Shown one piece after another: positions 1-64,000 of a stretch of 64,000 bases of DNA. The translations under genes were made by a program, and so were the position numbers. The notes below the pieces were generated by a model. That model was not told the origin of the DNA. It saw only the letters and a list, made by a program, of their open reading frames with translations, and did no database searches. Each line of letters opens with the position of its first letter. The stretch's first letter is position 1. This DNA comes from Protonemura montana. Lineage: Eukaryota; Arthropoda; Insecta; Plecoptera; Nemouridae. The stretch lies in contig OX387610.1 of the NCBI GenBank assembly GCA_947568835.1, forward strand, positions 11,017,001 to 11,081,000, in the 5' to 3' direction.

Positions 1-916
1 CATCAAGCTCAAGCTTACCATGTATATCCACAACTTGTTGAACGTCCCCAGCTTACAAGCCCATCAAGCTCAAGCTTACCATGTATATCCACAACTTGTT
101 GAACGTCTCCAGCTTACAAGCCCATCAAGCTCAAGCTTACCATGTATATCCACAACTTGTTGAACGTCTCCAGCTTACAAGCTCATCAAGCTCAAGCTTA
201 CCATGTATATCCACAACTTGTTGAACGTCCCCAGCTTACAAGCCCATCAAGCTCAAGCTTACCATGTATATCCACAACTTGTTGAACGTCTCCAGCTTAC
301 AAGCCCATCAAGCTCAAGCTTACCATGTATATCCACAACTTGTTGAACGTCTCCAGCTTACAAGCTCATCAAGCTCAAGCTTACCATGTATATCCACAAC
401 TTGTTGAACGTCCCCAGCTTACAAGCCCATCAAGCTCAAGCTTACCATGTATATCCACAACTTGTTGAACGTCTCCAGCTTACAAGCCCATCAAGCTCAA
501 GCTCACCATGTATATCCACAACTTGTTGAACGTCTCCAGCTTACAAGCCCATCAAGCTCAAGCTCACCATGTATATCCACAACTTGTTGAACGTCTCCAG
601 CTTACAAGCCCATCAAGCTCAAGCTCACCATGTATATCCACAACTTGTTGAACGTCTCCAGCTTACAAGCCCATCAAGCTCAAGCTTACCATGTATATCC
701 ACAACTTGTTGAACGTCTCCAGCTTACAAGCCCATCAAGCTCAAGCTCACCATGTATATCCACAACTTGTTGAACGTCTCCAGCTTACAAGCCCATCAAG
801 CTCAAGCTCACCATGTATATCCACAACTTGTTGAACGTCTCCAGCTTACAAGCCCATCAAGCTCAAGCTTACCATGTATATCCACAACTTGTTGAACGTC
901 TCCAGCTTACAAGCCC
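1..916. repeat. 61-bp satellite array (left edge)
   Basis: Fifteen head-to-tail units of 61 bp occupy the left edge, and the array is already in progress at base 1, so its true length is unknown. Each unit contains the run ATGTATATCCACAACTTG and ends in CAGCTTACAAGC. Units differ at three diagnostic places (TCCCC/TCTCC, AGCCC/AGCTC, GCTTACC/GCTCACC). In the first seven units the first two variants cycle with a three-unit period, giving a higher-order repeat of 183 bp. The last unit breaks at about 916. No gene is seen in it. Confidence 0.97.
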
Positions 917-1010
917 TCAAGCTCAAGACTCTTAGAGACTGAAGTTCGAAGTTAGAGACTGAAGAGTTCTAGCAATGTTGCCAACGCTAATAACGAAGTC
1001 AATTGTTGTT

Positions 1011-1137
1011 TTTAACGACGCACCGGTTTGACGACGTGCCCTGTGGCACTGATTCAATGACGTCGTTGAACAAGTGGACGATAATGAACCTTACATAGAC
1101 TAGATTGGGAGGCGGGGAAACCCGGTGCCGGCACGTG
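1011..1137 (-). repeat. 5S-derived SINE, 3' fragment
   Basis: Read on the minus strand this is the 3' third of the SINE. It runs from the GTGCCGGCAC body motif through the region with ATTCACCGACGCC-like sequence to the terminal CGTCGTTAAA. The 5S-like head is missing, as in a 5'-truncated retroposon. Confidence 0.75.
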
Positions 1138-2195
1138 GTATAATCTTTCAAGAAAAGACCAGCAATAAAATGTGTTGTGAACATATTTGAAATCTTATTT
1201 AAATTGCAAACGCTTGCAAAAAAAAGTAAGTGAAAAAAGTATCGTTAATTTTTTTTTGTGTTATGTAATGCAATTTTCATTCAGTTTTTTGTCTCAGGTC
1301 AACACCACCTATGAGCCAAATTTGGTACTAATCTAATATTACTCCAAACGTAGAAGGCGGTGGTTTGTATGTGCAAGGCGGTGATTTAAAACACAATTTT
1401 TCATTTTTTTTTTAAATAAATGTCAAACATTGAAAGCACTTGGCTTCAATTGAAATGTAAATATGCTTTTTACTGAAAGGTGTTCACGACTGGGATTGTG
1501 TTACCAGAAAGGGTATTTGAGTTGCTTTCAAATTGCTGGGTTCGTGGGCCAAATGTTTCCCTAATTTTTGGTTGATGACGCGATTGCCTGACAGCCAGCC
1601 AGTAAAGATGACGAGAAATATCAAGTTTATTTAATCTTCTATTTAATCTTCGGAAGAAAATTGGTTGGTTTTCGAACAGATATTATCTCGATTAAAATGA
1701 TTCGTCGGAATGATAGATTGGTTTTCTAAAGGCTATATCACTGTTAAGTTTTATTTATTTTTTAATCTCTTACAGAAAACAACATAGGCTTACTTAACTT
1801 AGCTGGATTTTCTAAATACCTTCGTTCTGAAAAGAAAAACATAGTTATAGAGTTTTTTTTTCAGAGTAAACAAATAACAGCACGCTTTTGACTAAAGCTT
1901 TGATAAATATATTTATTTTTAGTTTTACTAACTTCTGTTAAAAGCTTAAGTCTCAAAAGAATTGATTTTTTTAATCTATTCACCCGTTTTCCATGAGCGC
2001 CCCTGAACGCAGCCCGCAGAGCAAACTCAGTAACACACTTTGGCAAAAAATGTTTTTTAAATTACAAATTGAAATCAAAAGCGCATTTGACATCTTGACA
2101 GTAATCATTGTTTGACCCAGGCAACTTAATATTACTAAAAACACGAGACTTAATTTCACCCACTGGTCTTTCCTTGTGAACCCAATTGATATGAG
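1138..2195. other. unassigned AT-rich DNA
   Basis: No coding exon, RNA or intact repeat is recognisable. Near 1190-1212 there is a short stretch with GCAAACGCTTGCAA, which matches the tail of the tRNA-derived SINE seen at 50565 and 63585. Near 1997 there is a short GC-rich run (CCCCTGAACGCAGCCCGC) that recurs, diverged, at about 61112 and 61247. Confidence 0.4.
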
Positions 2196-2683
2196 TTTAA
2201 CGACGCACTGTTTTGACATGTGGCCATGTGGCACTGGTCTAATGGCGTCGGTGAATGAGTGGATTATGATGAGGATGATGATGAACCTAACCTAGCCCAG
2301 AAGGGAGGAGGGGAAACCCGGTGTCGGCACTTAGCCTACCCCTGTCAAATGGCACCAAGGGGTTCACCGGCAGCTCACACAGCAGGATTCCTCCACAAAT
2401 CCATGCTGTCGAGAGGTTGATATGCAAGGCGAGTGAAGTCGCTGTACTAACTTTCATCTCACCAACCTCTCTCCCGAACAGAACTGGTCATGTGTATGAT
2501 GGTCATCCATCCAATACCTGACTTAGCGCAGTGTTGCTTAACTTTCATCCCTCCAACCTCTCTCCCGAACAGAACTGGTCATGTGTATGATGGTCACCCA
2601 TCCAATACCTGACTTAGCGCAGTGTTGTTTAACTTCGGTGATCTCACGATAACCAGTGTTTCCAACACGCCAAACCGTTCGGT
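2196..2683 (-). repeat. 5S-derived SINE, near full length with internal duplication
   Basis: On the minus strand it starts with the 5S-like head (GGCGTGTTGGAAACAC, then an AGATCACCGAAGTTAA-like run). It continues through the body (CATGGATTTGTGGAGGAATC) and ends with CAGTGCGTCGTTAAA. About 91 bp spanning the 3' half of the 5S head and the adjoining body is present twice (about 2451-2541 and 2542-2632). This makes the copy longer than the others and shows the head region starting to duplicate. Confidence 0.88.
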
Positions 2684-3967
2684 TTATTAACCCAAGAAGA
2701 ACTTTGCAAGGTAGAACCTCATTAAAGCTCACGTTAACTCAAGTCGTTTTCACCACGTCGATAATTTGCATCAAGGCTCGTTTCAACCTGTATTTTTCAA
2801 ACGCTATTCACGGTGATATTCATAAGTGCGATCAGATTTCACTTTGAATTTAAGAAGCCTCAACCGCCACGCGTTCCGCTCGCCTTACTTGACCGTGGTC
2901 TTGATACCGTACGTTATTTCACTAAGCGTCAATTATTTTTTTCTCTGATAACTTTAAAAAATGCTGAAAATCTAAGCCAGAAGCAAAGTGGAGACATTTT
3001 GTCCATTTTATTCGGATTTTAATTGCGAACGCAAGCAATGGGCAGAGTATTAAATTATAAAGAACTCATCAAGCGTAAAAAGATGTGTACCTAAAAAGGC
3101 GTTCAAACCCCGGTTTTACAACTTTGGTGGGTGTGGCTTTCACCATTTCTAAATGGACATGGCCTTTCTGAGAGGAAATCGGTACATTGGGTAGACAATT
3201 TTGAGTGGGTGTTTAAGAGGATAATTTATTCTAAAACTAATTTTATAGGGCAGTAAAAAAAGATATAATAAAATATCTTTTAATGCCTTTATAAGAATTT
3301 TATTTGTTGAAGTGTAAAAGTGTATGCACTCTGTTTTTTTGTATGCTTGTAAAGTTTTGCATAATGCTGTCATGCAAGGTTTGTGCGTTGATGCAGTAAT
3401 CGCGAAAAACGACTGAAACCACAAAACAATTACCGTTTTAATTATAGAAAAAACAAGTGCAAGTCACTGCAAGGCCACGTCAAAGTACCATGCAACCCTG
3501 TTGACAAGGTTTTCATATCTTAATTAAGTCTAAGACAAAAAGTAACTTTATAATTAATCAATTCAAAATAATTCCTACATTTTATATAAAGATGCAAAGC
3601 AAAACCGCACAGTGAAGACAAAAAAAAATGCTGTCTTGAGTATCGAAAGTAGAAATAACACGACATAGAGACTTATGTAGGTATTCTTAAAATCATGTAT
3701 CACAAACATCTTCGGTTTGTTAAAAAGCGATAAGCAAAACAGGCAAGTAATAAGAATGGCGCGAAACGATGTGTGGTTCAGGCCTCCCAAAAACAGAGGC
3801 ACGAACTGCGCAAACATGTAGACGTCATACAAAACACACGAGATCCACTGGTCGCGATAATGTTACTGCAGTATTGGCTGCCAGGCGAAAAGGTTGGCTG
3901 ATTATGAAACCACTTCTAAAGGTGACAGGCTCTAAGAAGTAATTAAGTGTCGCATGGTTGTGAAGTG
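2684..3967. other. unassigned DNA with a decayed tRNA-SINE
   Basis: Mostly featureless AT-rich sequence. At 3018-3116, read on the minus strand, there is a decayed copy of the tRNA-derived SINE. Its B-box-like GGGGTTTGAACGCC is near 3099-3113, and the tail resembling GCATTGCAAGCG lies near 3018-3045. No gene is supported. Confidence 0.4.
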
Positions 3968-4341
3968 GTCAACGATGCACTGTTTTGTCAAAGGGCCATG
4001 CGGCACTGGTCTAATAGCGTTGGTGAATGAGTGGGTGATGATGAGGACGATGATGATATACCGTACGTCATCTAGAAGAGATGAGGGGAAACCCAATGCT
4101 GGCACGTAGTCTACTCCTATCGAAGACCACCAAGAGGACCATTAGCTTAACGTCGCTTTCGAAGAACGGTACAAAGCAAACAACAGGATTTCTCCACAAA
4201 TTCATGCTGTCGAGAAGTTGATAAGCAAATGAAGTTGATGTACTTTTTCAATCCCGTCAATCTCTTACCTGAACTAAACTGACCGTGCATATGTTGGTCA
4301 CCCATCGAAAACCTGTCCTAAAGCAGTGTTACTTAACTTCT
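3968..4341 (-). repeat. 5S-derived SINE body feeding a head array
   Basis: This minus-strand SINE copy is complete from its 3' terminus (near 3968) through the body to the 5S-like head, which begins near 4300. Where other copies end after one head, this one continues without a break into the tandem 92-bp array. Body and tail are diverged (for example GGCACGTAGTCTACTCC and a deleted repeat of GATGATGAT), so the copy is old. Confidence 0.85.
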
Positions 4342-5230
4342 GTGATCTCACGAGGACAGGTGTTTCCAACACGCCAAACCGTTTGGTGGTCACATAACCA
4401 ATACTTGACACAGCTTAGTGCTGCTTAACTTCAACAGGCCAAACCTTTCAGTGGTCACATAAGCAATACTTGATCTAGCTTAGTGCTGCTTAACTGTGGT
4501 GATCTCACGAGGACAGGTGTTTCCAACACGCCAAACCGTTCGGTAGTCACATAACCAATACTTGACACAGCTTAGTGCTGCTTAACTTCGGTGATCTCAC
4601 GAGGACAGGTGTTTCCAACACGCCAAACCGTTTGGTGGTCACATAACCAATACTTGACACAGCTTAGTGCTGCTTAACTTCGGTGATCTCACGAGGACAG
4701 GTGTTTCCAACACGCCAAACCGTTTGGTGGTCACATAACCAATACTTGACACAGCTTAGTGCTGCTTAACTTCAACAGGCCAAACCTTTCAGTGGTCACA
4801 TAAGCAATACTTGATCTAGCTTAGTGCTGCTTAACTGTGGTGATCTCACGAGGACAGGTGTTTCCAACACGCCAAACCGTTCGGTAGTCACATAACCAAT
4901 ACTTGACACAGCTTAGTGCTGCTTAACTTCGGTGATCTCACGAGGACAGGTGTTTCCAACACGCCAAACCGTTTGGTGGTCACATAACCAATACTTGACA
5001 CAGCTTAGTGCTGCTTAACTGTGGTGATCTCACGAGGACAGGTGTTTACAACACGCCAAACCGTTCGGTAGTCACATAACCAATACTTGACACAGCTTAG
5101 TGCTGCTTAACTGTGGTGATCTCACGAGGACAGGTGTTTACAACACGCCAAACCGTTCGGTAGTCACATAACCAATACTTGACACAGCTTAGTGCTGCTT
5201 AACTTCGGTGAACCTCACGAGGACAGATGT
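4342..5230 (-). repeat. 92-bp satellite made of tandem 5S-derived SINE heads
   Basis: Units begin with GTGATCTCACGAGGACAG at 4342, 4499, 4591, 4683, 4840, 4932, 5024, 5116 and, with a changed start, 5208. Spacing is 92 bp, except for two 157-bp steps, each holding a 92-mer plus a 65-bp deleted unit. On the minus strand each full unit is the SINE head. It retains sequence resembling the 5S rRNA internal promoter (A-box region CACCGAAGTTAAGCAGCAC-like and a C-box region like GGTATTGGTTATGTGACC). Many units are nearly identical, which implies recent expansion or conversion. Confidence 0.93.
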
Positions 5231-6561
5231 TTCTATTACATCTTATCTCTTAAATAAACGTGAACGTGATCCCGATGTCTTCTCGAGGTCAACTTCTTGA
5301 TTGCTGACCCAGTAAGCCTGAGTTTACAATGACGTCTTCATCCGCACAAACTTAATCATCTTCACACGGTTCGCACTAATTTCCTGTCGCTAGGCAGCAA
5401 CTCACTTACACGAGTCGATTGAAACGCCCTCCCTCTGCGTATAAATGCAATTACCTCCCCCTTGCCACCCTGCCGCGACAACTTCGCGAAGCTAGGCGAA
5501 GAAATTCGTTAGCTTGGTTACGCTGCGTAGAGCAGTCACCAAAGAATTGAGGTCAGGGTAACTTTAGTTATCTCAGAGACATTTTCATGTAACTTAATTT
5601 TCAAAATATGCTACACTTTTTGCAATACATCTTTTTATCTCTTCTCAAAAGACACTTTTGCCAGCGTTTTTGCGTAGGTATTTGCTTACATAACAATGAA
5701 GTGTCTTTGTCAATTACCAAAATTGAAAATTTCAACAGGAGTGAATATGTAGGTACGCCTAGTTTTTGTTCCTCTGTTTGTCACCTACTACATCAAAGAA
5801 TAACTCAGCCTAGCAAGTGTGTCGTTAAGAAATGGGAATGAAGAAAGACTTCATTTCTACCTTTTTTTTCTCATTGAATTGTCTAACTGAGAGGCAAAAC
5901 AACGCTGAGACGTTTGTTTGTTGAACTTGGGAACTTCTACCCACGGCTGTGAACCTCACCGCCTCGATGACTCTGAGAAGGTGATTCTGTCTTCTCCTGA
6001 GGCTCTTTCTGTTAACCAAGCGGAAGATAGCTGACAAGCGCCCTGTCTACTGCCACCCTTTCACCCTTACAAATACACCCGGCCATTTTGAATATATATT
6101 CCCTGTCCTTGGTGGAGGTCCAAGTTATATTAATTAGGTTGAGCTTAGGAGGAGGTTTATTACCAAATATCTTGTAGACAAACTACGCTCAAGCGCAAGA
6201 CAAATAAAAATGTTTTAAAGTAAACTCAAGACGCGATTGTTAAAAATACCAAAGAGATCAAATTGAACAACAACACATCCCAACGATAGTATGGTCAGTT
6301 AGGTACTTTTTTTATGAACACAACTTCTGTTTCAAATGAGCAATATTGGACGAAGATTACCCAATCAAATGAACAAAAGTGTGTGTTAATTTAAAAAAAA
6401 ATGTACAAAATATGAAACTTAAACCAAAATAAGTGAAAGAATGTATGTATTTAAAACGGTTCTCTCAGAACTTGCAATGATGTACTGATGAACTTGCAAA
6501 ACTTAAAGACACCTCCGCCTCCAAGACAGTTAAAATCTAACTTTTGTCTCTGAATTTACAG
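5231..6561. other. unassigned DNA upstream of the membrane-protein exon
   Basis: It contains a moderately GC-rich patch at 5330-5560 with a TATA-like box, and another at 5930-6080 of unknown meaning. If the plus-strand membrane-protein gene has a 5' untranslated exon, it could lie here, because the exon beginning at 6562 has a good splice acceptor and so is not first. No protein-coding exon could be supported. Confidence 0.3.
5440..5447 (+). promoter_or_regulatory. possible TATA box
   Basis: GCGTATAAATGC sits in the only locally GC-rich stretch upstream of the membrane-protein exon. A potential splice donor (CAGGGTAACT, near 5566) lies about 120 bp downstream, so an untranslated first exon of about 100 bp is conceivable. 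TATA-like strings are common, so this is a weak call. Confidence 0.2.
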
Positions 6562-6569
6562 GCGTCACC

Positions 6570-9500
6570 ATGATCGGTGCCATGCCTGCCGTGGCAGTTC
6601 GCCACGAGCGACGCAAGCAAGAAAAGCGCAAGCGTCCAAGCCAACTCTACCTGGGGGGGCTGGTGCTGCGACAGTCCCCCCCTTCGAGGGCCACTTCACC
6701 CACGCCCAGTCCTCTGCAGTCACCAGCCGAGCGCTACGACAACCACCAGGAGTACTACCTCTTCGGGAAGGTGCGTGAGTCCATGCGTGGGGTCTGGTAT
6801 GGAGCCAAGGTTGAAACCGATGCCAAGAACCGGTCACGGCTAAGCCTTATTATTTTCACACACTGCGTTAGCGCTGTCCCTATGGCTCTGGTATTTTGGC
6901 TGTCAATTCGTATTAGGCTGATAATGAAGCTATGCTGGACTGGCAGGGATTCGAGAGTGAACCCGGTTCTAGCACGTAACTTGTTCCTGGCCATCAGCAC
7001 CAAGGACCGGCCACCACTTAGCCTTGTCCCTTTGACACACTGTGTTGGCTGCTTCTGTCCAACATCACCAAGGACCGGCCACCGCCTAGCCTTGTCTCTT
7101 TGACACACTGTGTTGGCTGCTCCTGTCCAACAGCACCAAGGACCAGCCACAGCTTAGCCTTGTCACTTTGACACACTGTGTTGGCTGCTCCTGTCCAACA
7201 GCACCAAGGACTGGCCAACGCTTAGCCTTGTCCCTTTGAAACACTGTGTTGGCTGCTCCAGTCCAACAGCACCAAGGACCGGCCACCGCTTAGCCTTGTC
7301 ACTTTGACACACTGTGCTGGCTGCTCCTATCCAACAGCACCAAAGACCGGCCACCGCTTTGCCTTGTCCCTTTGACACACTGTGTTGGCTGCTTCTGTCC
7401 AACAGCACCAAGGGCCGGCCACCGCTTAGCTTTGTCCCTTTGACACACTGTGTTGGCTGCTCCTGTCCAACAGCACCAAGGACCGGCCACCGCTTAGCCT
7501 TGTCACTTTGACACACTGTGCTGGCTGCTCCTATCCAACAGCACCAAGGACCGGCCACCGCTTTGCCTTGTCCCTTTGACACACTGTGTTGGCTGCTTCT
7601 GTCCAACAGCACCAAGGGCCGGCCACCGCTTAGCTTTGTCCCTTTGACACACTGTGTTGGCTGCTCCTGTCCAACAGCACCAAGGACCGGCCACCGCTTT
7701 GCCTTGTCCCTTTGACACACTGTGTTGGCTGCTTCTGTCCAACAGCACCAAGGGCCGGCCACCGCTTAGCTTTGTCCCTTTGACACACTGTGTTGGCTGC
7801 TCCTGTCCAACAGCACCAAGGACCGGCCACCGCTTTGCCTTGTCCCTTTGACACACTGTGTTGGCTGCTTCTGTCCAACAGCACCAAGGGCCGGCCACCG
7901 CTTAGCTTTGTCCCTTTGACACACTGTGTTGGCGTTGTCCCCGTGGCACTGGTCTATCGGCTGCTCCTGATAAACCCAAACGTATTTTGAAACCCCTTTG
8001 TATTCGCCACAGCCGTTATTGCTGGGTTGGTATAAACTATTCCGTCAACAAACAAAAGCTCTTTTGGTGCACGTTTTCCGGAAAATCCACTCTAAAAAAA
8101 TATATATATGTATTGAATCTGAATTAAAAGAGAGGATTTTCAAAATGGTTGGCTCAGGTTTTTTTTTTGTTATGTTAAGTTTTGTAGTGTTAACAGATTT
8201 AACACATTTGGGATCCACAGCTGCTACGAAATCTGTTTTTTTTTCCTGAAAAACTCCGGGAAAACGTCTTGAACAGACTCTTTTACAACGCGTGCAACTA
8301 TACGACCAAATACTACGACCCACGACTACGACTACGACTACGACTATAACGACCCAAGTCCCACTCTAATATGTTTCCAGGAGCATGGCACTGGTATCAG
8401 TGACCTCTCCCAATGACAGACACCTTCACAGTTGAAGCATATCCCTTGCCAAGCGGGCATTTCAATCCTGTCCTACGGGATTTTGTCAGGAAGACGATGT
8501 TGTGATTTGAATGTAACCAACAAGTGATTCCCGTGAAATATAATAAGGATAGAGATATTTAGTCGAAGGGGTAAAGCTTGCATTTAGGAACGTGGAACCA
8601 TTCAGAACTCGTTAACTGACTAGGTTTTAATTTACCTTGATTTAAAAAAAACATCCTTGCAAGCCACTTTGAGTTGAGCATTGTATCGTAGGTTTTGGTA
8701 GCTACAGAGAGACACAAGTTATTTATGTTCAGTAAAGAATTTTAATGCCTAATAACTAACCCACCAGCAACTATTCCTCTAGCATCAACCCGTCGGATAA
8801 TAATAACGATCGCATATCGATTACATGTATGAGTCGCTAGTATTGGAGCACTTTGAAAAGGCAATTAAACCAGTTTGTCGGTATTGAAGTCCCAATACCA
8901 CATCCTGGGTTAATGTTCATATATTATTTGATGATTACTAGAAGTAAAGCGTAGCTTCTCTAAGTTTCTTCGCGGCTCTTTGTACCATTAAAAATAAAAT
9001 AATCTATCAGTTTCTAACAAGCATAATATCCCTCAATGCTGTCAGCAATCGTAATAATCTGTACAATAAATGTCACCGTAAACACACCACTAACAGAGCG
9101 ATAAATGTCAACTTTGCCATACAGATTTCCGAAAACCTAGCTACAACAAAAATTGTAATGCACAACAACATAAATATAAAGTTCGACCTGCCCAAACTTT
9201 AGTTTACGGCAACATTCTTTCCGTTAGCAAGAGTCAAATGGACTCGCCTATTACAAACACGAATTTAGAAGTCACCGAATTAAAGTATCTTGAAGTTCTT
9301 GAAGTCAATTGAAGTCACCAACGTAATAGAATGACTTACCGCCCATACACCATGTTCTGAACGGAACAGAATTACTTAAGCATTATGCAATTTTAACATT
9401 ATCATTACGATATGTTTACGGCTATGATAATTGTAGAAGAGTCTTTGCAGGGGAAATATTACACAAACAAAACTCATTACAAAATAAAAACTAGTCCGGC

Positions 9501-12500
9501 AAAGCTTACTTGGTTCACGGCACACAGGTCACAGCCTCCTCGACGTAACATAAGCACGCTTGTTGGAGTTGTCGGCTGCTTGCTCTACTTGCTCGCTGGA
9601 CGAAAATTGTTTTCACGAATACAAAAGCTTAATTTTCAACGACACGATTTGAAAATAACCGTTTACAAACACTAACACGCACTGAGTTGTTTAAAAAATT
9701 AATCCTGGCACGTATAATGACAATTTTACACTCATTTCAGATGCAAAGCAAAGAAAAAACGTTCATCCACTCAAGTTCACAGCACGACTGAAATGACAGC
9801 TGACTTTATTTTTGCCAAGATGGCCGCCATGTACGCTCCATAATTTGAATGGTCGTTGGCTACTACACGTTTAACCGTCGCCTAATAACTCCACGGGGAG
9901 CTAGGCTTGATTCTCTGAACCAAGACTATGACAGATTTACTACCCGCTCTCGGCACCCACCGATACCTACTGGTATTTTTGCTATGTAGCCAGCCGGGCA
10001 TAGCATTTAGGAGTGGGTGATAACATGGGCTGATAGAATGCATGTATGGAGATGCTGCAACATGCGAGATAGGAAAGGGTGTAAGAGCTAATGCAAGACA
10101 TATCTACTTGATACAAAAAATGTGGATACAATTATGTTAAATCTGTTACCACTACCAAACTACACATCCAAAAAAACGAGCCAATCATTTTGAAAAGCCC
10201 CCCTTATTAATTTAATCCAGTATAATATTTTTTAAGAATGGATGTTTCGGAATATGTTTTTTTTAGTTGATGAAACATTTTATGCAGATTAACACCAACA
10301 GTTTAACCGCAATTACAGATTAAAAAATATGATTTTATTCCCTGGGTGAAATAGAAGATATGGAGGCACTACAACCCTGACTCCAACTATAAACACCTTA
10401 CATTATATGTAGGAAGTAAAATTCATACAGTTGAGTCTTTACAAATCCATGCTACCAAGAGATGTATAAGCAAGTCGGGTGAAGTTTTAGTCCTAAAGAT
10501 AAATCCTCCAACGGTTGTGTTAGCATGTTGGAAACACCTGTTCTCGTGAGATAACAGAAGTTAAGCAACACTACGCTGGGTAAGATATTGGATGGGTAAC
10601 CATCATACACATGGCCAGTTCGGGAGACAGGCTGGAAGGATAAAAGATAGCTCAACAGCTTTACTCGCCTTGCTTATCAACCTCTCGACAGCATGGATTT
10701 GTGGAGAAATCCTGTTGTTCGCGTTGTACCGTCCTTCGGAAGGGACGTTAAGCCGGTGGTCCCCTTGGTTTTGTTCAACATGACTGGCACCGGGTTTTCC
10801 CTCCTCCCTTTCAGCTTGGTTAGGTTAAGCATTATATTCTAAATATTTTACTCATTCACCGACGCCATTAGACCAGCGCCACATGGGATGTGATAAAAAC
10901 CGTGCCTTTTAACAAATGATTTAATAAAACAACACACAAATTAAATCTACGCATAACCACAAAACATTTATGAATAAATAATTTATTGTTTTACATAGTT
11001 TCCCCGAATAAAACTAAAATAATACCATAAAATCCAGAAAACATTCTTTATGGAAGTCTCAATTTCACCATCAGTTTCTTACAAGCCGGTTGTCCACTTT
11101 TACCAACTAAACAAAGTAAATTGCAATAGTGCCAGCATAACTGAACAATTATGCCACATTCCGTCGCTTTAGGGCATCGAACCAACGGTCCTCCATGCAT
11201 CGGAATGTCACTTGTCCATTCCGGAGCAACCAATCACGTCGTTCCTTTTTGCATTGTCCAACGCGTCACGTGGTTTTATTGTTATTTTGTTTCAGTGCAC
11301 ACAGCCGTTTGATTTATCGCGGTTATTTCCGATACTCGTAGAGAACGGTATTTGGATATTGGAAAATGTGTAGCGCTTTTGAACGAAATCGATTTTGAAT
11401 TCGGAATGAGATGGTTTTAGGCTTAAGCTGCTTGTAATTAAACCGTGTACTGGCTAGAGGGGTTTCAAGTTTGCAGCAGTGGATCTAGTTGAACGTACTT
11501 TTACCTCGCTTTTCTAAAATTATCATATGAACAGATTAAAAAAATAGTTATTTCGGAAAAAAAAATGTTTTGAACGCTAGTATTCTGTAATTAATATATT
11601 TGCCAAATTGGTTGAAATCGAGGATAAGAACGAATTTAGAAGATTATATCATGGCGTTTTCAGGCAAGCACACATTTTGCCCTACGTTTGAATATTCCCC
11701 GGCACGCTACTTTAATTGCAAAAATAGCGTAAGTTTGTTCACTTTTTGTGCTAGGCTTGAAGAAACCAAAATATTGTTATTTATGAAGATCTATAAATAC
11801 TTTCAAGTGATGCAATCGTGATAAACTTCAATAAAAATGTATTTTCACTAAAAAACAACTCTTTCTAGATTATTAATTCAAGGTAATGTATTTTATTACT
11901 TAACCTAAATCAAAGTCAAGTGGAAACTTTTCTGACACACAATCTAAAAAAAAAAGCATAAAGTCTCGGTATTGCATCGAGTTTTCATTTTAAGAAACAG
12001 CTGACCTTTCAGCTGCCCATGTTTGGTTGTTGTCATGGCAACAGATTTAACTCCCACGTTATCCAGGAGTTAAGAAATGTATAATATTCGACATGAACCT
12101 TGATTTTCATTAAATTCAAAGAAGATAGAATAAAGCATAGAAGATAGAATAAAGCATAGAAGTGATTACAATAACAGGTAAAGTTCTGTTAAGATCGTTG
12201 AACCCTCATTACAATTACATATATTTATTTGCAGAGTTGTTTGGTTTTTCTGGCATTTCCACGCGGGAGCTTAAACCAGCAAGCAGATGATGGAAAGGAA
12301 GCTAGACTGGAAAAATGTGCAACCGAACCGGGACACGAACCCGGGACCCCCCAATTGCCGGTCGGGTGCTTACCACATCCTCTTGGATTGATTGATTATT
12401 GGTGTATAACGACGCAATATTTTGACATCTGGCCATGCGGCACTGGTCTAATAGCATCGGTAAATGAGTGGATGATTATGAGGATGATGATGAACCTAAC

Positions 12501-14725
12501 CTAACCAAGAAGGGATGGAGGAGAAACCCGGTAGTTTAAACAAGCGAAACTGTTCCGTGTTTTTCTCGATGCAGAAATCAGCGGATCGTGACTGCTAGGA
12601 TGATTGAAAATCTTTCCAATATCACATTTTCAGAATGGAAATCTACCATTGACCAGGTCAATCCTCACACAATCAAAACCCGCTCGGCAAATCTGTCTCT
12701 CGAATCGAACAAATTCCTAAAAAAAAAACTAAAAAAGAACGTTCTACCATGCCGCGCTCGTCAGAAAGTTGTATTTGCACAAAACTCATCTCACGGCTTC
12801 TCTTCTCCCTCCTCACCTACATTTCAAAATTACCCCCTTTGAAGATGCCACGCTACAGTTGGTAAAGCGTAGTTGGTCTCATCGCCGCAAAAAGTAGCTA
12901 GCGCTCGTTGCATGACTTTGCTATACGCCCGCTAACGATGTCCTTGTTAACCACCCACTGCAAGAGTGACACAGAAAAGTACAGTCATTATTAACACAGT
13001 TTTCATGTTCCACCGCCGTCTCATTTTTTTTGCGGATCTTCTTCGTTCTTTTGCACAGCTTTCTAATCTAATTTCTTCTGCAACTTTTTGGCCGTTTTAC
13101 TTCTCTCTGGTGAAATTAAATTGCGTTTTTCTTCGATTCTGAGCTGGACAATTCACAAGCGCGTGACTGAGGGCGTTCCATCGTCCCAGTAGTGTGATTT
13201 AGAAGGCGCTGGTTTCGCCGTTCTGGTTTCAATTTTATTTTAGCTATGTTCGATAGATGCCATAAAATGACGCTTTTTCATACAATTTATTATTTTTCTC
13301 GGATGTGTTGCGCCAGGGGGCTATTATTAATTTAAAATTTGTAAATTGAAACCTTTTGAACAAGAAAGAAGGCGTAGCTTTAAGGTTTCTAAAAGATATT
13401 TTTAATTGATTGTATGACAGCATGTAAGTGAGAAGCCCTGCTAGCGCATTGTTGTAATTGGGAAGTGTATGGCGTGGAAGTAATATCTTTATTACTCATT
13501 GTCACGACAAGCACGATAGCTAATTAAGCGTGACAAAGCTACGAAAAGAACAACTCTGCTTGACAAAGCTTTATAGCATTTATTTCGGAAGAGAAAGGAT
13601 TTTTTTTAGCTTACAAACCATGGTGGTCTTTCATGGTGGTTTTTCATGGTGGTTTTTCTTAGATGTACAGATATTTTAAAATTGTACACCATTGAGTACT
13701 ATTTAAATACCACTTAAATGTTATAACATTGGGTTCATATGTTTAGTCAGAGTCTCAGCGCTAATGTAAATCTGTACTCACGAAAATTACCGACCGCTAA
13801 AAAGTTTACCGGCGAAAATGGTAGTTGCTAGTAGGTGAATTTACTGTCTTTTATTGTTTTAAAACATTTCGCTTCCTTGATTCTCGCAGATTACTTGCAT
13901 TTAAGAATGAGTTTCACTCAATAAAATACATCCTAATCGATTGATTAACATGTATCGATATTTTTCGACGTAATTATTTAATTTGAGTAGTAATTTAAAT
14001 AGGTTAATAGGTATCAAACGCCATTTGATGATCGCCACCGCTAGGAGGCAGATAGCTTATCATCAGCACCGAGACTTTGACTAAACATATAAACACATCT
14101 AAATCATAATTAAGTTTAAATAAGTAGATTTTATATTTTTGCATTTTTTTTATTTATTTTCTATTTTTAAGAATAACTAGAGCTGCTTTTTTATGATCTC
14201 ATAAGCCATAAAGTTGACAAAAGTCAGTATTGTTCTACATTTTCATATTTGTTTCATTGCTACCATATGAGCACTAATCATGCTTTGAATAAGACCAAGA
14301 ATCACCAACTAACTTCCCTTCATGTCTTTCAGTTCTCCCTGCTACACATGGTGGTCGTCTCTCTTCTCCTCGGCGCCATCCTCCTCATCGTAGGCCTCGT
14401 CCAACTCAAGCCAGGCGCCGACGCAAGCCAACACCGCTACTACCTTATGGCCATCGGAGCGTTCCTCATGTTCAGCGGCATCCTCCTGGCCGGGGTCCGC
14501 TGTTGTCTCCTCCCTTGGCATATGAGGAAGCTCGAACGCCGCGCTCGCAGTGACACCATCGCGCATATGGAGAACGGGAGAAGACCAAGCGACGTTCACG
14601 GCGAGAAAGTTGTGCATTCGCCGGTGATTATCAGTTTGAAGGAGACGTTGCCGGGGGTTGAGACGACAGCGGAAGCGAGGAATGGGCTTGGAGTTCCCAG
14701 CGTGAACGTTGTCAGTGTGGCGTAG
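6570..14725 (+). CDS. predicted two-pass membrane protein (exons 6562-6770 and 14333-14725)
   Basis: I infer two coding exons. The first has acceptor TTTACAG before 6562, an ATG at 6570 in a good context (TCACCATGA), 67 codons ending in YYLFGK, and donor AAG|GTGCGT after 6770. The second has acceptor CTTTCAG before 14333 in the same phase 0 and runs 130 codons to a stop at 14725, giving 197 residues. The N-terminal part is basic and Ser/Pro-rich (HERRKQEKRKRP at about residues 12-23), so it is probably cytosolic. Two hydrophobic segments follow, at about residues 68-92 and 104-130. The tail is basic then polar (MRKLERRARS). I do not recognise the family. The 7.6-kb intron carries a 68-bp satellite, SINEs and a MITE. 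Joining the exons is inference from phase and strand. ATG 6579 is an alternative start. Confidence 0.72.
6855..6994 (-). repeat. degenerate SINE 3' region next to the 68-bp array
   Basis: On the minus strand this carries a decayed SINE tail: a motif like GTGCTAGAACCGGGTT (elsewhere GTGCCGGCACCGGGTT), then spacer, then a region like ACCAGAGCCATAGGGAC, corresponding to ACCAGTGCCACATGGCC in intact copies. It directly abuts the tandem array, which suggests that the array grew inside a SINE copy. Confidence 0.55.
6995..7945 (-). repeat. 68-bp satellite in the membrane-protein intron
   Basis: Fourteen occurrences of the CACCAAGG anchor are spaced at exactly 68 bp (first near 6997, last near 7881). 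Some units carry AGGACCGGCC and others AGGGCCGGCC, and the right part alternates with a dimeric period of 136 bp. The sequence is homologous to the body of the 5S-derived SINE. The right end (7930-7965) runs into SINE-tail-like CCCCGTGGCACTGGTCTA. Because 68 is not a multiple of 3, long open frames of cycling sequence occur on both strands; these are not genes. Confidence 0.93.
8311..8353. repeat. hexanucleotide microsatellite (CGACTA)n
   Basis: Short imperfect run of CGACTA/CGACTAC units. Confidence 0.85.
8354..9501. other. unassigned intronic DNA
   Basis: Lies inside the proposed intron of the membrane-protein gene. I see no exon, RNA gene or repeat with another copy in the window. Confidence 0.4.
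9502..9850 (-). repeat. 350-bp dispersed element, copy 1
   Basis: Reverse-complement match over its whole length (about 350 bp, moderately diverged) to 56287-56636. One end carries AAGCTTACTTGGTTCACGGC. The other carries CAAGATGGCCGCCATGTACG followed by ATAATTTGAAT. No terminal inverted repeats, tail or coding capacity are evident. The class is unknown; strand is given relative to copy 2. Confidence 0.75.
10245..10400 (+). repeat. dispersed repeat, partner of 51430-51575
   Basis: Shares TTGATGAAA and, after an AT-rich middle, ATATGGAGGCACTACAAC with the segment at 51430-51575. That segment has in addition an outer TTTTCCGGAAAA motif, which is also seen near 8070 in inverted orientation. This looks like a low-copy interspersed repeat of unknown class. 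Confidence 0.45.
10436..10509 (-). repeat. 5S-derived SINE fragment
   Basis: Short minus-strand piece of the SINE body (ACAAATCCATGCTACC, then a GCAAGTCGGGTGAAG-like run). It abuts the next SINE, which is in the opposite orientation. Confidence 0.6.
10510..10892 (+). repeat. 5S-derived SINE, near full length
   Basis: The head is recognisable (GTTGGAAACACC, GTTAAGCAACACTACGC, GGATGGGTAACCATC). It is followed by the body (CAGCATGGATTTGTGGAG, GTACCGTCCTTCGGAAGG) and the tail (CATTCACCGACGCCATTAG, CCACATGGGATG). The extreme 3' CGTCGTTAAA is lost. It lies inside the proposed intron of the membrane-protein gene. Confidence 0.88.
12005..12070. repeat. short dispersed repeat with X-box-like palindrome
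   Basis: Contains GTTGTCATGGCAAC (12029-12042) and then an inverted pair TTAACTCC...GGAGTTAA. The same arrangement recurs, diverged, near 20965-21020 and 28985-29050, and more weakly near 46525-46580. The palindrome matches the consensus of RFX-bound X-boxes, but function is not shown. Confidence 0.45.
12240..12395 (-). repeat. tRNA-derived SINE, second family
   Basis: On the minus strand it has a B-box-like GGGTTCGTGTCCCGG, preceded by GCACCCGACCGGCAATTG, as expected for the 3' half of a tRNA. It is followed by a body with TAGCTTCCTTTCC and TTTAAGCTCCC. The body is shared, in the opposite orientation, with 55193-55312. A 5S-derived SINE 3' end (12397-12533) sits directly against its tRNA end. 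Confidence 0.6.
12397..12533 (-). repeat. 5S-derived SINE, 3' fragment
   Basis: From the CCGGGTTTCTCC motif to TTGCGTCGTTATAC, read on the minus strand. It is truncated just 3' of the GTGCCGGCAC motif. Confidence 0.78.
12534..13739. other. unassigned intronic DNA
   Basis: No exon or recognised repeat. A 15-bp unit (CATGGTGGTTTTT-like) is repeated three times near 13617-13658. Confidence 0.35.
13740..14087. mobile_element. MITE-like element
   Basis: Terminal inverted repeats TGTTTAGTCAGAGTCTCAGCG at the left and, reverse-complemented, TGTTTAGTCAAAGTCTCGGTG at the right. Each end is flanked by TA, a possible target-site duplication. It is about 348 bp with no coding capacity. Relatives are at 21431-21665 and 31500-31817. 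It sits 245 bp upstream of the last exon of the membrane-protein gene. Confidence 0.65.
14333..14725 (+). CDS. last exon of the membrane-protein gene
   Basis: GC-rich compared with its surroundings, with codon-like composition. It encodes both hydrophobic segments (beginning FSLLHMVVVSLLLGAILL and YYLMAIGAFLMFSGILL), separated by a short charged loop, and a cytosolic-type tail ending SVNVVSVA. The stop is TAG at 14723-14725. The reading frame is also open upstream of 14333, but that part is AT-rich and precedes the CAG acceptor, so I exclude it. Confidence 0.8.
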   Translation, partial: FSLLHMVVVSLLLGAILLIVGLVQLKPGADASQHRYYLMAIGAFLMFSGILLAGVRCCLLPWHMRKLERRARSDTIAHMENGRRPSDVHGEKVVHSPVIISLKETLPGVETTAEARNGLGVPSVNVVSVA

Positions 14726-14794
14726 GCGTTGGAGTATTAAGGGACGTTGGATTAGTACAAAGAAGTCAGAGAGGCGTCTGTTTTGCTTCATCTA

Positions 14795-14999
14795 AAGGAG
14801 CGGACACCTGTATGTTCTTAATCCGGAGACATTTTAATTTCGGTCTTAAACATTACATATACTTCTGAGTTTCTATGGTAGAGTCATAACTTCTCCAGCA
14901 TATAGGGGACGGCGAGTGTCCGCTCCTTTGTGTAGAGCGAAACAAGCACCCTGTCACGGAATGTCCAGCACAGAGGCGACGGCGAGTGTCCGCTCCTTT
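14795..14999 (+). repeat. inverted and direct repeats in the probable 3' UTR
   Basis: AAAGGAGCGGACAC (14795-14808) is followed by its perfect reverse complement GTGTCCGCTCCTTT twice, at 14916-14929 and 14986-14999. The latter two sit in 70-bp tandem copies. In RNA the first arm could pair with either of the two others. The segment lies between the stop codon at 14725 and an AATAAA at 15420. Confidence 0.7.
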
Positions 15000-15419
15000 G
15001 CGAAGAGCGAAACAAGCACCCTGTCACAAATGTCCAGCACATAGGCGACGGGGGTCGAAGGCGATAAAGCAGTTTGCTACTGTGGCTGTATTAAGGGCGT
15101 GCCCTCTGGAAACGCGTGGTTTAATGAGGTCGCCATCTAGTGACTTTGTTGGGTAATTAAATCCGAGGCAGCGAGATTAACGACCTTTATTTTATGTGAG
15201 TAATGATGGCGATGGCGATAATAGCCGGGGGCTCTAATGATTACGCTAATGGGCGGAAGTGGAGTTTGCTGTGGTTTTCCTCAGAGAGGTGCGCCATTGA
15301 GGATCTTTCTGATGTGCGATATCATGTGTCAAAAAGATTGAAAAGTACGATGAAAAGCGTGAAAAGGCTGCTGGGGCTAGCTTGGTATTCTTGTCATCGT
15401 AGTACGCCGTCGCTTGAAG

Positions 15420-15425
15420 AATAAA
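15420..15425 (+). terminator. candidate poly(A) signal of the membrane-protein gene
   Basis: AATAAA on the coding strand, about 695 nt after the stop codon. I see no earlier canonical AATAAA after the stop. Confidence 0.35.
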
Positions 15426-18337
15426 ATTGGTAGAAAATTTATGATTGATGATGGAAACAGTTGTTGGAGAAAAATGTATTTTCGAAAGAGCGGTTATATC
15501 TTGTGAATTGGAAAATTGGTGGCTGGTTTGAAGTAGGCTGCCAATTCTAGGTGGGATTGGTTTTAAATATGATGTTGTGAAGGATAAAATTTCTTTGTCA
15601 GCAAAAATAGAATGAGAAAATAAGATAAACACATAGACATGCACCGTAAATACATACGTCCTATAGTACATATGCGATGAAATTGTACCAACTGAAAGTA
15701 AAGTACTGTTTAAGATGTAATTACTGACATACCACCAGAGATAAGAAGCTTTCAAGCTTTGAGTTAATATATATTTCCAGAACTTTGAACATTTCACCTG
15801 TGTCGCAATTTTAAAGCAGCTAAGAACGCTATGCTTTAATTGTTTGGATGATTTATGGGGAAAAAAAGCAGTTCATTTTTATTTTCTTGTTAATTAAAAC
15901 ATATCCAAGGCTTTTTGCTTACAGGGGACTGCATATCAGAAAAAGTGAAAGTCGATAGGCGGCCGGTCCGTACGGTAACTGCTATAAATGGTCTCCAGAA
16001 TCGAACCTGGAACCTCCGAACGTACGAAATTCATGGCTTTCTCACTAACAGGCTAGCCGGCTACCAGAATCAAACCTGCGACCTCCAAACGATCATGCAG
16101 AAAATATAATTTGAGATTTCTCTCAAACTAAACCTTGCAGTTTAATCGAAAATCCAGATTTTGTATCGCAAAATAAGATATCAACGCTCTACGCACTTGT
16201 GATTATGAAGTATTGCAAATTTTATGTCATTGTTGCTATGTTTTTTAACTTTTATTACAAGTTATAGTGCTCTTTATTGGATTTACGGACCAAATCATAT
16301 CATTTTTTTATTGTAAGTATCTAAATATTGAACCTTATCAACCGAAACAATCTAACACAGACCCCAATAAAATGGGCATTTTTAGGTGAAACCTGACCCA
16401 CAGGATTATGACCTGCAAAGACAAAAATCAAGATACTCATATAGCACCGTAATGGACATAGAAGGGTTCATATAAATATTAGAATCACACGTATTTCAGT
16501 TCTAATATTCATATATTACTCAACCATATTTAGTATCGATAAATATATGATAAGTTTACGAGCTCCTTTTGAAACGAAAGAGGCTATATTTTCGTAATTT
16601 GTACATTTTAAGAAGTTTGGCGGGCGTTGCAGTTGATGGTATTTGTGTGAAAGAAATACAAGGTTACTTCTTGGGTTTTGAGTGGTTTGTAAAACGTTGC
16701 CTGAACGTTCGAATAATTACACCAAACGTCGGAAAGTGGCCAACGTTTGGTAAGCGTTAAAATCTTGGTAAATTACTATTTTGTTTGTAAGATTGAACAA
16801 AGAAAAATTATATGCTTTTTCAATTTTTTTTAAATTTTATTAAAACTGGCTGGTTTTGCGATGTCCATTGCTATGTTAATTTGAAAATAGATGTTTCTGA
16901 TTAGGGTTTATCACAAAACTGAGTCTGTAACAGGTCGTTATCATTTAATTGGACATTGTTAAACTGGCTCTTAACTGTTCGTTAGTAAATTAAGTCTGTC
17001 TTTGCGGTTGTTTGTTGCTTTTACATATCTTGGCAACGAATTGTTTAAATTTAAAAACTGGGCACGTTTTTAAGTAACCAATGATTGTTATCGATTGGTA
17101 ATTGGATCAGTGAAGCTGTTGATATTTGGAGAGATTATTATAAAAATGGTGCACATTTAAAATAGGACATAAGATATTATATTTCAGTAAGAGTATATTA
17201 ACTACAAATATATACATACAAATAATTATAGTCTAAAATAAACCGTTAGGTATATGTTCAAAAGTCTTCAGATCTATAAGTGTTTGACATTTGTATGTTG
17301 TCTCAAATTTAGAAAAACAAATTTGAAAGTAAAAATGTATAAAATAATTCGTATTATGCCAAAAAATGTGTATATTGTGCTAAATTCTGTGATGAATATG
17401 ATTAAAAAAAATGTATGTAAGGCCATTATTGAGTGTCACCAAAATTCCTGTTGTCAAATTAGCTTAATTTTTTCAAAAGTCGTTGCTAGCCAATTTTTAC
17501 CTGTCACTTTTGTGAACAAAACTGTACCAAACAATTGATAAAGTAAACTTCGATCGCAATTTGTCACTAAAATCGACAGAATTATCAAAACCACGCTAGA
17601 ATTAGAATGTAAATTCAAACTGAAAAAAAAAAATTACAAAAAATGTCATTATTTTCTTCACAAAAAACGCACAAATATAGAATGAATCTCACACAAACTT
17701 GCAAGTTGTTGTAGAAAAGTGCAAAGTTAAATTTTTGTTTTTGGCAATTTGGCAAAAAATTGGCAGGAAATTGGAGGAATTTGGCATTAGCGATTTTGAA
17801 ATATTTTTCTCTTGTATCAAACTTTTTGCAAATTCTATTGTTAGCTTTTTGAAAAATCTTGTTCTTTCCATGATTTCTTGGCGTTATTATTTTGTCTTCC
17901 TGCTTATTACTCAATAAAAGTTCGAGAGAAGTTTGTAGTTGATCGGTGAAAGAAGAAATTAAAGATTGCAAGCCAAACAATGTCTGTCTAATGAATTTCA
18001 TAATGATTGCAAATAAAACTTGCATTTCAGGAGTATACAAAATAAACATGAATCTGAAAAAAGTGAAAATTGAGTTTAAAATCTTTCTTTTTTCCACCTG
18101 TATTTACAAAAAAAAACTGCCACAAAATCTTATCACAATCAATATCACAAGAAACTATCAAAAATTCAAAAAGAAAACTTGTTAAAAGTCATTTGAAATA
18201 ATTTAAAAAAAAACTTGGTCTAGGTAAAGCACATTGAAAAATTGGCAAGAAATGTTTAAAAAAAGAGCTTTTTAAGATTTAAAATTGACGGAAATGAAAT
18301 CTACATTCATGTAGGTGAACTTCAACTTTAGTTATAC
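15426..18337. other. unassigned, AT-rich intergenic DNA
   Basis: Very AT-rich, especially 17100-18300, with many homopolymer A/T runs. Long chance frames occur there but have low-complexity composition. The only repeat I recognise is the pair of tRNA-like blocks at 15991-16090. Nothing else is supported. Confidence 0.4.
15991..16090 (-). repeat. paired tRNA-3'-half-like blocks
   Basis: On the minus strand two B-box-like motifs occur about 70 bp apart: CAGGTTTGATTCTGG and CAGGTTCGATTCTGG, each preceded by a GGAGGT run. This is probably a fragment or dimer of a tRNA-derived SINE. Neither block can form a complete tRNA cloverleaf. Confidence 0.5.
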
Positions 18338-18790
18338 TGGTTTTTAGACTCATGTTCTTTAACTAACCTTAACACTAGATTTGATAAAAACTATTTGAAC
18401 TGAGGTTTAAACGCTAAGTGAAACACAACTAAATGTCCCAACGTTTCGTAACTTGTACCTGTTACTTTATCAAGGGTTAAAGCAGTCCTGACAATTTTCC
18501 GATAACAAAATAACCACAAAAAATTTAAAAATTTGTAGAAAAACTATTTGAACTGGGTTTTGAATGCTAAGTAAAGGGCTACTAAATTTCCCGACGTTTC
18601 GTAACATATACTAGTTACTTCTTCAGAGGTTTGAGACTGCTCAAACCTCTGAAAGAAGTAACTAGTATATGTTACGAAACGTCGGGAAATTTAGTAGCCC
18701 TTTACTTAGCATTCAAAACCCAGTTCAAATAGTTTTTCTAAAAACTTATGCTAAGGAGAAATCAAGTAGACATGAGTCTAAAAACCATCA
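18338..18790. mobile_element. fold-back element with nested long palindrome
   Basis: The outer ends are inverted copies of a sequence like GGTTTTTAGACTCATGT. Inside is a near-perfect hairpin with arms 18538-18635 and 18640-18738 and a 4-base loop. The arms carry CCCGACGTTTCGTAAC and TTTGAATGCTAAGTAAAGG. An additional diverged half-copy lies at 18380-18490. Relatives are at 19187, 41063, 47039 and 58341. No coding capacity. Confidence 0.85.
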
Positions 18791-19186
18791 TAATTTAAAA
18801 ATTACCTAGTTTAAGCATCCTAAATGCATCTAACTAAAATAATCAGGGTCAATAACTCAAAAACTAACATATTTTGTAATTTCAAAAATATGACCCCAAT
18901 GAAAGTTTCAATCAAAACGTAATGCAACATAAAACAATTCTTCTTTCACTGCTTCCTCAAATCATCTCGTGGACAGCGAATAATTACACAATTATTTGAA
19001 TTACTTTCTCTGTGCGATCAATATCGTCCCTGTTGACGCCGTCTCCCGACAGAAGCGCCACCTACAGCGCGCAGTCCTTGTGCCACCTGGCGTTCAAATC
19101 GCGTACTAATGTAGAGACCAGCCTTCTCGGTAAAACAGCCAGTTGTACCTTCACTTTTAAACTGAAAAAACAATTATCTGTGTTAT

Positions 19187-19340
19187 GATGGTTTTTAGAC
19201 TCATGTCTACTTGATTTATCCTTGGCACTAGTTTTAACAAAAACTATTTGAAATGGGTTTTAAATGCTAAGTAAAGGACAAAGGGATGAACTAAATTTGC
19301 CCTTTACTTAGCAATCAAACCCCATTTCAAATAGTTTTTG
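19187..19340. mobile_element. short fold-back element, internally deleted
   Basis: Starts with TGGTTTTTAGACTCATGTC, then CTATTTGAAATGGGTTTT and GCTAAGTAAAGG. It then has a short centre and the inverted arm CCTTTACTTAGCAATC...CCATTTCAAATAG. The CCCGACGTTTCG core is lost. It lies about 180 bp beyond the poly(A) signal of the cuticle gene. Confidence 0.75.
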
Positions 19341-19523
19341 ATAATAATCTGTGTTTTTCGATTTAAACATAGTTATTAGCAATCGCTAATAGTTTATATA
19401 AATATGTTTGTTTGTATATTTGGAAGACTTTTTATTTTGGAAAATGGTAAATTTCAATATTTCTCTTTGCTCGCTACGCTCATAAAAAAAACACATACGA
19501 ACAAAATTTTCGTTTAAATCAGC

Positions 19524-19529
19524 TTTATT
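19524..19529 (-). terminator. poly(A) signal of the cuticle gene
   Basis: AATAAA on the minus strand (context ACACAATAAAGC), about 230 nt past the stop codon. A second AATAAA lies further on, near 19431-19436. Confidence 0.55.
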
Positions 19530-19755
19530 GTGTGCAGCATTGAAATAAGTGACGTGAACAAAATAAAAACCAAACAACATCAATAGCAACTTAAATGACA
19601 ATAAAAACCATCAAACTTATTCTAAAAAACAGCGTATCACAACAGAAAGAAATACCAAAATAATACAAATTGCGGTCGACATGACTGAAAACTCCTCCAC
19701 TGCACTCTGTGGTCGGAATTGCGAAACATTTGAAGACTAGAACGCGCTCGTTTGA

Positions 19756-19884
19756 TCATTCCACTTTAATCACCCAGTCACCGGCAGCGCTGGCATCGGC
19801 ACTGACTTTCACGGTGGCGTCAGCAGCGGCAGCGGCAGGAGCTTGCACTTCGGTCGCAGCGCTAGCACTATCATCGGCAGAGAC
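19756..19884 (-). CDS. cuticle gene exon 6
   Basis: Acceptor CTTTCAG|GTC. It encodes 42 residues beginning [13 protein letters not shown], with an Ala run and ending in the charged GDWVIKVE, followed by TGA at 19758-19756. It is separated from exon 5 by the intron that holds the 68-bp satellite. Confidence 0.85.
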   Translation of the reverse strand, partial: VSADDSASAATEVQAPAAAAADATVKVSADASAAGDWVIKVE

Positions 19885-22800
19885 CTGAAAGGTAGAGCAT
19901 GAATAAATAGTGTCACAGGGACAGCGCCAACAATGTGGGTCAAAGGGACAAGGCTAAGCGGTGGCCGGTCCTTGGTGCTGTTGGACAGGAGCAGCCAACA
20001 CAGTGTGTCAAAGTGACAAGGCTAAGCGGTGGCCGGTCCTTGGTGCTGTTGGACAGGAGCAGCCAACACAGTGTGTCAGTGTGTCAAAGGGACAAGGCTA
20101 AGCGGTGGCCGGTCCTTGGTGCTGTTGGACAGGAGCAGCCAACACAGTGTGTCAAAGTGACAAGGCTAAGCGGTGGCTGGTCCTTGGTGCTGTTTGACAG
20201 GAGCAGCCAACACAGTGTGTCAGTGTGTCAAAGGGACAAGGCTAAGCGGTGGCCGGTCCTTGTTGCTGTTGGACAGGAGCAGCCAACACAGTGTGTCAAA
20301 GGGACAAGGCTAAGCGGTGGCCGGTCCTTGGTGCTGTTGGACAGGAGCAGCCAACACAGTGTGTCAAAGGGACAAGGCTAAGCGGTGGCCGGTCCTTGTT
20401 GCTGTTGGACAGGAGCAGCCAACACAGTGTGTCAAAGTGACAAGGCTAAGCGGTGACCGAACCCTTGGTGCCGTTGGACAGGAGCAGCCAACACAGTGTG
20501 TCAAAGGGACAAGGCTCAGCGGTGACCGAACCCTTGGTGCCGTTGGACAGGAGCAGCCAACACAGTGTGTCAAAGGGACAAGGCTCAGCGGTGACCGAAC
20601 CCTTGATGCCGTTGGACAGGAGCAGGCTGCGTGCCGGCACCGGGTTCACCTTCGCACCCACCTCATGCTCGGCATACACAGCAATTGGCTCGGCTCCCGC
20701 CCATGCGCTGTCTGCTCCTGACGCTGAGCCGGTCCAGCCGTCTCCTCCATGACCGGCCGAGCCGACACTGGTGACGCCGTGGTTCACGCGGCTGCCGTAG
20801 TCAGCGGTAGCTGACTTGCCGACCGAGCCACCGTGGCCGCCAGCACCGGAAGCCTGGGACAGAATGAGTGGGGCGATGAGGTGGATACAAAGTTTTCTAA
20901 ATCTACTCGGTGTTGAAAAATATTGTATGACTCGACCTAACTGACAGAAATATGTAATTGTACTTCATTTGTTTGGAAGTTCCCATGGCAATTGTTTTAA
21001 CTACTACTTCAGCTAGGAGTTGAGAGGTCGTTTGAAGGTGACGTGTTTTGCTTTTGTTCGTGTGCGGTTGATATATATTCGATTTAGGGAAATCGCCATT
21101 TTGGTCAGCTTTAATGTATTTAAGTCATTCATTCATTGATCTTTCCGCTCAAATGCTAGTACAGGCATAAGTAGCATATCTGAAATTAACATTCAACAAA
21201 AACGCACTAACGAGGTTTTTATATTAGGTTAAAAATCATGTGTTCTACATTGTTTAGGTCTTAATGGGCCTGTTATCTTCGGATCGATGAACCTTATTGG
21301 CTGTAGAACGATTTAACGAACTTCTTAAACAGCTCCCAAAACACTTGTATAATTTGGTAATTCTTACATTATTTGTGCTAGTCTTAGGCCAGCTAAAGTA
21401 GGTCTTCCCTGTGACCTAACCAAGACGTTGGGTTAAGTCTCAGTACTGATATTACGATGTTATTGCAAAATATACCGACAGATCAACTACTCTACCGTCT
21501 TATTTTATTATACCGTTACTAAACCGGTATTTGAAATTGATTTTCGCTCAAAAAGCCTTCACTCAAAAGAGATGGTCGCAATCTTCATCGGTCCACCATA
21601 TACAGCAAGTTCGTTTGCTGTCCAGAAAGCTGAACATTAGCGCTAGGACTCTGACTTAAAGTTTAAACTTTAGGTTTTCACATATTTGTAGATGTACTTT
21701 TGATAAATCCAAAAGTACACATTATCGCATTTTGTTTCCAAGCTAACACCCGTCTCAAAAACAAACCCTAAGCATCTGTCATGTACCACTGCGACGTGAT
21801 CTTACCTGGGGAATGGAGTTGGTGACAGTAGCGACGAAACCTCCCTTGCCGGCGACATAAGAGACTGTGCGTACGTTGCCAGTGGGCTCCACCAAGCTGT
21901 ACTGTCCGGTGACGTCATCGCCTTCACGTGACTCTCGTTGAGCGTGAGTGTCACCGGTGACGGGATCGGTGACGCCATAGGTGAACGCGTAGCTCGGGGT
22001 GGCCTAGGGACAGATCGAGAGATGTTACTAAGGGATTGTTGAGATGTTTTTTTAAGTTACTGGTGTTTAACAACGCGCTTTTTTGACAATTGGGCATGTG
22101 GCAAAGGTACAATGGCGTCGGTTAATAAGATGATGATGATTAAATGATGACCTAGCCTTGTTTAGAAGAGAGAAGAATTGATGTTAGTACAGCAACTTCA
22201 CTCGCCTTGCTCATCAACCTCTCTACAGCATGGATTTGTGGAGGAATCCTGTGTATTTTGCCTTGTACCATCCTTTAGAGGGGATGATAAGCCATTCATC
22301 CCATTGGTGTTATTCAACAGGAGTAGGCTAGGTGCCGGCACCGGATTTCCCTTCCTATTTTCTTGGCTAGGTAAGATTCATTATCATTCTCACAATCATT
22401 CACTCATTCACCGACGCCATTAGACCAGTGCGTCATTAAACATCACAAATGTATCAACAGTTTTTTCTAGTAGTTCTTAACCAATGTTCTCCGTGTCAGT
22501 ACACATAGAAGAGCTTGAGGATACAGCTGCTTTTTGTCATAAGTTGTAGGCTGTTAAATTTTTTTATAGTTTTAACATTTGAGAAGTCAGGTTTTTGAGA
22601 AGTCTGTAACCACACCCCTGGCTCACCACATAGTCGACGGTGTATCCAGCATCCTTGCCTCCAGCTCCAGCGCCTGCTCCAGTCCATCCTCCGGCATTAG
22701 CTCCAGCCCATCCTCCAGCTCCCTTGTCTTCATTGAAGGTCACCACCTCCTTGGCGTGGCCGGCGACGGGTCCTCGGAACGATACGTAAGAGTTGGCCTC

Positions 22801-23707
22801 GCCGCCTCCGTGGCCTGCAATGGTAAGGGGTTAAGCAACGCTGCGCTTGATGGGTGACCTTTACACAAATAAACGGCCAGTTCTGTTCGGGGGAGAGATC
22901 AGTTAAGAATGCAACAGATGCACTTGTCTTGATTTTGAGCTTCTTGGTAGCATGGGTTAAGCATTGGAGGTAACATTTCTTGGCTTACGAAAGTATTCCT
23001 ATAATTAAATATTGATATTTTTTGTTTGATAATAAACCAAAACTCGTTCTTATTTACTTGGGAAACGTTATTCAAGTGATTTGAATTGAAGCCCAGTTTA
23101 AGAATACAGTTTTTAAAATATTTCCTTCGCGTATGGCAGGTATTTAACTATAGTAAGTTTTAAACTCCTTGATAATTCACCTCCTCCGTATCCACCGCCT
23201 CCTCCGTACGCTCCTCCGTACGAGCCACCGCCTCCACCGTAGATACCGGCACGGACCTGGAGGGCGACAGCCAACACGGCCACTACGACGACGATCATCT
23301 GTAAAGGAGGCACCACTTAAACATCGGCTAGCTGGATCTGTTGTTACTGTAATCGTTAAGATAACAGCAAACGAGCTGTTAAAAATTAAGCTAACTGTCG
23401 ACTTATGTTTTGAGTTGACAACTTTGAAAAATCAGAGAGATGTTTTACTCTGTTTTACATTTTTTTTTAAATTATTTGAATACAGTTAGATTTTTGATCA
23501 TAAAGGCGCGAATTTTCATTTGATATTTTGAATTATTCTAAAAATACTGTTCCAGCACAAAAAGTTTATTATTTTTTATTTTTTGAAAATTTTAACTCAG
23601 ACTAAACCTATTAACTCAGACGCAGGACGTTTGAAATCAGCGCTGGTACTCTGCCCGAACCAATGATTGTTTCCTGGCATGTGACTGTTCCGTACCTGCT
23701 GAGCCAT
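19756..23707 (-). CDS. cuticular protein with R&R chitin-binding domain (six exons, 282 aa)
   Basis: Secreted structural protein of the insect cuticle. Exons on the minus strand: 23707-23696, 23298-23181, 22814-22627, 22003-21806, 20853-20650 and 19884-19756. All have AG acceptors and GT donors, and the phases are consistent throughout. Residues 1-21 (MAQQ then [17 protein letters not shown]) form a signal peptide split by intron 1 after four codons, a layout typical of insect cuticle genes. Residues 22-43 are Gly/Tyr-rich. Residues 44-106 contain YVSFRGP, Gly/Trp/Ala repeats and end TVDYV. Exon 4 (107-172) is the Rebers-Riddiford domain. Residues 173-240 are Gly/Ser-rich and 241-282 Ala-rich, ending DWVIKVE. 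The domain spacing is closest to RR-2, so chitin binding is expected. Which CPR ortholog it is I cannot say. Confidence 0.93.
19925..20640 (-). repeat. 68-bp satellite in cuticle intron 5
   Basis: Eleven occurrences of the AAGGCT anchor are spaced 68, 76, 68, 76, 68, 68, 68, 69 and 69 bp apart after the first two. The 76-bp variants carry an 8-bp CAGTGTGT insertion, so the left part is a 144-bp dimer. It is the same sequence as 6995-7945, here mirror-oriented on the plus strand (the gene strand still reads it in the same sense as its intron). It ends at the left with GCGCTGTCCCTGTGACACT, a SINE-tail-like motif, and at the right directly abuts exon 5's donor. Confidence 0.93.
20650..20853 (-). 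CDS. cuticle gene exon 5
   Basis: Acceptor CTGTCCCAG|GCT. It encodes 68 Gly/Ser/Ala-rich residues ([14 protein letters not shown] to AEHEVGAK). Donor AAG|GTGAACC. The donor lies in GTGAACCCGGTGCCGGCACG, whose AACCCGGTGCCGGCACG part is the 5S-derived SINE body motif, so the splice site sits on the edge of repeat-derived DNA. Confidence 0.88.
20965..21020. repeat. short dispersed X-box-like repeat
   Basis: TTCCCATGGCAATTG followed by TTTTAACTACT and AGCTAGGAGTTGAG. Diverged relative of 12005-12070, here in cuticle intron 4. Confidence 0.4.
21431..21665. mobile_element. MITE-like element in cuticle intron 4
   Basis: The left end GGTTAAGTCTCAGTACTGAT is matched at the right, reverse-complemented, by TTTAAGTCAGAGTCCTAGCG. 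It is a diverged relative of the elements at 13740 and 31500. Confidence 0.5.
21806..22003 (-). CDS. cuticle gene exon 4 (R&R domain)
   Basis: Exactly 66 codons in phase 0 at both ends. Core features in order: YAFTYGV, then TGD, then [17 protein letters not shown], then RTVSYVA and GFVATV. These correspond to the conserved aromatic and E-x-R-x-G-D-x-V-x-G-x-Y-S positions of the Rebers-Riddiford consensus. A Gly replaces the usual Asp after YxA. Confidence 0.95.
22062..22440. repeat. inverted pair of 5S-derived SINE fragments in cuticle intron 3
   Basis: 22062-22175 is a minus-strand SINE tail. 22176-22440 is a plus-strand body plus tail (from CAACTTCACTCGCCTTGC to CATTCACCGACGCCATTAG and GTGCGTCATTAAAC). 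The two tails face outward, so a transcript through the intron could fold on itself. Confidence 0.82.
22627..22814 (-). CDS. cuticle gene exon 3
   Basis: Acceptor ATTGCAG|GCC, donor GTG|GTGAGC. It encodes residues 44-106: [18 protein letters not shown], a polar [11 protein letters not shown], then Gly/Trp/Ala repeats and AGYTVDYV. The TVDYV end joins exon 4 directly to give the TVDYVA lead-in usual before this type of chitin-binding domain. Confidence 0.92.
23181..23298 (-). CDS. cuticle gene exon 2
   Basis: Acceptor TTTACAG|ATG, donor GGAG|GTGAAT. It encodes the rest of the signal peptide ([17 protein letters not shown]) and a Gly/Tyr-rich stretch ([17 protein letters not shown]). It ends in phase 1, completed by exon 3. 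Confidence 0.92.
23696..23707 (-). CDS. cuticle gene exon 1, coding part
   Basis: Four codons, MAQQ, with donor CAG|GTACGG. The ATG context is GACATCATGG. The upstream in-frame sequence is open but lies in the 5' UTR between the TATA-defined start site and this ATG. Confidence 0.88.
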
Positions 23708-23791
23708 GATGTCGATATGTTCTTGAGGAGCTGTTGCTTGAGCTGTGAAGAAGCTGACAGAGACTGGTACCTTTTCCCCGGGCAGTCGCAG

Positions 23792-23799
23792 CTTATATA
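23792..23799 (-). promoter_or_regulatory. TATA box of the cuticle gene
   Basis: TATATAAG on the minus strand. An initiator-like CCAGTCT follows with its A at about 23765, some 34 nt downstream. The resulting 5' UTR would be about 58 nt before the ATG at 23707. Confidence 0.75.
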
Positions 23800-24079
23800 C
23801 CAGCCGAGTCCACGCTGTCAATGAATTATCACGGCAAGCCGTGCATTCACAGATTCCATTGTTAGAATTACACGCTGATAAACTTGTGTGTGAAAGGAGG
23901 GGACGGCTTGGTCTGGGATTCCGTTGGCTACAACTTTGGTTTATGACATTTCTGGTGATAGTTTGAGAAAAAAAAAATTGCTAATCAAATTAGGCAAATA
24001 TCTTCCCTTTCATACGTTACTTCTCATTCCATGATACACATCCACAATACTATACTTACTACTAGGCCAACACTAGCCG

Positions 24080-24135
24080 CATGGGCGGGAGCCGAGCCAA
24101 TTGCTGTGTTTGCCGAGCATGAGGTGGGTGCGAAG
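24080..24135 (+). pseudogene. inverted duplicate of the 3' end of cuticle exon 5
   Basis: 56 bp equal to the last codons of exon 5 on the opposite strand ([10 protein letters not shown] through EHEVGAK), with a TAT-to-TTT change (Tyr to Phe). It is followed by the same donor context GTGAACCCGG and then 68-bp satellite units. There is no open context upstream, so it is a shard and not an exon of a second gene, unless the window hides a diverged partner. Confidence 0.85.
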
Positions 24136-24376
24136 GTGAACCCGGTGCCGGCACGCAGCCTGCTTCTGTCCAACGGCACCAAGGGTTCGGTCACCGCTTA
24201 GCCTTGTCACTTTGACACACTGTGTTGGCTGCTCCTGTCCAACGGCACCAAGGGTTCGGTCACCGCTTAGCCTTGTCACTTTGACACACTGTGTTGGCTG
24301 CTCCTGTCCATAGCACCAAGGGTTCGGTCACCGCTGAGCCTTGTCACTTTGACACACTGTGTTGGCTGCTCGTCCA
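24136..24376 (-). repeat. 68-bp satellite, short array
   Basis: Begins GTGAACCCGGTGCCGGCACG, then three anchors of CACCAAGGGTTCGGTCACCG spaced about 68 and 65 bp apart. It belongs to the same inverted duplication as the exon shard beside it and most resembles the units nearest exon 5 (GGTTCGGTCACCG type). Confidence 0.88.
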
Positions 24377-25044
24377 ACTACTTACTACTTACTACTAGGT
24401 ACACCCCGCGAAAAATCGCGAAAACTCGCGAAAAATCAACAATACTATACTTACACTTGATCACATAGTCAACACATACCAGACAACGTTTACCAAGAGG
24501 CACCCTGAACGTACGGCACAAGATAAATTGCTCCACCAAAGGCTTGCGAACCCTTTCTAAACTACACTTCAATACCACTAATATTCCACATTTCACTCAC
24601 CCATGGAATGCTACATATTCACTCTACTATACAAACTTTCTATCACATAGTACACACGTACTAAACTACGTTGCCCACTAGCCACACAACACATGCGGCT
24701 CTGTCATTTCTTTAAATCACAAATATTACTCCACCGAAGACTTGCGCCCAATATCACACTACTCTTCAATTACACTTACGATACACTATATCCTATTATC
24801 GTACTACACACCTTTACGGGACAACGATACTTAGTACATCTTAATTTCAATATCACTACGCATACACCCAACACGCGAATCTTCTGCATTTATTAATACC
24901 TCAATTCCCTAATTTGAAGTTTGCTAAGGTTGTAATATAAGGTGTCGATGTCAAGTTGATGATGTGAAGTGTCTAAGGGTGTGTTCATTGAAAGTGTTCC
25001 GATAGATGCACTTACCCTTTGGGAAAGTGTAATGCTGGGTACAT
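24377..25044. other. unassigned DNA
   Basis: AT-rich sequence with scattered CACTAC/ACTACT runs. No exon or repeat with another copy was found. Confidence 0.35.
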
Positions 25045-25415
25045 TTTACTCTGGAGGCGGCCACGAACTTCGCGTTCGGTGTATATTTCATATATGTTGC
25101 AGCATATACAAGCAAAACCCTAGACACTCCAGCATAACATTATTCAACAACCTACCAGACAACTTAAAAACAATACAACACGAAAGTGGCTTTAAATCAA
25201 TACTAAAAACATATTTGATTGCAAGATGTCCTTACTCAGTGCATGACTATATGCAGCCTCCAGCATAGTTCTTACATTTTAAACTATCACTACAAACCAT
25301 AAAGACTGTACAATTGTACTGTATATTGTTATATATATCCGGTTATATTGTATTGTATATTATGTAATCAAGACTTGACGCATTCTATAACATTGTATGT
25401 TCATTGAATAAATAA

Positions 25416-25456
<41 letters not shown>

Positions 25457-25690
25457 GTGTTCGAAGGGCAGGCGGACACGAATTTTGCGCGTGGCCTAAA
25501 CTTTATGTATGTTGTATGAATATGTGTTTTGCGACACAAACTTCGCGTGCGGCCTATATTTCATGTATTTTGCATGATTTTGTGTTCGAGGGGTTGGCGG
25601 ACACGAACATTGCGTGCTGGGTCTGCGAACGTCATGTTCGGGGTTTATTTGATGTATTTCGTATGTTTTTGTGTTTTAGGCGATATTTAG
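25045..25690. repeat. degenerate minisatellite interrupted by a LINE
   Basis: Four loosely conserved units of about 60-90 bp share CGGACACGAA, TTCGCGTGCGGCCTATATTT-like and TGTGTTCG motifs (near 25055, 25456, 25521 and 25581). The first is split from the rest by the retrotransposon fragment at 25095-25455. Confidence 0.65.
25095..25455 (+). mobile_element. 5'-truncated non-LTR retrotransposon, 3' end
   Basis: An open frame encodes SSITLFNNLPDNLKTIQ and FKSILKTYLI, the kind of sequence found at the C-terminus of LINE reverse-transcriptase ORFs (NxLPxxLK then a hydrophobic helix). It stops at about 25268. An AT-rich 3' UTR with AATAAATAAA follows, then an (ATT)n tail. Only about 360 bp remain, so it is dead. 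ATAT at both junctions may be the target-site duplication. Confidence 0.78.
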
Positions 25691-28520
25691 TAATGAAAGT
25701 GAATATTTTTGAAATACGGATGGACATCTGTGACCTTCTAACTTCACGTCTTTATAATCCACAATGTAGATTTTTGATATGGTTTATACTATACGTTACT
25801 CATTAACATAATAATATAGTTAATCAATATCAACATTGAATTCAGCCAGGTGTGATGCCTGTCAATATGAAAATAATGAAAATTTTTCTCGTAGTCAACT
25901 TGTATTACAGCACAAAATTAACCTAAAGTGATAAAAAAACGTCGATTTTACAAGACTAGTTTCCCTAAGTTTAGTCGGTTTTATTCTTTGAATAAAATCA
26001 ATTGCTCTCTTAAACTTAAGAGTTAAAAAAGCAATCAAACAACAGTTTTGTAGTAATTTTCATCAGTTTTAATGTGTACGATTTATCTCTATTCAGCTTC
26101 CTAAACTTACCGCTACGAGTTTGAAATTTAGAGTGTTTTTTTTTCTTTGTTTTGTTGGTAACCTGTCACCACCATTTGACAGTTGAAAACCTAACCAGTC
26201 GTCGAGGACAAAGTTCGTCTAACTGTTACAGTCGTGTTACGTGTCAAATAAACATCATTACAAGAGAATCTAATCCAGTGCTTCTTTATTCAACACTTGT
26301 AAGATCATACCAACATTGCTGTACAGTTAAAATAATCAGGAAAAGATATTTCACTCTTGCCCCTTGTCTTCAATTAGGTTAATGAGGAACAGTTCCGTGC
26401 ATGCACTCCTTTTACACCGTACTTGCTGCTGGTTTTGTTATTTTACGTTATTGTTTTGGACAAATTCAAGAAATAGAACGTATTAAGACCAAAATTGTCT
26501 TTATTTTATCATTTTCCGACGCTTTACCCGTTTGAATGGCAGTTTGATTGAACTTATGCCATTTGAAAAGTCTTGAAATATGAAAGGTCAAAAGTCAGTT
26601 TGTGAAGAAATCATATCAAACATCTCGATTATCATGGGAGACTGCAATCGAGAAGCATTAACTGTGGAAGAAGTAAATAAATAGTAACTTAGAATGACTA
26701 GTCTTTTAGAATGACTGTCTTTTTATCATGTACCGTGCGATCTCTTTGACAATAAGCAGATATTGTTATAATATTATTGTTATGATACTCAACAATAATA
26801 TCGTGAACAAATCGGTTTTGTTTCAGCCATATATGTTTCGATAGTTCTTATTGGGATACCAATATGATTTTATAAAAGGTTTAATATTAACCATGCAGTT
26901 TCATTTCACAACTAATTCTTGTTGCTGTATTTTATGTTGCTTAAACTGTTAGATGAGCGAGAATTTGAAAGGCAAAACACGAAAACACCGTAAAACAACT
27001 AAAACCCGAAAGTACACGCAATGTAAATAATTACGAAAAAAAAGTTTAAGTACCTGAAAATACAAAGTGCCTGCTGTCAAATAATGATAATACGCGAAAA
27101 TTGTCTGCAAAAGTCGAAACCTGAGACCCCTAGCACGGCGATTTTCTTAAAATTATTTTATCTTAAAATTCTGACTGCGTCAAACAGGTATTTTTTACTG
27201 GTCCAAAAATCTCCCAGGAAATCTACCAAATTGCCCAAATACACTGGCGTCGTTCCGCATATTAATTGCACGATAATAAACAGATTTATCCCTAAAGTAA
27301 ATCACTTCACAGCTGTGACGGTAACAGATTACACGGCACTAACTCTGCATGCTAATTGACTAAAATCAACAGCCCATCAGCTATCTCTCCTCAGGCAAAC
27401 TTGTGCCGATTGGCAAAGCGTACACCCTATATATCCTGATCACGGCTCCAGACTGGTTTCATTAGATATCTATATGTCTATAGTGTGGGTGGTATTTGTT
27501 GTATGATCGATACTGTTTAATGATGGCCTATCATAGTGAGCGAATCAGAGTACACAAGGGTCAATACAGTCAATACACACAGTACAGTGGCTTCGCGTAG
27601 GTATATGAAGTTCCGTTGCAGATGAGATTTTTTTCTATTTTCATAGATATATATATTTGGTACTGTGCCCAAACCCTTTCATATTTCTTTCGGTTTTGAC
27701 GGTTACCAAATACTTCTTCAGTTTTGTTTTGTAACATATTTTTTGGCTGATGGAAACAACTACAGGAATTTTTTACCCAACAATGAGTCTGCGTTCGGCT
27801 TCCCGTTGTAGAAAAGATGCAAATTTGTGTATCTCTTGATTGGTTTGCAAACATTCTGTCCGATTTTTTTCTTACAAACGAACTATAGTTGAAAAACACA
27901 AAAAAAGTTTCCTGAAAATTGTATCGAAATTGGAGCAGCTGTTCGGCCAGTAGTGCAAAACCTCCTCACGACGTTTTTTACTTTTCAACGACTGAATTTT
28001 CCGTTTGCGCATCACTAAGACTGATGTGATTATTGATTTGAAAGGCATTTTTTTACATCTCAAGATAAAAAGTACTAACACTTGGAAGGAGTTGTGAAAA
28101 TGTTTGGCAAGTTTGCCATAAAATGGAGCTAGCTTAAAGGCTCAACAAAATAGTATCTAAACACACTTTTCCATTTCATATTGTAGTTACAAATTTGATG
28201 CAACATTGCGGGTCGCACTCATGATGCTAAATCATATCTCTCTCAGGATGTATACAATGATATTATGGGGCATGACGTCATGTACATATTTCTCATGCAA
28301 CGTTTCTGCATATATTAATAACTCATCAAAAAAAGCTAAAAAAAATCGACATACCACATAAATTTACATAATAACTGCACCGCTATTTGTCCACTGACCT
28401 GTAATGTGGTTAAATAACAAAAACTGCTAAGGGGTTGTCGATTGAGTCTGGGTTTTATAGAAGTTAGTTTGAACCATATCTAAAGCTCTGAAAATTTTAT
28501 GGATTTCTTACTGTTAAAGT
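25691..28520. other. unassigned AT-rich DNA
   Basis: No coding exon, RNA gene or recognised repeat was found on either strand. Open frames here are short, of low complexity and without splice support. Confidence 0.35.
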
Positions 28521-28746
28521 GACCTCCTCCTATCGAAGAGCACCAAAGTTCCATAACGTCCCTTCCAAAGGACGGCATAACTCAAACAACAAGATTCCTC
28601 CACAAATCCATGCTGTCGAGAGGTTGACAAACAAGGCGAGTGAAGTTTTTAAAATTACTTTCATCTTTACAGCCTCTATCCCGATCATAACTTGTGTTGA
28701 GTATGGACACCCATCCAATACCTGACCCAGCGCAGTGTTGCTTAAC
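28521..28746 (-). repeat. 5S-derived SINE, middle fragment
   Basis: From the 5S-like C-box region (CAACACTGCGCTGGG, GGTATTGGATGGGTG) through the body (CAGCATGGATTTGTGGAGG) to CTTTGGTGCTCTTCGATAGG, read on the minus strand. Both the extreme head and the tail are missing. Confidence 0.85.
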
Positions 28747-31090
28747 GCTCCTTCCTTCTTAGTCTTTTCGCATGATTATAGCTTATATCCAGAAAAATAG
28801 CAGGTTTACGAAATCTTCAACTTAGTGCTAGTTTTTTTTAATGGCCCGTTAAGTAAGTAACAGGCCGTTAAGAAACAAAAAATATCGTCTAATTGACTGT
28901 TGCCAAGATAATAAGAAATAAACAAACTGTTAGATGTTTAACAGATCACTAAAAAATGTGTCCTCAGGCCAAGACTATGATTACTGCCTATGATTGGTTG
29001 TTGCCATAGCAATTAATTGAACTCTCTTTTTATCTAGGAGTTAAGAAAATTGTAATACTGGGCATTAGAGTTTAAAAAATTGTGAACTTGTGCCAAAGTT
29101 GAAGCAAATCCTCACTGGTCTTAAGACTAAAATCAAGTCAACGTGGTACGAACGCCCTATGCTTGCTCTCGATGACCGCTAGCTCTTGCTTGGTTGCGCA
29201 ATCCTGAATTATAAACACAACAATGGCCATGCAAATTCGATTTTTATAGATAAAACGTTCGCTTCAAAACAAATTCTCCGTTTAAACGTTTGTTAACAAA
29301 GTGAAAGTAAAATACTCAACTCGGTTCCTTTTCATCTAAAACAGCTCACACGTAATTTTAATAAAGAAATAATGCTAAATTCGTAACACTATTTAATTTT
29401 GTCAATAATCATGCCTAATAAAGTCGATATTATATTAGATGTTCCAGTTGCTTGATAATTTAAATTTGTTGCAATTATTTTATTTGTTGATTGTTATTGA
29501 ATTTGCTCTGCCAGACAGTGGCTGGATATTGCAATAGTCGATTTGAATGTGTCTGGTCGATTGTTTGGTTGAGAGTTCAGTTTGATTGTGGAAGCTTTCC
29601 GCAATAAACTACATTGCTTTTGCTTGCGTTGGTGTGTAAATAACACTGAAGTGCTGTCATCTGTGGATTAACGAGTCTCTGGTGGTACGACATGGACTAG
29701 GCTACGTTCTGGGTTGGGCCATTACACTATTCCATTCACTTAAACAGCACCAAAATAAGTAAAACACAACAAAAATAAATAAACAAAACAAAATACACTT
29801 CCTAATAAAATTTTACTAATTTTCTACGAACTGCAATTAATATAGCTTTCTGAAATAGCGAAATAAAACTTTATTATATCAAGGTACGACTTTTAATTAT
29901 CGAAAAAAAATTCCAAATGCCGAATTACAAAACTTAGCTTCAACGCATTGAAAACAACCCTAAAATATATTAAAAAAAAGAGGCAAATGCAGAAGTACTT
30001 CCACGAAATACCAAAAAAACAAACTAATATTTTAAATTACAACTCAAAAATATCTAAAAATACCAAAATTGAGTCAAGTTTGATGTATTGACGACCGGTA
30101 CTGTTTAATAATTGATGTCGAAGATTTAAATTTGAAACTGACTGACAAGTGGAGTAGTTTTTAGAAGTGGTAATTATAATTTTGAGTAAGAATAAACAAA
30201 AAATCCTGCAAAACTACCAGCATTTCATCTCGACTGATCGAACAGCAAGGAAAACAAAAACACAGTTTCGTCTGCTTACAAAAAAGAAGAGAGTTTTTAC
30301 GCTCTTGCATCCCATCTAAAGTAGGAAACACACTGCAGGGCATTTCAAAACAGCAGCCAGTAATAATAGCATTATTATAGCATCATAGGATATGTTCAAA
30401 TAGGACAAATAGCTCGAAGCGAAAAGGAATAATAAATAATTTCGTAGAACGTGCTAGTGAATTTGCCTAACGGTACCACTGTATTTAATTTCAGAAATGC
30501 AAGTTTGAAGTTGAGTGAGTATAACGCAACGCAAAAAAATCTACTTGCAAATGAAATACTTCATTATTCAAATCATGTGTGCGCTGCAGATTGTATACCG
30601 GACATAAATTGGGCGTATCGCAGTATTTGCTGAATTTAGGAGACCCTGAGTTATTCCACGTGAACATCGATCGGTTCAGCACGTTCAGCAATGTGTGAAA
30701 GCATTTTAATCCCGTTATACACACTCGAGGGACGTGCGAATTGTAGCGACTCATGCAGAATTTCAAAGCGATGACCCATCGAGTTTATCCCAAAGTGAAA
30801 TAAACGGGCGCTATTCAAATTTCAAAGCAGCGAAACTTTAAAGAACTTTTGGCCGTTTTCGCACATCATAATAGTAAAAGGGTGTTGATGTTTGACAGTT
30901 TGCACCCGTATTTAGTTTCTGTTTGGATTTGGTGAACCAAAAGGACTATCGCTTAATCGGTCACGGCCTAATGGAAACTGCTTTCGGCACTCAGCGTAGT
31001 AATCAATCACAAAAACAAACACATTGTTATCGACTCTGACCGAGCTAGACATACTCCAGAGTCGATCGAAGCAGTGCCATTTGAAAAATA
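28747..31090. other. unassigned AT-rich DNA
   Basis: Contains the dispersed X-box-like repeat at 28985-29050 (GTTGCCATAGCAAT at 29000-29013, then TAGGAGTTAAG). Otherwise nothing is recognised. Confidence 0.35.
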
Positions 31091-31096
31091 ACTCAC

Positions 31097-31154
31097 CCGT
31101 TCACGGCCATCTAAACGATTTTGTCCAGAGTGGATGGGAAGTGGAAATGGGGTC
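31097..31154 (-). CDS. candidate internal micro-exon
   Basis: A 58-nt island on the minus strand bounded by a strong acceptor (TTTTGCTTTTCCAG) and a perfect donor (GTGAGT). It reads, after one phase-completing base, TPFPLPIHSGQNRLDGRER. The host gene is unknown. The terminal exon at 35303-35448 is on the same strand but ends in a stop, so the two belong to different genes or isoforms. Chance is possible. Confidence 0.3.
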
Positions 31155-31499
31155 CTGGAAAAGCAAAAGAGATGAATAAAGTTTGCAAGCAAAATGGTAT
31201 TGCTTTTATTTACTACACACAAGGTTTTAAATAATTGTGAACTTACCATAAGTACAATTTCAGAGTAAACATGGATTTTTTGTTACAATTTTTTTTCGGT
31301 TCTATGTTGGACACTTAAAATTACATTGATAAACAACTTTAAAATATTCGTAATTGCGAAAAGAATTTCTATTGATTATGTTTTTATGTTTATAATGATC
31401 ACAGTGATTGGTTTCAACGAGTGGGCATTTGTTTCAGAAATTGAATAACTCAAATCTTAAACATGGAATAACATACAAAATCATCATTTCGTGAGTTTA

Positions 31500-31817
31500 T
31501 AGGTTATGTCAGAGTCACAGCGCTAGTTTTAATCTGTCTCCTATGAAAGTTACTAAGAGACCAACTACTTTAAAGTAATTACTACTTACTAAGTGGTTTC
31601 ACCGTCTTTTAACAGTTATAACTTAAGAACACGTGTCTCGTTTTTACTCGCATTTGAGACTGGATTGCGTTCAAATAACATCCATCAATGCTTACCCGAA
31701 CATAAAATGTATTTTGTGCCGGAATTATTTAATTGTAGAGGTTTGTTAAAAAGTACAGCTACAAGCGCTATGACGCAAAACTTTTGACATTAGCGCTGTG
31801 TCTCTGACTAAACCCAC
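31500..31817. mobile_element. MITE-like element
   Basis: Left end TATGTCAGAGTCACAGCGCT, right end reverse-complemented TTTAGTCAGAGACACAGCGC. About 318 bp, non-coding. It is the copy with the best-matching ends after 13740-14087. A part-copy of the left end also lies near 33805-33860. Confidence 0.62.
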
Positions 31818-32256
31818 CAGCACAATTTTCACACCCGCTATAATTATCTTTATACTAAAGATCAATTATTCTATCTGCTTACACATTAATTTATAATAAC
31901 GTCAACATTTATATATATCGAATTACGCTAAACATTTGAGTAACATAAAATATAGTATATTAATATATTTGCTGATATTTATGAAGGTCCTTTAGCACAT
32001 TTCTGAATTCATGTCATGAATGTTCACGTCATTTTCCACAACAACTTCATCTCGATTTATTTTTTATGCTAATGGGCCCCCTATTGAGCATCATAACTAC
32101 AAACTACGCATCCAACGCACTTACGCAGTGCGTTGCAATTGAGTATTCTTTGGTACATTGAGTACAATCCACTGAGTGGACGGAGCCATGAAAATATCGG
32201 GACCCTTACTTGATGAATTAAATTCTTCTTACAGCAATGGGATAAAGAAATCGTAC

Positions 32257-32570
32257 CAAACGGTTTGACGTGTTGGAAACACCGGTTCTCGTGAGATCAC
32301 CGAAGTTAAGCAACACTGCGCTGGGCTAGCTATCGGATGGGTGTCCCATGCCCCGTTTTGTTCGGGAGAGAGATAGGAGGCAATGCACAACAACTTCACA
32401 CGCCTTGCTTATCAACCTATCGACAGCATGAATATGTGGAGGAATCCTGTAATTCGAGTTGTACCGTCCTTCGCAAGAGACCTGAAACCGGTGGCCACCC
32501 ACTTAATTACAGACGCAATTAAAACAGCTTCACAAGGCCCATTGTCAAAGTAGTGCGTCGTCAAACACCA
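32257..32570 (+). repeat. 5S-derived SINE, internally deleted
   Basis: The head is intact (GACGTGTTGGAAACACCGG, GAAGTTAAGCAACACTGC). The body extends to GTTGTACCGTCCTTCGCAAG. A deletion then removes about 100 bp (including GTGCCGGCAC and CATTCACCGACGCC) before the 3' end AGTGCGTCGTCAAACACC. Confidence 0.88.
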
Positions 32571-32582
32571 GAAATCAATAAT

Positions 32583-35302
32583 TTTTATAGTTTAAAAGTT
32601 GTGCTTGATCTTCTTGATCAAGATGCCATGATGCCATGATGAAAGATGCCATGATTTTTAAAAATCGTCTTAATTTATTTCATCTCGTTCGTTGTCTTGA
32701 ACTTGGCAAAAATTTTATTTTTTGTGGGTTGATTTTGGCACGTAGAGAAAACGTACCGTACATTAATACTTGTGTGTACATACGTGATTTTTTTTCTATA
32801 ACACACTTGATTTTCAGCATTTTACCTTTAAAAGAAAGCCCAGGGCATATCTTTAAAAATGTAATCTACAAATAAAGTATGAATCATTTCCCTTAAGGTA
32901 GGTCTTGCCAATTACTGTCACCAATAAAGTGCTTCGAAAAAATGCATCACCAACCTGGAACCTAAACCAACTCCAGACACAACAGATATCTGTCGCCGTC
33001 CAGAGTTATTGGCTCTGATGTTCAAACTCAATGTCCACGAGTGACCTGCATATAAAATTCTTCGTTCCAAACAAAAAAACAAAACAAACGTAATGAACAA
33101 ACAAAAGAGCAAACACACAACGCGTGACTTTACAAGCTGGACGTGAGCTATCCCAGCTTTAAACTAGGTTTTAGACTCGGCTTTAACCCAAAGCGTCACC
33201 GCGGGATTAAGGGGAATTCATCAGCATTAGAACGACCGTTACTACCATAGAGCTATTTTTACGACGTGCCGCCATATTTCTTCCCTTGCGTCCGTTGCAA
33301 TTGATGAAAGCGTCCCGTGGGAGGCTAGATGTTCCTGTTTTTCTCACGAAGGTATACGAAAAAGGGAGCCTTAATATGTTTCAATTACGTTATAACTAGT
33401 CCGTGAGAGAAGACACCGTGAAGAAGCATTTTATTCGAGTATCTCCACAATAGCTCTTATGATAAGAAAGTATCCAGAAGGCTTGCAAGACGTTTCTATT
33501 TGGATGAAAAAGCACCGCCATTTAGATTCTGGAAAATTAAAACTTCTTTCGGAATGTATGAAGGTGGCAGTGATTTGTGAGCCACAACTTTTTTGCTTGT
33601 CACTATTATTACAAATTTAGGAAGAAATATTATTTTTTGTTTGATTTCCATTGCCCTTAAGCCAGATTTTGCTAAATTCCCATTAAGATTTTGAAAACTG
33701 GTGTCACGAAATAATTAGAAATACCGTGGCATTAAAAGAATATGGTTTTTAAGCAATTAACACAAAAATTGAAATACCCATAGACATCTAAGTTAAGTAG
33801 CCTAGACTCACAGCGTGCCCCTAACTGTCAAACTACAATCTGTCTCTACATTGAATTCTGGTCCAGCTCGTTTTTCAACGGTTGGCCCCGATTCAAATAA
33901 ATAATAACCTCGAGTTAATTTCACTTTAACTCTTAACCGCTAAGACATCGAATGGTTTTGGTGTATTTCAGTTTTCATTTACAATGAATTGTATGATTTT
34001 TTAAAGCTACCCTGCATTTTAAACAGCAACGCACACGTTTTTGGTAAGGCCGGAGTAAAATGAGATTTCTGGATATTTTAAAATATTAAAAATGGTATAA
34101 ATTAAATAAATTATTAAATATAAGTATAAGCACAAACTAATTAAAGATATAAATTACAAATAAGCTATTTTCTGCGCAATAAAACAATGTTCTGATGTGA
34201 AACTTAAGTTAAAAAGATAAAACGCAATATTTGGCACGAGTTTCGCTAACTTTGACACACTAATTTCGCTAACTTTGGGTTTTATTTCGCCAATCAAGAT
34301 CGAAAACGACTCCCGCAGGGCCGGCAAAGACATCAACTACAAGACGTTAATTTCAGAGTCACATTTAAGCGTCCAGCGAGGGCCATTGTTTTTCGTATTT
34401 GAATCTTGCATCCATGTCACGGTCTTCTTACGCTTGTTCTTGGCACACCAACTTCTAGGAGGCTTATAGAGGTCTAACACTCACACGGGCGGTTCTTGTT
34501 AACTTCTTGATAACTTCGTGGTGGACGCCATTTTTTAACATAAGACTTACTCTGCCTAAGTTTAGTTGTCTAAGAAACACGGAATGACCGAGTTTTTAAC
34601 CATACTGACGCATTTTAACAGTGCTCTGCTAGAACGGCTCTCACTACAAAACATTTTATGAGTAAAAACACATCGCCATATCAATTTTATTTACACTTTC
34701 CTGATCAGATGTCTATGACGTCAAATACACCAGCATTTTAGTCTGGCCCGTGAGAGAAGATACCGCATCAAAGCTTTCGTTTCAAATCAATAATGACCCA
34801 TGATGGTTTTGAAATGTACCTTCTCTTACTGGATTGACAGCGAGACGGGCGGCCATTTTGTCTGCTAGTGCCTGTAAGATGGACGATAGGATACAAAATG
34901 GCCGACTTTAAACCGGTTTAATTTTGCCGAGCATTGACCCACACGACCCCGCTACGATGCACCTCTCCGTTGCAGTATATGCTCTATTTTTGCAAAAAAG
35001 GAATATTGTCGGCTGATATCTTAGAAATCTTAAAATATACACGGAACATATCACCAAGCAGCAATTCAACCAATTTCCTTGACAAACACAGATTTGAAAG
35101 ACGGGTTTGAATGACAAATGTAAAATGTATCTAAATTTGGCTGAGATTAATTTTTTTATGAATATACCCGCATTTTATTTTTTCGTTTGGCAAGCTCAAA
35201 TCCTGTAATCTGTGATAAGCAAGTAAACAAAGAATTGAATTTCAGTGGAAGCTAGAAGAGAAGAAGCTAGAAGTGAACTGTCAGGTATGCGCCATGTTGG
35301 AT
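32583..35302. other. unassigned DNA
   Basis: Two isolated copies of the motif later amplified as a 54-bp array occur here: near 33398 (GTCCGTGAGAGAAGACACCG) and near 34742 (CCCGTGAGAGAAGATACCG). A 12-bp perfect inverted pair CGGCCATTTTGT / ACAAAATGGCCG spans 34850-34904. No exon is supported. Confidence 0.4.
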
Positions 35303-35448
35303 TTAGGCTGACAGATAATATGCTTGGCGTTTCTGACACTTTTCTCGCAGGATGTAGCAGAGGGCGATGGTTATGAGAATCACTATGGTGATGCCCATGC
35401 CGATGCTGACCCAGATGATCTCCTCGTTGATTCCGGTATGACTTCGAC
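35303..35448 (-). CDS. terminal exon of an unidentified transmembrane protein
   Basis: Acceptor TGTCGACAG before 35448. Two phase-completing bases, then 47 codons, then TAA at 35305-35303. The peptide starts RSHTGINEEI. Its strongly hydrophobic stretch (IIWVSIGMGITIVILITIALCYIL, written in two parts here: IIWVSIGMGITI and VILITIALCYIL) is followed by a basic REKCQKRQ and ends AYYLSA. That fits the membrane anchor and short cytosolic tail of a type I receptor-like protein. Upstream exons were not found: the next 5 kb on the minus strand holds repeats and no clear partner. Family unknown. Confidence 0.65.
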
Positions 35449-35499
35449 CTGTCGACAGAACAGCAGGGGCGTTAAGCGTTAGGTTAGGTATATTTTGTG

Positions 35500-35600
35500 G
35501 CGTTTAACGACGCTCTGTTTTGACAACGGGTACTGTGGTATTGGTCTTGGAAACAATTATCAAGTGGATGATGATGAGGATTTTGATAATATTAAATAAC
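35500..35600 (-). repeat. 5S-derived SINE tail
   Basis: Minus-strand tail with CAGAGCGTCGTTAAACGCC at one end and CATCATCATCCACTTG-like repeats at the other. It lies just before the 92-bp array, as at 3968-4341, but the body between them is largely gone. Confidence 0.65.
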
Positions 35601-35670
35601 TTGTCACAGGAACTATGGTTGCACATTCGACTCTTGGCTTAGTGCAGCGATCTCGTGATCAATGACTTCG

Positions 35671-36085
35671 TTGATCTCACGAGGACCGATTTTTCCAACA
35701 CGCTAAACCGTTTGGTGGTCACCCATTTAATACCTGACTCAGCGCAGTGTTACTTAACTTCGGTGATCTCATGAGAACCGGTGTTTCCAACACGCCAAAC
35801 CGTTAAGAGGTTACCAATCCAATACCTGACTCAGCGCAGTGTTAGTTAACTTCGGTGATCTCATGAGAACCGGTGTTTCCAACACGCCAAACAGTTAAGA
35901 GGTTACCAATCCAATACCTGACTCAGCGCAGTGTTACTTAACTTCGGTGATCTCACGAGGACCGGTGTTTCCAACACACTATAAACCATTCGGTGGTCAC
36001 TCTTCAATAACTGAACGAGCGCAGTGTTGCGTAACCTTGGTAATTTCACAACAACCAGTGTTTCCAAAACGCCAAACCTTTCAGC
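35671..36085 (-). repeat. 92-bp satellite of 5S-derived SINE heads (second locus)
   Basis: GATCTCA anchors lie at 35671, 35763, 35855 and 35947, exactly 92 bp apart, with a decayed fifth unit to about 36085. Units 2 and 3 share a private AAGAGGTTACCAATCC variant, so they derive from one another. Confidence 0.92.
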
Positions 36086-36089
36086 TTCC

Positions 36090-38710
36090 CAATCAAATAC
36101 ATTTTGACTTGTACAATAGCATGAAATCTTCCTTAAAATGAACTCTAAATATAATCCAGTCAGTTGAGAACTATATCTAAAACAAGCTCCCTAAGAAGAA
36201 TTTGGTCCACGGGCATTGTCACGACCTCAGGCAACAACACCAACCAACCATCACCATGGCAACGGTAACCAAACGACGGATCCCCTTGAAGCTCTTTGGT
36301 TCGCCACTCGTAAAATAGATGGCGCTGTCTACGGCCACCGTAGACGTGAATACACATTTCCACCGCGACCTTATTCCCATACAGCCCTCTGGTACCATGG
36401 TCTTCATCCACAGCCCTCTAGAGACTCAGAAAAGCTTTGAATCGTGTCCGCACAAAACTGTTTCTGCTCCGTCGTTTTTAAGAATGGGTATCTAGTACCT
36501 ATAGGTCTGGTAACATTTATCTTGTTAAGAGCTTTGGGGACACTGATATTTTAGACTCAGAAGGCCGTGAGGATGGGCGGTCATGCTTGTGAGAGAAATT
36601 TGAATCCACTTTATTGGTTTCCGTGATAACTAAAGCTTCGCGGACGTAATTTGAAGTGCTTTGAACATGAGCGTATTTTCTTTTCTAGTAAGTATATATT
36701 TTTTCTTTGATAAATATGTAAAGAGCTGAAGGACTGAATACATTAATTCCCCCTGACACTCTCACCACCATCCTCTTGACAACATACTTTTTTTGGTTTT
36801 TTATCTCCAGTAAGTATATTTTTTTTAACTTTACAAATTTTGCCACAGAAATAATTTCTGCATATTCCAATCTAAAAATGACACTGAAATTTTTGACTAA
36901 GATTTTAATGGACATTTTTCGTAAACCTTGATTCGTTTAATTGCAAAACGTTCCGAGTCCAGAAATTTCCAAAGCGATCAGCAAATCTAAATCGGTCAAA
37001 CTGTTTGTTCAGTAGAAAACAAACAAAATACATAAACAAATTTCGTATTTTTCCTTCCGGGAAGTCAAATTGGACACTTCGCTCGCTATGCTCATCCCAG
37101 TAAGCTGCTGATATTTTGTGCTATACTTTCATTGTTGCGGTACCTATATTTTATCCTATACAATACAAAATGTTGCCGTGGTTTCCCAAAGCGAAGCTTC
37201 TAGAAACATAATGTTATGCGAGTACTACAATTCGCGAACACAAAGAGAAAATATGAGTTTTCCGTGTGCACACATATCAGAGACTTTATTTTTTGGTCCG
37301 TGTATTCACATTCATTTTCCTCTAGAACTGTCAGTTCACTCGAAGAACATGGCTTCCTGGCTTCCGCAGTACGGGTCGAACAAAACGAACGAAATTGGCA
37401 AGCGCAAATTTCATAGGAAAAGTAAAATGAACATTGCATTTTTCGCACGGTTCCACAAATAAGAAATATACCTCGTTTTTCATCAAAGGACATCAAGGTT
37501 TTTAATAAAAATGTAAAATTTACACTAATTGGACAAGACCGAGTGCTCCACACATAAATATGGCTAAAAAGAAGATCAAAACTCATGTTTTGGCTGCCGC
37601 TTTTAGTGAAAACCCCTACATTTAGCTTGCTTTTGTCGTGTTGACTTACTTTTGTTGTCTCTATGGTCTCGGTCTTGGTTAAACTTGGTATTTTTGACAC
37701 AAAAACTTACATGACTACTGGACTACTACTCGTCATAATTACGGCTACATAATTACAGGCAAACCGCAAACCCACGCGAAACTAGAACAGCTATCTGAGA
37801 CATAGTCTTAGTTATTTTTGTAAACGTTAAGTGCATTTTGTGAAACAAATTATGATTGAGGAAAGCGTTGAAGAAATTGGGCACGAAGGTATACAGCATA
37901 CAAATCGAAAAGAATTCCTACTTACGGTATTACAGTCTTTAGACTCGTGTTTACTTTATCTAACTTAAGAACTCTTTACTAGACATTCAAAAACCTAGTT
38001 TTCAAAAGTATTTTTCACGAATTTTGACGTAAAATATAACAAGCTGTGCTACCATATATACCACCGAATACATGCCTCATTGTTAGCCAAAAAAAAAAAT
38101 TAGGTCTTAAACTGATTAACAGCTAATTGCTTAAAATCCTTTACCTAATATTCGCTAAAATTACTTTATAGATCAAGCTTTGTCAGAGGTGTATCCAAAA
38201 CCGGCGTTTCTGTCACCTGTCAATGACATCTGTCAATGTCACCTGTCAATGTCACTTGACAATCTATCTCTTCCACCAGGCCGTGCTTAAGCTATGTTTG
38301 CCTTTAAGAGTTGGCGCGGAAAGGGCCCGGGCTGAGGGGGGATGCTCGAAATGAACAAGAAAATTGCAAATTCTTGTCTGGCAAGCCGTTAGCTCAGGCA
38401 GGCACCGCAACGCTCCAAGCAGCCGAGATGATTAGATGCCTGAACAAATTCCAGTCACGTGAAATAATGTCACAGACATTCCAAAATGTTTCAAATTATT
38501 GTCAGACAGCAGCGCCGTAACAGCCTCGTTTTGAAACTAAGCATGACAAAGCATTTAATATCGTGCAATAAGGAAATTTACCTTCTCTAGTTTTCCATAG
38601 CAAATTTGGGTTGAACAAACTTTAAGAAACCTTAGGATACCTTGAAGATACCTTGGGTATTTAGAGCGCATTCTGTGCATTCTGGGTGAGCACCGGGGGC
38701 GATATGAGTG
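36090..38710. other. unassigned DNA
   Basis: Contains an 8-bp-arm palindrome GTCTACGGCCACCGTAGAC (36327-36345) in a GC-richer patch (36200-36430), and a diverged arm of the fold-back family near 37936-38015. Several mid-length open frames (for example on the minus strand at 37200-37700) show no domain or splice support. Confidence 0.35.
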
Positions 38711-39112
38711 TTCTACTGGGCATGTGACTCTGCCCCAGTGCAACTTTCACGTGTTCGACTGGGCATGTGACTCTGCTCCAGTGCAACTTTCACGTGTTCG
38801 ACTGGGCATGTGACTCTGCCCCAGTGCAACTTTCACGTGTTCGACTGGGCATGTGACTCTGCCCCAGTGCAACTTTCACGTGTTCGACTGGGCATGTGAC
38901 TCTGCCCCAGTACAACTTTCACGTGTTCGACTGGGCATGTGACTCTGCCCCAGTGCAACTTTCACGTGTTCGACTGGGTATGTGACTCTGCCCCAGTGCA
39001 ACTTTCACGTGTTCGACTGGTCATGTGACTCTGTCCCAGTGCAACTTTCACGTGTTCGACTGGGCGTGTGACTCTGTCCCAGTGCAACTTTCACATGTTC
39101 GACTGGTAGAGT
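38711..39112. repeat. 43-bp tandem array with an E-box in most units
   Basis: About nine units with a 43-bp period. Each has ACTGGGCATGTGACTCTG, then CCCCAGTGCAAC, then TTTCACGTGTTCG. Every unit except the last retains the palindrome CACGTG, and ACTGGG is mirrored by CCCAGT within the unit. A diverged piece with CACGTGTTCGGGTGGG lies near 39206. Confidence 0.93.
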
Positions 39113-40377
39113 TGCTTGCTCTTGGGTCTCTCCCGGTGTACTTTTCTTGCTCCAAGAATTTTGACGGTGCAATTGGAAACAAATTAATGCACTGACAACT
39201 AGCGATCACGTGTTCGGGTGGGAGAGTTCTCGCACGGAGCTGGTGCAAACCTGGGTGGGTAGAATGACGTCATCGAGCAAGTTTTAAACCCGTCCTGGAG
39301 CAGACCAGTCGAAAACTCCAAAAGTTGTTGTTGATTTTATTTATAGTTTTGATTTTTTGACCTTTCATGGAAAAAGAAGCGGATTTTTTCCCACATTTTT
39401 AAGCCTCTTGGGCTTAAAATGTCAACGGAAATTAGATCAACAACAATTTATTTTTCTCCGATCATATCAACCACATCAGCCATTCGAATTCCTATTTATA
39501 TCTGGCATGACCTGACAAACCATTTTCAGGTAATTGAGTCTTCCTCCAACTCCAAATAACGTCCCCAACCCTTTACCTCCCCGTTGTACCACAGCGCCAA
39601 TCATCTTCAACAGACGATCATACTCTACCTACAAAGTCTTTTGGGGTGACATTCTGGCTAACCGACAACTTGAACATTTTCTTAGCTCAAACAGCGCACT
39701 ACAATGTCTACGGCTTCTAAGTCGTACACTCGGTTTTGTTTAACGACAGGTTCACTAAAAACACTAAAATTGTGTCCTTTGATAGTAAAAAGTTTGATTT
39801 TTCTTCAAAGCTTTAGTTTAACTATGTTTTACGAGTCATTAAAATAGATCTGGGAATGATTTTTGTAGACGTAGGTAAAATTGAAGTATTTCACTCTTTT
39901 ACACAATAAAAACATCCTCTCAATGGTTTGTTTCTTATCGGAGAAATTAAAATTTTTGAAAGGGCAGAAGTATTCATAATAATAAAAAACTCTGCAAGTA
40001 TTTTCAAATCTCGCCAAATAAATATCTCCTGAATTTTCATTGATAATTAAGGGGAAATTTCTTGTACTGGTATCTTCACTCACGGGATAGACTTAGCTTT
40101 GTGTCCCTTTGTACCGTCACAGTCAAGCCACTCCGTTTAACGAAGTGAAACCCAGTCGCCATGAAACGCAATCTCGCCCGATCGCTGAGAGCCTCCAGCT
40201 GCTACCCTCCAACCTAGCGACGACCAGAACCAGCTCATCTGACTGGAATAAATTGGGGTGAATCCCAGACGAGACTGCCTCTTTTATTTCTAATTGCAAA
40301 GTCGGCGGCGTCTCTGCCAAGGCGACGTCGCGGCGTCTGTTCTTGCTAGCGAGGCGCCGAAATAAGTGATAAAGGGG
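39113..40377. other. unassigned DNA
   Basis: A GC-richer patch at 40120-40380 shows no recognisable protein or RNA. At 40066-40092 a single copy of the 54-bp repeat motif lies in inverted orientation relative to the array that follows. Nothing else is supported. Confidence 0.35.
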
Positions 40378-41060
40378 CCTGCAGTCTAGCCTGTGCGAGA
40401 AGATACTAGAACAAGGACTGTCCCCTGCATTGCTACAGTCTAGCCCGTGAGAGAAGATACCAGCACAAGGACCGTCTCCCTGCATTGCTACAGTCTAGCC
40501 TGTAAGAGAAGATACCAGCACAATGACTGTTTCTCCTGCATTGCTACAGTCTAGCCCGTGCGAAAAGATACCAGCACAAGGACAGTCCCCTGCATTGCTA
40601 CAGTCGAGCCCGTGAGAGAAGATACCAGCACAAGGACCGTCTCCCTGCATTGCTACAGTCTAGCCCATGCGAGAAGATACCAGCACAAGGACTGTTTCTC
40701 CAGCATTGCTACAGTCTAGCCCGTGCGAGAAGATACCAGCACAAGGACTGTTTCTCCTGCACTGCTACAGTCTAGCCCGAAAGAGAATACGCCAGCACAA
40801 GGACTGTCCCCTGCATTGCTACAGTCTAGCCCGAAAGAGAATACGCCAGCACAAGTTCTGTCCCCTGCATTGCTACAGTCTAGCCTGTAAGAGAAGATAC
40901 CAGCACAAGAACTGTCCCCTGCATTGCTACAGTCTAGCCCGTGGGAGAAGATACCAGCACAAGGACTGTCCCCTGCATTGCTACAGTCGAGCCCGTGAGA
41001 GAAGATACCAGCACAAGGACTGTCCCCTGCATTGCTACAGTCTAGCCCGTGAGAGAAGAA
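40378..41060. repeat. 54-bp tandem array
   Basis: About twelve units with the motifs GCTACAGTCTAGCCCGTGAG, AGAAGATACCAGCACAAGG and ACTGTCCCCTGCATT. Most units are 54 bp; some carry CTGTTTCTCCTGCAT and are longer. Because 54 is 18 codons, one plus-strand frame stays open across the right half (repeating CPLHCYSLARERRYQH), which I take as a by-product of the repeat. Confidence 0.93.
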
Positions 41061-41062
41061 AC

Positions 41063-41182
41063 AAGTTACGAAATGTTAGGAAATTAATTTGTTCTTCACT
41101 TAGCATTCAAAACCCAGTTTAAATAGTTTTTAAAAACTATTGCTAAGGTTAGATAAAGAAGAAACGAGTCTAAAAACTGTTA
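41063..41182 (+). mobile_element. fold-back element, right arm only
   Basis: Starts with GTTACGAAATGTTAGG (core motif decayed), then CACTTAGCATTCAAAACCCA, and ends GAGTCTAAAAACTG. It begins directly where the 54-bp array stops. Confidence 0.7.
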
Positions 41183-43196
41183 CAATTTTGATAGATAGTT
41201 CGCAGGCAAAAATTTATAGGTAAAGTAGGGAACCAATTAAATTTACTCTGAATGAATCAATTTACAACTTTGCCGATATATCATATTTTATGGTGATTAT
41301 GTTTAGTAAATATGATTTGCCTTTTGTAATTCAGTTCAAGCTACTGACCATGTGATCCGAGAATGATATTCAATCAGTGACAACTGCTATCATCGTTAAT
41401 CAATCAAAATGCGGCCCAACGACTGTGAAATTGGTAATCAATGGCTTTTGTCGCCTGCATTTGGGAAAGTTGCCCTGTTTTACCGCAGTATGACAAAGAA
41501 TAAATCCAGGCTCCTTAGTCTGCAAACAGGGATCATACATTATTACAAGAGAAAGCTTTTTCACACAAAAACCAAAAGAATTTTATCCTTTGTTCAATCG
41601 AAATTTCCACAACTATTCTCATCAAAAGCAGCTGCGAGTGCTTTCAAATTTGCCAACTTGCATTTCAGAGAGCGGTGAGTTTTCACGTCAGACTTCCACG
41701 AAGCCGTTCGTGATTTGAATTTTAGAACACAACAAAAAAGTCGGTTATTTTTCAAAAGCAATCCACGCATTTTTCGCGCGGTTTATCTACGCCTTCTATA
41801 CAAAGCAGGCGAGAACGTGAAATGTAGCTCTACGTTTTGTCTGATATATACGCAGATATCCTTTTGAATAATGCATACTTTATTTTTCATTTGATAGCAT
41901 ATTAGTAGGGTATATACGCTGAAGCTGGAACTCTAATTTAAAAAACTCTCAACGCTGCTTTGAAAATGGCGAATGGAATATTCGTGTGGTCGAAATGCTC
42001 CTGGCATAAGACTGATTTGAATATTTCTGTTCTACGTTCATGGTCTAGAATTGTGGTTGATATTCATTAATTCGTTTACCTGGTTGTTCCCGAGAAACGC
42101 CAAACCGCCAAAACGCCAAACCTAACCCTTGGGAACATTTAGTTCCCTAGAAATAGTGTCACTGTCCGAGGTACGAATCTGGCAAAGTTAATATTTTTCA
42201 CCACCTACGCTTTAAAAAGCTCAAAAGTGCACAATTTTTAATGTTAAACAACAATATTATCTTTCACCAGAAATAATTCAAATCATTAAAGTTATTCATC
42301 TAGTGCTTTCTCATCTGATTCTTCTATCTGCACATGCCGATTTTAATCTTGCTAACATTTTCACTGAGATTTGGATACAGATCTATTATCTTTTTTTATT
42401 CAAAATCGCTTGCTTAAAGTAAAATAAGGTAAAGATTATAAATATTCGATTTGACATCTTGACTATGACAGATGAAATTGTTTTAAAATCACTGCTTTCT
42501 TGAAACTTGTATTTCAAACCTCGTCGAGCAGTGCGAACTTAAAGCGGGAACACCAATTATTATTCTAATCAAAGTTGGCAATGCTGCCAACACTACGAGC
42601 TGAGAACTAGACCCGGGTTCGAAGCCTGACACTCGAACACGCTGAAGTTTCCTTGTCGTTGGTAGTTTCTCATAATAAATTCCATTGTTTAATTAAGGTT
42701 AATTTATAAAGTAAAATCTTGTTAGTTCTCTGAACCTGACTAACAATCATTAGCTGCAGGGATTGTCTTCAAGTTTAGTTTATTAAAAAGCTTCAAGGCC
42801 ATATTTAGTAGAAAATACCTATGTAGATTTTTTAGTTTATTAAAATTTGATTTATTTTTTTGTTCATTTTAAGATGTAAACGTGAATTAAAACTGTGAAA
42901 ATGAATTATAAACAAAGTCCTAAGTCTCATAATTGAAGTCTGCTCAGTCAAAATCCCAACATTTTAAAATTGATCATGATGGCCACATAGAATATTTTTC
43001 TCTGTTATTTTCATTATTTTTTTTGTATTTATTTAACATTGTTACTTGTCACGTGCCACGATGGTTTTTTATATAATATTGTAAAACAGGATTTGCAAAG
43101 TGTCATTTTTATGAAATATTTCCAGAAAAGAGTAAACTTTTTTTTATCCGTCCATATTAAATTACATGAATGTGTACCTATGAATGAACGAAAAGC
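41183..43196. other. unassigned DNA
   Basis: Near 42620 there is a B-box-like GGGTTCGAAGCC in a possible tRNA-derived SINE remnant. No gene is supported. Confidence 0.35.
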
Positions 43197-43623
43197 ACCG
43201 AACGGTTCGGCGTGTTGGAAACACCGGTTCTCAGGAGATCACCGAAGTTAAGCAACACTACGCTGAGTCAGGTATTGGATGGGTGACCATCATACACATG
43301 ACCAGTTCTGTTCGGGAGAGAGGTTGGAGGTATGAAAGTTCGTACAGCAACTTCACTCGCCTTGCTTATCAACCTTTCGACAGCATCGATTTGTGGAGGA
43401 ATCCTGCTGTTCGCGTTGTACCGTCCTTCGGAAGGGACGTTAAGCCGGTGGTCCCCTTGGTGCTCTTCGATAGTAGTAGGCTACGTGCCGGCACCGGGTT
43501 TCCCCTCCTCCCTTCTAGACGAGATAAGGTTCATAATCATCCGCTCATTCACCGACGCCATTAGACCAGTGCCGCATGGCCAGATGTCAAAACAGTGCGT
43601 CGTTAAACACTAATAATCAATCA
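43197..43623 (+). repeat. 5S-derived SINE, full length (reference copy)
   Basis: The best complete copy. The head (43203-43295) has GGCGTGTTGGAAACACCGG, then GATCACCGAAGTTAAGCAAC and GGTATTGGATGGGTGACCAT, aligned with 5S rRNA from about base 28 to 95. The body has GACCAGTTCTGTTCGGGAG, TTGTGGAGGAATCCTG, GTACCGTCCTTCGGAAGG and GTGCCGGCACCGGG. The tail has CATTCACCGACGCCATTAG, TGTCAAAACAGTGCGTCG and a short AATCAATCA end. No coding capacity; expected to be Pol III-transcribed and moved by a LINE in trans. Confidence 0.92.
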
Positions 43624-45424
43624 TTTATCGGAAAGCGAAAACAAACCCAAACGAACCCTGATCAGCGAACGTGGTTTATTTTCTGATGACGTCCTATCAT
43701 ATGGGTAGGTAATAAAATATCTAGTACACTCAGTACTAACCAGCAATAGCTACCACCCATATCCATGGGCTTTTATCTCTATGGATATATCACGATAGGC
43801 AAAGATGTTCTCGAACTCAAAAGCAGTATTGTGGTAAAAACTACTGCCACAATGGGCAGATATAAATATGGGAATGCTTCATGAAGTTAAAAAGAGTCAA
43901 CAATGATTTATTGAATTAATAAAATTTGTCAAAAGCAGTAAAAAAAAATGGGTTTCTCCGACTTTTTCTACCCTATTAGAGACTTTTGAGCAATGCAGAG
44001 TTTTCTTTTTTTCCATTAGTGTTATGTCAATAATATGTCCGATTGTCAACCTTTCACTATTTTTATATATTTTTTTTAAGGGGAATGACCCCAGAGATTT
44101 CAGACCAATATTTTCAGACGTTTCCTGGCAGTGCCATGGAAGCTAAAATTCTAGAAATCGAGAAAGTTGTTGAGAAAGGATTAAAGTTATTGCAAACATG
44201 TTTCTTTTTCAATCTTTTTTTATCTCCGCTTGCCAAAATGGACCTTCAAAAGAACACTTCACAACTAAGTTCAGAGCAGCGCGAAAGGCAAAATAAATAC
44301 ATTTCTGGAAAAAGAAACTTGTCCGCCAGAAGTTTGACCCTTTATCTACAACAGAATTGATTTCTAGAATTATTCCTTTTAATGGTACGGTCAGGAAAAG
44401 TCTGCAAATATCGGTCTGTTCCTTGAAATATTCACTCTCATTTTCCGACGTTGTTCACCCTGAAATTCACATAGCAGAGAAGCTAGTAAGTAATAATTAA
44501 TCGAATCTAAAATCAATTTACATCCATTATTGGCTTAGGGCTATAAAAAGTTAAATTCAAACGCTCAAAATAGTATAAAAGTGCAGGGATTCTTCCCCTT
44601 TAACACTTGAAATCTTGCTTTGTGAATTGACAAATGGTTTTCACCATTTTCATGTGGCTGTCGTGGAGGCAAACATAACTTTTCCTATAACAGGTTTCAC
44701 CCATGGATTGGTTGATGTTCGTGAACAGTTCCCAAGAGGATGTCAGGTTCTTGGACTGGAATTAACTGAGAATAATGGCTGATTTCAACCTAGCTAGTGC
44801 CCGAACTGCTTCGGAGTCGCTAATGTTGATTCCTATGTCGATGTCGTTCACCCAGGATTAAATGGCTTACGCGCAATAGAGCTGCAGCTAAAATGCACTC
44901 TGCTTGGCACTGTATTGCACTTTATTGCACTTTATTGGACTTTATTGCAACTATCTTCGGTATCTAAGACAGTTAGATGCCAGGAAGAGACGGGTTTAAT
45001 GGCGCATTTTTATTGTTTCCAGTAAGGTTGCATAGAGCACGTCGATGCTGTTACTTATTTACTTGAGAGTTTTTATTTCGTTTCTGATCTTTAGTTATGA
45101 ATACTGACAGTATTACAAAAAAAGGAATACATCTTAATGTGAATCTTTCTTCATTCTTGTTAGTTTTCCGGTAAAAAATTAAGAAATCTTTTCATGACAA
45201 CGGTTCCGCTTCAAAACTCACTGAATTTATTCCTAGCTCCAGTAAGCGTCCAGTAAAATCTACTGAACTTAAGTACGTTTCAAAAGCGAGCTGTTAGGAG
45301 CTTGGCTAGGGTGAAAAATTCAACTTCTTACCACTGCCTAGTCTTTACATTTACAATGTAATTATGTACGTAATTAAGAACAAACAAGAAGCGATAAGAG
45401 TGGAAAAATATGAACACAGGTTAA
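43624..45424. other. unassigned DNA
   Basis: A short run of four 11-bp units resembling ATTGCACTTT lies near 44915-44950. A plus-strand open frame at 44043-44360 has no recognisable domain. Nothing else. Confidence 0.35.
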
Positions 45425-45735
45425 GAGGCAAACTAATGTTTTTGTACCAAATAGGAATGTCATGAGCCCTATCACTGTAGGAGTCTTCTTTAACAAGCTA
45501 CCGGCTGAATTATAGGTTTTAATAACGAAACAAGACTTCGCTGTAAAGCTCAGATACTTTTTAATAACGAATTGTTTTTATGCATACAACGAATTTTCTT
45601 ATTGGTAATTTTTTCATGTATCATGTATTTTGTGCATGTATGTATATTTCATTCTTTGTATTAAGTATTTTTATTATTTACCTGTGTATCTCTGACCAAC
45701 CCAATATTATTCTGGTAACAAATTTGGAAATAAAC
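45425..45735 (+). mobile_element. decayed non-LTR retrotransposon 3' end
   Basis: Translation with in-frame stops gives VGVFFNKLPAEL, then FAVKLRYFLITNCFY. It has the same pattern as the fragment at 25095, and is followed by an AT-rich UTR and GGAAATAAACAATAC. It is a dead, more diverged copy of the same general class. Confidence 0.55.
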
Positions 45736-47038
45736 AATACTAGTGGACTCACACTCTGACAGATAAGAGTGATGTGATTAAATTGAGTAATCAAGTAATT
45801 TGAAAGGGTCAGACGCACTTTCTAAAGTCTCCAATAATGGGACCGCAACCAATTGAGTATACTAAGAAAAATGGTATTGTAAGATTGTATATTGTAAGAT
45901 TGTATATTGTAAGATTGGTGTACTAGCCCCGTATTTCCAGTAGGTATCAAATTGCGACTAAAGTACCACAGATCAGAATTGTGCGATATAGCTTGCGTAG
46001 CCCGTTGAAAACTTTGCTGACTTTCTGTTCTGAAAGGTTATAGGTTTGCTTGACTTTTGAGAATTTCTCAAAGCACTCTCTTGATAAAACCAAGTTGGCA
46101 TAGCGGTGGAAAAGTTTTGGGTGATACAAAAAATTGCCTGGTAAAATAGTGTTGCGCTTTCGTTCGGCGAGGAGGTATATAATAACAATTTCAAATAATA
46201 GCGCGGTGGATATTTGAATAGTTTTACCATTATATCAGTGTTTTTTTGCGATGGGTTCTAGAATGTCCTATTCAAATGACATGCAAAACGACTGCAGCTG
46301 GAAAATTGAATTTTTTTCTTGTAATTTTGCTAGTAACAAAATTTTAGCAATTAACCCAATTCAGGTACTCGTGTCGTACAGGCATTCATATTGGATATAA
46401 GTTATTAGAATGCACGCTTTAATGAGACGCCAATTAATAAAGAAAATAACGAGTAGTTATTATAATTTTCAGCAGTTGCATAACATTGAAGTTTACACAT
46501 CATAACGAGAAGTTGTAAATGATTGTATGTGATTGGCTGTAGCCATGGAGACGAGTCTGTAACTGGCAGTTACCTTTTTAACCAAACGTCGTAAAAACTG
46601 ATCGTTTATTTGTAGATTTGGTTCGTTAACAATTTAACGAGAATAAAACCAAGGTCTAGGCATCTTTCTGCTACGTTTTTTACCGGCAAGAGTTTTCCTG
46701 GCTTAATTTTCCTCCGCGGAAAACTACCGATCATGCAGCTGAACCAATCAGAACTCTGATTGCAATTTGTAATTAATATTTGCAGTTTGATTTCGCCATG
46801 AGCAGCCTGATTTTATTGCGTTCGGCAAAAACGCTTTTCCGGGTGGTTTGCAAGGTTTTTCCAATATAGCTGACGATGTACCGTTAATTCATTTTAGAAA
46901 ATTATAAAATTAAATTTGATTGTATTAAAAAAAAACTCATACAAATTTTGCAAAACAGAAAGTATTTGTACTTCCACTATCATGAGTTAAGACATCCAAT
47001 CTTATCATTGGAAATTATTTATAACATTAATAATAATA
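45736..47038. other. unassigned AT-rich DNA
   Basis: Three copies of a 15-bp unit (ATTGTAAGATTGTAT) lie at about 45875-45917. A weak relative of the X-box-like repeat lies near 46525-46580. No gene. Confidence 0.35.
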
Positions 47039-47250
47039 ACAAAAACTATTTGAAATGAGTTTTGAATACTAAGTAAAGGACAACTAAAATTCCCGACGTT
47101 TCGTAACATGTACTAGTTACTTCTTCAAGGGTTAGAGCAGTTTATTATTTTAGTTGTTCCTTACTTAGCATTCAAAATCCATTTCAAATAGTTTTTCTTA
47201 AAACTAGTGCTAAGGATAAATCAAGTAGACATGAGTCTAAAAACCATCAT
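47039..47250. mobile_element. fold-back element
   Basis: The left arm starts AAAACTATTTGAAATGAG and carries CCCGACGTTTCGTAACATG and TAGTTACTTCTTCAAGGG. A short centre follows, then the right arm TTCCTTACTTAGCATTC to GAGTCTAAAAACCATCAT. The second core is deleted, so the hairpin is shorter than at 18538-18738. It lies some 430 bp beyond the poly(A) signal of the SIAH-like gene. Confidence 0.82.
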
Positions 47251-47782
47251 TAATAATAATATGTCAGTGATATAATTTTTTATCATGAATTTTTTCAGTC
47301 TTACGAAGCAGCATTGAAAGCGGAACTGGAACCGATTGGAACCGTTTAAAAATCTTAACCTGAACCCAACACTGAAAAAAATACCGAAATTTAAACCAAA
47401 ATATGAAGTAATTTGTTTGTACAGTGATTGTAAAATGGTCAAAGAACCAAAGAAGTGATGCAAAAGTTATTTCTGTTTATTCATAACTACTTTCATAACT
47501 ACGTTAATTTGACGAAAAACTTGGGCATATATTTCAGGTAAGTCTCGGAATTACAAGCAGTAAGCATATACTCAAGTTTATGTGTGCCAAACGCGTCAAA
47601 AAAAAGTGCGTTTGGATAACTAAAATAAATATTTATACAGCAGCAAAAGTTTAGAGTTTGTAGAAATTGCGTTTACTTTTAATTTATTCTGGGTACAAAA
47701 ATGCAATGTACACAGCAATAACAATGCAACAATGCTATGCCATATTGTAACATAGCGGCTTAGCTCATTGGAATTTCAAAGT

Positions 47783-48811
47783 CTAGATTCTTCTGGTCAT
47801 ACCGGCCATAATTAAGTGTCTGTTGCCAGCGCGTCTGGTGCCAACGCGTCTGGTGCCAGTGTCTGGTACGAACAGCAACCCAGATGCAGCCGATGAGGTC
47901 GCTTGGTCTACAACCCAGGTGTCTGGCTTCACCTTCCTCATTTGATGACCATCTGCACGTATATCATTAAATGACAGGCTCACTTCATTAAAGGCTTCGG
48001 CATATAACTTAAGCCTGTAAGGAGTGCTATTGGTAACTCCTTTTGTCATAACTTTGTCACAATTAACGTCACTACTATTTAGCCGTACTTTGTTCTTATA
48101 GCTCAATGTCGAACCTTTCCCAAGAAGAAATTGCAATTCATAGGAAAATTCAAGGACACCTGGATCATTAATCAGGTTCATTTGGACCTTGAATGAGGAT
48201 ACCCCAGTGATCTCAGTGTGATACCAGAAAATGTGTTCCTTGAAAGCGATCATTGAGGTCGTGTAAAGTGGTACGGACTGGTACGCTGGCCCTTGGAAGG
48301 ATTTTTGAAAATCTGACAAGCTCAAATTTAATCGATTTTCGTTGTGAAGCACCGAAAGGTGCTTTTCTCTGTCTGGTATTTTCAACACTACTCCGCCTTC
48401 GTCCACCGCAATATAGCTCTCTGGATGGACGTTTTTACCGTGGTCGGACAAGTCGAGGATAGGACCCCTCCACGGACACGACTCGAACAGGCATTGGAAG
48501 TTGAATTTGCATTCCTTCAGATGTGACTCCATTTCGCTTCCCTTTGCCGTTTTGGTGCAGCCCTTTGCAGCATGCTTACAAGCTATTATTGCCGATTGAG
48601 CCAGTTGTTCGGCGAATAGGTTGCGCGATGTTGGGGGTCCTTGACATCGACAGATGGGGCATTCCGTTAGGAAAGGTTGGCAGGACGAGCAGACGTTGTG
48701 TCCGTTGGTACACATGAAGATCGGCGGTGTTGATGTGCTCATGCAGACTGGACACTCCAATTGCTTCTTGACGGTGTCAAAGAAGTCGTCGCCAAAACGT
48801 ACGGATGCCAT
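47783..48811 (-). CDS. SIAH/Seven-in-absentia-like E3 ubiquitin ligase, paralog A
   Basis: 342 residues from the ATG at 48811, which follows a splice acceptor (GTGCTGCAG) by a few bases, so a 5' UTR exon lies upstream. Residues 20-54 form a RING with spacing C-x2-C-x10-C-x3-H-x2-C-x2-C-x6-C-x2-C, as in SIAH proteins. Residues about 70-140 hold the paired SIAH zinc fingers (C-x6-C-x11-H-x3-C and C-x4-C-x11-H-x4-H). The rest (about 150-320) is a diverged TRAF-like substrate-binding domain with WYHTEITG and FSYELQFLLGKG. The tail is Arg-rich and repetitive (DTGTRRVGTRRAGNRH). Known SIAH proteins target substrates for proteasomal degradation; the substrate here is unknown. The CDS is intronless. 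An AATAAA at 47683-47688 follows the stop. Confidence 0.9.
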   Translation of the reverse strand: MASVRFGDDFFDTVKKQLECPVCMSTSTPPIFMCTNGHNVCSSCQPFLTECPICRCQGPPTSRNLFAEQLAQSAIIACKHAAKGCTKTAKGSEMESHLKECKFNFQCLFESCPWRGPILDLSDHGKNVHPESYIAVDEGGVVLKIPDREKHLSVLHNENRLNLSLSDFQKSFQGPAYQSVPLYTTSMIAFKEHIFWYHTEITGVSSFKVQMNLINDPGVLEFSYELQFLLGKGSTLSYKNKVRLNSSDVNCDKVMTKGVTNSTPYRLKLYAEAFNEVSLSFNDIRADGHQMRKVKPDTWVVDQATSSAASGLLFVPDTGTRRVGTRRAGNRHLIMAGMTRRI

Positions 48812-50564
48812 TGCAGCTAATCTGCAGCACAGATTAAGTAGAAATGTACTTGACAATGATTGGTTTTAAGACCGGGAGCATCAAAATTACTACAACTTTG
48901 TTTTGAGTACTTGTGTCTAATGTAACTATAGGTGTGTAAAAGGACTGTTTTTACTCTATCACAGACAATTAACTAAGATGGACCAAATGAAGGACTTAGA
49001 TTGGACGTACCTAATGGACCTTGATTTCGGTAGATTTGCCTTTCAAACGTGTCTAGAGCTTGTGATTAACGTGCAATTGACGTGACGGTCATTGGTTATG
49101 ATATCATGGCAGTAAAATCGTTGATTGAAAAATGTCGATAACACGCAAGTGTGACGTTATTCATGATAATGCTGACAAATGCCTTATCGTGTCCCGATCT
49201 TGTGATTGGATTATGACGCTTTCTATCATCGAATTATATAAAATTGCGTTGATTATTCTTGGGCTATGACCGGATGGTATAGCTTAGGGAAATAGTTTGG
49301 GAAAATCCCTTGTATATAGCGATATAGCGTTCGTTGCATTTGAAACTCAAAATTTTGATGCAAAATATATACTTTATTTGGTGAAATGCTCATTTGGTCA
49401 AAGTAGGCAATCTACTGTATCGAAATGATCCGTTCCTCCGTTTCTGATATCGCTGTCCTGTCTGGGTCTTCAAAAAGTGTTGGAACTCGGTTCAAGAATA
49501 TCGAGCTCTGTGGAGAGGTTTAGAAGGGGAACTCAGAAAAAACCAAGTCTTACTGAAATGTACGGACACATTCTTTCTCTCACAACGAAAAATGAATGCC
49601 AAAAGTCTTCGTCTGCTAGGGATTACAAACAAAACTTACAGATTATTTCGAAATATCTAAAACAACATATTAAAAGCCTGTTTTAATTATGCTACAATTA
49701 CCAATAACAATAAAAAATACATTGTTCATTACAAATTCTACATCTAAACGCATGTCTGGAAAGATTGTATAGCTATTGCACTAAACGAAACGAACGTAAG
49801 TTAGTAAATCTTTTCAAGAGAAAACATTAAAGAATTTCCGTCAAATATGCTATACTCGTAGAGACGAAATAACACCTAACTTCACGAAAGTAGACAATGC
49901 CGAGGCTTACCCCTGTTACCTTTGCGAGTGTTTCTATTGAAAGTTTGGACTTGGTGAGATCTAGTCAGACTAAAAACTACTTCACCTTCATATCAGATTT
50001 TTCCTGGCACTATCCGAGTGCAACAACATCTCTCCATTCTTAAAAGGATTGATAAGCAATGTGATAGGTGGTTTTATCGGATTAAGTTGTTAATTGATAT
50101 GACAAGATAAGCTTTAGAAAATTAAAAATTCACAGAACGCTTATCAAAGTAAGATAATTTTTTCATCTTCTTCTTTTATTTTCAGGTTTGTCAGTTTCAA
50201 GATAGTTTCTGGGGGTTGCTGAGAGGTTTGAGAGTTTCCATAGTCAACACCCTGCCCATCTCTCCTAGAACTCCTCAGTACAGACCTACCTGTACAGACC
50301 TATCGAGTTTCGGGACAAAAATAAAAATATGTCAAATTTTTACATGCCAAAGATGTTACAATGTCAAAATGCAACCAATTAAAACGCTTTTCTCTGATTC
50401 AGTGATCAAGTAATCAGCTGCCATAGGAAATAATAAGAAGAAATAAATGTGAAAAACACTCCAGTCCATGCTAGGACCAATATCTCACCAATCGCCAAAA
50501 CCAAATATATTTGACTTACCTTTGTTGTATTGTAACTGTTTTGGTAAGAAGCTTGCACTGGGCT
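48812..50564. other. intergenic DNA between the SIAH-like genes
   Basis: Should contain the 5' UTR exon and promoter of paralog A (the minus-strand gene begins here), but I could not place them. No other gene was seen. Confidence 0.4.
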
Positions 50565-50760
50565 TGCTAAATCTGATTTAAATTACAAGCACTTGCAATG
50601 CGCGGGATATTTTATCAGAAGAAACACTAAAAACAGTCTCAAAAATGGATGCCTAAACGGGGACTCGAACCCCGATCTACACCTATCACGAGTGTTGCTC
50701 TAACCAATTGAGCTACCTGGACATATCACATTTGACAGGATTTTTAGTGTTTTTGATGAG
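50565..50760 (-). repeat. tRNA-derived SINE
   Basis: On the minus strand it begins TGTCCAGGTAGCTCAATTGG (A box) and has GGGGTTCGAGTCCCCG (a complete T-arm with the B box). It continues TTTTTGAGACTGTTTTTAG and ends GCATTGCAAGTGCTTG. The D-arm, an ACACT/GGTGT anticodon stem and the T-arm are formed. However, the acceptor stem is mispaired and U33 is replaced by G, so it is a SINE head and not a working tRNA. It sits between the two SIAH-like paralogs. Confidence 0.85.
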
Positions 50761-51133
50761 AATGACGGATCTCCAAGGAGTCATTAAGGAAGTCATCAAA
50801 TAAGTCAAGAAAGTCATCAAGGAGTCATGGGCATCAATTTTTGTGAGGTTATTAGTGTTCCTAACAAAAATACTTGGACTGGGTGACTGCCAAGCATACT
50901 GAAAGAGATTACAGGCAAATCAGTTCGTACTTATCATGGTCTGTGCATAATTTGACCATATCAAATCACATTGACAAACAAGCTAGTTGTTAGCCTTCGT
51001 AATTGAAAGGTGATGCCGGGACAAGATTGAGAAATAAGAGAGCGAAAATAGCAATAATTGATGCTAAACTAAACGATGTTGGAGTGGGAGCTTACTCAGG
51101 TCTATATCTAGGTTTACTGGATGCAACTAATCA

Positions 51134-51217
51134 GCCAAACCACTTGTGGCAACTGCCAAACCACTTGTGGCAACTGCCAAACCACTTGTGGCAACTGCCA
51201 AACCACTGCGGCAACAG
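51134..51217 (+). repeat. 21-bp tandem repeat, four copies
   Basis: GCCAAACCACTTGTGGCAACT units; the last is altered (CACTGCGGCAAC). Each unit contains the inverted pair CCAC/GTGG. Confidence 0.9.
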
Positions 51218-51429
51218 ATTGACGATTTTTTAAATAAAAAAATGTTATTTTGTCGTTACGTTACACGTGTTGGAAAAGAGACTGTTCTGAACGTTTTTCT
51301 GGTGTTTTTCAGAAGAGAAAAATCTGAGTTTTTGTAGCAGCTGTGAATCCCACATTTGTGCAATCTGTTAAAACTATCAAACTACAAATAAAAAATATAT
51401 ACTCTAGTTATAAGCTGTATTCAGTTAAG

Positions 51430-51575
51430 AGTGGATTTTTCCGGAAAATGTGCACTAAAAGAGTTTTTTTAAGTTGATGAAAGAGTTTATACCAATTTCA
51501 ATTAAAGAATAAAATATATAATATTGTTTCCCTGATCTCCCAGGAAAAGAATATGGAGGCACTACAACTCCTTTA
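51430..51575 (+). repeat. dispersed repeat, partner of 10245-10400
   Basis: Contains GGATTTTTCCGGAAAATGTG, then AGTTGATGAAA and ATATGGAGGCACTACAAC. Class unknown. Confidence 0.45.
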
Positions 51576-51932
51576 ACAAAGAATGTCAATCTCATAAACT
51601 TTAGTTGCCAACATGGTTATAAGCCGTCCCGTTTTTCAATCTACTGCCATTCATATTTGAATGTATGCCTCTTAATATGTTTGTATTGTACAGAATCTTT
51701 GCTGATCTTTTGACTATTTACTTGGTTTTATTTATTATTTTTGTACAAACACATAATAATACATTATCACTTTTTCCTTTATCTGAAGCCTAAAAGAGTG
51801 AATCATTCCAACGTTTGTGACAAATCTGAACTGAAGAAAATGTTTTAACTTTGAAGAAACCTAACAGGCGAGATTTCAGACCCGAAATCTCGTTTAGTGT
51901 TTGTCCGAATCATTTCACTTTATTGTCTTAAA

Positions 51933-52895
51933 CTAAAATAAACATTTAAAGATAAAAAATAAAACGCAAAAAAAAAATATTACCACTGTAGGAAATAAAT
52001 CATCAGTTTTTCCTGCCATGCTCGAGGTCGCAGAGGTAACAACCCAAGTGTCTGGCTTGCTTCCTCTCACTTGAGGCTCATATGTATTAAGACCACTAGC
52101 GAAAAGCCCAACACCGCTCAAGACTCCAGCGGAGAGCTTCAGCTTGTAGAGCTTACTTTTACTAAAGCCATTTTCAGGAAACCCTCTCCAATTGCAAAAA
52201 TTGTCACAACATACGTTACTATACATTGGACGCACGTATTTTTTAAAACTAATGAGAGCACCACGCCGAGAGAGAAATTGTAATTCGTAAGAAAATTCAA
52301 AAACGTCTGTTACCCCAATCAAATGAAGTTGAAAATTAAAGTAATCTTCCGTATACTCTGTGTGATACCATAAGATATTACCTTTGAAGGCAAGCATCGA
52401 GGTCGTATAGCGTGGTTTCTTCAGTTTCTTAGAAATGAAACCAAGTTCTTTTGGTAGTTTTAACAATACTCCATCATCATCAACCGCAATAAAGCTACCT
52501 CGGTGAACGTTTCTCGCGTGGTCGGCCAAATCAACAACAGAACCCCTCCACGGACACTTTTCAAATAGGCATTCAAAGTTGAATGGACATGCTTTTAAAT
52601 GGGACTCAATTAGCTTCACCGTCACCCTTTGCATGCAGCCCTTAGCGACGTTTTTACATGGTACTGTGCCCGATTGAGCCAGTTGTTCGGCAAATCGGTT
52701 GCGGATTTCCGGTCGTCCAGGGCATCGACAAACGGGACATTTTGTTAGCTGAGGTTGGCAGAACGAGCAAACGTTGTGTCCGTTGGTACACATGAAGATT
52801 GGCGGTGTTGATGTGCACATGCAGACAGGGCACTCCAATTGCTTCTTGACTGTTTTGGTGAGATCTCTACCAAAGAGCCTCGATAGTGCCGACAT
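51933..52895 (-). CDS. SIAH/Seven-in-absentia-like E3 ubiquitin ligase, paralog B
   Basis: 320 residues if it starts at the ATG at 52895 (context AGCTGCAATG, as in paralog A). Upstream in-frame codons up to 53033 are open but include a likely acceptor (TTATCAG), so I exclude them. The RING at residues 22-56 has the same Cys/His spacing as paralog A. SIAH zinc fingers follow, then the TRAF-like domain (WYHTEYTEDYF, FSYELQFLSRRG). A 14-residue segment is missing relative to paralog A before the YTTSM motif. The C-terminus differs completely: it ends in a very hydrophobic TVVIFFFCVLFFIFKCLF, which could be a tail anchor or a read-through of a lost splice site. An AATAAA lies at 51924-51919, only about 10 nt after the stop. 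Confidence 0.87.
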   Translation of the reverse strand: MSALSRLFGRDLTKTVKKQLECPVCMCTSTPPIFMCTNGHNVCSFCQPQLTKCPVCRCPGRPEIRNRFAEQLAQSGTVPCKNVAKGCMQRVTVKLIESHLKACPFNFECLFEKCPWRGSVVDLADHARNVHRGSFIAVDDDGVLLKLPKELGFISKKLKKPRYTTSMLAFKGNILWYHTEYTEDYFNFQLHLIGVTDVFEFSYELQFLSRRGALISFKKYVRPMYSNVCCDNFCNWRGFPENGFSKSKLYKLKLSAGVLSGVGLFASGLNTYEPQVRGSKPDTWVVTSATSSMAGKTDDLFPTVVIFFFCVLFFIFKCLF

Positions 52896-52929
52896 TGCAG
52901 CTTCAGTCCTGATAATTGGCAGCAGAGAC

Positions 52930-53373
52930 AAAGAAAATATATTAACTTTAGCATATTTTTTTCTATGGCTGTTACTACATTTCTGCATTTTTTCTTTTAA
53001 GTGGGAACCGTTGTTATTGCTAGACTGTAGCAAGTTATTTTTCCATCAACGTTACGTGGCTTCATATAGAAGTGCTATGCAGGACGTGCACCTCTGTGCT
53101 ATTCCAATGAATGAGCTTTGTTAAAGGAAGTTGGATGAAATCGAGGGGCATGCCAAGAGATTTCAGTCATATTCCTTCTGTCAAAAACAATAAACAACGA
53201 TAAGCAACGATAAATAGAGCGGGTTTTAATTGCGTAATAGCAGGTAGCTGCACGAGAGGTTGAACTAGGAGCGTACAAAAAAATGGAATGTGGTCGTCTC
53301 GAATCTAACCGGAAAAACGTCCTGTAGTTTTATACCAAATGCATATAAAATGCTGAAATCGCACCGTTATTTC
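52930..53373. other. region upstream of SIAH paralog B
   Basis: Expected to contain its 5' UTR exon and promoter. No clear TATA box or donor was placed. Confidence 0.3.
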
Positions 53374-53810
53374 TGAACGGTTTGGCGTATTTGAAACACC
53401 GGTTCACGTGAGATCACCGAAGTTAAGCAACACGCTGAGTCAGGTATTGAATGGGTGACCATCAAACACATGACCAGTTCTGTTCGGGAGAGGTTGTAGG
53501 GATGAAATTTAATAACATAACTTCATTCGCTTTGGTTATCATTCTCTCGACAGCATGGATTTGTGAAGGAATCCTGTTGTTCGAGTTGTACCGTCCTTCG
53601 GAAGGGACGATAAGCAGGTGTTCCACAATTGGTGCTCTTCGACAGGAGTAGGCTACGTGCCACCACCGGGTTTCCCCTCCTCCTTTCTAGGCTATGTTAG
53701 GTTCATCATCATCCTCATCATCATCCACTCATTCACCGACGCCATAAGACCAGTGCCGCAGGGCCAGTTGTCAAAACAGTGCGTAGTTAAACATCACAAA
53801 GCAATCAATC
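53374..53810 (+). repeat. 5S-derived SINE, full length
   Basis: Head GGTTTGGCGTATTTGAAAC, then GAAGTTAAGCAACACGC and GGTATTGAATGGGTGACC. The body and tail are complete to AGTGCGTAGTTAAACATC. Small deletions occur in the head (lost ACTGC) and near GGGAGAGG. Confidence 0.92.
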
Positions 53811-54419
53811 GAGCACCGTTATTAAACAGGTACGTGACGGACATGGTATTGATGCAAAGTGGTCTGTTACTATTTAGATTTTTGTTTTCAGTCAAGGCAT
53901 GCGCATACACGTTTGATTTGTCAAGAGAGGATTTCCAAGCAAAAAAAAGTGAGCGACGCAGTAAAATGGATGTAAAGTGGCGTACGCGTGTGGCATGCAA
54001 GGCAGTAAATGTTTAAATATCCATTTGAAACTAACTTAGCTGAATGGTTGGAATATTTCGCACCTAACAAAAATCGAATGGTTAAAAATAGTGTTGATAG
54101 TTTTGAAAGCAATCTTAAATCAAAGAGTAATAACCGATGATCTTCTGAGTCAATATAGCAATCTTCTAGGTGGCAAAATATTTTGATAGCTGTCAAAAAC
54201 GCGGTTACTGCAGTAGCTTACCAAGTTAGTCGTTGCAGTGAAGAGAATCGACCGAGACTATACTTTGTCGTTATCAATTTAAACATTGTATAATCTGTTC
54301 ACGAAGGTCTCACCATAATCTCGGGCTTAACTTTAATCAGTGATATCAGTTTGTCTGGAGACATCGATAACAGGAGAGGAATACAAAACAGCATATTTTT
54401 TATCTTCCTTATCTTTTTA

Positions 54420-55192
54420 AATCTTGTCTGTCAAAGGCTGGAGGCATTATCTATTAATTTTATAAGCTCAGAAATGTAGTCAGTCTAAAACTTATCACAA
54501 CAATTTACAAAGTAATGGAACGACCCATTCTACATTATGGAATCATTGGCTGAGGAGGCTGCAGAAATACAATCATGAAAAAGCTTTTTATCGCCCAAAA
54601 AGGTATTCTCAAAGTTTCTGGTAAAATGTACAATAATTACTCTTCAAATAAACTGTTCTCAAACTTTCATGTACGTGACATGAGACAAATTTACATTACA
54701 ATTATACATCTTCATATTTTTAAAAATTCCACGTCATTTCGAAGGGAAAACTCCAATCCTGGACTGCCTAGAAACCTTAGAAAAGATGCTCATTACATAT
54801 TTACTGTCCCTAAAATGTAGAGAACTCTGAGTCAGCAACTCGCTAATTGTGGTTAAATTATTTAACAGCCTCGCACTCCAAGTCTCTCCAAGTCAGGATT
54901 GCAAATGACTGGAATAAATTCAAAACCAACATTTTTGAATTGATAATCAAGAATGGAAATAATTTTCTAGATTTTTAATCATCTGTCAGTAGATTACCTA
55001 ACCTTTATAGTACCTGAAGGCTAGGAGCTCGTAGCACCAATATATACTTTATGAAAAACCATCACATAAGTGTTGCTTGTGTGTGATTTTTAACAAATTC
55101 AAATTTGTTTTCTGTGTATGAACCTAAACTGTACTAGTTATGTGTATAATTGTGAAAAATTAAAAGATTAAATAAATAAATAAATGGAAAGA
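54420..55192 (+). mobile_element. non-LTR retrotransposon fragment (C-terminal RT region)
   Basis: Translation gives LHYGIIG, a stop, GGC, then MKKLFIAQKGILKV, LFSNFHVRDMRQIYI and, in another stretch, SQQLANCG. This is the order of motifs seen after the reverse-transcriptase core of Jockey/CR1-like elements (LYYGI-W, KLF-AQKRILR, VLDIRQLYI). Stops and shifts show that it is dead. It ends in AAATAAATAAATAAATGG. Confidence 0.7.
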
Positions 55193-55312
55193 AAGCTAAA
55201 CTGGAAAAATGTGCAACCCTAACTGCAGTCTACCTTCCTTCCCATCATCCGCTTGCTGGTTTTAGCTCCCTAATGGAAATGCCAGAAAAACCAAGAAAAC
55301 ACTGCAAATAAA
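55193..55312 (+). repeat. tRNA-SINE (second family) body fragment
   Basis: Shares GGAAAGAAAGCTAAACTGGA-like sequence, CCAGCAAGC-like and TTAGCTCCC sequence with 12240-12395 in a rearranged, partly inverted order. It abuts the tail of the LINE fragment. Confidence 0.5.
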
Positions 55313-56286
55313 TAAATGATAAATTTGACCCAAATCATCATATTTGTATGCTAGATATCATGATCGCTAGGTGTTTATTTATTTTTTATAACTTTATCTG
55401 GTGAGTTGGCATTACTGGCATTAAATCTGTATGCAATAAAAATTTACGTAGCTATATAGTTAATACATTTAATATCAATTTAAACACCTTTTCTCCGCTG
55501 AAAATAATGTGCAGGGTGATAGCGGTTGTATAATAAATCCGTTTCAGGAAACTGTGCATTTTTCAACGAGCTTACCAACCTTTCGTGATGTTTTCTTGTT
55601 CTTAAGTTTTTTTTACGTGACGCGTTGCAGGATGAGCGTAGCACGAGACAAACGAACTCAAATTACCTTTCCCTTCAAAACGTGCCTGCGAATTGGCCAA
55701 AAATGTTGACCTTCAAAGTTGAAGCGAAGTATCGTGAATGACCACACTTAAAATGCATATGAAAAGAACTTGAACTTGCAGATTTAAAATGGTTATGTAT
55801 TTTGCTTATTAATCCAATAAACATGGTACTATTCATGAGTGTAATGTGTGTAAATCATGCTACTGTGTGGTATATTTTTTCAGTGACAACACAGTAAAAG
55901 TTTCTTGGTGGTAGTAGTCATTTTTCTTGCCTGTGATCTTGGCTATTATTGTTGTATGGTGGGGGAGGGGGGCGTCTTTTATATGTATGGATCTTCGAAA
56001 GAAAAACTTAGAAGCGAAAGAAACATATTTTGCAATTTAACCAGTCGCTGAAAGAAAGATCCCCATTTATTTACTTGATCATGGCTGTTCCATTTTTGGA
56101 GTCATTTTCAGATAATTTTATAGTAGTCTTAATTGATAATTCATCCATTTACCCTCATTTAAATTGGCCCCCACCCCCCATCCTCTCATCAACTGTAGAT
56201 CTCACATCTTCTGACACAGGTTCTAAGCAGCAAGCCTAGCTCCACGTGCAGTCAACGGGTAACGGTTCCTCGTGCGGTGGACAAAG

Positions 56287-56636
56287 ATTCAAATTATGGA
56301 GCGTACATGGCGGCCATCTTGGCAAACATAAAGTCAGCTGTCATTTCAGTCTTGTTATGAACTTGTGCGGATGAACGTTATAACGTTGCTATAGTTTTAA
56401 AAATCAGTGTTAAATCATCATTCCACGCGGCAAGAAACGTTTTTTCAATAACTCAGGGCTTGTTAGTGTGTGCAAGAGTTATTCTCAAATCGTGTCATTG
56501 AAAATCTAGCTTTTACCTCCGTCAAATTAGTTTTCGTCGAGCGAGCAAGTAGAGCAAGCAGCCGAAAACTCCAACAAGTGTGCTTATGTTACGTCGAGGA
56601 GGCTGTGGCCTGTGTGCCGTGAACCAAGTAAGCCGA
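56287..56636 (+). repeat. 350-bp dispersed element, copy 2
   Basis: From ATTCAAATTATGGAGCGTAC and ATGGCGGCCATCTTGGC to GTGCCGTGAACCAAGTAAGC. Reverse complement of 9502-9850 with point differences and small indels. No open frame is shared between the two. Confidence 0.75.
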
Positions 56637-57157
56637 GCCAGACTGTTTTTGATTTTAAAACAAGGTTATGTCGGAATTTGCTGTTTGTCCCCGGAAGTCG
56701 CCTGCATTTGACATTTATACATTGACAGATTCATTAGTTTTTAACGGTACCCATTAGCAAACTAGCAACTAGTTATTTCTTGTAAAAGCCAACAGTAGGA
56801 AATCTAATTCCATAAAAACCCATGATGTGGTTTTGGGTTAGGGGAACGGGATGCCAACAATGTGGTTTAATTGCCTGACCTAGTCGGTCGATTCTTGATC
56901 AGGTATAAACATTCATCACTAGTGTTTTTCTGTAGCTGAGCTGATTTAAAACCGAGGCTATATAGTAGTAGCTCAAAGTTGATACTATTGCGCTATGCAC
57001 TTTGCACTATAGGTACGCACCATTGCACTATGCACTTTATTTCAATTTACACGATTTCCGAGATTTCTGAAGCTATTTTACAAGAATTTACAAGGCATAT
57101 TTTTTTAGCGACGCTATCAACAAACGAATATAATGTGGCGAACTGACGAAGCCTGGC

Positions 57158-57562
57158 AAAAAAGTTTGACGTGTTTGAAACACCGGTTCTCGTGAGATCA
57201 CCGAAGTTAAGCAACACTGCGCTGGGTCAGGTATTGGATGGGTTACCATCATACACATGACCAGTTCTATTCGGTAAAGTGATCGGAAGGATCAAAATAA
57301 GTAAAAAAAAACTTCATCCTTCACCTATTAACCTCTTAACAGCAAGAAAATCCTGTTTTTCGAGCTGTACCTTGGAAGGGACATTAAGACGGTGGTCCCC
57401 TTGGTACTTCTCACAAGAATCGGTAAAGAACCGAAACCAGATTTCCCCTCCTCCCTACTAGTTTATGTTAAGTTTATCATCGTCATCATCATCCACTCAT
57501 TCACCGACGCCATTAGGTCAGTAAAACATAACCCGTCTACAGAACAGTGCGTTGTTAAACAC
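57158..57562 (+). repeat. 5S-derived SINE, full length, diverged body
   Basis: The head is well kept (TTTGACGTGTTTGAAACACC, GAAGTTAAGCAACACTGC, GGTATTGGATGGGTTACC). The body is decayed (CAGCAAGAAAATCCTG replaces the usual CAGCATGGATTTGTGG part). The tail CATTCACCGACGCCATTAG and CAGTGCGTTGTTAAACAC is intact. Confidence 0.9.
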
Positions 57563-58340
57563 AAGACACGTATCAAAAGGGACAGCATGATTTTAACATT
57601 TAACATTATAATCTAAGTTAGGCTTAAAAGTACATTAGCTTTTAAACACATGAGACTGCCAGACAAAGGGTATCTCAAGCTTTACGATACATTTAGCTTT
57701 TAATGAACGACCCCTTTAAAAAAAATACCACTCCATCGCAAATCATTCGGCTGCCACGCCTGGAGGACCCAAAAACAACCAACGCCATGTCTCACGCAGA
57801 AACCAGTCTCCAACCAAACCAGATAAAGGTGGCAGGTCCTGGAATTCGTCGGGATTTTCCAAAACCTCTGAGTCCCAGATTTATGGCCGAGAAGATTCCT
57901 AGAGGGAAAATCCAGGCGTAACGCTGAGATTTCCCGTGGAAAATGCGTCGGGAAATGTGGTCTGGTCTTTTCGGCTGGCGTTCTAGAAGGGCGCCGTTTA
58001 TTCTTTGTCGGATATCTTGGGAGGTGGCTGCGAGTGGGGTGGAGAGGTGGAGAAATTCCTGTTGGCACGGTGACGGTTTCATCTGTCTTGCGCATTCCTC
58101 AACGGAAGGATAGAGATGGCTGGATTTTGAGACAGTTATTTTGTTTGTCTTAAGTGTTTGTCTTAAGGAAGGAACCTATTATTGTTTACTTTTTGATTAA
58201 TGAATTACGTTAACTGTGAAACTAAATGGCACAAATATATTTTTATTTGTAGTTTTAAAAACTCTCTTGTAGAGAATATAATTTTAAATTTTAAGAAAAG
58301 GTAATTGTTATAATTTTATGTGGTTCTTTTGTTATTGGAA
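57563..58340. other. unassigned DNA with a GC-richer patch
   Basis: 57720-58130 is GC-richer than its surroundings and is open in one frame on each strand. I find no domain, splice support or codon signature, and no other copy in the window. It could be a diverged exon, a regulatory region or chance. Confidence 0.3.
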
Positions 58341-58505
58341 AATTGTCAGGACTGCTCAAACACTTGAAGAAGTAACTAGTATATGTTGCGAAACGTCGGG
58401 AAATTTAGTTGTCCTTTACTTAGCATTCAAAACCCATTTCAAATAGTTTTTCTTAAAACTAGTGCTAAGGATAAATCAAGTAGACATGAGTCTAAAAACC
58501 ATCAT
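58341..58505 (+). mobile_element. fold-back element, right half
   Basis: AAGAAGTAACTAGTATATG, then CGAAACGTCGGG, CCTTTACTTAGCATTC, and the outer end GAGTCTAAAAACCATCAT. The left half is missing. Confidence 0.8.
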
Positions 58506-60534
58506 AATTTCAAGTGGCTTGACTTGTGATTTTCTTTCATTTCTTGGGCATAATTTCGATGCTATATTCCCATCTTTGTCCCTGGCGACCCAACAAAGGT
58601 TCAAATCATTCCAAATCAGTCCCAGTCATGTGCAAGTTATAAAATATGATTGCCTCCGTCTTGCAAAGGGCATATACGAAAAACACCCACGTTTTGAATA
58701 GAATAAAACCCTGTCTTTCGACGAAACTCCAACAATGCTTTGCGATTGAAGATATTGGCTTTCTCATCCGCTTACGCTGGTACATCAACAGACTCCATTG
58801 ATTTTTGTGTTATTTTTAGAAACACAAGACTGACATTTACCCAGGGACTTGGCGCAGGTTCTCTTTATCTAAGACGAAAAGAAGATTGAAAACATACCAC
58901 GGGCCGTATGCAAATTTGAATTAGAATAACTGAGACTTTGACTTGAAGTTTATTTTATTGCTACAGTTGTGTTAGCCTTACCTTGCCACAAGCTGGTGGA
59001 CTCTGATTACACATTGCCAACTTTAGAATGCAAAATAAAGCCAGTCTTCACCGGGGAGTTTAAAAATAACCAGAAAATTATGACCAAACAATGCATCATG
59101 CACTTAAATTCTTTGTGGATTTATCAGTTTATTTACGTGAAATTAATTCTATTGAAAAATAAGAACTTAAATGCAAAACTAAAAGTCCTAATGACTTCTG
59201 CTAAATACCTACCGTACACTAGCGGATTCTAGCAATGGCTGCCAAAAGGCAGTTTGCGAGCTTGGTTTCCTGCCTAAACCTGATAAAAGTTAAAAGTAAT
59301 CCAAATATCTTAATTTTAACTTTGGTTGATAAACATTTATTGTTTTTCATTAAATAGTTTGTTTTCCTGAAATTATTAAATGTTTCAACCAAAGAAAAAC
59401 ATTATTTTGTTGCTTTTAAATCGGATAGTAAACAGCAGCATCATGGTGTCATGTTTTCCTGGTTGGTACAAGCACCCCAGAAAGTGGCAAACTCAAATTA
59501 ATCCTAGTGTACAGTTAGTTTCGCGGCGCTAGTGTTAATGAATGCATTTGTTACTGGCTCATGGATACCAACTTTGTAACAAAACTGAGATGTTCCTTTG
59601 AATGCTGTGCAGTAATTTTGCTGTAAATGGAGGATAAAAGGACAGTTTACCTCATTGCTTAGCACCAAGTGTAGGATAGATCATTTTACCTAAGCCGTAT
59701 TTATCTTGCTCATTGACAAGATAAATAGCTTTTGGCAGCTTTTGAGATACAAATTGACTTTCACTGTTTAGGCAACATTTTGAAAGACTTCACAGAGAAC
59801 GTTTGGGTAAACTAATTGATTTAAATATAAGTTATCAAGATTTCAGAAGAATTATGTCTGTCATATAAAAGCAATTTTGTTTAGGTGTAACTTTTCTCTC
59901 TGCCCAAATCGCTGATTAATTTTTAAATCTGAAATAACGGGGTTTTAACTTAAAAACCACGATTTGAAAGTCAAAGCAAGTAGTCCTATTCTAGTATTAC
60001 TTGTATTTCTATGTCTCGTAAAATATGTCTCGTAAAGGCTTGCAATTTTCAAAATATCGGTGTTTTAAAGTAAATTACTGCCTCGCTTAAAATCATCTTC
60101 AAAAAGTCGCTAGTGAAATCTTAAAAAAAGTCGGCCAAACGTTAACTAAAATCAAACAAACACTGTTCGGGTCAAACTTATTCAAATGAAACGTTCCATT
60201 TAGCGAATTTTCCCGCCATCGAGTTTATTAAATCTTTAGAGAGCTGGTTGCTCTTCTCAAAGAAGCCGTGAGATTCACGCCAAGACGTTGTTTCGCTTCT
60301 CGCTTCGGGCGGGATCCCGTCAAGTCAAGTGGATTAGTTATGTAGGTTATGTACATTCGAAATTGATTCTCACGAGGAGACGGAGGCGTTAGACGAGCTA
60401 GAAGTTACACGCAGACAAGCATAGACAAGCATAGACAAGTGCTAAGTCAAGGCATGAAATGGCAAGCTATTCTAACCAACATCTCACCTCGCTATTTAGC
60501 TTTTGAATTTGCGATTCGCAAAAGTAAAAATGTA
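58506..60534. other. unassigned AT-rich DNA
   Basis: Nothing recognisable apart from a GC-richer patch at 60225-60330. Confidence 0.35.
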
Positions 60535-60660
60535 ATGTATGATTTTATTATTATAAGAAACACTAATACCCTCCCGAAAATTGATGCCCAAACTATGATC
60601 TTTGAAAGGGTTTTAGTTTAACAATAAAATATCCCATTTCTTGCAAACGTTTGTAATTTA
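60535..60660. repeat. tRNA-derived SINE tail, inverted pair
   Basis: 60535-60585 is a minus-strand SINE middle (AAAATTGATGCCCAAAC). 60618-60660 is a plus-strand tail (AATAAAATATCCCATTTC, TTGCAAACGTTTGTAATTT). Both tRNA heads are lost. Confidence 0.55.
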
Positions 60661-61105
60661 AGTCAGATTTCGCATTATTATTTGATGGTACTACACGTGT
60701 TTTTAAGCTCAATTCGTCATTGCAAATAAAATACTGGCTGACTTCAAAGCAAAAGCAATCAGTTCTGAGAATTGTATCGATTTTGCCAAACTAGTAGGTA
60801 CAAGCAATTTCTTGTTCCTAGATACAGTTTACTAGCAAAGCAGTGATGTTTAATGTTCTCGAACACTTTGCTGAGCTTAAAATCTCTACTTTAACTTTGT
60901 ACAAAACACACCCCATGGTACTCTTCGAAGTACATACTCTGTACTTGCTTTGGATTCACTTTACACTCGCTGTGGGATGTGCGGTGTCCCAGGGTGGAAA
61001 AAAAAGTAAGCCAGCGGTTTTGTTTGACGTGAGTACTACTGCTAAGGGAGGTTTCATGCCAGAAGGGTTCCGGTGTAACCTGAGTCACTTTAAATTTAAG
61101 CAGGA

Positions 61106-61290
61106 AACTTTTAAAGTATTGCCCCTGAACGCAACCAGCTGTGCAAACACCTCACTGCCAGTATGTTATTAAATAAATAAAAAAACTTTAAAAAGGTCAT
61201 TAGATTGCTGTCATTTCTACAAGAATTGAATCAATTTTTAAAACTGTTGCCCCTCAACGAAGCCCGCAGAGTAAGTTTAATTACTTGATT
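61106..61290 (+). repeat. short direct duplication
   Basis: TTGCCCCTGAACGCAACC (61110) and TTGCCCCTCAACGAAGCCC (61246) head two related segments about 136 bp apart. A third relative is near 1997. Confidence 0.45.
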
Positions 61291-62218
61291 ACTTTACAAT
61301 TACTATTGCAATGATCTTCATGTCTCTCGGCTTTCAAGAATCAGCTTCTTGGAATTAACAAAAATTTAACAATTTATAAAATTAACACTTTTATTATTGA
61401 TTTAAGTTGACAAGCAAATCTAAAGATGATAAGATGCTAGGTAAATAAAGTTAATATAAAATTAAAATCTCCGTAAGAAAGGGTCAAATTGCTAGCAAAA
61501 TGTGTAAGAACAGACGCTAAAAGCTTTCAAAAACAGATTTTAAATATTATTAAGAAAGGTCGTGATGATTTTTATGAGAATTTACTGGCAAGAAAACTAA
61601 AAAAAAAAAAACTATATTTGGTTATAATATGTCGTTAAAAATTGTTTTTAGTTCATTAGCTTTGAAAGAAATCACTGTGTTGTCATCAAAAGTTCTCAGT
61701 GTCAAGAATCTTAATAAAACCAATCGCTTTTATATGTACACTTTAACTCTGTTTCCTGGACCATCTAAAAAATAATCTGCAAAAAAAGTGCTTCCTACCT
61801 TTGACTAATCAAAGTTATTAGCTCAGTTTCATCTCGTTAAGGTAGTTTGGAAAGAAATCCAGCCAATCTCCCGTCTATCCAGAAAGCCCTCGAGATATCG
61901 GTAATCGGATCTTCTTCCATCGCCTTCTTTTTGTGCTCCCGATCATTCCCGAGTGCCACCAGCGAGGATAATACATCCCAGGGATCGACGATGTGGGGGG
62001 GCAGGAGAGCTTATTGTAGCTCCGGAGAAGGGCAAATGAAATATTGACTCGAAAGGATTCGATTTGAAACCCTAGGTACGTGAAATTTCATCTTATAACT
62101 GGAGCAATGTGGAATGGAAACTTGGAAAGAAAACCCGCAGTAGTCACGTTTGAATTCGTGCTAGATGCTTTAAATCCAGTTAGCTCCAGTCAATTTCACC
62201 TGCAGGTAGATAAAGGCG
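61291..62218. other. unassigned DNA
   Basis: AT-rich except for a GC-richer patch at 61850-62040 with no recognisable product. Confidence 0.3.
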
Positions 62219-62985
62219 GAACGGTTTGGCGTGTGGTTCTATAAGGATCACCGAAGTTTAACAACACTGTGCTGGGCCAGGTATTGGATAGGTGACCACC
62301 GAATGGTTTGGCGTGTTGGAAACACCGGTCCTCGTGAGATCACCGAAGTTTAACAACACTGAGCTGAGCCAGGTATTGGATATGTGACCACCGAATGGTT
62401 TGGCGTGTTGGAAACACCGGTCCTCGTGAGATCACCGAAGTTTAACAACACTGAGCTGAGCCAGGTATTGGATATGTGACCACCGAATGGTTTGGCAAGT
62501 TGGAAACACCGGTCCTCGTGAGATCACCGAAGTTTAACAACACTGAGCTGAGCCAGGTATTGGATATGTGACCACCGAATGGTTTGGCGTGTTGGAAACA
62601 CCGGTCCTCGTGAGATCACCGAAGTTTAACAACACTGTGCTGGGCCAGGTATTGGATATGTGACCACCGAATGGTTTGGCGTGTTGGAAACACCGGTCCT
62701 CGTGAGATCACCGAAGTTTAGCAACACTGAGCTAAGCCAGGTATTGGATGAGTGACCACCAAATGGTTTGGCGTGTTGGAAAGACCGGTCGTCGTGAGAT
62801 CATCGAAGTTTAGCAACACTGAGCTAGGTCAGGCATTGGATGGGTGACCATCGAATGGTTTGGCGTGTTAGAAAAACCGGTTCTCGTGAGATCACCGAAG
62901 TTTAGCAACACTGCGCTGGGTCAGGTATTGGATGGGTGACCACCGAACGGTTTGGCGTATTGGAAACACCGGTTCTCGTGAATCA
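62219..62985 (+). repeat. 92-bp satellite of 5S-derived SINE heads (third locus)
   Basis: About eight units. GTGACCACC anchors lie at 62292, 62384, 62476 and onward at 92 bp. Each has GGTTTGGCGTGTTGGAAACA, GATCACCGAAGTTTA and GAGCCAGGTATTGG. Middle units share the private variants TTTAACAACACTGAGCTGAG and GGATATGTGACC. Edge units keep the SINE-like GCGCTGGGTCAGGTATTGG. The last head is cut off after TTCTCGTGAATC; no SINE body or tail follows. Confidence 0.93.
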
Positions 62986-63584
62986 GCCTCAGGAAATTTT
63001 GTCAAGCAGTCACTGGAATTTTGTCAATGTACTATATGCTAGGGGTTACGTTATTCTTATGTGACATGTTTTTCTTAGCAGCCAAGCAAACATTTTGACT
63101 CTTATACTAAATTGCTCCGAATTGTGGCAACATTTTCATTTTTTTACGTGATCTCTTAATGCACAACTTGGGCAAATAAATACGTTTTTAAGATCTCATT
63201 CACAACGTTACGGCCATTTTAATTGGACCACGGCAGAGTTCAAACTCTCTTAGAAAGCTCTAAGACTTTTTTAAAACAGCAGAAACATGTAAGCCGTTAA
63301 ATTGCTAATTTTCTTTTCTAAAGAAACTCTCAATTCACGAGTACTTAGCGACAATTTCTAAGCCTCCAAGTTCATTAGTCTAATAACTGTGAGCCCGCTT
63401 CGTGCGACCTCCATTAAGTGGCTTAACATTAATAGCCCCAAGACCTTGCCGCACTGGTTTTTTAGTTATGCTACGTACGCGTGGGCCAAACTTTAAAACA
63501 AATTCAAAACGCGCCTTACGACCCTCCCATACGCAATACTTTGGACGTTTAACCGGAGGAACTTTATTAATTGTATTAGGATGA

Positions 63585-63680
63585 AATATTATTTAAATTT
63601 CAAACGCTTGCAATGCGTGGGGTATTTTATTATTACCAACACTATAACCGTCTCAAAAATTGATGCCCAAACGGGGATAT
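63585..63680 (-). repeat. tRNA-derived SINE, body and tail
   Basis: On the minus strand: CCCCGTTTGGGCATCAATTT, then GAGACGGTTATAGTG and ACGCATTGCAAGCGTTTG. The 5' part of the tRNA head is missing. Confidence 0.8.
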
Positions 63681-63844
63681 TTCATCCTAATACAGCAACG
63701 AATCCAACGTCAAATTGGAGTTATTCGAGTTTGACAGGTTGTGACGTGATATAGCGTCACTAGAATCAGAGTGACTGTGAGTATTCACAGCCTCTTGGTT
63801 CTACTCTTTGAAGAACTGTCATTCTCATCAAAAACACAAAAATC

Positions 63845-63960
63845 TTCTCAAAAAGTCAGTGTCCAAGTAGCTCAATGCCCGCGATAGGTGGAGATCGAGG
63901 TTCGAGTCACCGTTTGGGCATCAATTTTTGAGACGGTTATAGTCTTTAATTGTGTTTGTC
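63845..63960 (+). repeat. tRNA-derived SINE, head intact
   Basis: TGTCCAAGTAGCTCAATG (A box), GAGGTTCGAGTCACC (B box) and TTTGGGCATCAATTTTTGAG. TGTCCAA and TTGGGCA can still pair as a 7-bp acceptor stem. It lies opposite in orientation to the copy at 63585, about 165 bp away. Confidence 0.85.
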
Positions 63961-64000
63961 AAACGTTTTTTTAGCACGCTTTAGCAAGTTGGCAAGAACA

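Follow-up and report, generated by a model that had tools for sequence, protein, structure and literature searches.

The window considered here is the whole stretch of 64,000 nucleotides that was analysed (C13:11017001-11081000), at 11.0 Mb of a contig that measures 17.8 Mb. Its minus strand carries, from 5233 to 3958, a 5S-derived SINE whose head is present eleven times, and these heads run in register into the body and 3′ end of the element. The eleven consist of one partial head, seven heads of 92 bp, two of 65 bp and one that is joined to the body. An earlier note on this DNA had described an array of 92-bp heads that passes unbroken into a SINE body and tail on the minus strand. This structure, a head array in register with a SINE body, is confirmed by the segment annotation and by the in-register join. 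The extent and the unit size given in the note had to be amended, as the 3′ end lies near 3958 rather than 3968 and the units are not all of 92 bp, although both array and SINE are real. The window holds three multi-head SINEs in all (at 4, 2.2 and 35.5 kb), together with one array that has no body (at 62.2 kb). The features are as follows.

2195..2683, minus strand: second multi-head SINE, with body, 3′ end and two heads (nt 48-138) in the 91-bp register; candidate target-site duplication (TSD) TTGGGTT (p 0.09)
3958..4295, minus strand: SINE middle, body and 3′ end of the eleven-head element, 85.2% to the SINE reference
4296..4386, minus strand: last head, continuous with the middle and body of the SINE; its 5′ half resembles the array, and most changes in its promoter half are its own
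4308..4311, minus strand: TTTT, a possible Pol III terminator ahead of the body; the sole four-T run on the sense strand of 5300-3901
4387..5160, minus strand: nine tandem heads, seven of 92 bp and two of 65 bp, with a 341-bp higher-order repeat (Tandem Repeats Finder, unit comparison)
5161..5233, minus strand: partial first head, from about head nt 22-24; upstream flank without clear continuation (by eye)
35494..36082, minus strand: third multi-head SINE, with four to five 92-bp-type heads, a body that is diverged and shortened (by eye) and the SINE 3′ end
43197..43610, plus strand: ordinary single-head copy of the same SINE, used for comparison
53375..53800, plus strand: ordinary single-head copy with the TSD GCACCGTTATT (segment annotation, TSD test)
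62219..62985, plus strand: body-less array of about eight heads of the 92-bp type; six of seven measured units in a locus-specific clade

The standard plan of this SINE, as seen in the single-head copies of the window, is a head (nt 1-92), a middle (nt 93-141), a body, a CGTTAAAC end and an AAATAAT-like tail, with a length of about 440 nt. In the eleven-head element, segment annotation of the minus strand finds the head segments A1 and A2 repeated and then directly the body segments B1-B3 (5206-3958). Complete heads start at 5160, 5068, 4976, 4884, 4792, 4727, 4635, 4543, 4451 and 4386, the last being attached to the body; those at 4792 and 4451 are the 65-bp units, which by eye are the same head minus an internal deletion. 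The periods detected by Tandem Repeats Finder are 92 bp (within 4432-5233) and 341 bp (4325-5112), and the higher-order copies of the latter length match at 336/341 positions. The body is about 15% diverged from the SINE reference (271 matches, 47 mismatches and 13 gap columns). A target-site duplication was sought around the element (3958-5233) and none was found; this copy is outside the set that was eligible for the swapped-flank test described below.

The earlier note had also envisaged multiple Pol III start sites along the array, and for this locus that is doubtful. The SINE head presumably has box A, IE and box C at the same positions as 5S genes do. In the units of the array, box C has changed from GGATGGG to GGTTATG, and the sense-strand TTTT at 4311-4308, which is absent from the SINE reference, sits between array and body. 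Because of the damaged box C and of this T run ahead of the body, many working Pol III starts are unlikely, and judging by these motifs transcription of the copy by Pol III through to its tail is also unlikely. Units of other arrays are close to the reference, for instance 96-99% at L040 and 93-99% at L042, values that refer to whole units and not to single boxes.

Source of the heads and growth of the array

The head of this SINE has the trait that characterizes SINE3-type elements, namely derivation from 5S rRNA with an internal promoter region. The Rfam model of 5S rRNA (RF00001) scores 53.2 bits with a single-head copy and up to 117.5 bits with the true 5S genes of the same genome. Five stretches of the array match the model; the last head reaches 41.1 bits and is the sole one above the gathering score of 38, and the remaining four score 29.3, 29.2, 24.2 and 21.0 bits. 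Nucleotides 17-92 of the SINE head agree with the genome's own 5S genes at 67/77 positions (two genes compared). The array consensus fits the SINE head at 80/92 positions versus 59/78 for the genome's own 5S gene, and the local alignment of a unit to the 5S gene starts only at unit nt 17. The proposal that the 92-bp unit is the 5S-derived head of a SINE is thus upheld; the units do not resemble genuine 5S rDNA more than the SINE head, and their derivation straight from 5S rDNA is rejected. True 5S genes, with a sequence that looks arthropod-like, recur at the start of C11 (70-105743) in sets of three, two on one strand and one on the opposite, every ~9.5 kb, and look as if they were part of a larger repeated gene cluster.

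The units at the window locus resemble each other far more than they resemble units elsewhere. On average, 66% of derived changes are common to units within the locus versus 4.6% between loci, the units have common changes that are absent from every other locus compared, and seven of the eight units measured form one pure clade. Of 40 scored candidates from the rest of the genome, none exceeded a 90% match to the two array units compared. An exact recount sorts the seven 92-bp units into three types, with 4-8 changes between types. The two units of type a (5160, 5068) differ at nt 92 only; in type b, 4976 and 4635 are identical and 4727 differs at nt 92 only; and the two of type c (4884, 4543) are identical. 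The units are thus near-identical and the higher-order copies match at 336/341, whereas the body is at 85.2%, so that the latest growth is much younger than the SINE itself. Consequently, the idea of a satellite growing from the head of a SINE holds for this locus, and such comparisons give good support to growth that was local and recent, at least in part.

Which head served as the template is less clear. The changes common to all seven 92-bp units number two in nt 1-47 and seven in nt 48-92. The last head has nt 30 and nt 33 in common with all seven units and nt 4 with the three units of type b. Six changes in its nt 48-92 are private to it, nt 69 is common to it and type c only, and none of the seven changes that all units have in this part is present. 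Because these are missing, the promoter half of the array probably came from another, upstream head. Either the element already possessed two or more heads and this half expanded from an upstream one, or exchange introduced it. In the array (4387-5233), the 5′ halves are near canonical and the promoter halves more changed, for which conversion by a younger copy is one possibility. Thus, the earlier view that the junction reveals the source of the satellite stands as regards the SINE head and the in-register join, but the exact template head is not cleanly shown, as the last head differs in nt 48-92.

Multi-head copies across the genome

The genome searched comprises 258 Mb in 34 contigs, and heads are multiplied in it in two registers. 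The 92-bp register consists of nt 1-92, joined at GTGACC/ACCGAACGG, and the 91-bp register of nt 48-138, joined across a 6-nt AAGTTA match. With at most two mismatches allowed, there are 2,058 head-head junctions of the 92-bp register genome-wide and 25,684 of the 91-bp register, about twelve times as many; a control with reversed patterns gave 0 for both junction types genome-wide. By exact anchors, the body is preceded by one unit in 801 elements, by two in 198 and by three in 150. The 198 two-unit places include units of the 92-bp type with like spacing (3 among 100 listed), and a few mixed arrays fit more than one spacing pattern in these counts. Arrays of the 92-bp register that run into the SINE middle number 43, also by exact anchors and genome-wide. 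In a random 200 kb (20 stretches of 10 kb, out of 80 drawn), two of eleven head-bearing loci were multi-head, one of these with a body. A genome search for further SINEs with more than one head, as the earlier note had proposed, therefore yields many, and the window locus is not singular among the multi-head SINEs of this genome.

Arrays of the 92-bp type continue into the SINE middle or body at 6 of 20 loci (L029, L032, L034, L045, L047 and L048), all 20 having been picked for their likeness to the window array, which biases their state at nt 33. Many other 92-bp arrays have no body. In the 91-bp register, which also occurs at L002, L005, L007 and 2195-2683, at least 17 units run into a body at L004. 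More than half of the derived changes are common to units at the window locus, at L048 and in the body-less array of the window (w62219), and less at the other 21 of 24 arrays. L048 and w62219 have locus-specific unit clades, as does the window locus, and unit types alternate at L048 and L045 as if a two-head block had been amplified. Dispersal of the arrays within a common larger element, or by segmental duplication, is unsupported: up to 600 bp on each side of 25 arrays, the flanks have in common one tandem satellite (L022 and L040) and three matches of 31-102 bp.

At L032 (982-1696), a four-head array of the 92-bp type, with the SINE middle and the start of the body, is adjoined by an inverted stretch that resembles a 68-bp satellite of the window, which is considered at the end of this text.

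Timing of head doubling and target-site duplications

Changes that precede a doubling are expected in both heads, and the 91-bp register offers enough two-head copies to count them. At 16 two-head loci, of which 13 were hand-chosen from the 100 listed of the 198 and three are L003, L028 and w2195, only 2 derived changes are common to both heads versus 50 that are unshared, nt 48 and nt 70 being left out of the count. A doubling time that is uniformly random after insertion predicts 13.5 shared changes versus the 2 observed (P = 0.0007). Doubling in the first fifth of the life of a copy fits the data, and doubling in the first half barely does so (P = 0.047, weakly excluded). An earlier count of 12 loci without masking gave 3 shared changes versus 1.8 expected by chance (p = 0.24). 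From the ratio of 2 to 50, it follows that doubling in this register was probably early, at or near insertion.

Position 70 adds information on heritability. It differs between the two heads at 5 of the 16 loci, where later G/A mutation would produce 0.28 such loci (P about 1e-5) and all substitutions together 0.56 (P 3e-4); among 21 one-head copies, there are 10 with G and 10 with A. L049, L053, L054 and L060, which lie on four chromosomes, have the same order, G then A. As read from these alignments, the pattern points more to a heritable two-head form than to doubling anew at each insertion, and exchange with other copies could also produce discordance at this position.

Target-site duplications were scored against the 95% level obtained with swapped flanks, which 12 of all 29 eligible copies exceed. 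Multi-head copies of the 91-bp register account for 7 of these (out of 13 eligible), single-head copies for 4 (out of 11) and copies of the 92-bp register for 1 (out of 5), namely L048, with six heads and the duplication AGATTGTCATA. The 13 copies are 12 of the 16 two-head loci plus L002, the other four loci having been dropped because their 5′ head end is missing or a flank is short; 6 of the 13 have no significant duplication in this test. The duplication at L051 is 20 bp long, and the matches at L055 and L058 are AT-rich and repetitive. The mobility of multi-head copies, for which the earlier note had looked to intact bodies and target-site duplications, is thus suggested for the 91-bp register. 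The window locus belongs to the 92-bp register.

Since the window locus has no duplication and one in five eligible copies of its register does, mobility of the 92-bp register rests on signals of ancestry. In 92-bp arrays that enter the SINE middle, 24 of 35 last heads have C at nt 33, versus 2 of 21 one-head copies (p = 1.9e-5). These 35 heads were read out of the 43 places found genome-wide, which were not chosen by likeness to the window array; of the 21 one-head copies, four are multi-head in the 91-bp register, and both cases with C lie beside arrays. The variant, together with the lack of common flanks, suggests common descent and movement of 92-bp arrays. At L046-L048, nt 33 is T throughout, which points to separate origins.

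Origin of the multi-head forms and known parallels

In the explanation that we consider likely, the window locus represents an old copy, with a multiplied head, of an abundant SINE that is 5S-headed; multi-head forms are perhaps mobile, and some loci grow into satellites. In a first step, the SINE of ~440 nt would insert with target-site duplications, such as are seen in other copies, presumably by means of a LINE reverse transcriptase. Heads are then multiplied in the two registers, nt 1-92 and nt 48-138, and the early doubling in the 91-bp two-head copies studied suggests that multi-head forms may retrotranspose. As the canonical head has no TTTT, Pol III could transcribe several heads together with the body into a single RNA, which might be copied whole. 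At some loci, the window included, the head block would subsequently grow in place into higher-order arrays, probably by unequal exchange or slippage, and the body would decay or be lost so that a satellite remains. The more specific version has, in our estimate, an even chance of being correct: a mobile form of the SINE with a variable number of complete Pol III heads, whose multi-head RNA is reverse-transcribed whole and seeds satellites of two registers, which then grow in place.

The main alternative is that each multi-head copy is a local product of unequal exchange or slippage in a single-head SINE already present at the site, mostly where recombination is frequent near chromosome ends, and that none ever transposes. 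On C1, all 20 listed two-head copies are near the ends versus 32 of 57 listed single-head copies (p = 0.00015), as expected of arrays born by recombination; here, the ends are the first 3 Mb and the last 5.5 Mb, bounds that were fixed after viewing the list. The locus-specific unit clades at the window locus, w62219 and L048 agree with local origin, as do the SINE-derived satellites of squamates, which are subtelomeric and for which unequal recombination is favoured for the first duplication (PMC10702118). However, young single-head copies crowd at the ends of C1 too: the 57 listed single-head copies have a mean of 2.25 differences near the ends versus 4.48 inside (p = 0.002), and among young copies alone the numbers near the ends and inside are 15 and 0 for two heads versus 17 and 6 for one (p = 0.06). 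Interior positions occur on other contigs among the two- and three-head copies listed (C3 at 20.4 Mb, C5 at 13.9 Mb, C2 at 10.9 and 12.0 Mb), and those listed on C11 include places off the ends. Doubling that never precedes insertion also fits poorly with 2 shared versus 50 unshared changes at 16 loci, with the discordance at nt 70, and with an nt-33 variant that is common to arrays without common flanks. Local origin of all copies is possible, and we regard it as doubtful.

A second alternative, that template jumping by the reverse transcriptase multiplies heads at each insertion as independent, non-heritable events, would account for doubling near insertion time, for the constant junction at a 6-nt match and for the same state of nt 48 at 12 of 12 loci. 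It is an unlikely one, as one RNA template should yield identical heads, yet the two heads are unlike at nt 70 in 5 of 16 loci, and the same G-A order recurs at four loci on four chromosomes. That a separate 92-bp satellite from 5S rDNA was joined to the SINE by chance at the window locus is very improbable, even though body-less arrays exist and the last head of the array is a mosaic, given that the units are nearer to the SINE head (80/92) than to real 5S (59/78, alignment from nt 17) and that the in-register join also occurs at six other loci.

Among the closest parallels to multiplication of the SINE's own head, the reading preferred here, are the satellites that derive from SINEs in squamate reptiles (sSat; Vassetzky et al. 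2023, PMC10702118), a class also cited in a 2025 review (PMC12692304). They are tandem repeats of part of a SINE, which in snakes includes promoter box B, with a longer end unit that reaches a SINE terminus and with alternating unit types in long loci; they prefer subtelomeric positions, and registers differ between taxa (PMC10702118). The authors infer a library of short tandem duplications that were amplified later (PMC10702118). The window locus has several of these traits, namely a unit that is a defined part of the SINE, a longer terminal unit that extends to the SINE end, and homogeneity within the locus. In contrast, Squam SINEs are tRNA-headed and belong to vertebrates, and no true dimeric forms of them are reported (PMC10702118). 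In the SINE studied here, the head is 5S-derived, one unit covers the 5S promoter region completely, and insertion may occur in the two-head state.

Other elements are similar in single respects. SINE3 has a head with a 5S-derived promoter region, box A, IE and box C; repeated heads go unmentioned in the pertinent parts of PMC10886601, whereas in the present SINE the head is repeated. SVA and LAVA are mobile non-autonomous non-LTR elements with an internal tandem array of variable number, which is remodelled at the DNA level by a process driven by microhomology, but their repeats are GC-rich, of 30-50 bp, and not a repeated Pol III promoter head (PMC4432496). Dimeric or multimeric SINEs such as Alu and Dip (PMC10702118) and Sbg9 (PMC9191728) likewise have more than one promoter unit per element; they join whole SINE units, whereas the SINE studied repeats part of one head, up to many times, on one body. 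Multi-head SINEs are frequent in this genome, and the known kinds of element include SINE-derived satellites, dimeric SINEs and VNTR composite retrotransposons. The suggestion of the earlier note, that a SINE with many heads would be new in kind if transcribed, is weakened accordingly. The literature searched, mostly at the level of titles and with thin coverage of subscription journals, contained no description of tandem 5S SINE heads.

How satellites begin is an open question, and the stages of this SINE bear on it. Copies with one head, two, three, many with a body and many without a body lie side by side in one genome, and their sequences hold evidence on when some of the multiplication steps occurred. 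More broadly, this SINE family has multi-head forms that are abundant, perhaps mobile, and appear to feed satellites. If multi-head copies do move, one retrotransposon makes and spreads the seeds of satellites, and how many promoters an element carries turns into a trait that can be tested.

Other tandem repeats of the window were also compared with the SINE. Arrays of 61, 43, 54 and 70 bp (1-927, 38708-39106, 40382-41059 and 14894-15051, respectively) score 13-20, under the maximum obtained with shuffled versions of the 68-bp satellite. This satellite occurs at 6985-7933 (minus strand), 19926-20625 (plus strand) and 24160-24378 (minus strand), and it matches the conserved core of the SINE with a score of 44 versus a maximum of 28 in 300 shuffles. 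By eye, its downstream flanks continue into SINE-like sequence. On this evidence, a SINE seems to have given rise to this satellite as well, which would be the third of its kind; the source may be a second family with a common core.
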